From positions 186,001 to 250,000 of the forward strand of contig JAPWJY010000008.1 of the NCBI GenBank assembly GCA_028283765.1: 64,000 nt of DNA. The letters are read 5' to 3'. A program made the position numbers and the translations under genes. Below are positions 1-64,000 of this stretch, piece by piece (within the stretch, counting starts at the first letter, position 1; the number at the start of each line of letters is the position of its first letter). This DNA comes from Parvibaculaceae bacterium. Its GTDB lineage: Bacteria > Pseudomonadota > Alphaproteobacteria > Parvibaculales > Parvibaculaceae. The notes under the pieces are model-generated. The model was not told the DNA's origin and did not search any database. It worked only from the letters and a program-made list of their open reading frames with translations.

Positions 1-238
1 CCGCACCGAGATCGCCATGATCAAGGTCGCCGCCCCTCGTCTTGCGCTCAAGATCATCGATAACGCCATTCAGGCGTTCGGTGGCGCGGGCGTGACGACG
101 GACTTCGGGCTTGCCAAGATGTATGCGGGCATCCGCACGCTGCGTCTGGCCGACGGCCCGGACGAGGTGCACAACCGCACCATCGCGCGGCTCGAGTTCA
201 AGAAGCATCTGCCGAAGCTTCGCGCCGCTGCTGAATAA
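1..238 (+). CDS. Acyl-CoA dehydrogenase family protein, C-terminal fragment
   Basis: Only the last 78 or so codons are present; the frame enters at base 2 and the start lies before the window. The fragment contains QAFGGAGVT followed by [11 protein letters not shown], which match the end of the C-terminal helical domain of acyl-CoA dehydrogenases, where a conserved glutamine-glycine stretch contacts FAD of the neighbouring subunit. The DGPDEVH ending resembles ACAD10/11-like members. These flavoenzymes normally oxidise acyl-CoA to enoyl-CoA and pass electrons to ETF. The two phosphotransferase genes at 1042-3334 are of the type fused to this domain in animal ACAD10/11, so a shared pathway is plausible. 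A hairpin terminator follows at once, so this gene ends its transcription unit. Confidence 0.85.
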
Positions 239-264
239 GCGGCGCTTGAGACAAAGTTGAAAGG

Positions 265-297
265 CGGCCGGATCTTCGAAGGAGGTCCGGCCGTTTT
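265..297 (+). terminator. Rho-independent terminator after the acyl-CoA dehydrogenase gene
   Basis: A perfect 8-bp stem, CGGCCGGA (265-272) with TCCGGCCG (286-293), is followed directly by TTTT. It sits 27 bases after the stop codon at 236-238, which is the normal place for an intrinsic terminator. Confidence 0.85.
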
Positions 298-318
298 CAT
301 ATCAACCGTTCGCGACGG

Positions 319-978
319 ATGCCGGTCATGACGATGATTTTGTACAATGCGCAGCTTTCCCCTTTTGCGGCCCGTTGCCGCATCGCCCTCTATGCCCGTT
401 CGCTGGAGGTGGAGATGCGCAACATGCCGGGCGCGATAAGCGAGGACGCCTATGCCGAACTCGCGCCCATGGGCAAGATTCCGCTGCTGGTGCATGATGG
501 TTACCCGGTCCCCGAGAGTGAGGTCATCTGCGAATATCTTGACGAGATCGGCGCCGGGCCAAGACTGATGCCCGCCGATCCCCGCATCCGCGCACAGGCG
601 CGAATCATCGCCCGCATCGGCGATCTCTATCTGATGCCGCCGTTGCAGATATTGTTCGGCCAGATCAATCCGGTCGGGCGAGATCCGCTTCAGGTGGCGA
701 AGAATATCGAGGAAGTAGGCCGGGTGCTGGTCTGGCTCGGCCATTATCTGGCGGATGACACGCCCTATGCCGTCGGCGACAGGCTCAGCCTGGCCGACTG
801 CATGATCATGCCGCAGCTTTTCTTTGTGATGGAACTGGGGCCGCTGTTCGGGGAACTGGCGCTGGTGCCGAAGCAATCGCGTGTGGCGCGCTATTACGCG
901 CACGCCCTGCGCGACCGGCATATTGCCCGGGTGATCGAGGAAATGAAGACAGCCCTGATGAAATTGCAGGGCTATTGA
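319..978 (+). CDS. Glutathione S-transferase family protein
   Basis: 219-residue cytosolic GST-fold protein. The N-terminal thioredoxin-like domain (about residues 5-80) starts with the strand LYNAQLSPFAARCRIAL, has the cis-proline region GKIPLLVHDG, and the glutathione-binding ESEVICEYLDE (glutamate-serine pair then helix). The alpha-helical C-terminal domain carries YAVGDRLSLADCMI, the usual GST N-capping box region. Substrate cannot be told from sequence. The start is ambiguous between ATG codons at 319, 328 and 334; the first gives four extra residues before the first strand. It stands alone between a terminator and the oppositely oriented phosphotransferase genes, and ends only 63 bases from the stop of the next gene, so the two are convergent. 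Confidence 0.85.
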   Translation: MPVMTMILYNAQLSPFAARCRIALYARSLEVEMRNMPGAISEDAYAELAPMGKIPLLVHDGYPVPESEVICEYLDEIGAGPRLMPADPRIRAQARIIARIGDLYLMPPLQILFGQINPVGRDPLQVAKNIEEVGRVLVWLGHYLADDTPYAVGDRLSLADCMIMPQLFFVMELGPLFGELALVPKQSRVARYYAHALRDRHIARVIEEMKTALMKLQGY

Positions 979-1041
979 GATGCCGTTCCGGCACGAGGCG
1001 ACGCCCCGGCCGGAATGATTTCATTGCTGTTCTGCCGGGCG

Positions 1042-2112
1042 TCAGCCCCGCTGCACGATGCCCCAGGCGGCTTCCGCAAGCTGGCGGCAGGCATCGCCAT
1101 AGGTCTTCGCTTTTTCCGAACTCGCATTGCCGTCGAGCCCGCGCTTGTAGACGCCCTGGGCAATCGAGGCGAGGCGGAAGATGGCGAAGCCCAGATAGAA
1201 GTTCCAGTTCTCGATCGAGTCCCGGCCCGTGCGGCGGCAATAGGCGGCCACATAATCATGCTCGGTGGGAATGCCCGTCGCCTTGAAGTCGATGTCGCGC
1301 AGCGTCGTGCCGGTGCCCGTGTGATAGAGCATGCAATTGTAGGCAAGATCCGCCAGCGGATGGCCGATGGTCGCAAGCTCCCAGTCGAGCACGGCGATCA
1401 TGCGCGGCTCGCTCGGGTGGAACATGGTGTTTTCAAGCCGGTAATCGCCATGGGCGATCGAGGTCGATGAGTCGGCAGGTATATGCTGCGGCAGCCAGTC
1501 GATCAGCGCCTCCATCGCCTTCACCTCATCGGTCTGGGCGTCGCGGTACTGCTTGATCCAGCGCGCGCTCTGGCGCTCGAAATAATTGCCGGGGCGGCCG
1601 AAATCCTCAAGGCCGATGGCCTTGTAGTCCACATTGTGCAGTTTCGCGAGCACGGCGTTCATTTCATCATAGATGGCCGCGCGCTCCTGCGGCGTCATGC
1701 CGGGCAGGGTCGGGTCGCGCAGGATGCGCCCTTCGAGGCATTCCATGATGTAGAAGGCGGTGCCGATCACCGCATCGTCCTCGCAGAGCGCATACATGTG
1801 CGGCACCGGCACGTCGGTCTGGGCCAGCGCCTTCATCGCCTTGTATTCGCGGTCGACCTGATGGGCCGATTGCAGCAGCTTTCCCGGAGGCTTCTTGCGC
1901 ATGACGTAGCGTTTGCCGCCCCTGGGGCCGGTGGTTTCCAGCAGGAATGTCGGGTTGGATTGTCCGCCCTCGAACTGACTCACGCTGAACTCGCCGCCAA
2001 ATCCCTCGACATTGGCGCGGCAATATTCCTCAAGGTGCTTCACATCGAAACGATGCGCCTCGCGGATTGCGGTGGTTTCGATGCTGGCTTGCCTGTTCGC
2101 GGCTTCGGCCAT
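1042..2112 (-). CDS. Phosphotransferase family protein (APH fold, ACAD10/11-type), copy 1
   Basis: 356-residue kinase-like protein of the aminoglycoside phosphotransferase fold. Visible landmarks are the nucleotide-binding stretch VSQFEGGQSNPTFLL, the lysine-containing VMRKKPPGKLL, the catalytic loop IAHGDYRLENTMFH (Asp base) and the Mg-binding LDWELATIGHPLADLAY. The family includes the kinase domain of ACAD10/11 and the bacterial LvaA kinase of levulinate catabolism, which act on 4-hydroxyacyl-CoA; antibiotic modification is not implied. The start has a good ribosome site (GGGAGGACACC before ATG). It lies 127 bases after a close paralogue (2240-3334), both downstream of purD on the same strand. 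Function as a 4-hydroxyacyl-CoA kinase is inference. Confidence 0.85.
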   Translation of the reverse strand: MAEAANRQASIETTAIREAHRFDVKHLEEYCRANVEGFGGEFSVSQFEGGQSNPTFLLETTGPRGGKRYVMRKKPPGKLLQSAHQVDREYKAMKALAQTDVPVPHMYALCEDDAVIGTAFYIMECLEGRILRDPTLPGMTPQERAAIYDEMNAVLAKLHNVDYKAIGLEDFGRPGNYFERQSARWIKQYRDAQTDEVKAMEALIDWLPQHIPADSSTSIAHGDYRLENTMFHPSEPRMIAVLDWELATIGHPLADLAYNCMLYHTGTGTTLRDIDFKATGIPTEHDYVAAYCRRTGRDSIENWNFYLGFAIFRLASIAQGVYKRGLDGNASSEKAKTYGDACRQLAEAAWGIVQRG

Positions 2113-2239
2113 GGTGTCCTCCCTGAATTTCCGATGGGAAAACCATTAGCAGGGGAGGCGTCGCCGGGCAAACCTGCCGCGGGCCGCCCGCGCTGCAGCA
2201 TGTCCGTGCCGGCGCGGGCGCTCCTTGCGTGGTGCCGTC

Positions 2240-3334
2240 TTACTTCGCGCCCGCCTTCACGGCGAACGCCCAGGCGGCCTGCGCCAGCGGGCGCACATTC
2301 CTGGAGCTTTCCTTCGCGTGCTCGCTGGTTGCCGTACCGTCACGCACGCGCCCGGCGATGCCTTGCAGAATGCCCGCCAGCCGGAAGAAGTTGTAGGCAT
2401 AATAGAAATTGAGATTGTCGATGCCCGGCCGGCCGGTCCGCGCGCAATAGAGCTGGATATATTCCTCAAGCGTCGGAATGCCGAGCGCAGCCAGATCCGC
2501 GTTGGCGACAGTTGCCGTGCCGCCGCCATCTCCCTTGGTGTCGGGCATCACCCACTGCATGGTCGAATAGGTGAAATCGGCCAGCGGATGGCCGAGCGTC
2601 GAAAGCTCCCAGTCGAGCACCGCGATCACCCGGGGTTCGCTCGGATGCAGGATGGTGTTGTCGAGCCGGTAGTCGCCATGGACGATGGAGGTGGTGTCGT
2701 CATCGGGCACGTTCTCCGGCAGCCACGCCATCAACCGGTCCATCTCGGGGATTTCCTCGGTGATCGAGGCGACATATTGCTTCGACCAGCGTGAGATCTG
2801 GCGTGCGAAATAATTGCCGGGCTTGCCGAAGTCACCCAGACCCACGGCCTTGTAATCGACCGAGTGCAACTCGGCCATGGTGTTGGCCAGCGATTCATAA
2901 ATCGCGCGCCGTTCGGAAGGTTCGATGCCCGGCAGCAGCGGGTCCCACAGCACCCGGCCCTCGACCATTTCCATGATGTAGAACATGGTGCCGAGAATGC
3001 TTTCGTCCTCGCACAGCACATAGGCGCGCGGCACCGGGAAATGCGCCTTGTTCAGCCCCGCGATCACCGCATATTCGCGATCAACCGCATGGGCGGAGGG
3101 CAGCAGCTTGCCCGGCGGCTTGCGGCGCAGCACATATTTGCGCTTCGGCGTCACAAGCTGATAGGTCGGGTTGGACTGGCCGCCCTTGAACTGGTTGACG
3201 CTGAGCGGCCCTTCATAGCCCTCGACATGCGCTTCCATATAGGCGGCAAGTTTTGCCTCGTCGAACTTGTGTGTGTCCGCGACTTCCTTGGTGCCTGAAA
3301 ACTGTTCCTGGCGGCTCGGCGCTGTCTCGCTCAT
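2240..3334 (-). CDS. Phosphotransferase family protein (APH fold, ACAD10/11-type), copy 2
   Basis: 364-residue paralogue of the next gene downstream, sharing the same order of motifs: VNQFKGGQSNPTYQL, VLRRKPPGKLLPSAHAVDRE, catalytic loop IVHGDYRLDNTILHP and metal-binding LDWELSTLGHPLADFTYS. The two copies are clearly homologous along their whole length yet diverged enough to suggest distinct substrates. The gene lies 37 bases downstream of purD, so it is probably cotranscribed with it, although no purine link is known. As for copy 1, the likely role is phosphorylation of a hydroxyacyl-CoA, by analogy with ACAD10/11 and LvaA, with the acyl-CoA dehydrogenase at the window start a candidate partner. 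Confidence 0.85.
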   Translation of the reverse strand: MSETAPSRQEQFSGTKEVADTHKFDEAKLAAYMEAHVEGYEGPLSVNQFKGGQSNPTYQLVTPKRKYVLRRKPPGKLLPSAHAVDREYAVIAGLNKAHFPVPRAYVLCEDESILGTMFYIMEMVEGRVLWDPLLPGIEPSERRAIYESLANTMAELHSVDYKAVGLGDFGKPGNYFARQISRWSKQYVASITEEIPEMDRLMAWLPENVPDDDTTSIVHGDYRLDNTILHPSEPRVIAVLDWELSTLGHPLADFTYSTMQWVMPDTKGDGGGTATVANADLAALGIPTLEEYIQLYCARTGRPGIDNLNFYYAYNFFRLAGILQGIAGRVRDGTATSEHAKESSRNVRPLAQAAWAFAVKAGAK

Positions 3335-3371
3335 TGCGTATTCCTCATATTATTTTCGTAGCCTGATTTCT

Positions 3372-4664
3372 TCATGTCCGGGCGAGCGCCTTCGTCTCGC
3401 GTTCGATGGCACGCCAGCCGATGTCGGTCCGGTAAAATCCCTCGGGCCAGTCGATCTTCTCCACCGTCGCATAGGCCCGGTCGCGCGCCTCGGCCACAGT
3501 TTTGCCGGTCGCGGTCACATTGAGCACCCGGCCGCCGGTGGCGAGCGTCCTGCCGCCCTCGCGCTTCGTGCCCGCATGAAAGATCGTCACGTTCGCCCGG
3601 TCGGACAGCGCATCGAGACCCCTGATCTCGGTATTCCTGGGGTAGTCGCCGGGATAGCCTTTCGTCGCCATCACCACGGTCAGGGCGGCGTCGGCCGACC
3701 ATTCCAGTTTCACATCTTTCAGCGTGCCGTCGCGCGCGGCGATCAGCGCGGGCAGCAGGTCGGATTTGAGCCGCATCATCAGCACCTGGCATTCCGGGTC
3801 GCCGAAGCGGGCATTATATTCGATGAGCTGCGGCCCGGTCTTCGTCATCATCAGGCCGAGATAGAGGATGCCCTTGAAGGGCGTGCCGCGCCGCTTCATG
3901 GCGGCAAGGGTGGGGTTGATGAAGCGCGCCATGATGAGCGCGCGGGTGGCCTCATCCAGCACCGGGGCGGGCGAATAGGCGCCCATGCCGCCGGTGTTCG
4001 GCCCCTCGTCATGGTCGAAGGCGCGCTTGTGGTCCTGCGCGGTCGCAAGCTCGATGGCAGTCTCCCCGTCGCAAAGGGCGAAGAAGCTCGCTTCTTCCCC
4101 TTCCAGATAGGCCTCGATCACCACTTCCGCGCCCGCCGCGCCGAAGCGTCCGCCGAAAATATCGTCGATGGCGGCCAGCGCCTCGTCCAGTTCCATGGCG
4201 ACGATGACGCCCTTGCCGGCAGCCAGCCCGTCCGCCTTGATGACGATGGGCGCACCCTCGCGCGTCACATAGGCGCGCGCGGCGACGGCATCGGAAAAGC
4301 GGGCATAGCTCGCGGTCGGGATATTGTTTTCCGTGCAGAGTTCCTTGGTGAAGCCCTTGGAGCTTTCAAGCTTTGCCGCGGCGGCGCTCGGCCCGAAGGC
4401 GGCGATGCCGTCGGCTTCCAGCAGATCGACAAGCCCCAGCGCCAGCGGATCGTCGGGGGCGACAACCACGAACTGAATGGCCGCCGCGCGGCAGAAGGCG
4501 AGGATGCCGTCGAAATCCAGCGCCTTTACGTCCACGCACTCGGCCACTTCCGCAATGCCGCCATTGCCGGGGGCGCAATAAAGCTTCGTGACCAGCGGGC
4601 TTTTGGCGAGCTTCCAGCAAAGTGCGTGCTCGCGGCCGCCCGAGCCGATGACGAGAATTTTCAT
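3372..4664 (-). CDS. purD: Phosphoribosylamine--glycine ligase (GAR synthetase)
   Basis: 430-residue ATP-grasp enzyme of de novo purine synthesis that joins glycine to phosphoribosylamine. It begins [15 protein letters not shown], the PurD signature, has the ATP-grasp segment [15 protein letters not shown], the family motif [22 protein letters not shown], and the metal-binding [11 protein letters not shown]. Length is normal for PurD. It is divergent from xseA with about 100 bases between the two starts, which must hold both promoters. The two phosphotransferase genes follow closely on the same strand. Confidence 0.97.
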
Positions 4665-4765
4665 GTGGTGGCGTTCCTGGCTCTAAAGGGATGTCTCTGG
4701 CGGACAGGCGTTGTAACATGGGCGTTCCCTGCCGCAAACCGGCCTCATCGTGATCGAACAGTGCC

Positions 4766-6199
4766 ATGCCCCCCTCGATGCCTTCTGACGCCAATCCCGG
4801 CAATGCGCATGAGTTCTCCGTCACCGAGCTTTCCTTCGCGCTCAAGCGCACGGTGGAGGAGGAGTTCGCCCATGTGCGGGTCAGGGGCGAGGTGGGGCGG
4901 GTCAGCCGTCCGGGCTCGGGGCACATCTATCTCGACCTCAAGGACGACAAGTCGGTGCTCGCCGCCGTGATCTGGAAGGGCGTGGCGGCGGGTTTCCGAA
5001 TCAAGCCGGAACAGGGGCTCGAAGTCATCGTGACCGGGCGGCTCACCACCTTTCCCGGCCAGTCAAAATATCAGCTCGTGATCGAGCAGATGGAACCGGC
5101 GGGGGCCGGCGCGCTGATGCTGCTGCTCGAGGAGCGCAAGAAGAAGCTCGAGGCGGAAGGCCTGTTCGATCCGGCGCGCAAAAGGGCCATTCCCTTCCTG
5201 CCGGAGGTCATCGGCGTCATCACCAGTCCCACGGGTGCCGTCATCCGCGACATTCTCCATCGCCTGTCGGACCGTTTTCCCCGCCGGGTGCTGGTCTGGC
5301 CGGTCCGGGTGCAGGGCGAGGCGAGCGCGGCGGAGGTTGCCGCCGCCATCGAAGGGTTCAACGCCCTGCCCGAGGGCGGTTCCCTGCCGAAGCCCGATCT
5401 GCTGATCGTCGCGCGCGGCGGTGGCTCGCTGGAGGATCTGTGGTCCTTCAACGAGGAAATCGTCGTGCGCGCGGCGGCCGCGAGCCGCATTCCGCTCATC
5501 TCGGCGGTGGGCCATGAAACCGACACCACGCTCATCGACTTCGCGTCCGACCGGCGCGCGCCCACGCCCACGGCGGCGGCTGAAATGGCGGTGCCGGTCC
5601 GCGCCGAGTTGATGGCCCTGACGCTGGATCTCCATCAGCGCCTGCTCAGGGGCGAAAGCCGCCTGCTGGAGAGCGGGCGGACAAGGCTTCAGGGGCTCGC
5701 GCGCGGCCTGCCCCGGCTGGCCGATCTGGTCGCCCTGCCGCGCCAGCGGTTCGATCATGCGGGCGACCGGCTCACGCGCGCGCTCAGCCGGGCCGCCGAG
5801 GTCAAGCGCGCCCGTCTTGCCCGGGTCGAGGGCAGGCTGACGCTCCAGCCCCTGCGCATCCGCATCCGGGATCGCCGCCAGCGGCTGGCTGAATTGAATG
5901 AACGCGGGTTCAGTGCAGAGAGGCGGCTTCTCAACGATCTCTCCCGGCGGCTGGCGGGTTTTGAACAGTTGCTCCAGTCCTACAGCTATCAGGGCGTGCT
6001 GGCCCGGGGCTATGCCGTCGTCCGCGATCAGCAGGGCAAGCCGGTGCAGGCCTCCACCGGCCAGACGCCCGGCACCGCCCTCCAGATCGAGTTCGCCGCC
6101 GAAGACAGGCTCGGCGTGGTTGTAACCGGAGAAACCCGTGAGACACCCCGGGCAAAAAAGACAAAGCCCGTGCCGCCTTCGCAGGAACAACTTTTCTGA
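4766..6199 (+). CDS. xseA: Exodeoxyribonuclease VII large subunit
   Basis: 477-residue large subunit of exonuclease VII, a single-strand-specific bidirectional nuclease that acts with XseB. The N-terminal OB-fold (about residues 10-110) contains VRGEVGRVSRPGSGHIYLDL. The nuclease domain carries IGVITSPTGAVIRDI and the conserved RGGGSLEDLWSFNEE, then ISAVGHETDTTLIDFASD. A long arginine- and glutamate-rich helical region (about 290-420) fits the coiled coil that binds XseB. No xseB is in the window. The start gives the usual short lead (NAHEFSVTELSFALKR). It is divergent from purD and is followed by mazEF after 80 bases. Confidence 0.96.
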   Translation: MPPSMPSDANPGNAHEFSVTELSFALKRTVEEEFAHVRVRGEVGRVSRPGSGHIYLDLKDDKSVLAAVIWKGVAAGFRIKPEQGLEVIVTGRLTTFPGQSKYQLVIEQMEPAGAGALMLLLEERKKKLEAEGLFDPARKRAIPFLPEVIGVITSPTGAVIRDILHRLSDRFPRRVLVWPVRVQGEASAAEVAAAIEGFNALPEGGSLPKPDLLIVARGGGSLEDLWSFNEEIVVRAAAASRIPLISAVGHETDTTLIDFASDRRAPTPTAAAEMAVPVRAELMALTLDLHQRLLRGESRLLESGRTRLQGLARGLPRLADLVALPRQRFDHAGDRLTRALSRAAEVKRARLARVEGRLTLQPLRIRIRDRRQRLAELNERGFSAERRLLNDLSRRLAGFEQLLQSYSYQGVLARGYAVVRDQQGKPVQASTGQTPGTALQIEFAAEDRLGVVVTGETRETPRAKKTKPVPPSQEQLF

Positions 6200-6210
6200 A
6201 TCCTGTTTCA

Positions 6211-6266
6211 TGTATTAACAATGTTGACACTTCAGACTTGTCAGATCAATGTATCAACAAGGATGA
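6211..6266 (+). promoter_or_regulatory. Promoter with paired operator-like direct repeats upstream of mazEF
   Basis: Two 17-base direct repeats, TGTATTAACAATGTTGA (6211-6227) and TGTATCAACAAGGATGA (6250-6266), match at 14 of 17 positions and start 39 bases apart. A -35-like TTGACA (6224-6229) lies at the end of the first, and AT-rich -10 candidates sit near 6247-6254, just inside the second. MazE-type antitoxins repress their own operon through AbrB-like DNA binding to repeated sites, so these repeats are the obvious operator candidate. The -10 assignment is uncertain. Confidence 0.5.
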
Positions 6267-6280
6267 TACTGGAGATTTTC

Positions 6281-6523
6281 ATGCGTGTGATCGTGAAAAA
6301 ATGGGGCAACAGCGCATCTGTGCGGATTCCGGTCGGCATCATGAAGGCGGCAAGTCTTTCCCTCGATGATGTGGTCGATGTCCGCGAGGAGGATGGCCGC
6401 ATCATTCTCGAGCCCATCCGGGCGCCCGGCTATGCTCTTGAAGATTTGCTGGAGGCCATCACCCCGGAAAACCGTCATGACACTATCGATTTCGGTCCTC
6501 CCGCCGGGAAAGAGCTTCTTTGA
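6281..6523 (+). CDS. mazE: MazE-family antitoxin (AbrB/SpoVT fold)
   Basis: 80-residue antitoxin. The first 47 residues form the swapped-hairpin AbrB DNA-binding fold: VIVKKWGNSASVRIPVGIM, then SLSLDDVVDVREEDGRIILEPIR. The C-terminal acidic tail (about 50-80) would wrap the toxin; its AYALEDLLEAITPENRH-like segment is the usual toxin-contact helix. ATG at 6281 is preferred over the in-frame upstream start at 6221 because the fold begins right there and a GGAGA site sits 6-7 bases before it. It shares one base of its stop codon with the toxin start, so the pair is translationally coupled. The upstream repeats suggest autorepression. Confidence 0.92.
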   Translation: MRVIVKKWGNSASVRIPVGIMKAASLSLDDVVDVREEDGRIILEPIRAPGYALEDLLEAITPENRHDTIDFGPPAGKELL

Positions 6524-6867
6524 TGGGGGAGCGGTATGTGCCGGAGGCGGGAGATATCGTCTGGCTTCATTTCGATCCCCAGAGAGGCCATGAGCAAGCT
6601 GGCCACAGGCCCGCGTTGGTGCTGAGCCCGGCAAGCTATAATGGCAAAACCGGGCTGATGGTCTGCTGTCCCATGACGACGCGGATAAAAGCCTATCCGT
6701 TCGAGGTCGTCATTGCGGGCGAGCGTCAGGGCGCGGCGCTGGCCGACCAGATCAAAAGCCTCGATTGGGTGGCACGAAAGGCAAGTTTGAAAGGGCGCGT
6801 CTCCGCGGAGGAACTGGCGGAGGTCCGCGCCAAAATAGGGGCGCTCATTATGTGCGTACCCCGCTGA
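6523..6867 (+). CDS. mazF: MazF-family endoribonuclease toxin
   Basis: 114-residue toxin of the PemK/MazF family, a ribosome-independent mRNA interferase. It shows YVPEAGDIVWLHFDPQRGHEQAGHRPALVLSP, the classic start with the catalytic-region arginine (in GHRPALV), then the threonine-containing CCPMTTRIKAYPFEV and the late ADQIKSLDW strand. Length and motif spacing are full, so the toxin looks active. ATG at 6523 overlaps the last base of the mazE stop; a TTG two codons... one codon upstream is also in frame but less likely. It is followed after 31 bases by the unrelated DUF2093 gene. Confidence 0.92.
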   Translation: MGERYVPEAGDIVWLHFDPQRGHEQAGHRPALVLSPASYNGKTGLMVCCPMTTRIKAYPFEVVIAGERQGAALADQIKSLDWVARKASLKGRVSAEELAEVRAKIGALIMCVPR

Positions 6868-6898
6868 CAAATCTCCGCCGCATTGCTAAACTTGTCAG

Positions 6899-7117
6899 AT
6901 GAACAGATTTGAAAAATTGACGCCCGGTGGCGAGGCCGAGCTGGTCTATGGCGATGGCGAGTTCCACATCGTCCGGCCGGGGTCTTATGTCACCTGCGCC
7001 GTGAGCCGTGCCCGCATCCCGCTCGACGATCTTCGCTACTGGAGTGTCGATTTGCAGGAAGCCTATGCCACGGCGGCGATTTCCTTCGCCCGTTATCAAG
7101 AGACCCATTCTGCCTGA
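6899..7117 (+). CDS. DUF2093 domain-containing protein
   Basis: 72-residue protein that matches DUF2093, a small family found almost only in alphaproteobacteria: LTPGGEAELVYGDGEFHIVRPGSYVTCAVSRARIPLDDLRYWSVDLQEAY is the whole conserved core (here quoted in parts: ELVYGDGEFHIVRPGSYV and IPLDDLRYWSVDLQEAY). Function is unknown. No signal peptide or membrane segment is visible. It lies between mazF and the M23 peptidase, whose start codon begins two bases after this stop, so the last two genes are probably cotranscribed. Confidence 0.88.
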   Translation: MNRFEKLTPGGEAELVYGDGEFHIVRPGSYVTCAVSRARIPLDDLRYWSVDLQEAYATAAISFARYQETHSA

Positions 7118-7118
7118 T

Positions 7119-7958
7119 ATGGGCTGCCTGGTGAGGCGTCTCAAAACCTTGATGCTTGCCCTGCTGCTCCTTGGGGGCAGCGGTGCAGGGACATTGGCGG
7201 CCTCGCCTGTCCTTGAAGGCCATCTGGAACAGGGCGGTCTGGTCTTCGGCAAAACCGCGCCGGGCACGAAAATCAGCCTTGATGGGATCGCTGTGCCAGT
7301 CGGGGCGGATGGTTCGTTCCTGCTGGGCTTCGACCGGGATCATGGTCCCCACGCCAATCTCTCCTCCGTCACGCCTGATGGCCATGCGCAAACGGAGACG
7401 TTGGCGATTGCGCTGCGCGACTGGCAGATCCAGCGGGTCGAAGGAGTGCCGCCGAAATATGTGACGCCCCCCGCCGACGAGCTTGCCCGTATCCAGCGGG
7501 AAGTTGCCCTCAAGAAAGCCGCCCGGCCTTTCGCCACGAAAACGGAATATTATGAATCTGGGTTCATCTGGCCTGCGACGGGCCGGATCAGCGGCGTCTT
7601 CGGCAGCCAGCGCTTCTATAACGGCGAGCCGCGCAAGCCCCATTACGGGGTCGATGTCGCCGCCCCGGCGGGAACCCCGGTCGTCGCTCCGGCGGACGGG
7701 GTGGTCACGCTTGCCCGGCCCGACATGTATTTCGAGGGCGGCCTTATTTTCATCGACCATGGGCAGGGTCTCATCAGCGTCATGATGCACCTCTCCAAAG
7801 TGGAGGTAAAAGCGGGCCAGAAGGTGCAAAAAGGTGAGAAAATCGGGGCCGTCGGCGCGACGGGCCGGGCGACCGGGCCTCATCTGCACTGGGGCATGTG
7901 GTGGCGCGACGCCCATCTGGACCCGGCCCTGCTGGTGCCGCCGATGCCGGGCAAATAA
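7119..7958 (+). CDS. M23 family metallopeptidase (LytM/peptidoglycan endopeptidase-like)
   Basis: 279-residue secreted or periplasmic protein. ATG at 7119 gives a signal peptide (RRLKTLMLALLLLGGSGAGTLA then cleavage near ALAAS). A middle region of beta-rich sequence precedes the zinc peptidase domain in the last 130 residues: HYGVDVAAPAGTPVVAPADG (H and D zinc ligands), FIDHGQGLISVMMHLSK and the HLHWG signature with the third ligand, GPHLHWGMW. All ligands are present, so it should be a catalytic peptidoglycan hydrolase rather than an inactive regulator. The start follows the DUF2093 stop by one base. It is convergent with lpxL, 11 bases apart. Confidence 0.92.
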   Translation: MGCLVRRLKTLMLALLLLGGSGAGTLAASPVLEGHLEQGGLVFGKTAPGTKISLDGIAVPVGADGSFLLGFDRDHGPHANLSSVTPDGHAQTETLAIALRDWQIQRVEGVPPKYVTPPADELARIQREVALKKAARPFATKTEYYESGFIWPATGRISGVFGSQRFYNGEPRKPHYGVDVAAPAGTPVVAPADGVVTLARPDMYFEGGLIFIDHGQGLISVMMHLSKVEVKAGQKVQKGEKIGAVGATGRATGPHLHWGMWWRDAHLDPALLVPPMPGK

Positions 7959-7969
7959 CAGCTTAACAG

Positions 7970-8854
7970 CTAGTCCGGCCAGCGATTGTGCATCCACAGC
8001 CATTGGGCCGGATGCGCGCGGATATGGCTTTCCAGAAAATCATTGATGGCCTGCGTCACGCGGGCGATTTCGGCATCGCGCGGCGCATCCGGGTCCGGCA
8101 CGATGGGCGTGTGGACCGTCATGCGGAAGCGCGAGCCCTTGAGCCGCTCGATGGAGGCCGGAATGACCGGCAATCCCATGCGCAGCGCAATGGAGGCGGG
8201 CGCGTCGGTGGTCATGGCCTTCAGGCCGAAAAAGCGCGCCTCGATGCCGTCGTTCAGTTTCTGGTCGACGAGCATGGCGACGACCCCGCCTTGTTTCAGC
8301 GTCCGTACGATCTGGCGCGCGCCGCTGGCGCCCTTGGGGATCTGGATCGGCGTGATCGCGCGTTCGCGCAGCGCCACCATCCAGTCATTGACATAGGGGT
8401 TGTTCGCGGCGCGATAGATGACCGCATTGAAAATCCCCGCCTGTCTCAGCGGCAGAGGCAGCAGTTCCCAGTTCGCCAGATGGCCCGAAACGATGATAGC
8501 GCCCTGGCCCTCGGGCCGGGCGCGTCTGATTCCCTCAAGATTGACGATCTCGAAACGCCCCTGTCCGGCATCGGAGCCGAACTCATCGAGATGGGCATAT
8601 TCGGCGATGGTCCGGCCCAGATTGTCCCACATGCCGGTGATCAGGCGGTCGATCTGTGCCGGGTCCAGTTCCGGCATGGCGCGCGCCATGTTGCGCCGGG
8701 CCCGTTTGGTCACCCCGCCGATCAGCGGCCCGATATGCCGTCCGAGCCAGCCGCCCAGACAGGACGCCCGGTCGAGCGGCATAAGGCCAAAAAAGCCCAG
8801 GGCGATTTTCAGGCCGAGGGCTTCGAGCCGGTAGGTGAGGTCGCGTGTCGTCAT
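7970..8854 (-). CDS. lpxL: Lipid A biosynthesis lauroyl (LpxL/HtrB-type) acyltransferase
   Basis: 294-residue inner-membrane acyltransferase that adds a secondary acyl chain to Kdo-lipid A. The N-terminal hydrophobic stretch is LGLKIALGFFGLMPLDRASCLGGWLG. The catalytic box SGHLANWELLP has the HX4E dyad of this family, and the downstream VAMLVDQKLNDG and LPVIPASIERL match the second and third blocks. The frame stays open far upstream, but ATG at 8854 gives the typical HtrB length and avoids overlap with ung on the other strand. It is separate from the lpxK-waaA operon on the same strand, with ung between them. Confidence 0.92.
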   Translation of the reverse strand: MTTRDLTYRLEALGLKIALGFFGLMPLDRASCLGGWLGRHIGPLIGGVTKRARRNMARAMPELDPAQIDRLITGMWDNLGRTIAEYAHLDEFGSDAGQGRFEIVNLEGIRRARPEGQGAIIVSGHLANWELLPLPLRQAGIFNAVIYRAANNPYVNDWMVALRERAITPIQIPKGASGARQIVRTLKQGGVVAMLVDQKLNDGIEARFFGLKAMTTDAPASIALRMGLPVIPASIERLKGSRFRMTVHTPIVPDPDAPRDAEIARVTQAINDFLESHIRAHPAQWLWMHNRWPD

Positions 8855-8986
8855 GACCTGTCTTAATGGCCTCACCACGGCAAGTTCAATCCCTTTGTGG
8901 TCTGCAACGATGCTGGCCGCCGGTTGACTTGGGAGGAAAGCCCGCCGAACAATCCACGCGGTGAGGTATCCGGGAGGAAGCAGGAC

Positions 8987-9709
8987 GTGGGCGGTGAGGA
9001 TGAGATCGGGCAATACTGGACCCTCGACGCTCTGGATAAAAGCTGGCGCAAGGCGCTGGAGCCCGCGTTTTCCAGCCCCGGGATGGAGCGCCTCGAACAT
9101 TTCCTGAGCGCGCAAAGCGCCGGGGGCAAAACTATTTATCCCCGCCCAAGCGAATATTTCCGCGCGCTGGAACTCACCCCTCTGGACAAGGTCCGCGTGG
9201 TCATTCTGGGGCAGGATCCCTACCACGGGCCCGGACAGGCCCATGGCCTCTCGTTCAGCGTCCGGCCCGGGGTGCGCATCCCCAAGTCGCTCGCCAATAT
9301 CTACAAGGAACTGGGGAGCGATCTGGGAGAGGCGATTGCCCCGGACAATGGCTTTCTGGAGGATTGGGCGCGGCAGGGCGTGCTGCTGCTCAACACGGCG
9401 CTGACCGTGGAGCAGGGCAAGGCGGCTTCCCACCGGGGCATGGGCTGGGAGCCTTTCACGGATGCCGTCATCCGGGCGGTGAGCGGGAAAGAGGAGCCGG
9501 TCGTCTTCATCCTGTGGGGTGCTCACGCCCAGCAGAAGGCGGCGCTGATCGACACGGCCAAACATTGCATTCTGGAATCCCCGCATCCTTCACCGCTTTC
9601 GGCCTACAAGGGCTTCTTCGGCAGCCGCCCCTTTTCGCGGGCGAATGCTTTCCTCAAGGCGCACGGCAGGGGAGAAATCGACTGGACCCGCGCGTTCAGG
9701 CCGGTGTGA
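8987..9709 (+). CDS. ung: Uracil-DNA glycosylase, family 1
   Basis: 240-residue base-excision repair enzyme removing uracil from DNA. The water-activating motif is complete in [22 protein letters not shown] (GQDPYH with catalytic Asp), the uracil-binding core follows in [11 protein letters not shown], and the DNA-intercalation loop is [18 protein letters not shown] with the catalytic His. GTG at 8987 is chosen because GGAGG lies 8-10 bases upstream and the family's N-terminal helix (WRKALEPAF) follows; an in-frame ATG at 8897 would add 30 unconserved residues. The last 14 bases overlap the end of the convergent lpxK. Confidence 0.95.
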
Positions 9710-10751
9710 CGGCGGGTCCGGCGTCCGGTTCTGCGCGGCGGGCGGCGATCCGGGCATCCAGCAAGGCGGTCAACCCGGCGAAATCGTCGAACTCGGCGCG
9801 AACCCGCACAATCTTCACCGTTTCGGCCAGAACGGCCCGGGCGCTGCCCTCAGGCGCGTGACGCAGGCGCACGAAGTCCTTCTCGGTCGTGACCAGGCCG
9901 GCCTCATGGTAGCCCGCCTGATCCATGAGAACGGCGGCGTCTTCCTCGGTGAACTGGTGGTGGTCGGAAAAAATGATGGTCTGAACCAATGTTCCGCCAA
10001 GGCGGCGGACGGTATCGAAAAATTTGGCAGGCCGCCCGATGCCGGAAAATGCGATGAACGGACGTTCATTCAATTCGGGCAGGGGGGCGGGAATTACTCT
10101 TCCCTGAAATTGCGGAATGCCGCGCCGGGTGGCGGCGGCCTTCAGCCGGTCCGCTCTTTGGCCATCGCCCATGACGATGACGGCCCCCGCTCGCTTCAGC
10201 GCTGAGCCGACCCGCTCGCGCAAGGGGCCAGCCGGGATCAGGCAGCCATTCCCGAGGCCCGCCCGGCCATCGACCACGAGAAGGGAAAGATCCTTGGCGA
10301 GCGAGGGATTCTGGAAACCGTCATCCATCATGATGACGCTCGCACCGGCATGGATCGCAAGCTGGGCACCGTCCGGGCGGTCCCGCGACACCCAGGTCGG
10401 GGCTATATCCGCGAGGAGCAGCGGCTCATCGCCGACATCGCAGGAGGCGTGCCATTGAGAGTGAACCTCGATCGGGCCTTTCTCGCTGCCGCCATATCCC
10501 CGGCTCAGATAATGCAGCGCCTCGCCCCGTTCGAGCAGATGGCGGCCCAGCGCCTGCGCCACCGGCGTCTTGCCCGCGCCCCCCGCCGTGATATTGCCGA
10601 TGCAGATGACCGGGACCGCCTGCCTGGCGGGTTTGACCAGCCTGCGGCGGAGATCGCCTGCCAGCCCGTAGAGCGCGCCCACGGGCGCAAGCAGCCGCGC
10701 GGCCCATGGAGTGCCGCCGTTTTCCGGATACCAGAACGGCGGTTCATGCAT
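9696..10751 (-). CDS. lpxK: Tetraacyldisaccharide 4'-kinase
   Basis: 351-residue membrane-associated P-loop kinase that phosphorylates the 4' position of the lipid A precursor to make lipid IVA. It begins [20 protein letters not shown], the hydrophobic amphipathic lead of LpxK. The Walker A is [20 protein letters not shown], exactly the family pattern, and the later TEKDFVRL is also diagnostic. Its start overlaps the waaA end by 8 bases, so it is the last gene of an operon msbA-DUF374-waaA-lpxK. It overlaps the convergent ung by 14 bases at the 3' end. Confidence 0.96.
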
Positions 10752-12180
10752 GGCGCGCCACCTCGTCCTGTTTCAGGCGGGAACCCTGTTTCAGCAGGGG
10801 CAGAAGTTCGCCCGCCACGCGCTCGGCTACGCCTGAACTTGCTTCTGCAACCTTGCGGGCGGCGGCGGCGCGCCGGTGCCGGAGAGTGTCGTTCCCCAGA
10901 AGCCTCTTGATGGTGGATGAAAGAGATGAAGCATCGTTCACGTCAAACAGGGCGTCGGCCTCGGCCAGTGCCGCGAAGGCTTCCTCGAAATTGAAGCGGT
11001 GTGGTCCGGCCATGATCGCGCAATTCAGCCGGGCGGCCTCAATCGGGTTCTGGCCGCCGTGTGGCACAAGGGTACCGCCGATGAATACTGTTTCAGTTAA
11101 TCGATAGAACACGCCCAGCTCGCCGATGGTATCCGCGATATAGACATCGGTCTTGTCGCCCGGCAGATGGTTGCGCGAGCGCTGGTTGGCCTGAAGTCCG
11201 CGGTTTTCCAGCATGGCGGCGATGTCCGCGCCTCTGTCCGGGTGGCGGGGCACGATGATGGTCAGCAGGTCCGGCAGGTCCGGGGCCATGGCGATATGGG
11301 TCTCGGCGATAATGTCTTCCTCGCCGGGATGGGTGCTGGCCGCGAGCCAGACGGGGCGGTCCAGCACCAGATTGTGCAGGCTCGCCAGCGCCGAGGCCTT
11401 GGCCGGGAGCGCGGGCGCGTCGTTCTTCAGATTACCGGCGCTGATGGCGTGACGCGCGCCCAGAGATTGCAGACGCACCGCCGTTTCCTGATCCTGCGCC
11501 AGAACAAGTGAAAACGAGTTCAGGATAACGGAAGCGATTTTGGGATATTTGCTCCAGCCCTCGAAGCTTTTGGGGCTCATCCGGGCGTTGACCAGCGCCA
11601 TGGGAATGCCCCGGTCGCGGGTGGCGAGAATGAGGTTCGGCCAGAATTCGGATTCGACCCAGACGGCGAGATCGGGTTGCCAGTGATCGAGGAAACGGGC
11701 GCAGAAATCGGGATGGTCGAGCGGGATGAACTGGTGGAAAGCGCCTTTGGGCAGACGCTCGGCCAGCAGTTTCGCAGAGGTCACCGTGCCTGTCGTCACC
11801 AGCACGTGAAGGGCGGGGTCCTGCGCCATCAGCCGGGCGATCAGCGGCAGCACGGAAACGGCTTCGCCGATGCTGGCGGCATGGAACCAGACGAGAGGGC
11901 CCTGCGGCCGGGGCCGGCCGGCGATCCCGCGGCGCTCGCCGATCCGCGCTTCATCCTCCTTGCCTCTGGCCAGCCGTTTCTTGAGCAGATAGCCGAGCGC
12001 CGGGCGTGCCAGCCGGGTCGCCATCCGGTAGCCGAACAGGCCGAACCGCGCGCTCAGCGGCGGGGTCTCTTTTGCCGGAAGATCGGATACGCGATCGGGC
12101 AGAGGGTCTGGCACTCGTAAAGCCTCGTCTAGCTGTCGAACCAACAAATAAATGACCGGGACAGGGCGTCTCGTCTTCAA
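10744..12180 (-). CDS. waaA: 3-deoxy-D-manno-octulosonic acid (Kdo) transferase
   Basis: 478-residue GT-B glycosyltransferase that adds Kdo to lipid IVA. The catalytic glutamate sits in WFHAASIGEAVSVLPLI; further family blocks are VWVESEFWPNLI, STHPGEEDII and GGTLVPHGGQNPIEAA. The usual WaaA start, a membrane anchor before KKRLARGKEDEARIGERRG, is preceded here by about 50 extra residues. ATG at 12180 is supported by a 4-base ATGA overlap with the stop of the upstream gene; a shorter start at about 12027 (MATRLARP) would match family length better. It is in the same operon as lpxK. Confidence 0.94.
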   Translation of the reverse strand: MKTRRPVPVIYLLVRQLDEALRVPDPLPDRVSDLPAKETPPLSARFGLFGYRMATRLARPALGYLLKKRLARGKEDEARIGERRGIAGRPRPQGPLVWFHAASIGEAVSVLPLIARLMAQDPALHVLVTTGTVTSAKLLAERLPKGAFHQFIPLDHPDFCARFLDHWQPDLAVWVESEFWPNLILATRDRGIPMALVNARMSPKSFEGWSKYPKIASVILNSFSLVLAQDQETAVRLQSLGARHAISAGNLKNDAPALPAKASALASLHNLVLDRPVWLAASTHPGEEDIIAETHIAMAPDLPDLLTIIVPRHPDRGADIAAMLENRGLQANQRSRNHLPGDKTDVYIADTIGELGVFYRLTETVFIGGTLVPHGGQNPIEAARLNCAIMAGPHRFNFEEAFAALAEADALFDVNDASSLSSTIKRLLGNDTLRHRRAAAARKVAEASSGVAERVAGELLPLLKQGSRLKQDEVARHA

Positions 12181-12893
12181 ACCGGATGTCCGACCAGCCT
12201 GTCGGCTTCGTCGGTCACCCGGTTCAGTTCGTCCTCGACCGCCTTGCGGCAGGCCTCGAAACCTTCTTCATCGATGTCGCGCGGCACATAGATCGGCTGG
12301 CCGACAATGAAAATGCCACGCGAGAAGGGCAGGTTGATGGTGAAACGGTCCCAGTTCCTGAACTGGATCCGCCGGCTGGTCGCGCCGGCCACCGGCACGA
12401 TGGGGCGGCCGGAAAGCTGCGCCAGCATCACGATGCCTTCGCCGGCATGCCGCCCGGGGCCGGGCGGCATGTCCGCCGTCATGCCGATGGAGATGTCCTC
12501 GTTGAGCGCCCTCACCATGCCGCGCAGCGCGGCCGCGCCGCCCTTGCCCTGGCGCTTGTGCGGGCGTTCCTCGCCCTTGGGCACGCCCGAACCCCGGATC
12601 AGGCCCACGCCCAGATTGCGCATGATGTTGGCGACGATTTCGCCATCGCCGTGGCGCGAGACGAGGATGCGCATTTCGCGCCAGTTATGCCAGAAAGTCG
12701 GCAGCAGCAGGTTCTGGCCGTGCCATGTCGCCGCTATGCAGCTTTCATGGTTGGTCCAGAAGCGGGCCATGATGTCGATGTGCTCCAGCTCGAAGCGCGA
12801 GGTCTGGCGCACGAATTTCAGATAGGTGGCGACCGTGAAGCCGATGATCTGCTGCACGGTGGCATTGCCGAGAATTTTTTTGCCCAATGCCAT
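12177..12893 (-). CDS. DUF374 lysophospholipid acyltransferase family protein
   Basis: 238-residue LPLAT-like protein. Conserved blocks are AATWHGQNLLLPTFW (acyltransferase histidine region), LVSRHGDGEIVANIM, VPKGEERPHKRQGKGGAAALR and TADMPPGPGRHAGEGIVMLAQ. In alphaproteobacteria this family sits beside waaA and is thought to act on lipid A or phospholipid; the exact substrate is unknown. It lies 6 bases after the ABC transporter and overlaps the waaA start by 4 bases, so translation is coupled through the envelope operon. Confidence 0.88.
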   Translation of the reverse strand: MALGKKILGNATVQQIIGFTVATYLKFVRQTSRFELEHIDIMARFWTNHESCIAATWHGQNLLLPTFWHNWREMRILVSRHGDGEIVANIMRNLGVGLIRGSGVPKGEERPHKRQGKGGAAALRGMVRALNEDISIGMTADMPPGPGRHAGEGIVMLAQLSGRPIVPVAGATSRRIQFRNWDRFTINLPFSRGIFIVGQPIYVPRDIDEEGFEACRKAVEDELNRVTDEADRLVGHPV

Positions 12894-12899
12894 GCCGCT

Positions 12900-14756
<1,857 letters not shown>

Positions 14757-14869
14757 CGCTCGTTGATCCTGCTATCGCCCGGGCGGGGTTGCGCGGGCGG
14801 ACCATAACATGGGGCGATCCACCTCGCCAGTTCGGTGAGTTTTATCTAACTCATTGTTATTATTTGTCT

Positions 14870-15361
14870 TTAATAGTTCGGCGCATTGAGCAGCCAGATC
14901 GCTCCGTTCAGATAGGCCGTAAACAGAACCCAGAGCGCATAAGGCATCATCATCATGCCCGCGACCCGGCTGCGCCGCCAGAACTCGGCCATGGTGGCGA
15001 GAATGGCCAGTTCCAGCATGACGATCCCGATCAGCGCCGCGCCCGGATTGCGGAGCCCGAAGAAGATCAGGCTCCATGAGAAGGCGAGCAGGAGCTGGAC
15101 GCCATAGGCGACGAGTTCGCGCCGCGCCGCCCGCACGCCGCCCGCCGCGCGCACGGTGCGCCACGCGGCTTCGGCGATCATGGCATAGAGAACGCTCCAG
15201 ACCAGTGAGATCACCCAGTCCGGCGGGGTCAGCGGCGGCTTCGTCAGCGACGCATACCAGCCCGGGAGGGCCGGGGCGGCGAAGAGGCTGGCAAGTGTGC
15301 CAACCCCGTAAGTGATGATGAGCAGGACGGCGAAGACGAAAAGGCTTTTCGTCCGGGTCAT
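14870..15361 (-). CDS. tspO: TspO/MBR (translocator protein) family protein
   Basis: 163-residue five-helix membrane protein related to bacterial TspO and mitochondrial TSPO, which bind porphyrins and cholesterol-like ligands. Key blocks are LPGWYASLTKPPLTPPDWVI, LLLAFSWSLIFFGLRNPGAAL and the terminal PYALWVLFTAYLNGAIWLLN. Start at 15361 overlaps the upstream DUF4170 stop by 4 bases (ATGA), so the two are coupled. Its place inside an envelope-lipid operon is not something I would predict; in Rhodobacter TspO affects photosynthesis and tetrapyrrole traffic. Confidence 0.93.
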   Translation of the reverse strand: MTRTKSLFVFAVLLIITYGVGTLASLFAAPALPGWYASLTKPPLTPPDWVISLVWSVLYAMIAEAAWRTVRAAGGVRAARRELVAYGVQLLLAFSWSLIFFGLRNPGAALIGIVMLELAILATMAEFWRRSRVAGMMMMPYALWVLFTAYLNGAIWLLNAPNY

Positions 15362-15609
15362 GCGTGACCGTGTTCCTGATCGAGCGTCTTGCCGGTATGG
15401 GGATCGAGCATCCGGTGCATGTGAACGATGAAATAGCGCATATGGGCGTTGTCCACGGTCTTCTGGGCTGCCGCCTTCCATGCGGCATGGGCTTCGGCGT
15501 AGTTGGGGAAGATGCCGACCACCTCAAGCTGGGAGGGATCGCGGAACTCCACCGAATCGAGATGGGTGAGCTCGCCGCCAAATACGAGATGAAGAAGCTG
15601 CTTCGTCAT
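15358..15609 (-). CDS. DUF4170 domain-containing protein
   Basis: 83-residue protein of the DUF4170 family: LLHLVFGGELTHLDSVEF, then GIFPNYAEAHAAWKAAAQKT and MRYFIVHMHRMLDP, which is the whole domain. The fold is unknown and no catalytic residues can be named. In alphaproteobacteria the family typically lies between a cysQ-like gene and the lipid A export genes, as here. A short histidine-containing tail ends the protein. It overlaps tspO by 4 bases. Confidence 0.85.
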   Translation of the reverse strand: MTKQLLHLVFGGELTHLDSVEFRDPSQLEVVGIFPNYAEAHAAWKAAAQKTVDNAHMRYFIVHMHRMLDPHTGKTLDQEHGHA

Positions 15610-15723
15610 GGATACACCTTGCAGGACATGTTCCCCCCGGACCAGTACGAGGGGAGAAAACTCCCGCTCAATATGCCGGGAAACCTTAACACTTCCTTGT
15701 TGCAGGTGCGAGATGGTTTCCTG

Positions 15724-16527
15724 TCACGGCAGGCGGATCGCCTCGACCCGGTCCAGCAGGAGACGATGCAGGGCGGGGTTGGCGGCGACAAGACTCGGGT
15801 GGCGCGGCACCGGCTGGTTATAGACCAGCGGCGCGCCGGTATGGGTCGTCAGCAGTCCGCCCGCTTCATGGAGAATGAGGTCCGCGGCGGCCAGATCCCA
15901 GTCATTCTTGGACGAGAGCGCCAGCGCCGCGTCGGCCATGCCAGCCGCGACCAGGGCGATACGGTAGGCGACGGAATTGCGCTGGATGAACCTCATTTCA
16001 GGCCATGGCCGGGGCCATGCAGGGTGCCTGAACATGGATTCAGAAGCGGCCATCATGGAGTCTGCGATATGCGTGGTCGCGGAGGTATGGATGGGATTGC
16101 CGTTCAGCAGGGCGCCCCGGCCTGACACGGCCTCGAAGAATTCGTCCGTCGCCGGGTTGAAGAGGGCGCCGATGACCGGGCGTCCCGCCTCGACGAGGGC
16201 GACCGAGATGGCGAAGTGGGGCTTTCCCTTCATGAAGGCGATGGTGCCGTCGATGGGATCGATCACGAACAGCCGTTGGCTGTCCTGACGGCCGGTATTG
16301 TCGGCGGATTCCTCCGAGAGCCAGCCATAACCGGGCCGCGCGCCGGTCAGCCGCCCGTGCAGCAACTCGTTGACCGCCAGATCGGCCTCGGTCACCGGGG
16401 TGCCGTCTCCCGGCTTCTGCCATTTCTTCAGCGGCGCGCCGAAATAGCGCATGGCCAGCGCCCCGGCTTCCCGGGTCGCGTCCTTTATCAGGGCAAGGTC
16501 GAGCAGCGCGCTCTCAGGTACCGGCAA
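15724..16527 (-). CDS. Inositol monophosphatase family protein (CysQ-like 3'(2'),5'-bisphosphate nucleotidase)
   Basis: 267-residue Mg-dependent phosphatase. Metal ligands are seen in DGTPVTEADLAVNELL, WLSEESADN and the hallmark FVIDPIDGTIAFMKG, with the second signature WDLAAADLILHEAGG near the C terminus. The subfamily is closest in layout to CysQ, which hydrolyses PAP from sulfate assimilation, but inositol or sugar phosphates remain possible. Its start overlaps the end of pmbA by 14 bases, indicating one transcript. Confidence 0.88.
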   Translation of the reverse strand: MPVPESALLDLALIKDATREAGALAMRYFGAPLKKWQKPGDGTPVTEADLAVNELLHGRLTGARPGYGWLSEESADNTGRQDSQRLFVIDPIDGTIAFMKGKPHFAISVALVEAGRPVIGALFNPATDEFFEAVSGRGALLNGNPIHTSATTHIADSMMAASESMFRHPAWPRPWPEMRFIQRNSVAYRIALVAAGMADAALALSSKNDWDLAAADLILHEAGGLLTTHTGAPLVYNQPVPRHPSLVAANPALHRLLLDRVEAIRLP

Positions 16528-17902
16528 CCATCATGCCTTCAATGCGGAGCGTGGGGGCGTCGGTGCCATGGCGGAATTCGAGATCGTCCGCGGGGGTCAG
16601 ATGCAGGAACATGTCCCTGAGGTTGCCCGCGACCGTGATTTCGCTGACCGGAAAGACGATTTCGCCATTCTCGATCCAGAAGCCCGCCGCGCCCCGGCTG
16701 TAGTCGCCGGTGATGCCGTTGACGCCCATGCCGATGAGCTGGGTGATGTAGAGCCCCTGTTTGATGTCGGCGATCAGGTCCTTCACGCTCACTGTGCCCG
16801 CGCCCAGATAGAGGTTGGTGGTGGAAGGCGAGGGCGGGCTGCCGGTGCCGCGCGCGGCATTGCCGGTGCTCTTGAGGCCAAGCTGGCGCGCCGTGGTCGA
16901 ATCGAGCACCCAGCTTCGCAGATAGCCATCCTCCACCAGCATGCGCGGCGCGGTGGCAAGGCCTTCGCCGTCAAAGGGTTTGGAGCGCAGGCCCCGGGGG
17001 CGCAGCGGATCGTCGATCACGTCGAGTCCGGCGGGCAGGATGCGCTGGTCCATCGCGTTTTTGAGAAAGCTCGTACCGCGCGCGATCGCCGCCCCGTTGA
17101 TCGCGCCCGCCAGATGGCCGATCAGCCCGGCTGAAACCCGCGGATCATAGACCACGGGCACGGCCTGCGACTTCATCTTGCGCGGCTTGAGCCGCCTGAC
17201 GGCGCGTTCAGCGGCGCTGCGGCCGATGGCGGCAGGGGCTTCGAGGTCGGCGAAGAACCGTCTGGAGGAATAATCATAGTCGGTTTCCATCCCGGTGCCT
17301 TCGCCCGCGATCACCGAACAACTGATGGAATGGGAGGTGCCTTCATAGCTGCCGGCAAAGCCGCCGCTGGTGGCAAGGGCAACGCCTGAACGGCTCCATC
17401 CGGCGCTCGCGCCTTCCGAATTGGTGACGCCGGCGACTGCCAATGCGGCTTCCTCGGCCTCGGCCGCCCGTTCAGCCAGCGCGTCCGTATCAAGGCCGAT
17501 GGCGCGGTCGGCGAGATCGAGTTCCGGCCAGCTTGCGGCGAGATCGGCGGTAGGCGCGAGCCCGCAATAAGGATCCTCGGGCGCGGCTTTCGCCATCGCC
17601 ACGGCGCGCTCGATCAGCGGCCCGAGCGAGCGTTCCGACAGGTCGGTCGAGGAGACGATGGCCTGGCGGCGGCCCACAAGCACGCGAAGGCCCGCGTCCC
17701 GGCCTTCCGAGCGCTCCACATCCTCCAGCTTGCCCATGCGCCACGAAGCGCCGACAGAGGTGCCTTCCACCACAATAGCGTCGGCCGCGTCTGCACCCGC
17801 CTTGAGCGCGCGCTCGACCAGCGAGCGGGCCACATCAAGGGTGTCGAGGGGGGAAGCGGAGGTGGAAACGGGGCTGGTTGTTAGCCTGCCGGGCCTGGTC
17901 AT
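16514..17902 (-). CDS. pmbA: PmbA/TldE family metalloprotease subunit
   Basis: 462-residue TldD/PmbA family protein. TldE (PmbA) pairs with TldD to form a peptidase ring chamber; the zinc site lies in TldD. The N-terminal domain shows GASWRMGKLEDVERSEGRDAGL, and the C-terminal half has VVYDPRVSAGLIGHLAGAINGAA and the late GVNGITGDYSRGAAGFWIENGE. No HExxxH motif, as expected for PmbA. ATG at 17902 has AGGAG about 10 bases upstream, better than the ATG at 17911 which overlaps that site. Its partner tldD is 11 kb away at 28723. A small hairpin (17920-17937) lies in the leader. Confidence 0.93.
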   Translation of the reverse strand: MTRPGRLTTSPVSTSASPLDTLDVARSLVERALKAGADAADAIVVEGTSVGASWRMGKLEDVERSEGRDAGLRVLVGRRQAIVSSTDLSERSLGPLIERAVAMAKAAPEDPYCGLAPTADLAASWPELDLADRAIGLDTDALAERAAEAEEAALAVAGVTNSEGASAGWSRSGVALATSGGFAGSYEGTSHSISCSVIAGEGTGMETDYDYSSRRFFADLEAPAAIGRSAAERAVRRLKPRKMKSQAVPVVYDPRVSAGLIGHLAGAINGAAIARGTSFLKNAMDQRILPAGLDVIDDPLRPRGLRSKPFDGEGLATAPRMLVEDGYLRSWVLDSTTARQLGLKSTGNAARGTGSPPSPSTTNLYLGAGTVSVKDLIADIKQGLYITQLIGMGVNGITGDYSRGAAGFWIENGEIVFPVSEITVAGNLRDMFLHLTPADDLEFRHGTDAPTLRIEGMMVAGT

Positions 17903-18060
17903 GCCGTGCATTCTCCTGAGCAGGGGTATCCTCCCCTGTATACAGGTGCGAATGCGGCGGCGGAAGGGCGGATGGCTGCTTGCGGGGCGCTTTGTGGCCC
18001 GGCACTGAGGTTGGCAAAAACAGACAGGGAGGGAGCAACCGGTCCTGAGCGTTCATGTGC

Positions 18061-18089
18061 CTGCACCGGGCATTGGATGCCCGGTGCAG
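18061..18089. repeat. Perfect 13-bp inverted repeat, possible terminator or mobile-element remnant
   Basis: CTGCACCGGGCAT (18061-18073) and ATGCCCGGTGCAG (18077-18089) form a perfect stem with a 3-base loop. There is no T-run on either strand, so it is not a classic terminator. It lies between the pmbA start and the small unknown ORF. Confidence 0.6.
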
Positions 18090-18143
18090 GTCACCGGTTA
18101 TCTGGTTGGGTGTCTTCTGTTGCCGTTCCAGGATGAACAGGGA

Positions 18144-18470
18144 TCAGCCTTGCATATGGTCCTGGACGGGACGTAGATCGAAGTTGTCCCAGGCATAGGG
18201 AGATTCGTTCACGACGAGATTCACGGGATGCTCCCCTTCGGCTTTTTTCCGCGCTTCGGCAGCTTTGATAAAGGTCTCGCTGGTTTTGGCGGGATGGTAG
18301 GTCTTGCCGGTGGATTTGTTGAAACCGAAGAGATTCAGAATTGCCCCGGGAATCGAAAGGATGCCGGACGCCGGACGCTTTATGCCGGACGAGATGGCAC
18401 CCAGTATTTTACCCGGCAAGGATTTCTCTCCGGCACCGGCAGGACGATAAGCCGGGGCATCGCCGGTCAT
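18144..18470 (-). CDS. Hypothetical small protein
   Basis: 108-residue open frame that I do not recognise. The central part, ILSIPGAILNLFGFNKST, is hydrophobic and glycine/proline-rich, followed by a lysine- and alanine-rich segment AAEARKKAEGEHP and a tail with WDNFDLRPV. No ribosome site is visible before the ATG at 18470, and a second open frame upstream (18467-18772) overlaps it by 4 bases but has a proline/serine composition that looks non-coding. It lies in a 1-kb region without recognised genes. It may be a real small gene, a gene remnant, or chance. Confidence 0.35.
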   Translation of the reverse strand: MTGDAPAYRPAGAGEKSLPGKILGAISSGIKRPASGILSIPGAILNLFGFNKSTGKTYHPAKTSETFIKAAEARKKAEGEHPVNLVVNESPYAWDNFDLRPVQDHMQG

Positions 18471-18972
18471 GCTGGCTGGAGGCCGTATCTGAGAGAGTTC
18501 TTGTGCGGAGGGATCTCAGGCGTCTGCGGTGTGATGTAGGGAACAGATGTTCCCTCCCGTGATGCCAGGCTTGTTGTGCGGGGTGGGGGCGAGGGCCGGA
18601 TGGTTGCCCCCGGCAGTATCTGGTCTCTTGCGCGGGGAGGGCGTTGGGGTGCGACATGGCCGTTGGAGCCGCTTTTGAAGCCTGATGATCCGATGCCGGA
18701 AGCGCTGTGTGTATTAGAGGCCGGTGTTAATGGTTTGCTCGTAAGAACGGGTTCAGGATAAATGGGTCTCATAGGTAATGATCCTTATTTCTGTTGGAAG
18801 AAATAAGGAAAAAGTACTTCTGTAATACTAATAAATAGTAAAAATCAGCTCATGAGGCGTGTTTCCTTTTTGTTTAGACCCTCATTCTGATTGTGTGATT
18901 TTTATATTTTCTGCTTTCTTGCGATGTAATTGTATTATTATTAAAAGTATGCCTTTTTTCTTCGAGGTATAT
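18471..18972. other. Intergenic segment with an AT-rich island
   Basis: No supported gene in these 500 bases. From about 18773 to 18972 the sequence turns strikingly AT-rich compared with everything around it, with runs such as TATTATTATTAAAAG. It contains an 11-bp inverted repeat, TCCTTATTTCT (18782-18792) and AGAAATAAGGA (18799-18809), with a 6-base loop. Confidence 0.6.
18782..18809. repeat. AT-rich 11-bp perfect inverted repeat
   Basis: TCCTTATTTCT at 18782-18792 pairs exactly with AGAAATAAGGA at 18799-18809 around a 6-base loop. On the plus strand it is followed by AAAAGTA rather than T, so a terminator is doubtful; an operator or excised-element scar is possible. Confidence 0.55.
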
Positions 18973-19374
18973 TCACGTCAAGGCGTACCACAGGCAGGCG
19001 AGGGCGGCGACGAGCTGGCTTGCCCATGTCAGCAGGATGCCGGTCAGGCGGGGCGGCGTCGATTGGGCGGCGTTGCGGCTTAGCGCCCAGGCGTGCAGCA
19101 GGCGGCCAAGGGTGAGAGCAAGCCCGACCACATGCAGGATGAGCACCGGGGCGGCCAGCAGATGCAGCGCGATGAGGCCGATGAGGCCGATGGGCGTGTA
19201 TTCCACATTGGTCACATGCGCGCGGTTGGCGTTGTAGAGACCGTCATCATCGCCGGTGCCGGTCATCAGGTTGGTGCGGACCCGGTTCTGGCTGACCCGG
19301 AAGGCCAGGTAAAGATTGATCAGCAGATTGAGGCCGACATAGACCCCGACAATTTCAAGCGAGTAATCGAGCAT
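18973..19374 (-). CDS. MAPEG family membrane protein
   Basis: 133-residue four-helix membrane protein of the MAPEG family (membrane-associated proteins in eicosanoid and glutathione metabolism). The signature is the first loop NRVRTNLMTGTGDDDGLYNANRAHVTNVEYTPIGL in parts: QNRVRTNLMTGTGDD and RAHVTNVEYTPIGLI, with the Arg-Ala-His and the Glu-Tyr typical of the family. Activity is unknown; bacterial members are often glutathione transferases or peroxidases. It is followed by the AT-rich island and lies 48 bases downstream of ubiD on the same strand. Confidence 0.88.
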   Translation of the reverse strand: MLDYSLEIVGVYVGLNLLINLYLAFRVSQNRVRTNLMTGTGDDDGLYNANRAHVTNVEYTPIGLIGLIALHLLAAPVLILHVVGLALTLGRLLHAWALSRNAAQSTPPRLTGILLTWASQLVAALACLWYALT

Positions 19375-19422
19375 GATCTGTTTCTTTCTTTTCTATAGGC
19401 TTTTGTATCCGTGAATCCTTGT

Positions 19423-20957
19423 TCACTTTTTCCAGATCGGCGCGCCGGTGCCGGGCAGGCCCAGCGATGACCATTTGCGCGTCACATCGTCGATGATTTT
19501 CTGGTCCATGCGGATCTTCTCGCCCCATTCGCGCGTGGTTTCCGGTGGCCATTTATTGGTCGCATCGAGCCCCATCTTGCCGCCAAGACCGGACTGGGGG
19601 GAAGCGAAATCGAGATAGTCGATGGGCGTGCTCTCGATCATGGTGACGTCGCGCACCGGGTCCATGCGGGTGGAAATCGCCCACATCACATCCTTCCAGT
19701 CGCGCGCGTCGATGTCATCGTCCACCACGATCAGCCATTTCGTATACATGAACTGACGCAGGAACGACCAGGCGCCCATCATCACGCGCTTGGCATGGCC
19801 CGGATAGGCCTTCTTCATCGAGATGACGGCGATGCGGTAGGAGCATCCTTCCGGCGGCAGCCAGAAATCCACGATCTCGGGAAACTGCTGCTGGAGCAGC
19901 GGAATGAAAACCTCGTTCAGGGCTTCGCCCAGCACCGAGGGTTCGTCCGGCGGGCGGCCGGTGAAGGTGGAGAGATAGATCGGCTTTTCCCGCATGGTGA
20001 TGGCGGTGACCTGAAACACCGGGAATTTCTCGACCGAATTGTAATAACCGGTATGGTCGCCATAGGGGCCCTCGTCGGCATAGTCGTCGAGCGAGACATA
20101 GCCCTCGATCACGATCTCGGCCTCGGAGGGCACTTTCAGCGGCACGGTCTTGCAGTCCACCAGTTCCACCTTGCGCCCGCGCAGCAGGCCCGCGAACTGA
20201 TATTCGGACAAGGTGTCGGGCACCGGCGTCACCGCGGCCAGAATGGTGCCCGGATCGGCCCCGATGACGGCGGCGGCGGGCAGCGGCTCGCGGCGCTCCT
20301 TCTTCCAGCGCTGATGGTGCTGCGCGCCGCCCCTGTGGTGGAGCCAGCGCATGATGGTCTGTCGCGGCCCAGCACCTGCATCCGGTAGATGCCGAGGTTG
20401 TAATCATCCTCGCGCGCGCTGGAGGGGCCTTTTGTCACGACCAGCGGCCAGGTGATGAGCGGTGCCGGCTCGCCCGGCCAGCAGCCCTGCACGGGCAGGC
20501 GGGTCAGGTCGATGTCGGCCCCTTGCAGCACCACTTCCTGGCAGGGCGCGGCGGCGGACGGCACCGTTTTCGGCTTCATCGCCATCACGGTCTTGACGAG
20601 CGGGAGCAGGGCGAGCGCATCGCGAAAGCCGCCCGGCGGTTCCGGCTGGCGCAGAAAGGCCAGGGTTTCGCCAACCTCGCGCAGATCCCTGGGGCGGCGT
20701 TCCTCGTTGCCGCCCATGGTGACGGCGCGGGCGACCCGTTCGGTGGTGCCGAACAGGTTGACCAGCACCGGCATGGTGGCGGGCGAGCCGTCCGGCATCA
20801 CCGGATTCTCGAACAGCACCGCCGGACCCTTTTCGGCGAGGAGCCGGGTCTGGATCTCGGTCATTTCCAGATGGGTCGAAACAGGGGGCTTCACCCGCGC
20901 CAGATCGCCCTCGCGGTCCAGCCTGTCGAGAAACTCGCGGAGCGAGCGATAGGACAT
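19423..20957 (-). pseudogene. ubiD: UbiD family decarboxylase, one-base frameshift
   Basis: UbiD is a prenylated-FMN decarboxylase acting on 3-polyprenyl-4-hydroxybenzoate in ubiquinone synthesis. The first half (from 20957) runs to [15 protein letters not shown]; the second half resumes in another frame at [13 protein letters not shown], which normally follows directly after GRDxTI. One base is missing around 20357-20359. Both halves are otherwise well conserved, including [12 protein letters not shown] and [13 protein letters not shown] with the catalytic glutamate, and the restored length is about 511 residues, normal for UbiD. Because no other damage is seen, a sequencing or assembly error is as likely as a true mutation. 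ubiA lies 4 kb away. Confidence 0.9.
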
Positions 20958-20972
20958 CGGGCCGCCCCTTTG

Positions 20973-21758
20973 TTAAAGCTTTGAAAAATCCGCCGGGCGC
21001 TTTTCAAAGAACGCGCCGATGGCTTCTTTCACTTCCGCGGAGCGAAGCTGGGCGGCGAAGATGCGGCCTTCCTCGGCCATGCGTTCGGCGATCTCGCCAT
21101 GATTCTTGCGCAGGAGGCCCTTGGTGAAGCGCACCGCGTTGGGGGCCTTGGCGGCGAGTTCGCGCGCCACGGCCTCAACCCCGGCGTCGAGCGCATCGTC
21201 CGGCAGTACCTGCGCGACGAGGCCCATGTCCCGTGCTTCCGCCGAGCCGATCTTGCGTCCGAGCAGGAAGAGTTCGCCCGCCCGCTGCAGGCCGACGAGC
21301 CGGGGCAGCAGCAGGCTGGACGCAGCCTCGGGCACCAGCCCCAGATTGACGAAGGGAGCCTGGAAGGTGGCGCTTTCGCCCGCATAGACCAGATCACAAT
21401 GGAGCAGCATGGTGACGCCGACGCCGACCGCAAGCCCGTTGACCTGGGCGACGAGGGGCTTTTCCGTCGTGGAGACGGCGCGCAGGAAGCGCGTGACCGG
21501 CGCTTCCACCTTGCTGTCGCCGGTGGAAACGGGTTTCGCCCCCTGGGCCGCGAAGTCCGCCAGATCGTTGCCTGCCGTGAACGAACCGCCGGTGCCGCGA
21601 ATCCGCGTCACCCGGACAGCGGGATCGCTTTCAGCATGGGCGATGCCGTCCGCCAGCGCGGCGTACATGGCCTCGGTCAGGGCGTTCTTCTTGTCAGGCC
21701 GGTTGATCGTCAGCGTATGGACGCCGTGAGCCGTTTCCGCGAGCACCAGATCGGTCAT
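20973..21758 (-). CDS. Enoyl-CoA hydratase/isomerase family protein
   Basis: 261-residue crotonase-fold protein. The oxyanion-hole segments are visible as RGTGGSFTAGNDLADF and VNGLAVGVGVTMLLHCDLVYA, then FQAPFVNLGLVPEAASSLLLP. The second catalytic glutamate position reads PEAASS rather than PEAGGT, as in many isomerase-like or ECI/PCI-type members, so hydratase activity is not certain. The frame is open 40 codons further upstream, but ATG at 21758 matches the family start (MTDLVLAE). It ends 15 bases before ubiD starts on the same strand. Confidence 0.88.
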   Translation of the reverse strand: MTDLVLAETAHGVHTLTINRPDKKNALTEAMYAALADGIAHAESDPAVRVTRIRGTGGSFTAGNDLADFAAQGAKPVSTGDSKVEAPVTRFLRAVSTTEKPLVAQVNGLAVGVGVTMLLHCDLVYAGESATFQAPFVNLGLVPEAASSLLLPRLVGLQRAGELFLLGRKIGSAEARDMGLVAQVLPDDALDAGVEAVARELAAKAPNAVRFTKGLLRKNHGEIAERMAEEGRIFAAQLRSAEVKEAIGAFFEKRPADFSKL

Positions 21759-21890
21759 ATCCGCTCCACTGGGGTTGATGTCAGGTCGATTATGTTGCCC
21801 GGCAAGGCATGAATTGGCAGCTTTATTCCAGCCCGGCTTCTTTACCCATAGGTAACCCGGCCGTGCGGAATTTTCCACGGCTATAAGGCG

Positions 21891-22568
21891 TCACCCCTCA
21901 AGCAGTTGCCACACCGAGGTCGCGCGCACGTCGGTGTCCTCAAGCTCGCGGGTGGTCTTGACGGCATAGGTCACGAGTTTTTCCATGCCGGTTTTCGGCA
22001 GATAGGTCCGTCCCGGGTCGCCGATCAGCACGCGGGTGCCCGCCGCCACATAGCCGCGCAGCCAGCGTTCGATGCGCTCGGAAAGAGGCCGCTCGTAGCA
22101 GAGGTCGCCGACCAGCACCAGATCCCAGCCGGGATTGGCGCTATCGATCAGATCGCCGCTCACGACATTAACTGAAACATCATTCAGTTCCGCGTTCAGG
22201 CGGATCGCCGCGACGGAGAAGGGATCGATGTCGGCACAGGTCACTCGCGCCGCGCCCGCCATGCGGGCGGCGATGCCGACCAGTCCCGAACCGGAACCGA
22301 AATCAAGGACTGAAAGTCCTTTCACGATATCGGGATTGTCGAGGATATGGCGCGCCAGCGCCTGCCCGCCCGCCCAGGCAAAAGCCCAGAAGGGGGGCGG
22401 CAGGCCCTTTTCCGCCATTTCCTCCTCGGTCATCTGCCAGATCGGCACGATCTCCGAGGCCAGATGAAGCCGGATTTCGGGAATGAGGGGCGGTTCATGG
22501 CAGGCCGTATTGGCGGCGATGAAGGCGGCGGGATCATCGAGATGCATCGCCGCACCAGAGCCGTTCAT
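21891..22568 (-). CDS. Class I SAM-dependent methyltransferase, ETFB lysine methyltransferase-like
   Basis: 225-residue Rossmann methyltransferase. SAM-binding motif I is LSVLDFGSGSGLVGIAARMAG, with the acidic motif II VTCADIDPFSVAA and motif IV LVLVGDLCYERP. The stretch PPPFWAFAWAGGQALARHIL is characteristic of the METTL20/ETFB-KMT group, which trimethylates lysines next to the recognition loop of the electron-transfer flavoprotein beta subunit. No etf gene is in the window. ATG at 22568 is 10 bases after the desaturase stop, fitting an operon tetR-desaturase-methyltransferase; the frame upstream overlaps that gene. Confidence 0.85.
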   Translation of the reverse strand: MNGSGAAMHLDDPAAFIAANTACHEPPLIPEIRLHLASEIVPIWQMTEEEMAEKGLPPPFWAFAWAGGQALARHILDNPDIVKGLSVLDFGSGSGLVGIAARMAGAARVTCADIDPFSVAAIRLNAELNDVSVNVVSGDLIDSANPGWDLVLVGDLCYERPLSERIERWLRGYVAAGTRVLIGDPGRTYLPKTGMEKLVTYAVKTTRELEDTDVRATSVWQLLEG

Positions 22569-22578
22569 GCGGGAAAGG

Positions 22579-23619
22579 TCAAGCCGCGTCGGCGTTGCCG
22601 CTGGCTCTGAAGCCCTCGTTCTGGCTGCCGGCCACCCGTTCGCGCCGGGATTTGTGGATGAGCGCGCCCCGGCTGTCGTCGCTGTCGGGCTTGCTGGTGG
22701 CCAGCCGGATAACCTCGGCATAGCCGTCCTTCTGCTCGATCCGGTCGCCGAAGCCGTTGGCGATCAGATAGGCATGGGCCTTGGGCAACTGGTGGCAGGG
22801 GATCCACATGGCGAGATGATGCTCGACATGATAATTGACCCAGTAGGGCGCGATGAACGCCCGTTCAGCCCAGTTCACGAGGGTGGTGCGGGCATTGCGA
22901 AACGGATCGTTGTTGTCGGGCAGCACCGCATGTTCGGCGATATTGCGCAGCCGCGTCACCATCTGCTGCCAGGTCAGGAAGGGGACGAGCCAGAGGGTAA
23001 GATAATAAAGCGGGTGCCCGGCGGCCCAGAGCAGGCCGAAGATCACGAACTGGGCTACGGTCGCCCGGCCTAGCCGCTTCCAGTAGCGGGTGAGCCGGTC
23101 CTTCAGGGGCAGGTCCTTCGGCCCGAAGGCGTTCAGAATCTGGGCTTTGCGCTGCTGATAGCCGGTCTGTCCGGTCAGATCGCGGAAAATCTTGCGGCGC
23201 AGGCTCTTCTTCGTGATCGGGAACGGGGCCGAGAGAATGAGGTCCGGATCGTCCGGCTGCTGGGTGCTGGCGTGGTGCTTGAGATGATAGCGCCGGTAGG
23301 CCAGCGTCTCGGCCATCATCGGATAGCCGCAGAACCACTGGCTGAGAAAGAGGTTGAGCTTCTGGTTCTCGGCCAGAATGCCGTGGGCGCCGTCATGCAT
23401 CAGGATGGCGAGGCCAAGCTGGCGCGCGCCGATGATGGCGACGGCGGCCAGATAGGTGATCGGGTTGGGGAAAATCGCCACAAGCGCCATGGCGGCGATG
23501 ATCGTGCCCCAGGCGTGGGCGACGAGGGCGATACCCTTCCAGTCGGAGCGCTTGCGCACCTCCGCAAGCTGGGAAGGGGTGAAGAGATCGTTGGCTGAAA
23601 GCCGGTTGGGATTGCTCAT
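22579..23619 (-). CDS. Fatty acid desaturase family protein
   Basis: 346-residue membrane di-iron desaturase. All three histidine clusters are present: HDGAHG (about residue 76), HLKHH (about 112) and HVEHH (about 264), with hydrophobic helices between them (ALVAIFPNPITYLAAVAIIG and a pair around 195-215). Acyl-lipid desaturases of this type use O2 and ferredoxin or cytochrome electrons; regioselectivity cannot be predicted. The start overlaps the TetR gene stop by 4 bases, so both are one transcript under the palindrome at 24277-24309, and membrane-lipid tuning by the regulator is likely. Confidence 0.92.
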   Translation of the reverse strand: MSNPNRLSANDLFTPSQLAEVRKRSDWKGIALVAHAWGTIIAAMALVAIFPNPITYLAAVAIIGARQLGLAILMHDGAHGILAENQKLNLFLSQWFCGYPMMAETLAYRRYHLKHHASTQQPDDPDLILSAPFPITKKSLRRKIFRDLTGQTGYQQRKAQILNAFGPKDLPLKDRLTRYWKRLGRATVAQFVIFGLLWAAGHPLYYLTLWLVPFLTWQQMVTRLRNIAEHAVLPDNNDPFRNARTTLVNWAERAFIAPYWVNYHVEHHLAMWIPCHQLPKAHAYLIANGFGDRIEQKDGYAEVIRLATSKPDSDDSRGALIHKSRRERVAGSQNEGFRASGNADAA

Positions 23620-24275
23620 GCGATGAACCTTTGTTCATTTTTAATTGCTGGCTGTATCGCGGTAGTGTCTGCGCCGATGGCGGCAAGGCAGAAATGGACG
23701 ATTTCATCGACGGTGCGGGCGGGGTCGGCGTCGAGCAGATGGGACTGGGGCGCGAGAGGCCCGATCAGCGCCGTCGGCACCGCGCCCGCCATGGCGGCGG
23801 CGGCGATGGCCGTGTTGAGAGGCTCGATGTCCCCTGCTTCCACCGCTTCGTCGAGCAAGCCGGCGAAAATGGAAGCATGGGTCTGGCGGAAACGGGCGCG
23901 CTCCTCGGCCAGATGAACATCCACGGGCTCGGACAGGAGCGCGAAAGCGAGACGGCGGCCGCGCACGGCCCGGTCGGCGAAGGTGCGCAGCACCTTTTCC
24001 AGCCGCTCAAGCGGCGCGCCGGAGCCTTGCGCAATCGTTGAAAGAAAATTCATTTCCTTGGTGGAGACTTCCCGGAAGACCTGACGGCACAGATCCTCCT
24101 TCGAGGTGAAATAGCGGTAGAGCGTGCCGGTCGCGAAGCCCGATTTTTTCGCCACCTCGGTCACCTGCGCGGAATTGAACCCGCCTTCAGCAACCAGTTC
24201 GCGCGCCGCCTTGAGAATCTGACGCCGCGTCTGGGCAAGCCGCGCGGCCACTGCATCTGTCCGTTTATATGCCAC
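23616..24275 (-). CDS. TetR/AcrR family transcriptional regulator
   Basis: 219-residue repressor. The N-terminal helix-turn-helix is RRQILKAARELVAEGGF and VTEVAKKSGFATGTLYRYF with KEDLCRQVF, the standard TetR layout; the C-terminal ligand domain is unassigned. The start is GTG at 24275, with AAGGAG 6 bases upstream; that ribosome site lies inside a long palindrome, so the protein probably represses its own operon. It is translationally coupled to the desaturase and likely senses a fatty acid or acyl-CoA. Confidence 0.92.
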   Translation of the reverse strand: MAYKRTDAVAARLAQTRRQILKAARELVAEGGFNSAQVTEVAKKSGFATGTLYRYFTSKEDLCRQVFREVSTKEMNFLSTIAQGSGAPLERLEKVLRTFADRAVRGRRLAFALLSEPVDVHLAEERARFRQTHASIFAGLLDEAVEAGDIEPLNTAIAAAAMAGAVPTALIGPLAPQSHLLDADPARTVDEIVHFCLAAIGADTTAIQPAIKNEQRFIA

Positions 24276-24276
24276 C

Positions 24277-24309
24277 TGAATCTCCTTTCAGAAAATGAAA
24301 GCAGATTCA
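24277..24309. promoter_or_regulatory. TetR operator palindrome
   Basis: TGAATCTCCTTTCA (24277-24290) and TGAAAGCAGATTCA (24296-24309) are inverted copies matching at 13 of 14 positions around a 5-base centre. The site begins right at the GTG start of the TetR gene and covers its ribosome site. Such a long dyad next to a TetR gene is the normal form of an autoregulatory operator. Confidence 0.75.
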
Positions 24310-24352
24310 TGATCCCAGGTCAATAAGGAAACAGGGTGCTGAAAAGCAGGAA

Positions 24353-24380
24353 CCCCGGCCTTCACTGAAGAAGGCCGGGG
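24353..24380. terminator. Strong hairpin between the small ORF and the tetR operon, probable terminator
   Basis: CCCCGGCCTTC (24353-24363) and GAAGGCCGGGG (24370-24380) make a perfect 11-bp stem with loop ACTGAA. It lies 34 bases after the stop of the small ORF on the minus strand, and only a weak T-rich tail (CTTTTC) follows on that strand. Confidence 0.65.
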
Positions 24381-24413
24381 CTCGATTCCACACGAGAATA
24401 GGGCTACCCGCTG

Positions 24414-24584
24414 TTAAGCGGCTTTCAGCGAAAGCGCGAATTCTTCATCCGCCTTGCGCATATCCTGAGACTTGTAACCGCGCCGCTTCATTCCATGGGA
24501 ATGCGCAGGCTGGTCATGCCAGTAGGTCTGGCCGGTGAGGAGTCCGGCAGCAATTGCCGCCGCGTGCAGCCAATCTTGAACCAT
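24414..24584 (-). CDS. Small uncharacterised protein (56 residues)
   Basis: 56-residue protein I do not recognise. The start has an almost ideal ribosome site, TAAGGAGGACCATC before ATG, and a well-spaced promoter upstream (24639-24667), so expression is likely. The N-terminal part WLHAAAIAAGLLTGQTYW is weakly hydrophobic, the middle is histidine-containing (HDQPAHSHGM), and the tail is charged (RKADEEFALSLKAA). A strong hairpin follows the stop. Three copies of TGCGAC lie between promoter and start. A regulated small protein is the best reading; no function is proposed. Confidence 0.65.
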   Translation of the reverse strand: MVQDWLHAAAIAAGLLTGQTYWHDQPAHSHGMKRRGYKSQDMRKADEEFALSLKAA

Positions 24585-24605
24585 GATGGTCCTCCTTATG
24601 CTGGG

Positions 24606-24631
24606 GTGCGACGGTCGCACTCATGTTGCGA
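24606..24631. promoter_or_regulatory. Putative operator: repeated TGCGAC sites in the 5' leader of the small ORF
   Basis: GTGCGAC (24606-24612) and GTCGCAC (24614-24620) form a 15-base palindrome, and a third copy TTGCGAC follows at 24625-24631. They lie between the predicted -10 and the ribosome site of the minus-strand gene at 24414-24584, the position of a repressor block. The cognate regulator is unknown. Confidence 0.45.
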
Positions 24632-24638
24632 CGCGGCA

Positions 24639-24667
24639 GATATAGTTGGCGGGCATATGGAAAGCAA
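24639..24667 (-). promoter_or_regulatory. Sigma-70-type promoter for the 56-residue ORF
   Basis: On the minus strand, TTGCTT (24662-24667) and TATATC (24639-24644) are separated by 17 bases, a good -35/-10 pair. Transcription would start near 24631 and reach the ORF start after a leader of about 45 bases. Confidence 0.55.
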
Positions 24668-24724
24668 GGGAGGGGCGGGCGGGCGGGGTGCGACATTTTT
24701 GCCCGATATGCGGCAGATTGCTTC

Positions 24725-25678
24725 TTATGCAGCCGTTAATTTGCCCATTAAAATGGCAACAAAGATGATCAGGCCCGCATCCCGGTTGGTGCGGAAGAGG
24801 CGCAGGCAAAGGTCCGGGTTGTCGATGTCGAGACGCGCGATCTGCCAGCCGAACTGGGCGGCCGCGGCTGCGACGCCGAGATAATACCAGAATGAAAACG
24901 AAAGGCTGAGGCCGGTGGCGACGAGCGCCAGCACCATCAGCCCGTAGAACAGCAGAAGCCAGCGCCGGGTCGAGGCGCCGAACCGCAGGGCCGTCGATTT
25001 GACCCCGATCAGCGTATCGTCCTCCTTGTCCTGATGGGCATAGATGGTGTCATAGCCAATGGTCCAGAACACCGACCCGGCATAGAGCAGGACAGGCGCG
25101 AGCGAGAGGCTGCCGGTCACCGCCGTCCAGCCGAGCAGGGCTCCCCAGTTGAAGGCGAGGCCCAGCACCGCCTGCGGCCAGTAGGTGATGCGCTTCATGA
25201 ACGGATAGGCGGCGACGATCAGCAGCGAGGCTGCGCCGAGCCAGACTGAAAACGGATTCAGGCAAAGCAGGACGACAAGTCCCGTCAGGCAAAGCAGGGT
25301 CAGGAAGGCCAGCGCCTGTTTGACCGAAACCGCGCCGCTGGGGATGGGGCGCGAACGGGTGCGGGCGACCGAAGCATCGAAATCCCGGTCCACAATATCA
25401 TTATAGGTGCAGCCCGCGCCGCGCATCACGAAGGCTCCCACGGCAAAGAGCGCCATCAGGAGCGGGTTGGGCAGGCCCATCCGGGAAAACAGGCTGGCAT
25501 CCGGATTCATTCCTTGTCCGGCGGCCAGCGCAATGGACCACCAGCAGGGCCAGAGCAAAAGCCATGTGCCAATGGGCCGGTCGGCCCGGGCGAGGCGCAG
25601 ATAGGGGCGGGCCCATGCCGGGGCGTAAAGGTCCACCCAGTTCGCGGGCACCGCGTCGGCTACCGTTCCATCGCTCAT
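24725..25678 (-). CDS. ubiA: 4-hydroxybenzoate polyprenyltransferase
   Basis: 317-residue membrane prenyltransferase that attaches the polyprenyl tail to 4-hydroxybenzoate in ubiquinone synthesis. The first Asp-rich motif is YNDIVDRDFDASVARTRSRP (quoted to 20 residues), the second is DTIYAHQDKEDD, and about eight or nine hydrophobic helices cover the rest. The frame extends upstream to 25972, but that part overlaps rsmE on the other strand; ATG at 25678 has GGAGAG 6 bases before it. Divergent from rsmE. ubiD is nearby but not in the same unit. Confidence 0.95.
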   Translation of the reverse strand: MSDGTVADAVPANWVDLYAPAWARPYLRLARADRPIGTWLLLWPCWWSIALAAGQGMNPDASLFSRMGLPNPLLMALFAVGAFVMRGAGCTYNDIVDRDFDASVARTRSRPIPSGAVSVKQALAFLTLLCLTGLVVLLCLNPFSVWLGAASLLIVAAYPFMKRITYWPQAVLGLAFNWGALLGWTAVTGSLSLAPVLLYAGSVFWTIGYDTIYAHQDKEDDTLIGVKSTALRFGASTRRWLLLFYGLMVLALVATGLSLSFSFWYYLGVAAAAAQFGWQIARLDIDNPDLCLRLFRTNRDAGLIIFVAILMGKLTAA

Positions 25679-25819
25679 CTGGCTCTCCATTGCTGCGGCT
25701 CCGGTGTAGCGCGGGAGCGGGCCCAAGTCATCTGGATCGCGTGTCCGGCATGATGATGGCAGGTGACAAGTCCGGGCCGGGCTGGCACCTCTATTCTTCT
25801 GCGCGAGGGAGACCATCTC

Positions 25820-26635
25820 ATGAAGTCCGGACCCACAAAATCTGGAAAAGACCAGCAAGACGAAAGCCCTGCCCATTGCGGCACCGGCAAGACCCGTCTT
25901 TATGTCGAGGCGCCGCTCCATGAGGGAGCCCGTTTCGAGGCGGACAAGGACCAGGCGCATTATCTCCTTCACGTGCTGCGCCTCAGGCCGGGCGCGCGGG
26001 TGCTGCTGTTCAACGGGCGCGACGGCGAATGGGCGGCGGAACTGGCGGAGCTTTCAAAGCGCGCCTGCGCCTTTCATGTCACGGGGCAGACGAGGCCCCA
26101 CCAGCCTCTGCCGGATGTCTGGCTGCTGTTCGCGCCGGTGAAGCGCGCAAGGCTCGATTTCATCGCCCAGAAGGCGACGGAAATGGGCGCGTGCCTGATC
26201 CGCCCGGTGCTGACGCGGCGCACCATCGTCTCGCGGGTCAATGACGAGCGGCTGGAAGCCAATGTCGTGGAGGCAGCCGAACAATGTGGGCTCGTCGCCC
26301 TGCCGCAGGTCGGCGAGGCGGTCGCGCTGGACCGGTTGCTCGACCGCTGGAACGAGGAAGCGCCGGGCCGCCGGATCCTGTTCTGCGACGAGGGCGCGGA
26401 GCCGGGCGGCGCGCTCGATGCGCTGACGGCGCTGGCGCAGGCGGGGGCAAGGGAGGCGCCCTGGGCCGTGCTGATCGGACCTGAAGGCGGTTTTGCGCCG
26501 GAGGAGCGCGCGCGGCTCAGGGCCATGCCGGGCACGCTCGCCCTGTCGCTGGGGCCGCGCATCCTGCGGGCGGATACGGCCGCCATCGCCGCCCTGTCCG
26601 CCTTCCAGCTTGTGCTGGGCGACTGGCGGCGCTGA
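25820..26635 (+). CDS. rsmE: 16S rRNA (uracil-1498-N3)-methyltransferase
   Basis: 271-residue SPOUT methyltransferase that modifies U1498 of 16S rRNA. The N-terminal PUA-like domain has HYLLHVLRLRPGARVLLFNG; the SPOUT domain shows KATEMGACLIRPVLTRR, VEAAEQCGL and the knot region LIGPEGGFAPEERARL with LGPRILRADTAAIAAL, all diagnostic. ATG at 25820 follows GGGAG at 8 bases; a further in-frame start at 25763 is less likely. It is followed by gshA on the same strand after 206 bases that hold no recognised feature. Confidence 0.95.
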   Translation: MKSGPTKSGKDQQDESPAHCGTGKTRLYVEAPLHEGARFEADKDQAHYLLHVLRLRPGARVLLFNGRDGEWAAELAELSKRACAFHVTGQTRPHQPLPDVWLLFAPVKRARLDFIAQKATEMGACLIRPVLTRRTIVSRVNDERLEANVVEAAEQCGLVALPQVGEAVALDRLLDRWNEEAPGRRILFCDEGAEPGGALDALTALAQAGAREAPWAVLIGPEGGFAPEERARLRAMPGTLALSLGPRILRADTAAIAALSAFQLVLGDWRR

Positions 26636-26841
26636 GGGCGGGGACCGGGGGCAAATGAGGGTTCTAAAACAGCACCAGCCTCCCCCTTGCCAGTTTCGCG
26701 CCGCGGTCCTACATCTGGGCGATCCTCCGCAGCGCCTTCCGGGTGCCTCAGAAGCCCGTCCGCCGGGTCTCCTGTAAAGCATGGATCGACCCCAGACGCG
26801 GTTCCCCGGGGCTTTCGGGAAACCCACAGAAGGAGTGTGCG

Positions 26842-28212
26842 ATGAGCATTCTCGTTGCCGGACCCGAGCCGATCACCTCGCGCGACGATCTCGTCGCGGC
26901 CATCGCACGCGGCGAAAAGCCGAAAGCCGACTGGCGCATAGGGACCGAACACGAGAAGTTCGTTTTCAACCTCGCCGACCACTCGACCGTGCCCTATGAC
27001 GGCCCGCGCGGCATCCGCGCCATTCTGGAGGGGCTTCGCCGCTTCGGCTGGCAACCGGTGATGGAAGGCGGGCACATCATCGGCCTTTCAAGCGAGGACG
27101 GGCGGCTCGGCACCATTTCGCTGGAGCCGGGCGGGCAGTTCGAGCTTTCCGGCGCGCCGCTCGAAACCCTGCACCAGACCTGTTCCGAGCTGCACAATCA
27201 TCTGGCGCAGGTCAAGGAAGTGGCGGGCGGGCTCGGCATCGGCTTTCTGGGCCTCGGCTTCACGCCCAACTGGTCGCGGGCCGAGATTCCGGCCATGCCC
27301 AAGGGCCGCTACAGGATCATGACCGAATACATGAAGAAGGTCGGCAGCTACGGCCTCGACATGATGTATCGCTCCTGCACCGTGCAGGTGAACCTCGATT
27401 TCTCGTCCGAAGCCGACATGGTGAAAAAGCTGCGGGTCTCGCTCGCGCTCCAGCCGGTTGCGACCGCGCTCTTCGCCAATTCCCCCTTCACCGAGGGCAA
27501 GCCCAACGGCTATCGCTCGTTCCGCTCCGAGGTGTGGCGCGACACCGACAACCAGCGCGCGGGCATGATCCCGTTCGCCTTCGAGGATGGCTTCGGCTAT
27601 GAGCGCTACGTCGATTATGCGCTCGACGTGCCCATGTATTTCGTTCACCGCGACGACCATTACTATGACGTCAGCGGCCTTTCGTTCCGCGATTTTCTGG
27701 AAGGCAAGCTGCGCGGCTTTGAAGGCCAGTTGCCGACGCGCGGCGACTGGATGAACCACCTCACCACCATCTTCCCGGAAGCGCGGCTCAAGAATTACAT
27801 CGAGATGCGCGGCGCGGACGCAGGGCCGTGGGGCCGCATCTGCGCCTTGCCCGCGCTGTGGGTAGGCCTGCTCTACGATCAGGGCGCGCTCGATGTCGCA
27901 TGGGATCTGGTCAGGGACTGGACGGACGCGGAGCGCCAGCAGCTTCGCGACGATGTGCCGGTGCAGGGCTTCTCGGCAAAGCTGCGGGGGCGGACGGTTC
28001 TCGATCTCGCCCGCGACATGGTTTCGATTGCCGAAGCCGGCCTCGTGGCGCGCGCGCAGGGCGATGGCGCGGGCGCGGACGAAACGATCTTCCTCGACGC
28101 GGTGAAGGATGCCGTGGCACGGGGCAAAACTCCTGCCGACGATCTGCTGGACCTCTATCATGGCCGCTGGGGCGGCAGCATCGAGCCGATCTTCAAGGAA
28201 CGGGCGTTTTAG
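26842..28212 (+). CDS. gshA: Glutamate--cysteine ligase (GCS2 type)
   Basis: 456-residue enzyme of the first step of glutathione synthesis, of the plant/alphaproteobacterial GCS2 type rather than the enterobacterial type. Landmarks are RIGTEHEKFVFN at the start, ISLEPGGQFELSG, FLGLGFTPNW, YRSCTVQVNLDFSSEADMV and the region NSPFTEGKPNGYRSFRSEVW. ATG at 26842 has AGGAG 8 bases upstream. Glutathione users in the window include the GST at 319 and the Prx5 peroxiredoxin at 45815. A two-part hairpin follows the stop before the CRISPR leader. Confidence 0.95.
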   Translation: MSILVAGPEPITSRDDLVAAIARGEKPKADWRIGTEHEKFVFNLADHSTVPYDGPRGIRAILEGLRRFGWQPVMEGGHIIGLSSEDGRLGTISLEPGGQFELSGAPLETLHQTCSELHNHLAQVKEVAGGLGIGFLGLGFTPNWSRAEIPAMPKGRYRIMTEYMKKVGSYGLDMMYRSCTVQVNLDFSSEADMVKKLRVSLALQPVATALFANSPFTEGKPNGYRSFRSEVWRDTDNQRAGMIPFAFEDGFGYERYVDYALDVPMYFVHRDDHYYDVSGLSFRDFLEGKLRGFEGQLPTRGDWMNHLTTIFPEARLKNYIEMRGADAGPWGRICALPALWVGLLYDQGALDVAWDLVRDWTDAERQQLRDDVPVQGFSAKLRGRTVLDLARDMVSIAEAGLVARAQGDGAGADETIFLDAVKDAVARGKTPADDLLDLYHGRWGGSIEPIFKERAF

Positions 28213-28221
28213 GGGAAAGAC

Positions 28222-28260
28222 AGAGGCGGCAGGCAGGCCCTGACGGGCGGCATCGCCTCT
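28222..28260 (+). terminator. Candidate terminator hairpin after gshA
   Basis: AGAGGCG (28222-28228) pairs with CGCCTCT (28254-28260), with an inner GCCC/GGGC stem. No T-run follows, so a Rho-independent terminator is only possible. Confidence 0.3.
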
Positions 28261-28380
28261 GATGACCTCCCTGATCGCGGGAGCCTGTCCACGATCCCGG
28301 CCTCAGTGCCACCTGAATGCTTGCCTGTGTTCGCCGGGCGCTATGAAATGCTGGTGCGCCCGCCGGACTATAATCCATCT

Positions 28381-28506
28381 GCCTTGATCATATGACGCTG
28401 ACGGTTCAGGCTTCTGCCCGGATAATCTTGCTGAAGCGGCTCCAGATAGCTTTGAAATACCCCGCTCATTGACAGGTGAATAAGAATCAAGAACTTAGCC
28501 CCTAGA
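28381..28506 (+). promoter_or_regulatory. CRISPR leader region (candidate)
   Basis: The sequence just upstream of the first repeat becomes AT-richer than its surroundings (28440-28500, with TGAATAAGAATCAAG), which is typical of leaders. Repeat decay increases away from this side, which also places the leader here. No gene is supported in 28213-28506. Confidence 0.45.
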
Positions 28507-28724
28507 GGCTCCCCCGCACACGCGGGGATAGACCTGCGGCAAGGGCCGTCTATGGCAGCGGCAGCGGCTATGTGGCTCCCCCGCACGCGCGGGGATAGAC
28601 CTTTCTCCGTTCAGGGCTTCCGCAAAAGGTTCGCGGCTCCCCCGCACACGCGGGGACATACCTTGATGAAGTCGCTGATTTTGCCAGTGTCTGGCGGCTC
28701 TCCCGCTCCTGCAGGGATCATCTT
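28507..28724 (+). CRISPR. Short type I-E-like CRISPR array, four repeats, no cas genes in view
   Basis: Four 29-base repeats lie at 28507-28535, 28574-28602, 28635-28663 and 28696-28724. The core is CCCCGCACACGCGGGG followed by ATAGACC, which matches the hairpin and 3' end of type I-E repeats (CCCCGC...GCGGGGATAAACC). Spacers are 38, 32 and 32 bases. Repeat 2 differs from repeat 1 at one position, repeat 3 at two, and repeat 4 at nine, so the right end is the old, decayed end and the array reads left to right on the plus strand. The minus-strand translation gives RSIPACAGEP, the well-known false protein of such repeats. The last repeat runs into the tldD stop codon. No cas1, cas2, cas3 or Cascade gene occurs in the window, so the array is orphan or served from elsewhere. 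Confidence 0.85.
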
Positions 28725-30153
28725 ACGCCGCCGCTGTTCCGCCTACGGTCAGTCCATTGATGCGCAGGGTTGCCTGGCCCACGCCGACGGGGACGCTCTG
28801 GCCGGCCTTGCCGCAGGTGCCGACGCCGGGGTCAAGCTTCATGTCGTTGCCGATCATGGCGACGCGGGTCAGCACGTCGGGACCGTTGCCGATCAGGGTT
28901 GCACCCTTGACCGGCGCGCCGATCCGGCCGTTCTCGATCATGTAGGCCTCGGTGCAGGAAAACACGAACTTGCCGCTGGTGATGTCGACCTGCCCGCCGC
29001 CGAAGGAGACGGCATAGATGCCCTTCTTCACGGATCGCAGGATTTCCTCCGGGTCGCGCTCGCCCGCCAGCATGTAGGTGTTGGTCATGCGCGGCATCGG
29101 CTGGTGGGCATAGGACTGGCGGCGGCCGTTGCCGGTCGCGGCCACGCCCATCAGGCGCGCGTTCAGGCGGTCCTGCATATAGCCCTTGAGGATGCCGTCC
29201 TCGATCAGCACGGTGCGGCTGGTGGGCGTGCCCTCATCGTCGATGGTGAGCGAGCCGCGCCGGTCGCTCAGCGTGCCGTCATCGACCACGGTGACGCCGG
29301 GGGCGGCCACGCGCTCGCCGAGAAGGCCTGAGAAGGCCGAGGTCTTCTTGCGGTTGAAATCGCCTTCAAGGCCATGGCCGATGGCTTCGTGCAGCAGGAT
29401 GCCGGGCCAGCCGGGCCCGAGCACCACGTCCATCTCGCCTGCGGGCGCGGGCACCGACTCGAGGTTGACGAGCGCCTGACGGAGCGCTTCGCTGACGCCG
29501 CTCTGCCAGTTTTCGGGGCTGATGAAATGATCGTAGGCGAGGCGTCCGCCCATGCCGTGGCTGCCGGATTCCTGGCGCGCGCCATCCGCGACCACGACGG
29601 CGACATTGAGCCGGACGAGGGGGCGCACATCGCGCAGGATTTCGCCGCCGGGGCGGATGATCTCGATCGCCTGCCATTCGCCGCCGAGCGAGGCCGAGAC
29701 CTGCTGGACGCGCGGATCGAGCGCGCGGGCATAGGCGTCGATCTCCTGAAGGAGCTTCACCTTTTCCTCGAAGCTTTGCGCGGCAAGGGGATTGGCGTCG
29801 GTGTAGAGATGCGCGTTGGTGCGCCGGGGCGCGCCCGCGAACGTGCCTGCATAGCCGCGCTTGACAGCGGTGACGCTGTCGGCGGCGCGGCGGATGGCTT
29901 CTTTCGACAGGTCGGAGGCATGGGCATAGCCGACGGTTTCGCCCGAGACGCAGCGCAGGCCGAAGCCCTGCATGGTGTCGAAGCTGGCGCTTTTCAGCCG
30001 CCCGTCGTCGAACGACATGGCTTCCGACTGCCGGTATTCCAGATAAAGCTCGCCGTCATCCGCCCCGTTCAGGGTTTCGCCAACCAGCTTTTCGGTCTGG
30101 CTCCGGTCGAGCAGGCCATCGGAGAAAAAGAGATCGTCGGGGGCGGTGGTCAT
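28723..30153 (-). CDS. tldD: TldD metalloprotease
   Basis: 476-residue zinc peptidase subunit that pairs with PmbA/TldE (gene at 16514). The active-site helix is LLHEAIGHGLEGDFNRK, containing HExxxH, and the C-terminal cysteine-containing KFVFSCTEAYMIENG supplies the third ligand. Other family blocks are GGQVDITSG and the early SFDDGRLKSASFD. The complex trims unfolded peptides and matures some microcins; no precursor peptide is seen here. ATG at 30153 has GAGAG 8 bases upstream, better than GTG at 30162. The stop codon overlaps the last CRISPR repeat by 2 bases. Confidence 0.95.
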   Translation of the reverse strand: MTTAPDDLFFSDGLLDRSQTEKLVGETLNGADDGELYLEYRQSEAMSFDDGRLKSASFDTMQGFGLRCVSGETVGYAHASDLSKEAIRRAADSVTAVKRGYAGTFAGAPRRTNAHLYTDANPLAAQSFEEKVKLLQEIDAYARALDPRVQQVSASLGGEWQAIEIIRPGGEILRDVRPLVRLNVAVVVADGARQESGSHGMGGRLAYDHFISPENWQSGVSEALRQALVNLESVPAPAGEMDVVLGPGWPGILLHEAIGHGLEGDFNRKKTSAFSGLLGERVAAPGVTVVDDGTLSDRRGSLTIDDEGTPTSRTVLIEDGILKGYMQDRLNARLMGVAATGNGRRQSYAHQPMPRMTNTYMLAGERDPEEILRSVKKGIYAVSFGGGQVDITSGKFVFSCTEAYMIENGRIGAPVKGATLIGNGPDVLTRVAMIGNDMKLDPGVGTCGKAGQSVPVGVGQATLRINGLTVGGTAAA

Positions 30154-30210
30154 GAGCGTCACTCTCAGGCTCGGGGCAGGGGGCTTCCCACTATATAGGA
30201 AGGCTCTCGC

Positions 30211-30624
30211 CTATTGCTTGCCTTTTGCGCCCGCGCCCGTCCATTCCTCCACCGGCATCAGCCGTCCCGGCAGGCCGGAAAGGTCGCAGGGGATGATGTT
30301 GGGCGAGCAGCTGTAGAGCGGAAACTGGGTGACGCGCAGCTTGAGCAGGTCCACGAGGAAGACGCCGTTGATCCGGCCGAACCACTCGTCCCATTGATAG
30401 AAGGTCCAGTCCTGCCAGCCGGGCGGCGGCGGGGCCAGCACGTCGCTGACCGCCTGGGGATGGCAGGCGCAAAAGCCCACCACGCAGCGGCCCGGGTCTC
30501 GGGCATCGAGATAGGGGGCGGCCTCGCTGATGAGGGCCGGGGCCTGCCCGCCGCCATGGGCGAGGTGAAGCCCCGCCGAAATGCGGGCGCCATGGTGGAA
30601 GTGGATCAGCGCCTCGTCCCGCAT
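30211..30624 (-). CDS. Hypothetical protein with conserved-looking cysteines
   Basis: 137-residue protein without a recognised domain. It opens with a histidine-containing stretch (ALIHFHHGARISAG), then has CVVGFCACHPQAV and later YSCSPNIIPCDLSG, so five cysteines fall in two groups that could bind metal or form disulfides. There are tryptophan-rich segments (WQDWTFYQWDEWFG). No signal peptide or membrane helix. It is 57 bases upstream of tldD on the same strand. A dyad-like AACGATTCTC sequence resembling a Fur-type box lies at 30664-30680, just upstream; this is speculative. Confidence 0.6.
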   Translation of the reverse strand: MRDEALIHFHHGARISAGLHLAHGGGQAPALISEAAPYLDARDPGRCVVGFCACHPQAVSDVLAPPPPGWQDWTFYQWDEWFGRINGVFLVDLLKLRVTQFPLYSCSPNIIPCDLSGLPGRLMPVEEWTGAGAKGKQ

Positions 30625-31083
30625 ACGCCTGCTCCTGATCCGGCCTGAAGCCGGGCTAGCTGAAAACGATTCTCAGCTTAGGCCGCTTTTTGCCGGGGGA
30701 AAAGATTTAAGCCCCGATGAACGCTGTCCGATTCGCGCCTGAGACTGTTCGCAATTCCATAACCAGCCTTTCCGGAACGTGCATGGAAGCCGCGTTTTGG
30801 TGCTGGTTTGCGCGCTTCGGCTTATCCATACTGTCATTGTGGCAAAAGGTCGCAAAGGCGTGGTGCGTGGTCGCTGTAAGGAAACTGGCTTCTATACTCG
30901 ATTGTCGCATTTCGGGACTGGTTTCGAGAAACCTTTCTGCGCTAAGGGATGCTTGCGGCATGACATCAATTGTGGTTTCTGAGGCCAGAGTTGGGAACTC
31001 ACGAAGCCGTTGGCGCAACGCGGCGTCCCTTAACGGGCGTGGCGCGGTAACGCCGTTCGAGGGGCGAAAGGCGTAGAACGAAC
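30625..31083. other. Intergenic region before the cox operon
   Basis: About 460 bases with open frames on both strands (30707-31018 minus, 30717-31076 plus) whose composition does not resemble genes and that match nothing I know. It should hold the divergent promoters of the cysteine protein and coxB, but I cannot point to convincing -35/-10 boxes. Confidence 0.5.
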
Positions 31084-31980
31084 ATGGGAAGTCCAGTGAA
31101 GCTGAGCAAGGCGGTAAAATATCTCATCGGCGCAGGTCTTTTTGCGCTTGCTCTTATGGCTGTTCATCTTGATGGCGGCCTGATCTCGACGGCGCTGGCG
31201 GATGGTATGCCGCACGCCCGCGAAACAGGGCTCCAGGAAGCCGCGACCCCGGTCGCCGTGGATATCCACCATTTTTACAATTTCCTGCTCTGGATCGTGA
31301 GCCTCGTCACGCTGTTCGTGCTGGTTCTGCTGATCATCGTGGTGGTGAAGTTCAACCGCAAATCCAACCCTGTTCCCTCCAAGGTCTCGCACAACACGAT
31401 GCTTGAGATCGCCTGGACGCTGGTGCCGATCCTCATTCTGGTCGTGATCGCGATCCCGTCCTTCCGCCTCCTTTTCAAGGAGCTTGAGTTGCCGCCGGCA
31501 GACCTGACCATCAAGGCCACCGGCTACCAGTGGTACTGGCACTATGATTATCCCGAGGCGAGCTTCGGGTTCGATTCCAACCTGATCGCAGAGAAGGACC
31601 TCAAGGCAGGCCAGCTTCGTCTGCTGTCGGTCGACAATCCGCTGGTGGTGCCGGTGGGCGAAACGGTCCGCGTGCAGGTGACCGGCGCCGATGTGATCCA
31701 CTCCTGGGCGATGCCGTCCTTCGGCGTCAAGATCGACGCGATCCCCGGCCGCCTCAACGAGACCTGGTTCCGTGCCGACAAGCCCGGCACCTATTACGGC
31801 CAGTGCTCGGAGCTGTGCGGCAACGGTCATGCGTTCATGCCGATCGAGGTCCGGGTCGTATCCAAGGAAGATTACGCAACCTGGGTCGCTCAGGCGAAAC
31901 AGGAATTTGCGGCGAACGGCACTGGCAAAATGCAAAATGTTGCGGGCCTTGTGACGACGGCAGCGGTGCAGGCGCAATAG
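31084..31980 (+). CDS. coxB: Cytochrome c oxidase subunit II
   Basis: 298-residue subunit II of the aa3-type oxidase; it takes electrons from cytochrome c through its binuclear CuA centre. A signal-like N-terminal helix (AGLFALALMAVHLDGG) is followed by two membrane helices (about 60-85 and 100-125). The periplasmic cupredoxin domain has YQWYWHYDYP, the CuA ligands in HSWAMPSFGVK and CSELCGNGHAFM. First gene of the cox cluster; coxA follows after 58 bases. Confidence 0.97.
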   Translation: MGSPVKLSKAVKYLIGAGLFALALMAVHLDGGLISTALADGMPHARETGLQEAATPVAVDIHHFYNFLLWIVSLVTLFVLVLLIIVVVKFNRKSNPVPSKVSHNTMLEIAWTLVPILILVVIAIPSFRLLFKELELPPADLTIKATGYQWYWHYDYPEASFGFDSNLIAEKDLKAGQLRLLSVDNPLVVPVGETVRVQVTGADVIHSWAMPSFGVKIDAIPGRLNETWFRADKPGTYYGQCSELCGNGHAFMPIEVRVVSKEDYATWVAQAKQEFAANGTGKMQNVAGLVTTAAVQAQ

Positions 31981-31993
31981 CCTGAACCTCTGA

Positions 31994-33655
<1,662 letters not shown>

Positions 33656-33678
33656 ACCGGACTTGATCAGGTAGAAGA

Positions 33679-34644
33679 ATGCCACGCACCACTGCACAAG
33701 ATCTGTCCCTGAGGGCGGGCCCGCTTCCTGAAATGGGAGCGGGTTCGCCTGCGGACTATTTCGAGCTGCTGAAGCCGAGGGTGATGTCGCTCGTCATCTT
33801 CACGGCGCTCGTGGGTCTTGTGCTGGCGCCCGGCCATATCCACCCGGTCATCGCCTTCACGGCCCTGCTGTGCGTCGCCGTCGGGGCGGGCGCGTCCGGC
33901 GCACTCAACATGTGGTACGACGCCGACATCGACGCGAAAATGGAGCGGACCAAGGGCCGTCCCATTCCCTCGGGCCGGGTCACGGCGCTTGAGGCGGCAA
34001 GCTTCGGGGCCGTCCTTGCCGTCGGCTCCGTCGTCACCATGGGCATTCTGGTCAACTGGGCGGCGGCCTCGCTGCTGGCGCTGACCATCGGCTTCTACCT
34101 TTTCATCTACACGATGTGGCTGAAGCGCTCGACGCCGCAGAACATCGTGATCGGCGGCGCCGCGGGCGCGTTTCCGCCCATGATCGGCTGGGCCGCGGTG
34201 ACGGGCTCGGTTTCGATCGAATCGATCGTCCTCTTCCTCATCATCTTCATGTGGACGCCGCCCCATTTCTGGGCGCTTTCCCTCTATCGCTGCGGCGACT
34301 ACGCCAAGGTCGGCGTGCCCATGCTGCCGGTGGTGGCGGGCGAGCGCGAAACCCGCAAGCAGATCCTGATCTATTCCTGGCTGCTGGTGCCGGTGACCTT
34401 GCTGCCCGGCGTGCTCGGTTTTGCCGGGGAGCTTTATACCGGCATCGCGCTGGTACTGGGCACTCTCTTCCTTGCCGGGGCGACGGCGCTCTGGCGCTCG
34501 GGGAGCGACGAAGGCCGGGAAAAGATCGCGAAGCGGCTTTTCGGCTACTCGATCCTTTATCTTTTCCTCCTTTATTCGACGCTGCTGATCGAACATGGCT
34601 TTGGCCTTGTCCGGCCGCTCAGCTTCGCGCTGGGACATGGATAG
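33679..34644 (+). CDS. ctaB: Protoheme IX farnesyltransferase
   Basis: 321-residue UbiA-superfamily membrane enzyme that converts heme b to heme o, the first step towards heme a. Asp-rich motif 1 is [19 protein letters not shown] (19 residues) and the second region is [20 protein letters not shown]. Eight or nine hydrophobic helices are evident. It lies 23 bases after coxA and overlaps the small coxF gene by 8 bases. No ctaA (heme a synthase) is in the window. Confidence 0.96.
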
Positions 34645-34846
34645 GCTCATGCAGGACGATTCCGATAACCGCTATTCGATTGCGACGCCGCACTGGACGC
34701 CGGAGCTGCTGAAGCGCCGCCGCCAGCGTTCGGTCGCGATCGGGCTCGTGCTCGGGGCGATGGTCATCCTGTTCTTTTCCGTCACGATCGTGCGGCTCCA
34801 GGCGAACATCGCCGCCAACCATGCCATCCAGCATACGGAGGGCTAG
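34637..34846 (+). CDS. coxF: CoxF-type small membrane protein of the cytochrome oxidase cluster
   Basis: 69-residue protein with one membrane helix ([20 protein letters not shown]). It sits between ctaB and ctaG where alphaproteobacterial cox clusters carry a short coxF-type gene, and the pattern of a charged [14 protein letters not shown] lead before the helix is usual. Function is not well known; probably assembly. The start is uncertain between 34637 and 34649; both overlap or abut ctaB. Stop is immediately before the ctaG GTG. Confidence 0.75.
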
Positions 34847-35500
34847 GTGACGGACAGCGGTGACAGCATCCGGCTCAGGCGGCAGCGGCGCAACACGCGC
34901 CGCGCGGCGCTGGCCTGTGCCTTTGTCATCGCGGGCATGGGTGGCATGTCCTATGCCGCCGTGCCGCTCTACCGCATCTTCTGCCAGATGACGGGTTATG
35001 GCGGGACCACGCAGGTTTCCTACATCGCGCCCGAACAGGTGAGCGGACGGCGCATGACCGTGCGCTTCGACGCCAATGTTTCAAAGGACCTGCCATGGGG
35101 ATTTGAACCCGTGCAGAAGTCCGTCGAGGTGGTTGTCGGCAAGCCCACGCTCGTCTTCTACCGCGCGGTCAACCGCAGCGACCGGGAGATCGTCGGGCAG
35201 GCCAGCTTCAACGTCGCGCCCGAGCAGATGGGCTATTATTTCGACAAGATGGAATGCTTCTGCTTTACCGAGCAGCGGCTGAAGCCCGGCCAGTCCATCG
35301 AGATGCCCGTCACATTCTTCATCGATCCCGGGATCGAACAGGATGAGATGCTCGACAAGATCCACACCGTGACGCTTTCCTATACGTTTTACGAAAAGGC
35401 TGGCGGACCGTCGTCCGCGGCTCTTTCAGGCCCCGTAAGGCTTGCCGAAACAAGGACGGACGCACCGGTGGAAACGGGTGCATCGGTCGCAGAAGACTGA
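34847..35500 (+). CDS. ctaG: Cytochrome c oxidase assembly protein CtaG/Cox11
   Basis: 217-residue copper chaperone that delivers Cu to the CuB site of subunit I. One N-terminal membrane helix (AALACAFVIAGMGGMSYAAV) precedes the periplasmic immunoglobulin-like domain with VPLYRIFCQMTGYGG, the Cu-binding MECFCFTEQRLKPGQ and the FFIDPGIEQD loop. Start is GTG directly after the coxF stop, so translation is coupled. Confidence 0.95.
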   Translation: MTDSGDSIRLRRQRRNTRRAALACAFVIAGMGGMSYAAVPLYRIFCQMTGYGGTTQVSYIAPEQVSGRRMTVRFDANVSKDLPWGFEPVQKSVEVVVGKPTLVFYRAVNRSDREIVGQASFNVAPEQMGYYFDKMECFCFTEQRLKPGQSIEMPVTFFIDPGIEQDEMLDKIHTVTLSYTFYEKAGGPSSAALSGPVRLAETRTDAPVETGASVAED

Positions 35501-35517
35501 GTAGTAGTTTAGAACTG

Positions 35518-35535
35518 GGGCGGCTCATGCCGCCC
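35518..35535 (+). repeat. Hairpin in the leader of coxC
   Basis: GGGCGGC (35518-35524) and GCCGCCC (35529-35535) form a perfect 7-bp stem with loop TCAT, between ctaG and coxC. No T-run follows; it may be an mRNA processing or stability element. Confidence 0.45.
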
Positions 35536-35558
35536 GATCAAAGTGGAGATGAGGGGAC

Positions 35559-36431
35559 ATGGCTGACGCTCACGCCAAGCACCACGACTATCATCTGGTC
35601 GATCCGAGCCCATGGCCGCTGATCGGCTCCATCGGCGCGTTCGTGTTGGCTGTCGGCGCGGTGCTGTGGATGCACCACGACTTCGCCAAGACGCTCTTCA
35701 GCGCAGACCATGTCGGCGTGGTGGTGTTCGGTCTCGGCCTTGCGGTCGTGCTCTACACCATGTTCGCCTGGTGGCGCGACATCATCCTCGAGGCGCACAA
35801 GGGCGATCACACGCCGGTGGTGCAGCTTCACCTGCGCTACGGCATGATCCTGTTCATCGCCTCGGAAGTGATGTTCTTCGTCGCCTGGTTCTGGGCCTTT
35901 TTCGACGCCAGCCTGTTTTCCGCCGAGCCCATTCAGGCGGCGCGGGCGGCCTTCACGGGTGGCCACTGGCCGCCCAAGGGCATCGAGGTCTTCGATCCCT
36001 GGCACATTCCGCTGCTGAACACGCTGATCCTGCTGACCTCGGGCACCACCGTCACCTGGGCGCACCATGCGCTGATCCATGGCGACCGCAAGGGCCTCAA
36101 GCAGGGCCTCGCGCTCACGGTGCTGCTGGGCCTCATCTTCTCGTTCTTCCAGGGCTTTGAGTACCATCATGCCGCCTTCTCGTTCGCGGGCAGCATCTAT
36201 GGCTCGACCTTCTTCATGGCGACCGGTTTCCATGGCTTCCATGTGATCGTCGGCACCATTTTCCTGGCGGTCTGCCTGTTCCGCGCCATCGGCGGCGATT
36301 TCACCCCCACGCACCACTTCGGCTTCGAGGCGGCTGCCTGGTACTGGCATTTCGTCGACGTGGTCTGGCTCTTCCTGTTCGCGACCATCTATATCTGGGG
36401 CAGCGCGGGCGCGACGATCCACGGGGGCTAG
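35559..36431 (+). CDS. coxC: Cytochrome c oxidase subunit III
   Basis: 290-residue seven-helix subunit III. Typical blocks are YHLVDPSPWPLIGSIGAF at the start, SEVMFFVAWFWAFFDAS with the conserved glutamate, HAALIHGDRKGLK-like loop, FSGSIYGSTFFMATGFHGFH (here AGSIYGSTFFMATGFHGFHV) and HFVDVVWLFLFATIYIWG at the end. Spaced 58 bases from ctaG with a hairpin between, so its level may be set separately. Confidence 0.97.
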   Translation: MADAHAKHHDYHLVDPSPWPLIGSIGAFVLAVGAVLWMHHDFAKTLFSADHVGVVVFGLGLAVVLYTMFAWWRDIILEAHKGDHTPVVQLHLRYGMILFIASEVMFFVAWFWAFFDASLFSAEPIQAARAAFTGGHWPPKGIEVFDPWHIPLLNTLILLTSGTTVTWAHHALIHGDRKGLKQGLALTVLLGLIFSFFQGFEYHHAAFSFAGSIYGSTFFMATGFHGFHVIVGTIFLAVCLFRAIGGDFTPTHHFGFEAAAWYWHFVDVVWLFLFATIYIWGSAGATIHGG

Positions 36432-36522
36432 CGGGCGTTCCGTGCTCGAATTCCGGGGGGCGGCGGGCGCAAGCTCGGCCGCCCTTCCTCTTTGGGAGCC
36501 CTTTCTTTTTGGGAACATGCCG

Positions 36523-36897
36523 ATGGCTGATGACCATTATTATCCGATGCAATCCTCGGTGAAGGTCGGGTTGAAGGGCGTCTGCCCCCGCTGCGGCGGC
36601 GGCAAGCTGTTCAAGGGCTATATCGATGTTGCGGAAAAGTGCCCGGTCTGCGGGCTCGACTACAGCTTCGTCGATGCCGGGGACGGTCCCGCCGTCTTCA
36701 TCATGATGCTGGCGGGCTTCATCGTGGTTGGCGGCGCGCTCTGGATGGAACTGAGCTATCAGCCGCCCTACTGGGTGCAGGCCGTGATCTGGATTCCCCT
36801 GGGCGTGATCCTGCCGCTTGCCATTCTGCGCCCGCTCAAGGGCTGGCTGATCGCCCAGCAGTACAAGCATAAGGCCCATGAGGGGCAGATTGGCTGA
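36523..36897 (+). CDS. DUF983 domain-containing zinc-ribbon membrane protein
   Basis: 124-residue protein of the DUF983 family, often found in alphaproteobacterial cox clusters. Two CxxC knuckles, GVCPRCGGGKLF and EKCPVCGLDYSF, form a likely zinc or heme/copper-related ribbon, followed by two membrane helices (FIMMLAGFIVVGGALW and VIWIPLGVILPLAIL). ATG at 36523 is chosen for spacing to GGGAA; 36517 is an alternative. Role in oxidase biogenesis is inferred from location. Confidence 0.85.
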   Translation: MADDHYYPMQSSVKVGLKGVCPRCGGGKLFKGYIDVAEKCPVCGLDYSFVDAGDGPAVFIMMLAGFIVVGGALWMELSYQPPYWVQAVIWIPLGVILPLAILRPLKGWLIAQQYKHKAHEGQIG

Positions 36898-36901
36898 GCC
36901 G

Positions 36902-37669
36902 ATGGCCGCGCGCGCCGGTAATCCCTGGTTCCGGCCCTTGCTCTGGCCGACGATCATGGTCGTGGTCATGCTGCCGGTCCTGCTGGGGCTCGGCTTCTGG
37001 CAGCTTGAGCGGCTGCAATGGAAGCTGGCGCTGATCGCCCGCATGGATGAGCGCCTCGCCGCCGAGCCTGTGGATCTGCCGGAATCCGGCGAATGGGCCG
37101 CGCTCGACGTCAGGTCGCTGGAATATCGCCATGTCCGGCTCAGGGGGGAGTTCATTCACGCCCGGGAGTTCCATTATTTCGTCCAGGACAAGGATGGCGA
37201 CCCGGGCTACGACATCGTGACGCCGGTGGCGCTTGCCGATGGCGGCTATGTGTTCGTCTCGCGCGGTCATGTGCCGCCCGCCCTGAAGGAGCCTGAAACC
37301 CGCGTCGCGGGGGAGGTGCCGGGCGAGGTGACGGTAACCGGCATTCTGCGCCTGCCCGAGCGGCGCGGCATGTTCGCCGTCAAGGACGAGCCCGCCCGGA
37401 ACATCTGGTTTGTCCGCGATCCGGCCCTGTTCGGCCGGGTGGCGCAACTGAGCCCGGTCGCGCCCTTCTTCATCGAGGCGGATGCCACCCCCAATCCGGG
37501 CGGCTGGCCCAAAGGCGGGCAGACCCAGGTGACGCTCCGGAACGAGCATCTGAGCTATGCGCTGACATGGTTCGGGCTTGCCGCCGGTCTGACGGTCATC
37601 TACTTCGTTTACCACCATTCCATGGGCCGGATCGGGCGCGGCGGCCGGAATCGCCGGCGTTTGCCTTGA
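36902..37669 (+). CDS. SURF1 family oxidase assembly protein
   Basis: 255-residue membrane protein of the SURF1/Shy1 family, which helps insert heme a into subunit I. It has an N-terminal helix (VVVMLPVLLGLGFWQLERLQWK, with the diagnostic GFWQLERLQWK) and a C-terminal helix (LTWFGLAAGLTVIYFVYHH), with the family blocks RHVRLRGEF, YVFVSRGHVPP and LRNEHLSYALTWF. Start could instead be 36878, overlapping DUF983. Last oxidase gene before thrC; a GC-rich hairpin (37699-37716) separates them. Confidence 0.92.
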   Translation: MAARAGNPWFRPLLWPTIMVVVMLPVLLGLGFWQLERLQWKLALIARMDERLAAEPVDLPESGEWAALDVRSLEYRHVRLRGEFIHAREFHYFVQDKDGDPGYDIVTPVALADGGYVFVSRGHVPPALKEPETRVAGEVPGEVTVTGILRLPERRGMFAVKDEPARNIWFVRDPALFGRVAQLSPVAPFFIEADATPNPGGWPKGGQTQVTLRNEHLSYALTWFGLAAGLTVIYFVYHHSMGRIGRGGRNRRRLP

Positions 37670-37698
37670 GGGGCGGGGCTGGGTAGTCTGCCGCCTCT

Positions 37699-37716
37699 CC
37701 GGGGCGCCTGCCCCGG
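37699..37716 (+). terminator. Hairpin between SURF1 and thrC, weak terminator candidate
   Basis: CCGGGGC (37699-37705) and GCCCCGG (37710-37716) form a 7-bp stem with loop GCCT. The following GCGGAATATT has no T-run, so termination is uncertain. Confidence 0.3.
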
Positions 37717-37741
37717 CGGAATATTCAGAGAGTTGCCGGTC

Positions 37742-39145
37742 GTGAAGTATGTGAGCACCCGGGGCGGGGCCCCTTCGCTTGATTTCGAGGATGTGTTGCT
37801 GGCGGGGCTCGCCCGCGACGGCGGCCTTTATGTGCCCGCGGACTGGCCGGTGCTGGGCGAACGCCAGATCAGGGCGATGGCCGGGCTTTCCTATCAGGAA
37901 ACCGCGTTCCGGGTGATGAAGCCCTTCATCGGCCATGCGGTGCCCGATGCCGATCTCGTCCGCATCATCTCGGAAGCCTATGCGGGCTTCGGCCACCGGG
38001 CGATCGCGCCGCTGGTGCAGACCGGACGCAATGACTGGCTGCTCGAACTCTTCCATGGTCCCACGCTCGCCTTCAAGGATGTGGCGATGCAGGTGCTGGC
38101 CCGTCTGTTCGATCATGTGCTGGAAAAGCGCGGCCGCCAGATCACGGTGGTCGGGGCGACCAGCGGCGATACGGGCTCGGCGGCGATCGAGGCGTTCCGC
38201 GGCCGGGCGACCTCCGACATCTTCATCCTCCACCCCCATAACCGCACCTCCGAGGTGCAGCGCCGCCAGATGACGACGGTGCTGGACGCCAATGTCCACA
38301 ATATCGCGGTGGAAGGCAGCTTCGATGATTGTCAGGCCATCGTGAAGGCGCTGTTCAACGATCATGCCTTCCGCGACCAGACCGCGCTGGCGGGGGTCAA
38401 CTCGATCAACTGGGGCCGGGTCATGGCGCAGGTGGTCTATTATTTCACCGCCGCCGTGGCGCTCGGCGCGCCCGGGCGTCCCGTCTCGTTTACGGTGCCG
38501 ACCGGCAATTTCGGGGATATCTTCGCGGGTTATGTGGCCGGGCGCATGGGGCTTCCCATCGGGCGGCTGAACATCGCGACCAATGTGAACGATATTCTGG
38601 CGCGCACCTTCGAGACCGGGCGCTATCAGGTGGACAAGGTCGTGCCCTCCTGGAGCCCGAGCATGGACATCCAGATTTCGAGCAATTTCGAGCGGCTGCT
38701 CTATGACGCCTATGACCGGGACGGCGGCGCCGTGCAGACGATGATGGCGCAGCAGGCGCAATCCGGCGGCTTCGACATCGATCCGGTCCGGCTTGAAACG
38801 CTGAAAACGACTTTCGGCGCGATCCGCGTGGATGAGGACGAGACGCTCGCCACCATCCGTTCGACCTATGCCGAAACCGGGGAAATCATCGATCCGCATA
38901 CGGCGGTGGGCGTCGCGGCGGCAAGCGCGGCGCGCGGCGATGGCGTCATCCCGATGGTGACGCTGGCGACGGCCCATCCGGCCAAGTTCCCCGATGCGGT
39001 CGAACGCGCCATCGGTGTCCGGCCTGTCCTGCCGCCCCGTCTGGCCGGTCTCTTCGAGAAAGAGGAGCGTCTGACGGTGCTGGAAAACGATGCCGCCGCC
39101 GTCAAGGCCTTCATCCGTGAGCGGAGCCGGGCGGTTGCGGCCTGA
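37742..39145 (+). CDS. thrC: Threonine synthase
   Basis: 467-residue PLP enzyme that converts phosphohomoserine to threonine. GTG at 37742 gives the family start KYVSTRGGAPSLDFEDVLLA; a TTG three codons earlier is also open. PLP lysine lies in FHGPTLAFKDVAMQVLARLF, the phosphate-binding loop in VVGATSGDTGSAAIEAF, and PTGNFGDIFAGY follows. It belongs to the longer fungal/proteobacterial type. The thrB that makes its substrate is at 46856-47821. The M16 peptidase gene follows after 28 bases. Confidence 0.96.
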   Translation: MKYVSTRGGAPSLDFEDVLLAGLARDGGLYVPADWPVLGERQIRAMAGLSYQETAFRVMKPFIGHAVPDADLVRIISEAYAGFGHRAIAPLVQTGRNDWLLELFHGPTLAFKDVAMQVLARLFDHVLEKRGRQITVVGATSGDTGSAAIEAFRGRATSDIFILHPHNRTSEVQRRQMTTVLDANVHNIAVEGSFDDCQAIVKALFNDHAFRDQTALAGVNSINWGRVMAQVVYYFTAAVALGAPGRPVSFTVPTGNFGDIFAGYVAGRMGLPIGRLNIATNVNDILARTFETGRYQVDKVVPSWSPSMDIQISSNFERLLYDAYDRDGGAVQTMMAQQAQSGGFDIDPVRLETLKTTFGAIRVDEDETLATIRSTYAETGEIIDPHTAVGVAAASAARGDGVIPMVTLATAHPAKFPDAVERAIGVRPVLPPRLAGLFEKEERLTVLENDAAAVKAFIRERSRAVAA

Positions 39146-39173
39146 TATTTATCCCCTCTTTTGATTGCAAAGC

Positions 39174-40433
39174 ATGACTGTAGAGATCACCCGGCTCGAA
39201 AATGGACTGACCGTCGCCACGGACGCGATGGCGCATCTGGAGACAAGCTCGCTTGGCATCTGGGTCGATACCGGCGCGCGCCATGAGACGCCGCGCCAGC
39301 ACGGCATTTCGCATATGCTCGAACATATGGCCTTCAAGGGCACGGCGCGGCGCAGCGCGCGCGACATCGCCGAGGAAATCGAGAATGCGGGCGGCCACCT
39401 CAACGCCCATACGGCGCAGGAAAGCACGGCCTATTACGCCCGCGTGCTGAAGGACGACGTGCCGCTCGCCATCGATCTGCTTGGCGACATTCTCCAGCAC
39501 TCGACCTTCGCGGCCGACGAGCTGGAACGGGAACGCGGCGTCATCATCCAGGAAATCGGGCAGGCCAATGACACCCCGGACGATCTGGTGTTCGATCATT
39601 TCCTCGGGGCGGCCTTTCCCGGTCAGGCGCTCGGGCGGCCCATTCTGGGCACGGTCAATACCGTGTCGGGCTTCGGTCACGATGATCTTCAGGGCTATAT
39701 GGATGAGCGCTACAGCGCGCAAAGCATGGTGCTGGTAGGGGCGGGCGCGGTCGATCATGAAGCGCTGGTCGCCCATGCCCGCGACGTCTTTGGCGATCTG
39801 CCCTCGCAGCCGGCGCGGGGGTTCGATGCGGCCCGCTTTGAAGGCGGCGACAGGCACGAGGAGCGCGATCTGGAACAGGCCCATCTGATCGTGGGCTTTG
39901 ACGGCGTGCCCTATGGCGACCCGGATTATTACGCGGCGCAGGTCGCCTCCGCCATTCTGGGTGGCGGCATGTCCTCGCGGCTCTTTCAGGAAGTGCGCGA
40001 AAAGCGCGGGCTCTGCTACACGGTGTTTTCCTTCGCCTGGTCCTTTTCCGATACAGGCGCGTTCGGCTTTTATGCAGGCACGGACCCGCAGGATCTGGGG
40101 GAGCTTGTCAGCGTCGCCGCCGGCGAGGCCTGCCGGCTGGGCGAGGATGTCACCGGGGCGGAAGTTTCGCGCGCGCGGGCGCAGATGAAAGCCGGTCTGC
40201 TGATGGCGCTCGAGTCCTCCTCGTCGCGGATCGAACAGATCGCCCGCCAGTACATGATCTATGGCCGGGTGCTGTCCATGGAGGAAACCCTCAGGCAGGT
40301 GGACGCGGTCGATGCCGATGCCGTCAAAAAGGCGGCCCGGCGCATCTTTCGTGGTAAACGGCCCGCCGTGGCGGCGGTGGGTCCGCTGGACGGCCTTGAA
40401 AGCTACGAGAAGATCGCGGCACACTTCGCCTGA
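39174..40433 (+). CDS. M16 family zinc peptidase (processing-peptidase-like)
   Basis: 419-residue single-subunit M16B peptidase related to the beta subunit of mitochondrial processing peptidase. The inverted zinc motif HxxEH is in HGISHMLEHMAFKGT, with the downstream glutamate in ERERGVIIQEIGQANDTPDD. The C-terminal half has the glycine loop ILGGGMSSRLFQEVREKRGL. ATG at 39174 is preferred to the TTG at 39165. A thrC-M16 pair is common in alphaproteobacteria; substrate is not known. Confidence 0.94.
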   Translation: MTVEITRLENGLTVATDAMAHLETSSLGIWVDTGARHETPRQHGISHMLEHMAFKGTARRSARDIAEEIENAGGHLNAHTAQESTAYYARVLKDDVPLAIDLLGDILQHSTFAADELERERGVIIQEIGQANDTPDDLVFDHFLGAAFPGQALGRPILGTVNTVSGFGHDDLQGYMDERYSAQSMVLVGAGAVDHEALVAHARDVFGDLPSQPARGFDAARFEGGDRHEERDLEQAHLIVGFDGVPYGDPDYYAAQVASAILGGGMSSRLFQEVREKRGLCYTVFSFAWSFSDTGAFGFYAGTDPQDLGELVSVAAGEACRLGEDVTGAEVSRARAQMKAGLLMALESSSSRIEQIARQYMIYGRVLSMEETLRQVDAVDADAVKKAARRIFRGKRPAVAAVGPLDGLESYEKIAAHFA

Positions 40434-40481
40434 CTGTATTGCGTATATTGTGGACCCGATTGATCATATTCCGGCTTGCTT

Positions 40482-41069
40482 ATGGCCTTGCTCTATTCCT
40501 TTTCGCGTACCGCAGGGCTCTCGTTGATCACGGGAGCCGGGGTGTTTCTGCGTGCGCCCGATATGCGCGATTACGAGGAGTGGGCCCTGTTGCGTGAGGA
40601 AAGCAGGGCTTTTCTGACACCCTGGGAGCCGGTCTGGCCTGCCGATGACCTGACGCGCCCGTCATTTCGCCGCCGTCTGCGCCGCTACTCGAAGGAAGCG
40701 CGTGAAGACACCGCCTATCCTTTCTTCATCTTTCGCAGCGAGGATAGTGCTCTGGTCGGCGGCTGCACGCTTTCCAATGTGGCGCGGGGCGTGCAGCAAT
40801 ACGCCACCCTTGGTTACTGGGCGGGCGAGCGCCATGCGGGGAAAGGATTCGTGACGGCGGCCGTGCGCGCGCTTGCTCCTTATGCCTTCGACGAACTGAG
40901 GCTTCACCGGATTCAGGCGGCCTGCCTGCCGGAGAACGAACCCTCCAAGGCGGTCCTGCGCAAGACCGGGTTCGAGGAGGAAGGGATCGCGCGCGGCTAT
41001 TTGCGTATCAATGGTACGTGGCGGGATCATCTCCTGTTCGCCATGCTGGCAAGCGACGTGCGCTCATGA
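40482..41069 (+). CDS. GNAT family N-acetyltransferase, RimJ/RimL type
   Basis: 195-residue acetyltransferase of the RimJ-like group, which acetylates N termini such as ribosomal protein S5. Landmarks are FLRAPDMRDYEEWALLRE, the acetyl-CoA loop with YWAGERHAGKGFVTAAVRAL, and LHRIQAACLPENEPSKAVLRKTGF (split: RIQAACLPENEPSKAVL and RKTGFEEEGIARGYLRI). Start ATG at 40482, with in-frame TTG at 40476. Its stop overlaps the next gene start by 4 bases. Confidence 0.9.
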   Translation: MALLYSFSRTAGLSLITGAGVFLRAPDMRDYEEWALLREESRAFLTPWEPVWPADDLTRPSFRRRLRRYSKEAREDTAYPFFIFRSEDSALVGGCTLSNVARGVQQYATLGYWAGERHAGKGFVTAAVRALAPYAFDELRLHRIQAACLPENEPSKAVLRKTGFEEEGIARGYLRINGTWRDHLLFAMLASDVRS

Positions 41070-44000
41070 CCAGACGCTTCGCCAGCGCCAGAAGCTTCGC
41101 TCTATGTGCGGGCCTGCTTCTTGCCAGTGGCATGACGTTCGCCATGGCTGCGGACCCTGCGCCGAAGCTTGCCCCGGTCTCGGTCGGCGTGGAACCGGGC
41201 CTGGTCGATCTCACGCCCCATACGGTGCGGTTTGCCGAAAAGCGGGGCGAACAGCTTGTCATCGATGTCGGCCCGGATGTGGCCAGCCCGCCTGACAGCG
41301 TTGCGCCCGACAGTGCGGCCCCCGATAGCGGCGATACGCCTGACAGCGGTGCACCCGGCGACGGCGAGGACAGCGATAGCGACGCAGGCGCAGGGGATGC
41401 CGGCTCGGGGGACACCGGAGGCGGGGATACCGGAGCCGGGGATGCGGGGGGCGGGCCTCTGGTGCTCTCGGATGGCGGCGGGGCGACGCTCGGCCTGTGG
41501 ACGGCTGTCGCGCTCGCCAACGAGACGCAGGATGATCTCGATGTCCTGATCCTGCTCGACCGGCGGCCAACGGGTTTCGCCGCCCTCATGGGGCAGGCTG
41601 GCGCGGTCTCCAGCGACCAGACCGCCGCCTCGGCGGGCGACGGGCTTTCGCTCGATGCAGCGGCCTCCCGTCCGGGCGTCGATGCCTACCAGCTCAATCT
41701 TGCCGCCCAGTCGAGCATCACCACGGCTTTCCGCACCGAAGGCGGCGCGCCCCGGGCGCTTTATCTCGCCGATGAGGCGGGCTGGCGCACCTATCTCGAC
41801 CGTATCCGCCTTTTCGATGGTGGCGTTCTGGGGGCGACTCTCGGGTTTGCCATTCTGATCGGGGTCATGGCCTTTCGTTCGCGCAGCAGGCGAGCCTTCT
41901 GGCTGGGCGCTTTTGCGCTGTCCCTGTTCCTGCTGGAGCTTGCCTTGTCGGGGGCGAGTTTCGGTCCCGTCTCCCATAATGCGGTGAAATCCGGCGCGCT
42001 GGCGCTGGTCATCATGCTGGGGGGCTGCGTTGTCGCGAGCCTGCCCGGGAAGGCGCCGGTGAAAAGGCGTATCCGCCGCCTGATGGCCGGGCTCGGGATT
42101 CTGGGTCTGGCCGCGTTTCTGGCCGGGCTTTTCTTTCCCGATGCCGGTGCGGCGGGCCTGCGCCTCGTGATGCTGGCGGGGTTCGCGCTTACCTTGCCCA
42201 TCATGCTGCGCGCGACGGTGCAGGGCGCGCCGTTCGGGAAATGGCTCATCGCCGTCTGGTGCTTCCTGCTGCTGGCGGTGTTGACCCTCGTGGCGGGCGC
42301 TTTCGGCCTTGGGCCGGTGATTGCGGGCGGCACGTCGATCGCCTGCGGATTCCTGCCGCTTGCCCTGCTCTTCGCCACCCTTGCGGCAGGCGGGGGCGTC
42401 GGTGGTGCGGCAGGCGCCGAACCGGCGGCAAAGAAGGAAGACCGCCTTGCGCTTGCGCTGGCCAGCGCGTCGAAAGGCATCTGGGACTGGCAGATCGCAT
42501 CCGACCAGCTCGTGATCGGCCCCGGGGTTGAAAAGATGCTGGGGCTGGAGCCGGGTGAACTGGGCGGGACGGAAATCGCCTGGCGGCAGCGGATGCACCC
42601 GGCCGACCGGGAAATCTATCGCACGGCGCTGAACGGTTTTCTGGCGGAAGCGGGCAAGCACTTTACCTTTTCGTTCCGCATGCTGGATGCCGAGGGCGAC
42701 TACCGCACGCTGGAACTGGCGGCATCGTGCCTTGCCGGGAGCGACGGCCTCGTCTCCCGGGTCACCGGCATCGTCAGCGATGTGACCGAGCGGCGAATGG
42801 CCGAGGACAGCATGGTGCAGCGGATCGTGCATGATCCGTTGACGGGGCTGCCGAGCCGGGCGCTGCTGCTCGACCGCATCGACCGGGCCATCCGCCGCAG
42901 CGGCACCCATGACCGGCCCCGTGGGGCATTGATCCTGATCGATTGCGACAGGCTGAAGCGGGTGAATGCGAGCCTTGGCTATGTCGCGGGCGACGCCTTC
43001 CTGATCGGCATTGCCCGGCGTCTGGAGCGGTTGTCTCTGACGGACGACACGATCGCCCGGCTGGAACAGGACCAGTTCGCCATTCTGCTCACGAGCAGGA
43101 CACGGCATGACGATGTGATGGAATTTGCGGATCTGGTCAACGAGGCGCTGCGTCCGCCGCTGGTCATCGACGGGCATGAGATATTTCCCAGCCTCGCGAT
43201 GGGCATCGCCATCTGCGAGGATGTCGGCCAGCCTGCCGAGGAGATGCTGATCGAGGCGGATGTCGCGCTGCGCCGCGCCGGGCAGCAGGGTAAAGGCACG
43301 ATTGTCCTGTTCGAGCCTTCCATGCGCAGCGAATCGGCCAGCTATCTCAATATCGAGGCCGATTTGCACCGGGCGCTCAAAAGAAACGAGCTGGAACTCT
43401 ACTACCAGCCCATCGTGATGCTGGACACGCAGATGGCCGCCGGTTTCGAGGCCCTGATCCGCTGGGAGCGCCCGGACGGGGAACTGATCCATCCTGAAAG
43501 CTTCATTTCGCTGGCGGAGGAGGTGGAACTGGCCGGAGAGCTGGGGCGGTTCGCCATGAAGGCGGCGGCACATGAACTCGCGGCCTGGCAGAAACTTTAT
43601 CCCCGGGATGTGCCGTTCCATGTCAGCGTGAACATATCGAGCGGCTCGCTGCTGAAGCTCGACCTCGCCAGCGATTTCGCAGCCCTGATCGCGGAGATAC
43701 CGATTGCGCGCCGTTCGCTGAAGTTCGAAATCACCGAATCCATGCTGATGGAGAATCCCGAGCAGAGCGCGCAGCTTCTGAACCGGCTGCACCAGATCGG
43801 GGCGGGACTGTCGCTCGACGATTTCGGCACCGGCTATTCGAGCCTCGCCTATTTGCAGCGCTATCCTTTCGACATGCTCAAGATCGATCGCAGCTTCGTC
43901 GCCCGCATCGAGGTTGACCGCAAGGGCGCCATGCTGGTGCGCACCATGATCCGGCTGGCCCATGATCTGGGTATGCAGGTGGTGGCAGAGGGCATCGAGC

Positions 44001-44152
44001 GGGCCTCGCAGGCGCAGATCCTGAAAACCATGGGCTGCGACATGGGGCAGGGCTATTTCTTCTCGCGGCCGATGCGGGCCGCCGCCGCGCTGGAATTCGT
44101 GGCGGCAAGCTGGCGGGACGGACAGCGCGACGGGCGGCCGGTCCAGCCCTAG
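41066..44152 (+). CDS. Membrane PAS-GGDEF(degenerate)-EAL protein, probable c-di-GMP phosphodiesterase
   Basis: 1028-residue protein. Signal peptide (residues 1-29), then an extracytoplasmic part with an acidic low-complexity linker at about 75-130 made of PDS/GD repeats, then about six or seven membrane helices (250-430). A PAS domain (about 460-580) starts GIWDWQIASDQLVIGPGVEK. In the GGDEF domain (595-750) the signature reads IARLEQDQFAILL, so EQDQF replaces GGDEF and cyclase activity is not expected. The EAL domain (770-1015) is complete: FEALIRWERP, VSVNISSG, FEITESMLM, LDDFGTGYSSLAYL, LKIDRSF and VVAEGIER. It should hydrolyse c-di-GMP. ATGA overlap with the GNAT gene; its stop shares CTAG with yqgE. 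Confidence 0.92.
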   Translation: MTRRFASARSFALCAGLLLASGMTFAMAADPAPKLAPVSVGVEPGLVDLTPHTVRFAEKRGEQLVIDVGPDVASPPDSVAPDSAAPDSGDTPDSGAPGDGEDSDSDAGAGDAGSGDTGGGDTGAGDAGGGPLVLSDGGGATLGLWTAVALANETQDDLDVLILLDRRPTGFAALMGQAGAVSSDQTAASAGDGLSLDAAASRPGVDAYQLNLAAQSSITTAFRTEGGAPRALYLADEAGWRTYLDRIRLFDGGVLGATLGFAILIGVMAFRSRSRRAFWLGAFALSLFLLELALSGASFGPVSHNAVKSGALALVIMLGGCVVASLPGKAPVKRRIRRLMAGLGILGLAAFLAGLFFPDAGAAGLRLVMLAGFALTLPIMLRATVQGAPFGKWLIAVWCFLLLAVLTLVAGAFGLGPVIAGGTSIACGFLPLALLFATLAAGGGVGGAAGAEPAAKKEDRLALALASASKGIWDWQIASDQLVIGPGVEKMLGLEPGELGGTEIAWRQRMHPADREIYRTALNGFLAEAGKHFTFSFRMLDAEGDYRTLELAASCLAGSDGLVSRVTGIVSDVTERRMAEDSMVQRIVHDPLTGLPSRALLLDRIDRAIRRSGTHDRPRGALILIDCDRLKRVNASLGYVAGDAFLIGIARRLERLSLTDDTIARLEQDQFAILLTSRTRHDDVMEFADLVNEALRPPLVIDGHEIFPSLAMGIAICEDVGQPAEEMLIEADVALRRAGQQGKGTIVLFEPSMRSESASYLNIEADLHRALKRNELELYYQPIVMLDTQMAAGFEALIRWERPDGELIHPESFISLAEEVELAGELGRFAMKAAAHELAAWQKLYPRDVPFHVSVNISSGSLLKLDLASDFAALIAEIPIARRSLKFEITESMLMENPEQSAQLLNRLHQIGAGLSLDDFGTGYSSLAYLQRYPFDMLKIDRSFVARIEVDRKGAMLVRTMIRLAHDLGMQVVAEGIERASQAQILKTMGCDMGQGYFFSRPMRAAAALEFVAASWRDGQRDGRPVQP

Positions 44153-44748
44153 GCGTGTCCGGCATCGCCCGACAGCACGGAGAGGTCGATGCCAAGCTTG
44201 CCGAGCGCGCGGGTGTATTTCGCGTCTATGTCCCTGTCGAAAATGATGTCGGGGTCCGCCTCGCAATGAAGCCAGCCGTTGGACTGGATTTCGGCTTCGA
44301 GCTGGCCCGCGGTCCAGCCGGAATAGCCGAGCGCGAGAAGCGCGCGGGCAGGGCCGTCGCCCCGGGCGATGGCGCGCAGAATATCCATGGTGGCGGTCAG
44401 CCCGAGGTCTTCCGAGACGGGCAGGGTCGATTCATCGGAAAAATAATCCTGCGAATGCAGCACGAAACCCCGCCCGATCTCGACCGGTCCGCCCATCAGC
44501 ACCGGCAGGCGGCGGCACTCGCGTGCGATCTCGATGCCAGGCTTGATCTCGATGGAGAGCTGTTCCAGCAGGTTGGGGAAGCTGATGTTGGAGACGCGCT
44601 TGTTGAGCACCAGACCCATCGCCCCTTCAGGGTTATGGACGCACAGATAGATGACACTGCGCTCGAAGCGAGGGTCGCCAATGCCGGGCATGGCGATCAG
44701 AAGCTTTCCTTCGAGGTAGTTCTCCTCGCCGGGCATGTCGGATTCCAT
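44149..44748 (-). CDS. YqgE/AlgH family protein (DUF179)
   Basis: 199-residue YqgE-type protein. Core blocks are YLEGKLLIAMPGIGDPRFERS, VIYLCVHNPEGAMGLVLNK (about residues 20-60), VLMGGPVEIGRGFVLHS and LLALGYSGWTAGQLEAEI. Function is unknown; AlgH affects alginate and virulence genes in Pseudomonas. Start is unsure between 44766, 44748 and 44736. It converges on the EAL gene, the two stops sharing the palindrome CTAG. Confidence 0.9.
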   Translation of the reverse strand: MESDMPGEENYLEGKLLIAMPGIGDPRFERSVIYLCVHNPEGAMGLVLNKRVSNISFPNLLEQLSIEIKPGIEIARECRRLPVLMGGPVEIGRGFVLHSQDYFSDESTLPVSEDLGLTATMDILRAIARGDGPARALLALGYSGWTAGQLEAEIQSNGWLHCEADPDIIFDRDIDAKYTRALGKLGIDLSVLSGDAGHA

Positions 44749-44879
44749 GTGCAGCTTTCTTCCCATGGCCAAATGGTATCGTTTCGGGCGGCACACTCAA
44801 GCCTTCATCGTGAGAAGCCGTTAAGCGGATCGTTCCATGTTCGCAGGCAGTCTCGACCTTTACAGGCAGTCATGTTTGC

Positions 44880-45776
44880 ATGATCCCCATGTCATCGAGA
44901 ATCGACTCAAGGGGCGCATCCGTGCGCTGGAAGCTGCAAATCCGGCGCTGGACGGCGTTCCGGTTGCTTGCCCTCATCGCTGCGGGGTTGTCGATCGGCG
45001 GGCAGGCGGCCCTTGCCGCGCCTGAACTGGCCTCTCCATGGGCATCCGGCCCCGGCGGCCGGGTTCGTCTGGTTGCCGCCGCCACATCCCATAATGGAAC
45101 ACCCGTCCTTCTTGCCGTTGAGTTCGATCTGAAGCCGGGCTGGCACACCTACTGGCGGGTGCCGGGCGATTCGGGCATCGCACCGAAATTCGACTGGGCC
45201 GGATCGCGAAATCTGGCCCGGGCAGAGATGCGCTGGCCGATGCCCCGGCGCTTCGACGAAATGGGGGAGGCAAGCTACGGCTACACCGGCCATGTCCTGC
45301 TGCCCGTGCTGGCCCGGCCGGAAGCGGCGGGTGCTCCCCTGCGGCTCGCCCTCGCGCTCGATTATGGCGTCTGCTCCAATATCTGCGTGGCGTCGCGAGC
45401 CGTTCTGGCGCTTGACTTGCCCGCTGACGGCGCGCTCGTCCCCTCATCAGCCGCGCCGGCCATCGGCGCGGCGCTCATGCGCGTGCCGCAGCCACCGGCA
45501 AATCCCGGCGATCTGGTGATGGAAAAGACCATGCTCGATGGCAGGCCCGCTCTTTCGGTCCGTTACCGGATGCCCGCACAGGCCGCCGGTATGCCGGTCA
45601 TCATCGCGGTTTCCGACGGGGATATTTATTTCGATGCGCCGCAAGGGGTGCGCGAAGGGGGCAAGGTCCGCTATCTTCTCCCGGTCCCGGATGGCGGGGC
45701 GCTGGAAGGCCGCAAGGTCACGGTGCTGCTGTCTGGCGAGGACGTAGCCATCGAAGCCGAACGAACAATCAGATAA
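44880..45776 (+). CDS. DsbD-alpha-like thiol:disulfide domain protein (secreted)
   Basis: 298-residue exported protein. After a signal-type helix (AFRLLALIAAGLSIGGQAALA), it has the N-terminal-domain fold of DsbD: DLKPGWHTYWRVPGDSG, ARAEMRWPMPRRFDEMG and YGYTGHVLLPV, with the redox pair in DYGVCSNICVASRAVL. The membrane and C-terminal thioredoxin domains of DsbD are missing, so it needs another electron donor. A first codon at 44889 is possible. A peroxiredoxin gene follows after 38 bases, so a shared redox role is plausible. Confidence 0.85.
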   Translation: MIPMSSRIDSRGASVRWKLQIRRWTAFRLLALIAAGLSIGGQAALAAPELASPWASGPGGRVRLVAAATSHNGTPVLLAVEFDLKPGWHTYWRVPGDSGIAPKFDWAGSRNLARAEMRWPMPRRFDEMGEASYGYTGHVLLPVLARPEAAGAPLRLALALDYGVCSNICVASRAVLALDLPADGALVPSSAAPAIGAALMRVPQPPANPGDLVMEKTMLDGRPALSVRYRMPAQAAGMPVIIAVSDGDIYFDAPQGVREGGKVRYLLPVPDGGALEGRKVTVLLSGEDVAIEAERTIR

Positions 45777-45814
45777 CGGGCAGATACAGGCTCGCATCCC
45801 AACAGGAAAAAACC

Positions 45815-46300
45815 ATGACAATCAATGTAGGCGATACCATTCCCGAAGCGACACTGATGCAGTTGACCGAGAAGGGGCCGGCGCCGGTCAAGACGGTTGA
45901 TTTCTTCAAGGGCCGCAAGGTCGTGCTGTTCGCGCTGCCGGGCGCCTTCACGCCGACCTGCTCGAACCAGCATCTGCCCGGCTTCGTGCAGAAGGCCGAC
46001 GATCTCAAGGCGAAGGGCGTCGACGAGATTGCCTGTCTGTCCGTCAATGACGCCTTCGTGATGGGCGCATGGGGCAAGGCGCAGGGCGCGGAGGGCAAGG
46101 TCACCATGCTCGGCGACGGCAATGCGGAATTCACCAAAAAGCTCGGCCTCGATTTCGACGGTTCGGGCTTCGGCATGGGCACGCGCTCGCTGCGCTATTC
46201 GATGCTGGTGGAAGATGGCGTCGTGAAGACGATCAACAAGGAGCCCAATCCGGGCGAAGCCAAGGTGTCCGGCGCGGACACGATGCTGGCTCAGGTCTGA
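45815..46300 (+). CDS. Peroxiredoxin, Prx5/glutaredoxin-dependent type
   Basis: 161-residue thiol peroxidase. The peroxidatic cysteine is in PGAFTPTCSNQHLPGF with the family TxxC arrangement, and the arginine region lies near GMGTRSLRYSMLVEDG. It begins MTINVGDTIPEATLMQL, typical of 1-Cys or atypical 2-Cys Prx5. Reduction by glutathione or glutaredoxin is likely. No signal peptide, so cytoplasmic. It is followed by a hairpin that separates it from convergent rnhA. Confidence 0.93.
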   Translation: MTINVGDTIPEATLMQLTEKGPAPVKTVDFFKGRKVVLFALPGAFTPTCSNQHLPGFVQKADDLKAKGVDEIACLSVNDAFVMGAWGKAQGAEGKVTMLGDGNAEFTKKLGLDFDGSGFGMGTRSLRYSMLVEDGVVKTINKEPNPGEAKVSGADTMLAQV

Positions 46301-46326
46301 TTATTTCTGCGTCTGAATGAAATATC

Positions 46327-46362
46327 CCTCTCCCTTCCCGGTTTCATACCGGAGGGGAGGGG
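46327..46362. terminator. Hairpin between convergent prx and rnhA genes, probable terminator
   Basis: CCTCTCCCTT plus CCGGT (46327-46342, one bulged base) pairs with ACCGGAGGGGAGGGG (46348-46362). It lies in the only gap between the two convergent genes and could stop both. Confidence 0.45.
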
Positions 46363-46383
46363 AAGATTTCGGGTGAGGATGTT

Positions 46384-46845
46384 TCACCGGCGCTTGAGAT
46401 AAGGTTCCATGCCCTTGCGGGCGAGCGCGTCGGCCCGTTCGTTTTCGGGGTGGCCGTCATGGCCCTTCACCCAGGCCCACTGCACATCGTGCTGTGTGGC
46501 GGCTTCTTCCAGCGCCTGCCAGAGTTCCATGTTCTTCACCGGCTTCTTGTCCGCCGTGCGCCAGCCGTTGCGTTTCCAGCCGTGAATCCATTTGGTGATG
46601 CCGTCTCGCAGGTATATCGAGTCGGTATGGATGCGCGCGCGGCTTGTGCGCCTGAGCGCCTTCAGCGCCTCGATGGCGGCCATCACTTCCATACGGTTGT
46701 TGGTGGTCAGAGGTTCGCCACCGCAGATTTCCTTCTCGACGCCCTTGTAGACGAGGAGCGCGCCCCAGCCGCCGGGGCCGGGATTGCCCGAGCAGGCGCC
46801 GTCCGTATAGATCTCGATCAGTTCTTCGCCGCCGGTCTCGCTCAT
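46384..46845 (-). CDS. rnhA: Ribonuclease HI
   Basis: 153-residue RNase HI that cuts RNA in RNA-DNA hybrids. Catalytic carboxylates are seen in [19 protein letters not shown] (Asp), [15 protein letters not shown] (Glu), [12 protein letters not shown] (Asp) and [12 protein letters not shown] (Asp). ATG at 46845 gives normal length; an in-frame ATG at 46872 overlaps thrB. It follows thrB by 10 bases, and thrB follows ispH by 7, forming an ispH-thrB-rnhA operon as in many alphaproteobacteria. Confidence 0.96.
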
Positions 46846-46855
46846 ATCGTGGTGC

Positions 46856-47821
46856 TCATAAATCAATTCCATAGGCGGCGGCCGAGGTGACGTCGCGGTG
46901 AAAGTGCAGCTTCGTCCAGTATTCCAGAGGATTCTTGGGCCGGACGAGCGCGCCCGGCGGCTGGTTCAGCCAGTCATAAAGCCTTGTCAGCAGAAAGCGC
47001 ATGGCGCTGCCGCGCGCGAGGGTGGGAAGGGCGGCAAGCTCGGCAGGATCGAGCGGGCGGATGCCGGCATAGGCCTGAAGCAGCGCCCGCGCCTTGGTGA
47101 TGTTGAACGAGCCGTCCGCTTCAAAGCACCAGGCGTTGAGACAGATGGCGATGTCATAGGCGAACGCGTCGTTGCAGGCAAAATAGAAGTCGATGAAGCC
47201 TGAAAGCTCCTTCCCGATGAAGAACACATTGTCGGGAAAGACGTCGGCATGGATGATTCCGGAAGGGAGGTTGCCGGGCCATTCCGCTTCGAGGCGGTCC
47301 AGCATCCGGGAAAGATCGGCGCTCAGGCCCGGCTGGACCTCGTCGGCCCGGGGACCGGAAGCCTCAAGCAGGGGCCTGAAGCTCTTTATGCTGAGCGCAT
47401 TGGGGCGTGGCAGGGTGAAGTCCCGGCCCGCGAGATGAAGCCCGGCCAGCGCCGATCCCAGCGCCGCGCAATGGCGCACCTGGGGATGGCGGACGGACAT
47501 GCCCTCCAGAAAGCTCACGATGGCGGCGGGCTTGCCCCTCAATGTCCCCAGCATGCTGCCGTCGCGCGCCGGTATCGGGGTCGGGCACCTTATCTCCTTG
47601 CCGGCAAGATGGTTCATCAGCCCGAGGAAAAAAGGCAGGTCGCTCGTCTTCACCCGCTTTTCATAGATGGTGAGAATGAAATTGCCCTTTTCCGCATGGA
47701 GCAGGAAATTGGAGTTCTCCACGCCTTCGGCAATGCCCTTGCAAGAGAGCAGGGAGCCCAGGTCGTAGGTGGCGAGGAAGGCTTCAAGCTCCTCGTCGGA
47801 CACGTCTGTGTAAACCGCCAT
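46856..47821 (-). CDS. thrB: Homoserine kinase (APH-type)
   Basis: 321-residue homoserine kinase of the APH-fold type used by alphaproteobacteria, not the GHMP type. The N terminus [20 protein letters not shown] is diagnostic, followed by [14 protein letters not shown] and the catalytic loop [15 protein letters not shown] and metal-binding [17 protein letters not shown]. It makes the phosphohomoserine used by ThrC (37742). Seven bases after the ispH stop. Confidence 0.96.
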
Positions 47822-47828
47822 GCCGCCC

Positions 47829-48785
47829 TCAGACCAGCAGGGAGCGGGGAAGCTTGAACTGCACCGACTCCTCTTTGCCGCTCACTTTTTCCACCGTCAC
47901 GGTGAAGCGCTCGCGGAAGGCGTCGATCAGTTCGTTGACCAGCACTTCCGGGGCGGAAGCGCCTGCCGTGATGCCGACCGCGCCGGGCGAGCCGAGGCGC
48001 GCCCAGTCGATGTCGGCGGCGCGCTGGACCAGCATGGAGAGCGGGCAGCCCTCGCGCTCGGCCACCTCGACGAGGCGCATGGAGTTGGAGGAATTGGGCG
48101 CGCCGATGACCAGCATCGCCTTCACCCGCCCGGCGATAGCCTTCACGGCTTCCTGCCGGTTGGTCGTGGCGTAGCAGATGTCTTCCTTGTGAGGGCCGAC
48201 GATGGCCGGGAAGCGGCGGCGCAGGATCGCGGTGATAGCGGCCGTGTCGTCCACCGACAGGGTCGTCTGGGTGATGAAGGCGAGCTTTTCAGGATCGCGC
48301 GGCTCGAAGGCTTCCGCATCCTCTGCGGTTTCGATGAGGGTGATGGGCGCATCGGGCAACTGGCCCATGGTGCCGATCACCTCGGGGTGGCCGGCATGGC
48401 CGATCAGCACGATTTCGAGCCCCTGCGCATGATGGCGCTCCGCCTCGACATGGACCTTGGAGACGAGCGGGCAGGTTGCGTCGAAATAGGACAGGCCCCG
48501 GCTTTGCGCTGCCTCCGGCACGGATTTGGGGACGCCATGGGCCGAAAAGATGACATGCGCCCCTTCGGGCACCTGATCGAGTTCCTCGACGAAGACCGCG
48601 CCCTTGGCCTCCAGCGATTCGACCACATAGCGGTTATGGACGATCTCATGGCGGACATAGACCGGGGCGCCGAACTTCTCCAGCGCAACCTCGACGATCT
48701 GGATGGCCCGGTCCACGCCCGCGCAGAAACCGCGCGGAGCGGCCAGCAGCAGCGTCAGGTGGGGCTTGGGAACTGATCCGTCCAT
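47829..48785 (-). CDS. ispH: 4-hydroxy-3-methylbut-2-enyl diphosphate reductase
   Basis: 318-residue iron-sulfur enzyme of the last step of the MEP isoprenoid pathway. Blocks are [15 protein letters not shown] (first cysteine), [26 protein letters not shown] (second cysteine) and [17 protein letters not shown], with the HPE of [13 protein letters not shown]. The C-terminal cysteine lies in [13 protein letters not shown] at 48785 gives the family start; the frame remains open for 30 codons upstream. First gene of the ispH-thrB-rnhA unit. Confidence 0.96.
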
Positions 48786-48960
48786 TTGGTCCGTTCTTCC
48801 ATGGTCTGCATGGGTCTTGGAGAGGCGGATGGGCTCCGCTAAGGTGCCGCCGCCGGGTCCCGTGAGATTAGTCATGGTAACGGTTCATCGGACGGCCTTA
48901 AAGTGTCAGTCTTCCGGGCTGGCCTTAAAGCTTCCGGCGCCCAACCGCAACGGGAAACTC

Positions 48961-49542
48961 ATGTCGAAATCGCCTCATATCCGTCCCCTTTCGCGCCTTC
49001 TGACGGCCGGGGCCGCCGTGCTGCCGCTCATGCTTGCCGCCTGCGGCACCACTTCCGATGAAAAGGCGGCCTTTGCGGCCGCCCATCCCTGTCCCCGGAT
49101 CGCGGTTCTGGGCGGGGCGGAGCAGGTCGTGGTGTTCGATGGCCGGGGCACCGACATCACCAATGTGGTCGCCCGGGCGGAAATCCAGAAATCCGCGCTG
49201 ACCTGCGAATATGACGAGGACGAGAAGACCATCTCCATGGATCTGGGCTTCAACGGCCTTGCCGAACTGGGGCCGGCGGCGACGGGATCCGAACTGCATC
49301 TCCGGGGCTTCGTCGCGGTGACCCGGGGCGACGACACCGTGATTCGGAAAACCTTCGTGGATGTGCCCGTGGTGTTCGACAAGGGTAGCCAGAAGATGCA
49401 TTTCGTCAGCACTCTTGAGGACAATGTCCTGTCCTATTCGGATAGCGTGGACGGGTCCACCTACGAGATTCTGGTCGGTTTCCAGCTTTCGCCTGATCAA
49501 CTCGCCTACAACAAGGCCCATGGGCCGCTGCGTCTGAAATAA
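48961..49542 (+). CDS. Putative lipoprotein of unknown function
   Basis: 193-residue exported protein. The lipobox is AGAAVLPLMLAACGTTS, with Cys near residue 28, so it should be lipidated. The mature part is beta-rich, with two further cysteines (AHPCPRIAV and SALTCEYDEDEKT) that could form a disulfide. No family that I can name with confidence. It is divergent from ispH and its 3' side is followed by an inverted repeat and the gcv promoter. Confidence 0.8.
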   Translation: MSKSPHIRPLSRLLTAGAAVLPLMLAACGTTSDEKAAFAAAHPCPRIAVLGGAEQVVVFDGRGTDITNVVARAEIQKSALTCEYDEDEKTISMDLGFNGLAELGPAATGSELHLRGFVAVTRGDDTVIRKTFVDVPVVFDKGSQKMHFVSTLEDNVLSYSDSVDGSTYEILVGFQLSPDQLAYNKAHGPLRLK

Positions 49543-49560
49543 TCGTGCCCGGATAAAGAG

Positions 49561-49598
49561 GCGGACGCGCGCATGTGTGATTGACTATTCGCGTCCGC
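49561..49598. repeat. Inverted repeat overlapping the gcv promoter
   Basis: GCGGACGCG (49561-49569) and CGCGTCCGC (49590-49598) are perfect 9-bp inverted arms 20 bases apart. The right arm lies in the spacer between the predicted -35 and -10 of the glycine operon. It may be the lipoprotein terminator, an operator, or both. Confidence 0.5.
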
Positions 49599-49608
49599 AA
49601 CATATAGT
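49581..49608 (+). promoter_or_regulatory. Promoter of the glycine cleavage operon
   Basis: TTGACT (49581-49586) and TATAGT (49603-49608) are 16 bases apart, and would start transcription just before the riboswitch. Confidence 0.6.
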
Positions 49609-49623
49609 CGGCCCGTCTACTCT

Positions 49624-49833
49624 ATCCCCGCGGGAGAGTCCGGTTACCAGCCTCGATGAGGTCCAGACCGGCGCCGAAGGAGCAACCGCCCCGGAAACTC
49701 TCAGGCACCCAGGACCGCACGGGATCAAGACCTCTGGAAAGCAGATGGCCCTGACAGGCCGTCTCACCGACGGGCGTAAGTGGTGATCCTCGCGATCATC
49801 ACGAAATCTCTCAGGTTTCCGTGACAGAGGGGG
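49624..49833 (+). promoter_or_regulatory. Tandem glycine riboswitch (gcvT element)
   Basis: Two glycine aptamers in series. The first begins GCGGGAGAGTCCGG and has GCGCCGAAGGAGCAA and AAACTCTCAGGCACC, then the linker AGGACCGCACGG. The second has CCTCTGGAAAGCAGA, CACCGACGGGCGTAAG and AAATCTCTCAGGTTTCC, ending GTGACAGAGGGGG. These match the conserved gcvT motif in order. It lies 57 bases upstream of gcvT. Glycine binding normally switches the operon on. The hairpin that follows (49836-49853) probably belongs to the expression platform. Confidence 0.93.
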
Positions 49834-49835
49834 CG

Positions 49836-49853
49836 CTGCCAGCGTGCTGGCAG
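49836..49853 (+). terminator. Riboswitch expression-platform hairpin
   Basis: CTGCCAG (49836-49842) and CTGGCAG (49847-49853) pair perfectly around CGTG, right after the second aptamer. No long U-tract follows, so control may be at translation or by an imperfect terminator. Confidence 0.5.
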
Positions 49854-49889
49854 GCGTTCTGTCGTCACGTTTGAACCCCGGGAGCCCTC

Positions 49890-51077
49890 ATGGCCGATAC
49901 CCATGCCCTCGACACGATTCCCCTGAAGGTAACCCCTCTGCACGCCCTCCATGTCGAACTGGGCGCGAAGATGGTGCCGTTCGCGGGCTATGACATGCCG
50001 GTGCAATATCCTGCCGGCGTGCTTGCCGAGCATCTGCACACTCGCGAGAAGGCGGGCCTGTTCGATGTGTCCCATATGGGGCAGGCTTTTCTGCGCTTTG
50101 CGGGCTATGGTGAGGGCCTCAGCGGCGATGCCGCCCATGAGCGGGTGGCGGCCGCCCTTGAAACCATCGTTCCCGGCGACATACGGGGGCTCAAGCCCGG
50201 ACAGATCCGCTACACGCTGCTGCTCAACGATGAAGGCGGCATTCTCGACGATCTGATGGTGACGCGGCCCTTGTCGGCGGACCTTCAGGGCATGCTGGTG
50301 CTGGTCGTCAATGCGGCGACCAAGGAGGCGGATTTTGCCCATATCGCGGCGAAACTGGCGGGAAGCGCCACGCTTGAGCGGGCTGATGACCGGGCGCTGA
50401 TAGCGCTTCAGGGCCCCGCCGCCGAAGCCGTGATGCGTACCCTCGTGCCGGGCGCCGCCGGTCTCGGCTTCATGGAGATGGACTGGTTCGACATCGGCGG
50501 GGTTTCCGCCATGATCAGCCGTTCCGGCTATACCGGCGAGGACGGCTTCGAGATTTCCCTGCCCGATGAGGCGGTGGAGGCGTTCGCCCGCCGCCTGCTC
50601 GCGCACCCGGATGTGAAGCCCGTCGGCCTTGGCGCGCGCGATTCGCTCAGGCTGGAGGCAGGCCTGTGCCTTTATGGCCACGACATCGATGAAACCACGA
50701 CCCCTATCGAGGGTGCGCTGGGCTGGGTCATCCCCGGACGCCGCCGCGAGGAGGCCAATTTTCCGGGCGCGGGCGTCATTCTGCGCCAGATCGCCCATGG
50801 GGCGGCCCGCAAGCGCGTCGGCATCCTGCCGGAGGGGAAAGCGCCCGCGCGCGAGGGCACCCGGATCGTGGATGTGGCGGGCAAGGAGATCGGCGCAGTC
50901 ACCAGCGGCGGCTTCGGCCCCACGGCGGGCGGGCCCATTGCCATGGGATATGTGGATGCGGATCATGCCGCGACCGGCACGGAAATTGCCCTGATGGTGC
51001 GCGGCGTCGCGCGCCCCGCCCGGGTTGTCCCGATGCCGTTCATCGAGAAGCGTTTCCACCGTACGGACAAGAAATAA
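49890..51077 (+). CDS. gcvT: Aminomethyltransferase, glycine cleavage T protein
   Basis: 395-residue tetrahydrofolate-dependent T protein, which releases ammonia from the lipoyl-bound aminomethyl group. It shows LHVELGAKMVPFAGYDMPVQ, HTREKAGLFDVSHMGQ and RSGYTGEDGFEISLP. Length is normal. First gene of gcvT-gcvH-gcvPA-gcvPB, under the glycine riboswitch; gcvH follows after 32 bases. Confidence 0.96.
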   Translation: MADTHALDTIPLKVTPLHALHVELGAKMVPFAGYDMPVQYPAGVLAEHLHTREKAGLFDVSHMGQAFLRFAGYGEGLSGDAAHERVAAALETIVPGDIRGLKPGQIRYTLLLNDEGGILDDLMVTRPLSADLQGMLVLVVNAATKEADFAHIAAKLAGSATLERADDRALIALQGPAAEAVMRTLVPGAAGLGFMEMDWFDIGGVSAMISRSGYTGEDGFEISLPDEAVEAFARRLLAHPDVKPVGLGARDSLRLEAGLCLYGHDIDETTTPIEGALGWVIPGRRREEANFPGAGVILRQIAHGAARKRVGILPEGKAPAREGTRIVDVAGKEIGAVTSGGFGPTAGGPIAMGYVDADHAATGTEIALMVRGVARPARVVPMPFIEKRFHRTDKK

Positions 51078-51109
51078 TTTCATTTCAGCCTTGAGGAGCA
51101 TGAGGGGAC

Positions 51110-51487
51110 ATGTCGGACATTCTTTATACAGATCAGCATGAATGGGTGCAGGTGGATGGCGATGTGGCGACCATCGGCATCACGGACTATGCGCAGGAGC
51201 AACTGGGCGACGTCGTCTATGTCGAGCTTCCGGCCATAGGCAAGAAGCTCGCGCTCGGCGACGAGGCCGCCGTGGTCGAATCGGTCAAGGCTGCAAGCGA
51301 GGTCTATGCGCCCGTCAGCGGCACGGTCGTCGAGGTCAATGACGATCTTGAGGGCGCGCCCGGCAGCATCAACGAGGATGCCATGGGCAGCGGCTGGTTC
51401 CTCAAGCTGGAACTGTCGGACGAGTCCGAACTCGACAATCTGATGGATGAAGCGGCCTACAAGTCGTTCCTTGCGTCCCTCGGCTAG
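51110..51487 (+). CDS. gcvH: Glycine cleavage H protein
   Basis: 125-residue lipoyl carrier. The lipoylation lysine is in AAVVESVKAASEVYAPVSG; the first strand DQHEWVQVDGDVATIGITD and the final GSGWFLKLELSD are typical. Preceded by a GGGGAC-type ribosome site. It shuttles the aminomethyl group between the P and T proteins encoded beside it. Confidence 0.97.
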   Translation: MSDILYTDQHEWVQVDGDVATIGITDYAQEQLGDVVYVELPAIGKKLALGDEAAVVESVKAASEVYAPVSGTVVEVNDDLEGAPGSINEDAMGSGWFLKLELSDESELDNLMDEAAYKSFLASLG

Positions 51488-51508
51488 GCCGAACCACGGG
51501 AGTTGTTC

Positions 51509-52870
51509 ATGCGCTATCTGCCCCTTACCGATAATGACCGGCGCGACATGCTCGGCGTCATCGGCGCCACGCTTCCCGGCGTCACCAGTGTCGACGATCT
51601 CTTCAGGGATGTGCCGCAGGCGGCCCGCCTTGAGGGGCTGGTCGATCTGCCGCGCCACAAGGGCGAGCTGGACGTCGAACGGCATCTCTCCGCCCTTGCC
51701 GCGAAAAACGTGGCGGCGGACAGCGTGCCCTTCTTCGTCGGGGGCGGGGCCTACCGCCACCATGTGCCTGCGACCGTGGATCATCTGATCCAGCGTTCCG
51801 AGTTCCTGACCTCCTATACGCCCTACCAGCCGGAGATCACGCAAGGGACGCTGCAATATCTGTTCGAGTTCCAGACCATGGTCGCCCAGCTCACCGGCAT
51901 GGAGGTCGCCAACGCCTCCATGTATGACGGCTCGACCGGCTGCGGCGAGGCGGTGCTGATGGCGCATCGCGTCACCAGGCGGCGCAAGGCGATCCTGTCT
52001 GGCACGCTCCATCCGCAATATCGCGAGGTGGTGGAAAACCTCTCCGGTTTCGCGGGCGACAAGGTGGTAAGCCTGCCGTCAGCGCTGCCCGGAAAAACCG
52101 AGGATATCATTTCACTGATCGACGATGCGACGAGCTGCGTCGTCGTCCAGTGTCCAAGCTTCTTTGGCGAACTGGTCGACATGCGCGCCATCGCGGATGC
52201 GGCTCACGCCAAAGGCGCCTTGTTGATCGCGGTGTTCACGGAAGTGATGTCGCTCGGCCTGATCACGCCGCCCGGCGAGATGGGCGCGGATATCGTGGTC
52301 GGCGAAGGCCAGTCGCTCGGCAACCCGCTCAATTTCGGCGGGCCCTATGTCGGGCTTTTCGCGACCCGGCAGAAATATGTCCGCCAGATGCCGGGCAGGC
52401 TTTGCGGTGAAACGGTGGATGCGGCGGGCAAGCGCGGCTATGTGCTTACGCTGTCGACCCGCGAGCAGCATATCCGCCGCGAGAAGGCGACCTCCAATAT
52501 CTGCACCAATTCGGGGCTGTGCTGCCTCGCCTTCACCATCCATCTCGCCCTGCTGGGCGAGGAGGGGTTCCGCCGTCTCGCGCGCATCAATCATGCCCAT
52601 GCGGTCCGGCTTGCAGGCCTCCTGGGCGCGGTGCCGGGCGTCGAGGTTCTCAACGGCAGCTTCTTCAACGAATTCACCCTGAGACTGCCGAAACCGGCGG
52701 CGGGCGTGGTCGATGCGCTGGTGGAAAAAAACGTGCTCGGCGGCATCCCCGTTTCACGGCTTATCCCCGGTCATGCGGATACGGATAATCTGCTCGTGGT
52801 GGCGTCCACCGAAATCAACACGGATCAGGACCGCGAAACATTCGCGGCGGCTCTTGCGGAGGTGCTTTGA
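51509..52870 (+). CDS. gcvPA: Glycine dehydrogenase (decarboxylating) subunit 1
   Basis: 453-residue alpha half of a divided P protein. Start ATG at 51509 gives the family start [14 protein letters not shown] at 51503 is also open. Blocks are [38 protein letters not shown] and [20 protein letters not shown], with the late [16 protein letters not shown]. Its stop and the gcvPB start are adjacent (TGA then ATG), so the two subunits are coupled. Confidence 0.96.
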
Positions 52871-54462
52871 ATGTCCGGCATGAACAGGCAGGGGCGGCCG
52901 TCCTCCATCGAAACCGCGGCTGATGACATCGAGTTCAGTGCGACCCATGAAACCTTCACCGGCAACCGGGGGCTTCGCCTCGAGGAGCCGCTGATCTATG
53001 AGCTGGACAATCCCGGCGCCTGCGGCGTCGATCTCGATGAGCCTGAGGCCTTTGAGCCCCGGCTCGGCGGGCTTGAGCGCAAGGGCGCCATCGGGCTTGC
53101 CTCTTTGTCCGAACCCGACGTGATGCGCCATTTCGTGCGCCTGTCGCGCAAGAACTATTCCATCGACGCCGGGCTCTATCCGCTCGGCTCCTGTACCATG
53201 AAGCATAATCCGCGCCTCAACGAGAAGATGGCCCGGCTGCCCGGCTTTGCCGATGTTCACCCGCTGCAGCCACAGCGGACGGTGACGGGCGCGATCGAGC
53301 TGATGGCGCAGCTTTCCCACTGGCTGATGGAACTGACCGGGATGCAGGCCGTGGCCATGAGCCCCAAGGCGGGCGCCCATGGCGAACTGTGCGGCATGAT
53401 GGCGATCCGGGCGGCGCTGGAGGCGCGGGGCGAAGGCACATCGCGCACCCGCGTGCTGGTGCCTGAATCCGCCCATGGCACCAACCCGGCGACCGCCGCG
53501 CTGATCGGCTACAAGGTCGACGAGATACCGGCCAAATCCAACGGACGCGTGGATACGGAGGCCTTCAAGGCCAAGCTCGGGCCGGATGTGGCGGCGATCA
53601 TGCTGACCAATCCCAACACCTGCGGCCTGTTCGAGAGCGACATCATCGAGATCGCCGCCGCCGTGCATGAGGCGGGGGGCTATTTCTACTGCGACGGGGC
53701 GAACTTCAACGCCATCGTCGGGCGGGTCCGCCCGGGCGACCTCGGCGTCGACGCCATGCACATCAACCTGCACAAGACCTTCTCGACGCCCCATGGCGGC
53801 GGTGGTCCCGGCGCGGGGCCGGTGGTGCTCTCGGCCGCGCTGGCCCCTTCGCGCCGCGTCCCTATCTGGTGCAGACGGCCGAGGGCGCGCGCCTGGTCGA
53901 GACGGCGGAGGCCTCGGCGGCGGACGGGGCAACCCCGTTTGGCCGGATGACCGCCTTCCACGGCCAGATGGGCATGTATGTCCGGGCCTTCGCCTATATG
54001 CTGAGCCACGGATCGGACGGCTTGCGCCGGGTCGCCGAGGATGCGGTGCTCAACGCCAATTATGTGCTGGCCTCGCTCCGCGGCGAGCTTTCCGCCCCGT
54101 TCGAGGGGCCGTGCATGCACGAGGCGCTGTTCGATGACCGGTTCCTGAAGGGCACGGGGGTCGAAACGCTCGATTTCGCCAAGGCGATGATCGATGAGGG
54201 TTATCACCCCATGACCATGTATTTCCCGCTGGTCGTCCATGGGGCGATGCTGATCGAGCCCACGGAAACGGAATCGAAGCAAACGCTCGACCAGTTCATC
54301 GCCACCTTGCGCGATCTTGCCCGGGCGGCAAAGGCGAACGATATTTCCCGCTTTACCGGGGCGCCCCATTATGCGCCCCGCCATCGCCTCGATGAAACCG
54401 GCGCGGCCCGCAATCCGATGCTGCGCTGGGAGCCGGCGGTCCCGCTCAAGGCTGCCGACTAG
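52871..54462 (+). pseudogene. gcvPB: Glycine dehydrogenase (decarboxylating) subunit 2, one-base frameshift
   Basis: Beta half of the P protein carrying the PLP lysine in INLHKTFSTPHGGGGPGAGP. The first part runs to VVLSAALAP and then turns into a run of arginines; the second part continues in another frame from YLVQTAEGARLVE. One C is missing in the run CCCC at 53844-53847, where the frame should read ALAPFAPRPYLV. With one base restored the protein is about 530 residues, normal for GcvPB, and no other damage is seen, down to PRHRLDETGAARNPMLRW at the end. An error in a C homopolymer is more likely than real loss, since the rest of the operon is intact. Confidence 0.93.
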
Positions 54463-54638
54463 GCCATGAGTGAGGCCCGGTCCTGCGGCTGAACTGCCAC
54501 GCTTTCCGGTAAATTGCTGCTTTGCAGCGCCGGGGCTGGCGGGGCGGAGAGGCATTTGGAGCGGGGCGGATTGCCGCACCCATGGATAAGATTGAAAACG
54601 CCTTATGCAACAATGGCTTAAAAGAATCGGGCGAATTC

Positions 54639-54667
54639 TTGACAGGGACCGGAGCCCCAAGTAGGGT
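54639..54667 (+). promoter_or_regulatory. Promoter of the ATP synthase F0 operon
   Basis: TTGACA (54639-54644) and TAGGGT (54662-54667) are exactly 17 bases apart, about 25 bases before the first start codon of atpI. The rest of the 230-base gap from gcvPB holds no recognised feature. Confidence 0.6.
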
Positions 54668-54692
54668 GCGCGCGGCTTAGGACGGGGCAGAA

Positions 54693-55091
54693 GTGTTTCG
54701 ACGGGGCTTTTTTGCAGGCGGGGCGAGTGTTTTGGCCGAAAAACGCGGTTCGGAAACATCGGCAGGCAAAGGCACCGGAGACGCTGAAGGCCGCGCGCTG
54801 GATGATCTTGGCGAGCGGATAAGGCGGGCTCAACTCTCCCATCAGGAGCCGGAAAAGAAGCTGGCGCCCACCGGGACATCAGCCGACATGAGGGTCGCCA
54901 TGCGGCTTTCGTCGGAATTTGTCGGCGGCGTGCTGGTCGGCGCAGGCCTCGGCTGGGGTCTGGACAGAATTTTTGGCTGGCATCCCATTGGCCTCATTGT
55001 GTTTCTGGGGTTGGGGACGGCAGCCGGCGTATTGAATGTGATCCGCGCTACACGCGAGCTTGATGCTCAGCGCAAGGGCAAGGATCAGTGA
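54693..55091 (+). CDS. atpI: AtpI/AtpZ-type ATP synthase subunit I
   Basis: 132-residue membrane protein with two helices (LSSEFVGGVLVGAGLGWGLD and PIGLIVFLGLGTAAGVLNVI) after a long charged N-terminal part. This is the small assembly-related subunit that opens F0 operons in alphaproteobacteria. The start is unsure: GTG at 54693 or TTG at 54732 (AEKRGSE). It is followed 48 bases later by atpB. Confidence 0.82.
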   Translation: MFRRGFFAGGASVLAEKRGSETSAGKGTGDAEGRALDDLGERIRRAQLSHQEPEKKLAPTGTSADMRVAMRLSSEFVGGVLVGAGLGWGLDRIFGWHPIGLIVFLGLGTAAGVLNVIRATRELDAQRKGKDQ

Positions 55092-55139
55092 CTGAATCCG
55101 TCCGGGGACCAGCCCGGCGCAGCGTGTGGGGCTAAGGCA

Positions 55140-55922
55140 GTGGCATCAGAAAGCGGAAAATCCGGCGGATTCCCGGTTGATCCTTTGCACCAGTTCCAGA
55201 TCCATCCGATCGTGCCGATCCATATCGGTGGATACGACTTCTCGTTCACCAATGCCGCGTTATGGATGGTGATTTCGGTCGGCCTTGTTTCTGCCTTCAC
55301 GATCTTTTCCATGCGCGGCCGCGCCATGGTGCCGGGCCGCTGGCAGTCGTCGGTGGAGATTTTCTACGAATTCATCGCGAACATGGTGCGAGACAACGCG
55401 GGCCATGACGCGAGGCGCTTCTTCCCGCTGGTGTTCACGCTGTTCATGTTCATCTTCTTCGCCAACATGATCGGCCTGTTCCCCTATGCCTTCACGGTGA
55501 CGAGCCATATCATCGTTACCTTCGCTCTGGCGGGCTCCATCTTCCTGCTGGTCACCATCACGGGTTTCGTGCTGCACGGGCCGAAGTTTCTGGGGCTGTT
55601 CGTGCCTCATGGCGTGCCTGCCGTGCTGTTGCCGCTTGTCGTCGGGATCGAGGTCATCTCCTACATCTCCCGGCCGATCAGCCATTCCGTCCGTCTTTTC
55701 GCGAACATGCTTGCGGGGCATATCACGCTCAAGGTGTTCGCCGGCTTCATCATCAGCTTCATCACCGGCCTTGGCGCCATAGGCTGGATCGCTGCGATCC
55801 TGCCGCTGCTGATGATCGTTGCCATCACCGCCCTCGAAGTGCTGGTCGGCGCTCTGCAAGCCTATGTGTTTGCGATCCTGACCTGCATGTACCTCCGCGA
55901 CGCTCTCCACCCCGGCCACTAA
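55140..55922 (+). CDS. atpB: ATP synthase F0 subunit a
   Basis: 260-residue proton-channel subunit with five or six helices. The key arginine helix reads [20 protein letters not shown], and the end has [20 protein letters not shown]. Start is GTG at 55140. Between it and atpE is a 100-base gap. Confidence 0.97.
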
Positions 55923-56021
55923 GGGGCGAGACGGAACGAAATCCGGGTCCGGCAGAGGCCGGGTCCAGTACAGATCAGCTTGAACGCTCAAGCTCATGGA
56001 AAACCTGAAGGAGCACTGGTT

Positions 56022-56246
56022 ATGGAAGCAGAAGCAGCAAAGTACATCGGCGCCGGTATCGCTTGCCTTGGCATGGGCGGCGCGGGCATTGGCCTCGGCA
56101 CCATTTTCGGCAGCTACCTCGCGGGCGCGCTGCGCAACCCGGCCGCTGCTGACGGCCAGTTCGGCCGCCTGATTTTCGGCTTCGCCGTGACGGAAGCGCT
56201 CGGCATCTTCTCGCTGCTCGTCGCGCTGATCCTGCTCTTCGCCTGA
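56022..56246 (+). CDS. atpE: ATP synthase F0 subunit c
   Basis: 74-residue two-helix proteolipid. The first helix has [20 protein letters not shown], and the carboxylate that binds the proton is in [19 protein letters not shown] (Glu). ATG at 56022 with AAGGAG upstream (14 codons downstream of a longer open start). Confidence 0.97.
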
Positions 56247-56325
56247 TATAAACAGGGGTCCGGGCGCTTCGGCGTCCCCGGACCTCAAGGCAGACGTGAA
56301 GCAAGGCAGCTTGTTGGAGACAGCC

Positions 56326-56934
56326 ATGGCCGATCAAGCGGCTCAGACCACGACCCCGGATACGCTTGCGGACCCGACCGTCAACACGGTTTCGGAAACG
56401 CAGGCCCATGGCGGCGAACATTCGGGCGGTTTTCCTCCGTTCAAGGCGCAGACCTTCCCCTCGCAGCTTCTCTGGCTGGTGATTTCGTTCGGCCTGCTTT
56501 ACGTGCTTTTGTCGCGTATCGCCCTGCCGCGCATCGCCACCGTGCTGGAAGATCGCCGGGACCGGATCGCCGATGATCTCGATCAGGCCGCGCTGTTGAA
56601 GCGTCAGGCCGATGAGGCGATTGCGGCCTACGAACTGGCGCTGACCCAGGCACGTGCCCGGGCCCACGCCATCGCGCAGGAAACCCGCGACCAGCTTCAT
56701 GCCGAGGTCGAGAAGACCCGTCACGGGCTCGAGTCGAAGCTTTCGGCGAAGACCGCCGAGGCGGAGGCCCAGATCACGGCAACGAAGGACAAGGCGCTCG
56801 GCAATGTCCGCCTCGTTGCCATCGATGTCGCCGGTGAGGTCGTCGCCCGCCTGCTGGGTGAAAAGGCCGATGCCGTCGCCACAGAGAAGGCCGTGGATGC
56901 GGAGCTTTCAGCCAATCCGACGGGAGGGCGTTAA
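56326..56934 (+). CDS. atpF': ATP synthase F0 subunit b'
   Basis: 202-residue b-type stalk subunit. A long polar lead (about 50 residues, with HGGEHSGG) precedes one membrane helix (LLWLVISFGLLYVLLSRIAL) and a charged coiled-coil helix to the end (DRRDRIADDLDQAALLKRQA). The proline-rich lead FPPFKAQTFPSQLLW is typical of the b' subunit. It is four bases before the b subunit; both together form the heterodimeric stalk. Confidence 0.93.
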   Translation: MADQAAQTTTPDTLADPTVNTVSETQAHGGEHSGGFPPFKAQTFPSQLLWLVISFGLLYVLLSRIALPRIATVLEDRRDRIADDLDQAALLKRQADEAIAAYELALTQARARAHAIAQETRDQLHAEVEKTRHGLESKLSAKTAEAEAQITATKDKALGNVRLVAIDVAGEVVARLLGEKADAVATEKAVDAELSANPTGGR

Positions 56935-56937
56935 GCC

Positions 56938-57423
56938 ATGATCCATACCGGTGAATTCTGGGTTCTGATCGGCCTTATCGTTTTTATCGCCATCGCCGTC
57001 CGTTTCAAGGTGCCTTCGCTGGTTGCCGGGATGCTGGACAAGCGTTCGATTACGATCGCGAAAGAAATCGAGGACGCGCGCAAGCTGCGCGACGAGGCCC
57101 AGCAGCTTCTGGCCACCTACCAGCGCCGCCAGAAGGAGGCGTTGCAGGAGGCCGACGACATCATCGTGCAGGCGAAGGCCGAAGCCGAGCGTCTCGCCGT
57201 CGAGACCCGCAAGGCGCTCGAAAGCCAGATCGAACGGCGCACCAAAATGGCCGAGGACAAGATCGCCCAGGCTGAAACGCAGGCCATTCAGGAAGTGCGC
57301 GCAATTGCGGCCGACGTGGCGGTGGGCGCTGCCCGCCGGATCATCGGCGAGACGCTCGACGCCTCGAAGGATGCCCGGCTGATCGAAAAGAGCATCGGCG
57401 AGCTGAAATCCAGGCTGCACTGA
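56938..57423 (+). CDS. atpF: ATP synthase F0 subunit b
   Basis: 161-residue b subunit: one N-terminal membrane helix (FWVLIGLIVFIAIAVRFKV) and a long coiled-coil (AKEIEDARKLRDEAQQLLAT onwards). Last gene of the cluster, with a strong terminator 27 bases later. The F1 genes are not in the window, which fits the split F0/F1 arrangement of alphaproteobacteria. Confidence 0.95.
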   Translation: MIHTGEFWVLIGLIVFIAIAVRFKVPSLVAGMLDKRSITIAKEIEDARKLRDEAQQLLATYQRRQKEALQEADDIIVQAKAEAERLAVETRKALESQIERRTKMAEDKIAQAETQAIQEVRAIAADVAVGAARRIIGETLDASKDARLIEKSIGELKSRLH

Positions 57424-57450
57424 AGAGTTCAGCCAGCCCTTTCAAAAGAA

Positions 57451-57479
57451 GGCCATGTCCTCGCGGACATGGCCTTTTT
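57451..57479 (+). terminator. Rho-independent terminator of the F0 operon
   Basis: GGCCATGTCC (57451-57460) and GGACATGGCC (57465-57474) form a perfect 10-bp stem with loop TCGC, followed by TTTTT. Confidence 0.93.
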
Positions 57480-57589
57480 GTTTTGCCGGGTGGTCCGGGG
57501 ATTCATCCTCATTGCGATCGATATAATCGGCAGGCGACAAGACGGCGCGATATGGCACACTCCTCGCTGGCAAAGATGAGGGGAAGAGC

Positions 57590-58381
57590 ATGTTCAGCCA
57601 GTATGAGAAGGGTGTCTTCAGCCATGAGGGGGTGACGAAGGACCTTTATGTCGGTGGCAGCGGGCCTGCCGTCATCGTCATCCATGAGGTTCCGGGGATC
57701 ACGCCCGAAGTGGTGCGCTTCGCCGGCTGGGTGGTGGAGGCGGGTTTCCAGGTCTTCATGCCGGAACTGGTGGGGCAGGCGGGCAGGCCGCTTTCGACAC
57801 CCTATGTGCTTCAGTCCTTCGCAAGGGTCTGCATCCGCCGGGAGTTCTCGGTGCTGGCGTCGGACCGCTCCAGCCCCGTCACCGGCTGGCTGCGTGCGCT
57901 GGCTCGCCACGCTTCCAGCGACACCGGCGGTGGTCCGGTCGGCGCCATCGGCATGTGTTTTTCGGGCAATTTCGCGCTTGCCATGATGATGGAGCCTGCC
58001 GTGCAGGCGCCGGTGCTGTGCCAGCCTTCATTGCCGTTTCCTTTCGGGGCGAAACGAAAGGCGGCTCTTCATGTGTCGCCGCAGGAATGGAGTTGCGTGA
58101 AAGAGCGCTGTGCGAAGGGCGAAAAGGTGCTTGGCCTGCGTTTCGTGGGCGATCGCCTGTCGCCGCCTGAGAGATTCGAGACCCTGCGGCGCGAACTGGG
58201 CGATGCGTTCGAGGGCATCGAAATCGAGGATCAATACGCCAATCCCGATTCCCCCGCGCCCATGCCCCACAGCGTCGTCACCAACGATCTGATCGACGAG
58301 GACGGGCAGCCGACAAAGGAAGCCGCCCGGCGCGTGATCGCCTTTTTCGAGGAGCGGCTGAAGGCTTCCCGGGAGGCCTAG
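57590..58381 (+). CDS. Dienelactone hydrolase family protein
   Basis: 263-residue alpha/beta hydrolase of the dienelactone hydrolase family. The strand and helix after the start are AVIVIHEVPGITPEVVRFAG, and the nucleophile elbow is GAIGMCFSGNFALAM, with Cys as nucleophile as in true dienelactone hydrolase. The Asp and His are expected in LGLRFVGDRLSPPERF and MPHSVVTND. Substrate is not known. It is convergent with smc, the stops sharing CTAG. Confidence 0.88.
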   Translation: MFSQYEKGVFSHEGVTKDLYVGGSGPAVIVIHEVPGITPEVVRFAGWVVEAGFQVFMPELVGQAGRPLSTPYVLQSFARVCIRREFSVLASDRSSPVTGWLRALARHASSDTGGGPVGAIGMCFSGNFALAMMMEPAVQAPVLCQPSLPFPFGAKRKAALHVSPQEWSCVKERCAKGEKVLGLRFVGDRLSPPERFETLRRELGDAFEGIEIEDQYANPDSPAPMPHSVVTNDLIDEDGQPTKEAARRVIAFFEERLKASREA

Positions 58382-61300
58382 GACGCCTCTTTCAGCCGTT
58401 CCGCGGTTTCCAGATCGACCGACACCAGCGTCGAGACGCCGCGCTCCTGCATGGTCACGCCGAAAAGGCGGCTCATGCGGGCCATGGTGAGCGCATGGTG
58501 GGTGATGATCAGAAAGCGCGTGTCCGTGGTGCGGGCCATCTCGTCCATGAGGTCGCAGAACCGCTCGACATTGGCGTCGTCGAGGGGCGCGTCCACCTCG
58601 TCCAGCACGCAGATCGGCGAGGGATTGGTCAGGAACACGGCGAAGATCAGCGACATGGCCGTCAGCGCCTGCTCGCCGCCGGACAGCAGCGACATGACCT
58701 GAAGCCGCTTGCCCGGCGGGCGGGCGAAGATTTCAAGGCCGGCCTCCAGCGGATCGTCCGATTCCGTGAGCTTGAGGTGGGCCTCCCCGCCCCCGAACAG
58801 ATGGGTGAACAGCCGTCCGAAATTCTCGTTCACCTTCTCGAAGGCGGCGAGCATCCGTTCACGGCCTTCGCGGTTGAGGCTGGCGATGCCCTGCCGCAGG
58901 CTGGCGATGGCGGCGGTGAGGTCCGCGCGTTCCGTCGTCATGGTCTCGAACTGGGTTGAAAGCTCCTCCGCTTCCTCGTCAGCCCTCAGATTGACGCCGC
59001 CCAGCGCCTCGCGCTCGCGCATCAGCTTGTCAAGGCGCTGTTCGACCATATCGAGCGGCGGCAGTTCCGCATCGGCGGCAACACCGCCCTTGAGCAAGGC
59101 CTGTCCGGGCTCGCAATCGAGCACTTCCCTGATACGGGCTTCGGCTTCCGTCCGCCGCTCGCGCGCGCCCTCGACCAGACCCGACAGGCGGGCGCTGTCC
59201 TCGCGCGTCTGGGCAAGGATGGCCTGCGTTTCGCGAACCCGCTTGTCGCATTCGGCGAGCAACGTGGCGGCGGCGGCGAGCGCATCGGCGGCGCCCTGCC
59301 GGTTGGCTTCGGCGCTGAGGATGAAGGACATCAGCGACTGGCGCTTCGCCTCGATTTCCTGCGGCACGCCTTCGAGGGCCGCCAGTTCATCCTGCGCCTG
59401 CGCCTGCCGTTCGGCCAATGTCAGGCTCTGCTGTTCGGCGTTCTCGCTGCGTTGAACCCATGCCCGGGCTTCATCGCGGATGGCGGCAAGGCGGCGGCTG
59501 CGGGCCTCGGCCTCGCGGCGGATGCCCTCGAAAAGCGCGCGGGCTTCCGAGAGTTCCAGCCGCAGCGCGCCTACTTCCTCGCGCGCGATCCGGGCCTGCT
59601 CGGCAAGCTCCGGCTCGGGGCGCAGGGATTCAAGCGACGCCGTGGTTTCCTCAAGCGCGCGGCGCGCCTCGGTCAGGTCGCCGTTGATGCGCTCGTCGGC
59701 TTCATTGAGGGCGGCGAGGCGGGCGAGTTCAGAGCTTGCGGCCCGCTCGGCCTGCGCGAGCTGGTCGCGGGTGCGGTTCTGCTCGGCCTGGGCTTCGCGA
59801 TGCAGGCGGCGGGCCTCCTGCTCGGCTTCGGTGGCGTGCAGGTGATGCGTCCGGCTCTGCTCAAAAGCCTCATGCGCCTGCGCGGCGAGCGCCTGCGCCT
59901 CATCCAGTTCAGCCTCAAGCTCGATCAGCCTGTTGCGCTGCTCCAGCCGCCGGGCGGCGGCGGTCGGGGCGTCGGCGGCGGCCGCATAGCCATCCCAGCG
60001 CCACAGCGCGCCGTCTCGGGTGACAAGGCTCTGGCCGGGTTGCAATTCGCGGTGCAGAAGCTGCCCTTCCTCTCGCGTGACCACGCCCACCTGCGACAGA
60101 CGGCGGGACAAGGCGTCGGGTCCCCTGACGAGGCTTGAAAGGGGCGTTGCGCCGAAAGGCAGGGCAGGGGGCGTTGCAAAGGGCGGCAGCAGGGCCCAGT
60201 GGACCGGGGCGCTGATATCCACCGGCACGTCGAGATCGTCGCCCAGCGCCGCGCCCAGCGCCGTTTCGTAGCCGGGCTCGACGGTGAGCTGGTCCAGCAC
60301 CGGCGTCCATTCGCCGGTCTCGCCGATGGCGAGCAGATCGTTCAGCGCCTTGGCCTCGGCGGCCAGCGCGCCCGCCGCCCGGTCGGCAAGCTGCATCGGC
60401 TCTCGGGATGCCCGCTCGGCTGCTTCCGCGTCGCGCTTGGCCTCTTCGGCGGCCATCACCCCCGCTTCACGCTCATGCAGATTTTCCGTGGCGATTTCCA
60501 GCGCCTCGGCAATTTCCTGAATGCGGGCCTGCTTGTCCTCGCCGCCGGTCAGGACGTCACGCTCCCGGCCAAGGTCGGCCAACTGGCGTTCCAGCCGCTC
60601 AAGGCGGGAGACGGCGGCCTGGCTCTGCTGTTGCAGGCTCTGACGCTGGGCGACGAGGGCGGCGACGTCCCGGTTCAGATCGTCGAGCGCGCGCTCGCGG
60701 CCTTCAAGGCGGGCCCGGAAGGCCTCGACCTGTTCGCCCGCCTGCGCCTGCGCTTCCGCCTGGCCTTCCTCGGCGCCGCGCAATTCGGCCTCCTCCAGCG
60801 AGAGCCGGTCAAGGGCGGCGCGGGTATCCTCCATCAGATGGCGTTCGCGCTCCAGATCCTGCGCGATCTGGCGCAGCGTGGCGGCAAGGCGCTCGGCCTG
60901 TTCGCGCGCCCGGCGCTCCTCGGCCTCAAGCTGGTCGCGCTCGACTGTCAGGCGATGCAGCTTCGCCGCCGCCATGGCCTCCGCCTCGCGCAGGGGGGGC
61001 AGGGCCTCCGCGGCATCGGCCTGCGCTTTCGAGGCGATCACCGCGTCGCGGCTGGTTTCGGTCACGCGGGCGTTGCTCTCGTTGAGGCGCTCCTCATCGG
61101 TTGCAAGCGCAGTGACGGCGTTCTGCCATTTCAGATGCAGCATGATCGACTGCTGCTCGCGGATCATGCCGGAAAGATTCTTGTAGCGCGCCGCCTGCCG
61201 GGCCTGCCGCTTGAGGCCCGCAAGCTGGATCTCGATCTGACCCATCACATCGTCCATGCGGGTCATGTTGGTTTCGGCGGCCTTGAGCCGCAGTTCCGCC

Positions 61301-61836
61301 TCGTGACGGCGCGTATAAAGGCCGGTGATGCCTGCCGCTTCCTCAAGGATGCGCCGCCGGTTGATCGGCTTCGAGGCGATCAGCTGGCCGATCTGGCCCT
61401 GACGGACGAGGGCGGGCGAATGGGAGCCGGTGGAGGCGTCCGCGAACAGCAACTGCACGTCGCGGGCGCGGACCTCCTTGCCGTTGATCCGGTAGGAGGA
61501 GCCCGCGTCCTTCTCGATCCGGCGCAGCACCTCGATGGTGTCGAGCGCATTATAGGCGGCGGGCGCGGTCCGCCCGGAATTGTCGATGACGAGCGTCACC
61601 TCCGCGTGATTGCGCGACGGCCGTCCCGTCGTGCCCGCGAAGATGACGTCTTCCATGGCGGTGCCGCGCATGTTCTTGAAGGAGTTTTCACCCATCACCC
61701 AGCGCATGGCTTCCAGCAGGTTGGACTTGCCGCAGCCATTGGGTCCGATGACGCCGGTCAGGCCCGGTTCGATGACGAGATCGGTCGCATCGACGAAGGA
61801 CTTGAAGCCGGAGAGGCGCAGACGGGTGAATTTCAC
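58378..61836 (-). CDS. smc: Chromosome segregation protein SMC
   Basis: 1152-residue structural-maintenance-of-chromosomes ATPase. The N-terminal Walker A is GVIGPNGCGKSNLLEAMRWV. Long Glu/Arg/Ala-rich coiled coils flank a central hinge (about residues 500-620). The C-terminal head has the signature LLSGGEQALTAMSLIFAVFL and Walker B NPSPICVLDEVDAPLDDANV. Start is GTG at 61836. It condenses the chromosome together with ScpA/ScpB, which are not here. The dsbA-like gene lies 58 bases upstream on the same strand. Confidence 0.97.
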   Translation of the reverse strand: MKFTRLRLSGFKSFVDATDLVIEPGLTGVIGPNGCGKSNLLEAMRWVMGENSFKNMRGTAMEDVIFAGTTGRPSRNHAEVTLVIDNSGRTAPAAYNALDTIEVLRRIEKDAGSSYRINGKEVRARDVQLLFADASTGSHSPALVRQGQIGQLIASKPINRRRILEEAAGITGLYTRRHEAELRLKAAETNMTRMDDVMGQIEIQLAGLKRQARQAARYKNLSGMIREQQSIMLHLKWQNAVTALATDEERLNESNARVTETSRDAVIASKAQADAAEALPPLREAEAMAAAKLHRLTVERDQLEAEERRAREQAERLAATLRQIAQDLERERHLMEDTRAALDRLSLEEAELRGAEEGQAEAQAQAGEQVEAFRARLEGRERALDDLNRDVAALVAQRQSLQQQSQAAVSRLERLERQLADLGRERDVLTGGEDKQARIQEIAEALEIATENLHEREAGVMAAEEAKRDAEAAERASREPMQLADRAAGALAAEAKALNDLLAIGETGEWTPVLDQLTVEPGYETALGAALGDDLDVPVDISAPVHWALLPPFATPPALPFGATPLSSLVRGPDALSRRLSQVGVVTREEGQLLHRELQPGQSLVTRDGALWRWDGYAAAADAPTAAARRLEQRNRLIELEAELDEAQALAAQAHEAFEQSRTHHLHATEAEQEARRLHREAQAEQNRTRDQLAQAERAASSELARLAALNEADERINGDLTEARRALEETTASLESLRPEPELAEQARIAREEVGALRLELSEARALFEGIRREAEARSRRLAAIRDEARAWVQRSENAEQQSLTLAERQAQAQDELAALEGVPQEIEAKRQSLMSFILSAEANRQGAADALAAAATLLAECDKRVRETQAILAQTREDSARLSGLVEGARERRTEAEARIREVLDCEPGQALLKGGVAADAELPPLDMVEQRLDKLMREREALGGVNLRADEEAEELSTQFETMTTERADLTAAIASLRQGIASLNREGRERMLAAFEKVNENFGRLFTHLFGGGEAHLKLTESDDPLEAGLEIFARPPGKRLQVMSLLSGGEQALTAMSLIFAVFLTNPSPICVLDEVDAPLDDANVERFCDLMDEMARTTDTRFLIITHHALTMARMSRLFGVTMQERGVSTLVSVDLETAERLKEAS

Positions 61837-61894
61837 GGGTTCGTTCTTTCCCCTTTACCGCAAGGTGCGGCGTTCGCTTGAGTTAAAGACGGCG

Positions 61895-62611
61895 CTACTT
61901 CGCGCCGCCATCCTTGAGATGCTTCTGGATCAGGGCCTCGAACTCGGCCCAGGGCAGCGCACCCTCGTTCTTCTCGCCGTTGACGAAGAAGGTCGGGGTC
62001 GCGTTGACGCCGAATTCCTTGTTGCCGCGCTCAGCCACCCAGCGGATGCCGTCCAGCACCTTCTGGTTCTGCAGGCAGGCCTTGAAGCTGTCGTCCGTGA
62101 AACCGCCCTGAAGCGCGATCCGGCGCAATTCGGCCATGGGGTCCTGGGCGAAGGCCCATTTCTCCTGACTGTCGAACAACACATCGGTGAAGCCGAAATA
62201 GCGCTCCGGCCCGGCGCAATGGGAGAGCATGAAGCCCGCCGTGGCGAGAGGATCGAACGGGAAGTCGCGGAAGATGAAGAAGACCTTGCCGGTGTCGATG
62301 TACTTCGCCTTGAGCTGCGGGAAATCATCCTTGTGGAACTCGGCGCAGTGCGAGCAGGTGAGCGACGCATATTCGATGATCGCGACCGGCGCGTTGCGGT
62401 CGCCCAGCGTCATTTCGCCCAGCGGCCCGGCTTCCATCAGCCTGGGGCCGGTCACGTCCACGCCGGAGCCCTTGGCCGCCGGCGCGGCGGGTTCCGTTCC
62501 GGCGAGCGCCGGGGTGATTTCGGGAGCGCCGAAATAGCGCCAGCCGCCATAGCCCGCCGCCGCGACGACGGCCAGGATGATGATGGCCAGAATACCCTTA
62601 TTTAGCTTCAC
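61895..62611 (-). CDS. DsbA family thiol:disulfide oxidoreductase (membrane-anchored)
   Basis: 238-residue DsbA-like protein. An N-terminal anchor (ILAIIILAVVAAAGYGGWRY) is followed by an alanine-rich linker and a thioredoxin fold with the active site YASLTCSHCAEFHKDDF (CSHC) and cis-proline region GVNATPTFFVNG. Start is GTG at 62611. It belongs to the smc-dsbA-DUF721-mutY neighbourhood typical of alphaproteobacteria and acts in the periplasm. Confidence 0.94.
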   Translation of the reverse strand: MKLNKGILAIIILAVVAAAGYGGWRYFGAPEITPALAGTEPAAPAAKGSGVDVTGPRLMEAGPLGEMTLGDRNAPVAIIEYASLTCSHCAEFHKDDFPQLKAKYIDTGKVFFIFRDFPFDPLATAGFMLSHCAGPERYFGFTDVLFDSQEKWAFAQDPMAELRRIALQGGFTDDSFKACLQNQKVLDGIRWVAERGNKEFGVNATPTFFVNGEKNEGALPWAEFEALIQKHLKDGGAK

Positions 62612-62724
62612 GATAGCGCCTTCCCACTAAATGTTGCGTTATTATGGCGTCTGAGACGAAATTCTCAACCGACTCTTTCGCTTGCATTAGGCACGAGAAT
62701 CGAGTCCGGCGGAAGGGATGCGGA

Positions 62725-63246
62725 TCAGGTCCGGCGGCGGCCCATGACTTCCCGGCCAAGCCGGGCGAGCGAGCGGCGCAGACCGGTATCCTCGACGTCC
62801 GAGGTGGCTTCTTCAACGCGGCTTTCCGTCTCGGGGGTAAGATCGAGCGGCGGGCGGGCCTTGCGCATCCGGGGCGGCGGCAGCACACCCTGCACCAGCC
62901 TCAGCGACTTGACCGCCGGATAGCCGTAAAAGCCGTTGATGCGCTCGATGATCTGGGGCTCCAGATGCTTGATCTCCAGCGCGGCGGCACCCTCCACCAC
63001 GACATGAAGGACCGCGCCGGTGATCCGCCGGGGACTTTCCTCGCCTGCCGGGGGCCGGGGAAATTTCAGCGCGTCGGGGGCGCTGTAGAGCGACAGATCG
63101 GGACCGACGATTTCCGGCCAGTGCGTCAGGATATGCGCCTGGGTGAAGCCGCGCTTGCGGAAGACCTCCCGCGACAGGGGCGCGATCAGCTTGCCGACCG
63201 GCGCGGGGCCTCTGCTGTGGCGGGATGCTTCGCGTTTGCTGCTCAT
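62725..63246 (-). CDS. DUF721 (DciA-like) domain-containing protein
   Basis: 173-residue protein of the DUF721 family, whose better-studied member DciA loads the replicative helicase. The core is VFRKRGFTQAHILTHWPEIVG, then VLHVVVEGAAALEIKHLEPQ and RINGFYGYPAVKSLRLVQ. The C-terminal tail is charged and poorly conserved. A role in helicase loading is possible but not shown for this gene. It diverges from mutY with 75 bases between them. Confidence 0.88.
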   Translation of the reverse strand: MSSKREASRHSRGPAPVGKLIAPLSREVFRKRGFTQAHILTHWPEIVGPDLSLYSAPDALKFPRPPAGEESPRRITGAVLHVVVEGAAALEIKHLEPQIIERINGFYGYPAVKSLRLVQGVLPPPRMRKARPPLDLTPETESRVEEATSDVEDTGLRRSLARLGREVMGRRRT

Positions 63247-63321
63247 GGCCCATTATGCCCGGATTGGCGCCGCTTGCCGAGATGGTTGACGCGAGGGCGG
63301 GCCTGAGCCATCTCAGGGGAC

Positions 63322-64000
63322 ATGAAACAGGCGGTGAAGGTGAAAGAGGGCGACAGTGTCGCGGCGCGGCTGCTCGGCTGGTACGACCGCCATGCCCGCG
63401 TGCTGCCGTGGCGGGCCCGGCCCGGCGAAAAGGCCGATCCCTATGCCGTCTGGCTCTCGGAAATCATGCTTCAGCAAACCACGGTCGCGACCGTCGGTCC
63501 CTATTTCATGCGCTTTCTCGCGCGCTGGCCCCGGGTGGGGGATCTGGCGGCCGCGCCGGTCGAGGAAGTGATGAAGGAGTGGGCGGGGCTTGGCTATTAC
63601 AGCCGGGCGCGCAATCTCCACGCCTGCGCCATCGCCGTCGTGCGCGATCATGGCGGCGTCTTTCCCGATGACGAGGAGGGGTTGCGAACCCTGCCCGGCA
63701 TCGGCCCCTATACCGCCGCCGCCATCACCGCCATCGCGTTCGGCAAACATGCGGTGGTGGTCGATGGCAATGTCGAGCGCGTGGTCGCCCGTCTGTTCGC
63801 GCTGGACGAGCCGCTGCCCGCCGTCAAGCCGGAGATCAGGGCCAGAGCGGCCACGATCACGCCCCTGCGCCGGGCAGGAGATTTTGCGCAGGCGATGATG
63901 GATCTGGGGGCGACGCTCTGCTCGCCCAAACGGCCTTCCTGCATGATCTGTCCCCTCGAAGCCTCATGCGAGGCCCGCGCGCAGGGCACGCAGGAAACCT
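63322..64000 (+). CDS. mutY: A/G-specific adenine glycosylase, 5' part (cut by window end)
   Basis: The first 226 codons are in the window. HhH-GPD domain: VLPWRARPGEKADPYAVWLS, the catalytic EIMLQQTTVATVGPYF, helix-hairpin-helix LRTLPGIGPYTAAAI and the aspartate motif VVVDGNVERVVARLF. The iron-sulfur loop is complete, with cysteines spaced 6-2-5 in CSPKRPSCMICPLEASC. The C-terminal NUDIX-like domain is beyond the edge. MutY removes A opposite 8-oxoG. ATG at 63322 is preceded by AGGGG. Confidence 0.95.
   Translation, partial: MKQAVKVKEGDSVAARLLGWYDRHARVLPWRARPGEKADPYAVWLSEIMLQQTTVATVGPYFMRFLARWPRVGDLAAAPVEEVMKEWAGLGYYSRARNLHACAIAVVRDHGGVFPDDEEGLRTLPGIGPYTAAAITAIAFGKHAVVVDGNVERVVARLFALDEPLPAVKPEIRARAATITPLRRAGDFAQAMMDLGATLCSPKRPSCMICPLEASCEARAQGTQET

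Follow-up and report, generated by a model that had tools for sequence, protein, structure and literature searches.

The window analysed here, a stretch of 64,000 nucleotides from the genome of a Parvibaculaceae bacterium (G000), contains on its minus strand a gene for a 56-residue protein. It lies between the genes for a UbiA-family enzyme and a TetR-family regulator, the latter followed by a desaturase-fold gene, and all three neighbours are on the same strand as the small gene. The features of the locus, in the direction of transcription, are:

24725-25972, minus strand: gene for UbiA, 4-hydroxybenzoate octaprenyltransferase, the upstream neighbour
24689-24695, minus strand: TGTCGCA, the form taken here by a distal TGNCGCA element, 28 nt upstream of the -35 hexamer
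24662-24667, minus strand: -35 hexamer TTGCTT, followed by a 17-nt spacer
24639-24644, minus strand: -10 hexamer TATATC
24621-24641, minus strand: predicted PhaR box ATCTGCCGCGTCGCAACATGA, overlapping the end of the -10 hexamer and the expected transcription start region (consensus as given in the available text of PMC12542648)
24606-24620, no strand assigned: palindrome GTGCGACGGTCGCAC, comprising the first two TGCGAC elements, in the predicted 5' UTR
24591-24597, minus strand: ribosome binding site AAGGAGG, read from the sequence
24414-24584, minus strand: small protein gene, 56 aa (MVQDWLHAAAIAAGLLTGQTYWHDQ...), from the open reading frame and its homologues, with the stop codon at 24416-24414
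24350-24383, minus strand: terminator-like hairpin of 14 pairs with a weak T tract, separating the small gene from the TetR gene
24277-24309, minus strand: predicted TetR auto-operator, consisting of two TGAA-N6-TTCA sites (TGAATCTGCTTTCA, TGAAAGGAGATTCA)
23616-24275, minus strand: gene for a TetR-family regulator, the downstream neighbour, with its own operator
22579-23619, minus strand: gene for a fatty acid desaturase-fold protein (PF00487), downstream of the TetR gene

Elsewhere in the window, at 28507-28724 beside TldD, three well-kept 29-nt repeats (of the GGCTCCCCCGCACACGCGGGGATAGACCT type) and one degenerate copy, with spacings of 67, 61 and 61, look like a short CRISPR array, which we take to be type I-E-like.

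The 56-residue frame had been picked out in a first-pass annotation and is present as described, at 24584-24414 on the minus strand. It is a real small protein gene, to date known from one family. The annotation had staked this on conservation of the frame in relatives, and the frame is kept in 32 homologues, these being the Parvibaculaceae genomes with a match to a sequence profile of the protein. In 10 hand-picked close pairs of homologues, third codon positions hold 86 of the 152 base differences, and the codon differences divide into 63 synonymous and 60 non-synonymous. In these pairs pN/pS is 0.05 for the segment ending at W22 and 0.44 in the tail that follows; the former value, together with the synonymous bias, identifies the N-terminal 22 residues as a constrained protein segment. 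An alternative, longer frame with a GTG start at 24620 would begin inside the palindrome and lacks a good ribosome site.

The product ranges from 36 to 65 aa. Its N-terminal helix motif, WLHxAAxAAxxFTGxxxW, is conserved, with W5, A10 and W22 invariant in 16 aligned homologues, though W22 is not found in all 32. The tail is polar and fast-evolving, often ending in F..LRAAD, and the short proteins of one genus (36-41 aa) are without the C-terminal part. A single-sequence structure model of low confidence (mean pLDDT 66) places helices at residues 3-20 and 39-55, and a Foldseek search with this model returned 0 matches. The helix is hydrophobic and weakly amphipathic, being equalled by 1-28% of shuffles. 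The product is a small protein not described before, and as modelled it is probably helical.

The earlier remark that the protein has no known relatives holds as far as named families go. Searches of Pfam and NCBIfam gave single-member matches only, at E 0.013 or worse, a profile search of PDB sequences gave E 0.76 or worse, and nothing about the gene appeared in the titles and abstract starts of the papers listed. The remark does not hold within the family, since the gene occurs in 32 of 40 Parvibaculaceae genomes, in all five genera and once per genome, when searched with a 16-row profile. A single-sequence search had matched 25 of 98 genomes, every one in the same GTDB family. Against 385 genomes sampled evenly across the class, the profile gave seven matches: five in Parvibaculaceae and two weak ones (E 0.003 and 0.008). 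One of the weak matches (L091) was rejected because it reads as part of a longer frame, and the other (L092) sits within a frame of 577 aa. Thus there is no convincing member outside Parvibaculaceae among the candidates scored in this sample, at most 16 per genome, a depth at which a very diverged member could be missed.

The expression signals ascribed to the gene are in place. There is a promoter with the 17-nt spacing that had been noticed (TTGCTT-17-TATATC), and because its hexamers are weak, a stricter sigma-70 scan of 24200-24900 reported no promoter. The ribosome site praised in the annotation, AAGGAGG at 24597-24591, is in place, and a Shine-Dalgarno-like motif (loose pattern) occurs in 28 of the 32 homologues; structure in the 5' UTR is no better than in shuffles. 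The 'strong terminator hairpin' is there too. Its 14 pairs (24383-24350) have a folding energy of -31 kcal/mol and a z of -7.3, but the T tract is poor and a stricter T-tail test was failed. Hairpins of -10 kcal/mol or below with a T-rich tail occur in 27 of the 32 homologous gaps, the window's own hairpin not being among them. Given the poor T tract and the unreported promoter, the expression signals alone are modest evidence.

The three TGCGAC elements (or their complement) lie where they had been reported, at 24607-24612, 24614-24619 and 24627-24632, and their proposed role as control elements divides between them. The third lies in a PhaR-like box that is common to other genera, whereas the palindrome formed by the first two is not a genome-wide element. 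The palindrome is kept in another genome of the same genus (G001), and inspection by eye did not find it before the gene in the remaining genera; its halves are without the canonical box spacing. There is one exact copy of GTGCGACGGTCGCAC in the genome, and the scan that had been suggested for finding its regulon showed none, with 12 places at two or fewer mismatches against 16 for the reversed control. On these counts the palindrome (GTGCGACnGTCGCAC) was rejected as a regulon site, and TTGCNNNGCAA was rejected as a motif, being loose (68 occurrences against 41 in the control).

The box around the third TGCGAC, ATCTGCCGCGTCGCAACATGA, agrees with the PhaR core YGCRNYGCR at 9 of 9 positions and with the published consensus at 20 of 21. 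That consensus was tested by EMSA in S. meliloti, where PhaR binds WNWDDNYGCRNYGCRNHHWNW, and the same account quotes the R. sphaeroides site as CTGCNNNGCAG (PMC12542648, in the text available). For B. diazoefficiens the site is given as NGCN3GC[GA]N3 (PMC10888616, likewise). The upstream DNA of relatives carries TGTTGCATCGCAACA-like palindromes. When a box is defined by a 9/9 core and at least 19/21 overall, within the last 130 nt before the start, it is present upstream of 31 of the 32 homologues, compared with 136 of 4717 control windows from the same loci (true sites included) or 84 of 4572 once the promoters of the genes themselves are excluded, the two control sets spanning 1.8-2.9%. Because the homologues are related, the 31 boxes are not 31 independent events. 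In the one exception, G005, both the gene and PhaR are present and the 130 nt upstream contain no box.

The placing of the box relative to the promoter is variable. Hexamers were picked by script in 17 of the 32 promoters and read by eye in the others. On that basis four of the five members of the genus with the short proteins (G002, G006, G010 and G016) have the box across the -35/-10 spacer, and by eye so does G004. In the window's genus, and in most other promoters whether scripted or judged by eye, it follows directly on the -10, and G003, G007, G025 and G028 have a box in each of the two positions. A site that shifts its place yet stays at the core promoter has, we infer, the look that would be expected of a repressor operator.

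The neighbouring TetR would be another source of control, and would place the gene in a lipid (desaturase) module instead of a polyhydroxybutyrate (PHB) regulon. In 30 of the 32 loci, across all five genera, the small gene is followed by both the TetR and the desaturase gene, the two exceptions being G001, where the contig ends in the TetR gene, and G037, which has only a partial desaturase; the regulator itself has a TetR_C_24 domain and resembles ScbR- and FadR-type models, below their cut-offs. Against this, TGAA-N6-TTCA sites precede the TetR gene in 31 of 31 loci (G037, without a TetR match, being omitted) and occur in 0 of the 32 small-gene promoters, with a background of 118 in 4717 control windows, true sites included. 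The double operator is likely to be an autoregulatory site of TetR. In many relatives it is conserved as TGAACCATGGTTCA ... TGAACGGAGGTTCA, and in the window it is degenerate. A T-tailed hairpin separates the two genes in 27 of the 32 loci, although the window's own hairpin fails this test. Eight genomes of the family are without the small gene, and five of these (G019, G031, G039, G009 and G012) have a TetR orthologue with readable upstream DNA; in all five, by eye, TetR keeps its TGAA..TTCA whilst the DNA upstream differs. In the 900 nt above TetR in these genomes, PhaR-like boxes matching at least 18 of 21 positions number one in G019 (18), one in G031 (20) and two in G039 (19), with none in G009 or G012. 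The small gene's controller is probably not the neighbouring TetR, and its membership of a TetR-governed lipid module seems very improbable.

PhaR itself (PF07879) is found in 37 of the 40 genomes of the family and in 30 of the 32 that carry the small gene; in the window's genome it scores 159 bits against the TIGR01848 cut-off of 109. It was not found in G027 and G037, drafts that are 91% and 71% complete and in which both gene and box are present. Boxes with the full consensus also accompany PHB genes. One lies 123 nt before a phasin gene in the window's genome. In G011 (taken as P. lavamentivorans) there is one 143 nt before a phasin gene and another close to where phaZ begins, and in G010 one lies 236 nt before phaR. 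P. lavamentivorans phaZ is Plav_0012 in the available text of PMC3368416. In G011 the phaZ box is by eye just after the -10, as it is at the window's small gene. The longest mechanically called frame extends into this box, but similarity to the protein family starts at residue 20 of that frame, so the phaZ start is likely to be downstream of the box. At the G011 phasin promoter two box-like sites flank the -35, again by eye. G010 has a further box in the gap between two genes for citrate synthase, and G011 has one ahead of a peroxiredoxin gene. The sites examined were chosen for good looks or nearness to PHB genes, 7 of 24 in G011 and 7 of 28 in G010. The second-phasin loci retrieved from G000 and G011 showed no full-consensus box, nor was there one at phaR in either of these genomes.

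Some other boxes may mark further members of such a regulon. Two in tandem precede an alpha/beta hydrolase gene by about 51 nt in the window's genome (L048, 1501-1539), a possible PHB-regulon enzyme, and tandem boxes also lie upstream of a gene for a DUF1302 protein in P. lavamentivorans (L142, 1793-1833). Boxes upstream of small hydrophobic open reading frames (L140, 1741, 73 aa in G011; L156, 1373, 39 aa in G000) perhaps point to more small PhaR-controlled proteins.

The box could instead be read by some regulator other than PhaR. Counted over whole genomes, sites with the full consensus are barely commoner than those of the reversed control (14 against 13 in G000, 24 against 20 in G011, 28 against 18 in G010). 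Several of the G000 sites fall within long frames. The window's own box, at 20/21, is short of the full consensus and so is missing from the G000 list. G027 and G037, with gene and box and without a PhaR match, would also fit another reader. So would a second conserved element that PhaR does not explain, the distal TG[ACT]CGCA found 17-18 nt upstream of the TTG of the -35 in 29 of the 32 promoters of the small gene and, true sites counted in, in 165 of 12030 control windows. This element is possibly an activator site, and its GNCGC presumably recalls RegR/PrrA half-sites. Yet the box agrees with the PhaR consensus as published and stands also at phasin, phaZ and phaR genes of the family, and we regard a different reader as unlikely.

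PhaR thus remains the favoured regulator, and the small gene is quite probably a PhaR-repressed member of the PHB regulon with its own promoter, a reading in which both the binding of PhaR at the box and the resulting repression are predicted from sequence. In the absence of PHB, free PhaR would occupy the YGCRNYGCR box at the core promoter, blocking transcription. As granules form they would bind PhaR away, and the small gene would be turned on along with phasin and depolymerase. Since the promoter bears the likely site of a PHB-sensing repressor, the gene is probably made as storage granules fill the cell. The annotation's suggestion of a 'regulated small protein' is supported by the conserved frame, the gene order, the synonymous bias and the promoter architecture.

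A short transcription unit with a PhaR box and a strong hairpin might also suggest a PhaR-controlled small RNA in which the reading frame is incidental, and the S. meliloti small RNA MmgR is indeed a PhaR target according to the text available of PMC12542648. But the frame is kept in all 32 homologues, with a Shine-Dalgarno-like motif in 28 and a bias to synonymous change, and an Rfam search of 24250-24800 found nothing over cut-off, the best being Yfr1 at 18.7 bits against 38. It would be most surprising if the locus served mainly to make an RNA, though a dual-function RNA is conceivable.

For a PhaR-repressed protein that is made as granules form, the simplest role would be that of a granule accessory, held to the PHB granule by its aromatic helix, and this is a plausible though tentative assignment. 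An adaptor or metabolic regulator, acting on PhaR, the synthase or central carbon metabolism and not a granule protein at all, fits nearly as well, and is itself a possibility to be taken seriously if short of an even chance. The boxes at the citrate synthase genes of G010 and the peroxiredoxin gene of G011 are in keeping with such a role, as is the reach of S. meliloti PhaR, which by the available account extends well past granules (PMC12542648). The invariance of W5, A10 and W22 in the 16 aligned homologues may mean a specific partner, even if W22 is not kept in all 32. On the other hand, the Pfam, NCBIfam and PDB sequence searches gave no similarity to known regulators.

If the granule accessory role is the right one, the family would be a new minimal class of granule-surface protein, of 36-65 aa with an aromatic helix and a loose tail, unrelated in sequence to phasins and evolved in Parvibaculaceae under PhaR; this more elaborate proposal we hold to be possible but somewhat doubtful. 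The small protein does not match the phasin models PF09361 and TIGR01841, and hhalign comparisons found no similarity to the two phasins examined (probability about 0) or to PhaR. Among seven genomes searched, four in which gene and box are present (G002, G004, G006 and G010) gave no Phasin_2 match. Other phasin types may be present in these, or the small protein may even substitute for the phasin where Phasin_2 is not found.

An orphan small open reading frame thus becomes a testable candidate for a bioplastic-storage regulon, with a defined operator, a regulator and a cultured species (P. lavamentivorans), and the box alignment supplies a PhaR motif for Parvibaculaceae.

Amongst known systems, the phasins (PF09361 / TIGR01841) share with the small gene the same predicted operator and regulator, but the two examined are of 116 and 130 aa and match PF09361, which the small protein does not. 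The layouts of the boxes in G011 are like those of S. meliloti, the phasin promoter resembling that of phaP and the phaZ promoter that of the depolymerase gene SMa1961, where the box lies between the -10 and the start (PMC12542648, available text). MmgR is similar to the small-gene locus in being a short PhaR-controlled unit (PMC12542648, same text); unlike MmgR, the Parvibaculaceae locus has a reading frame under selection. A closer parallel is provided by two small hypothetical proteins (SMc03998 and SMc02051) that the same text lists among the strongly PhaR-repressed genes of S. meliloti (PMC12542648). Each of their genes is listed with a promoter of its own (context 'Mc'); the PhaR boxes are 59 and 122 nt ahead of the ATG, and expression rises in a phbC phaR mutant. 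PhaR binding at these promoters is marked NE, which we take as not examined. The likeness to the Parvibaculaceae gene is one of box and, as predicted for the latter, of regulation. With two such proteins in S. meliloti, small PhaR-repressed genes are already known as a kind, and the gene described here is best placed as a new family of genes within a known regulon. The occurrence of PhaR-controlled small proteins in S. meliloti also suggests that they may form a wider, overlooked layer of PHB physiology.
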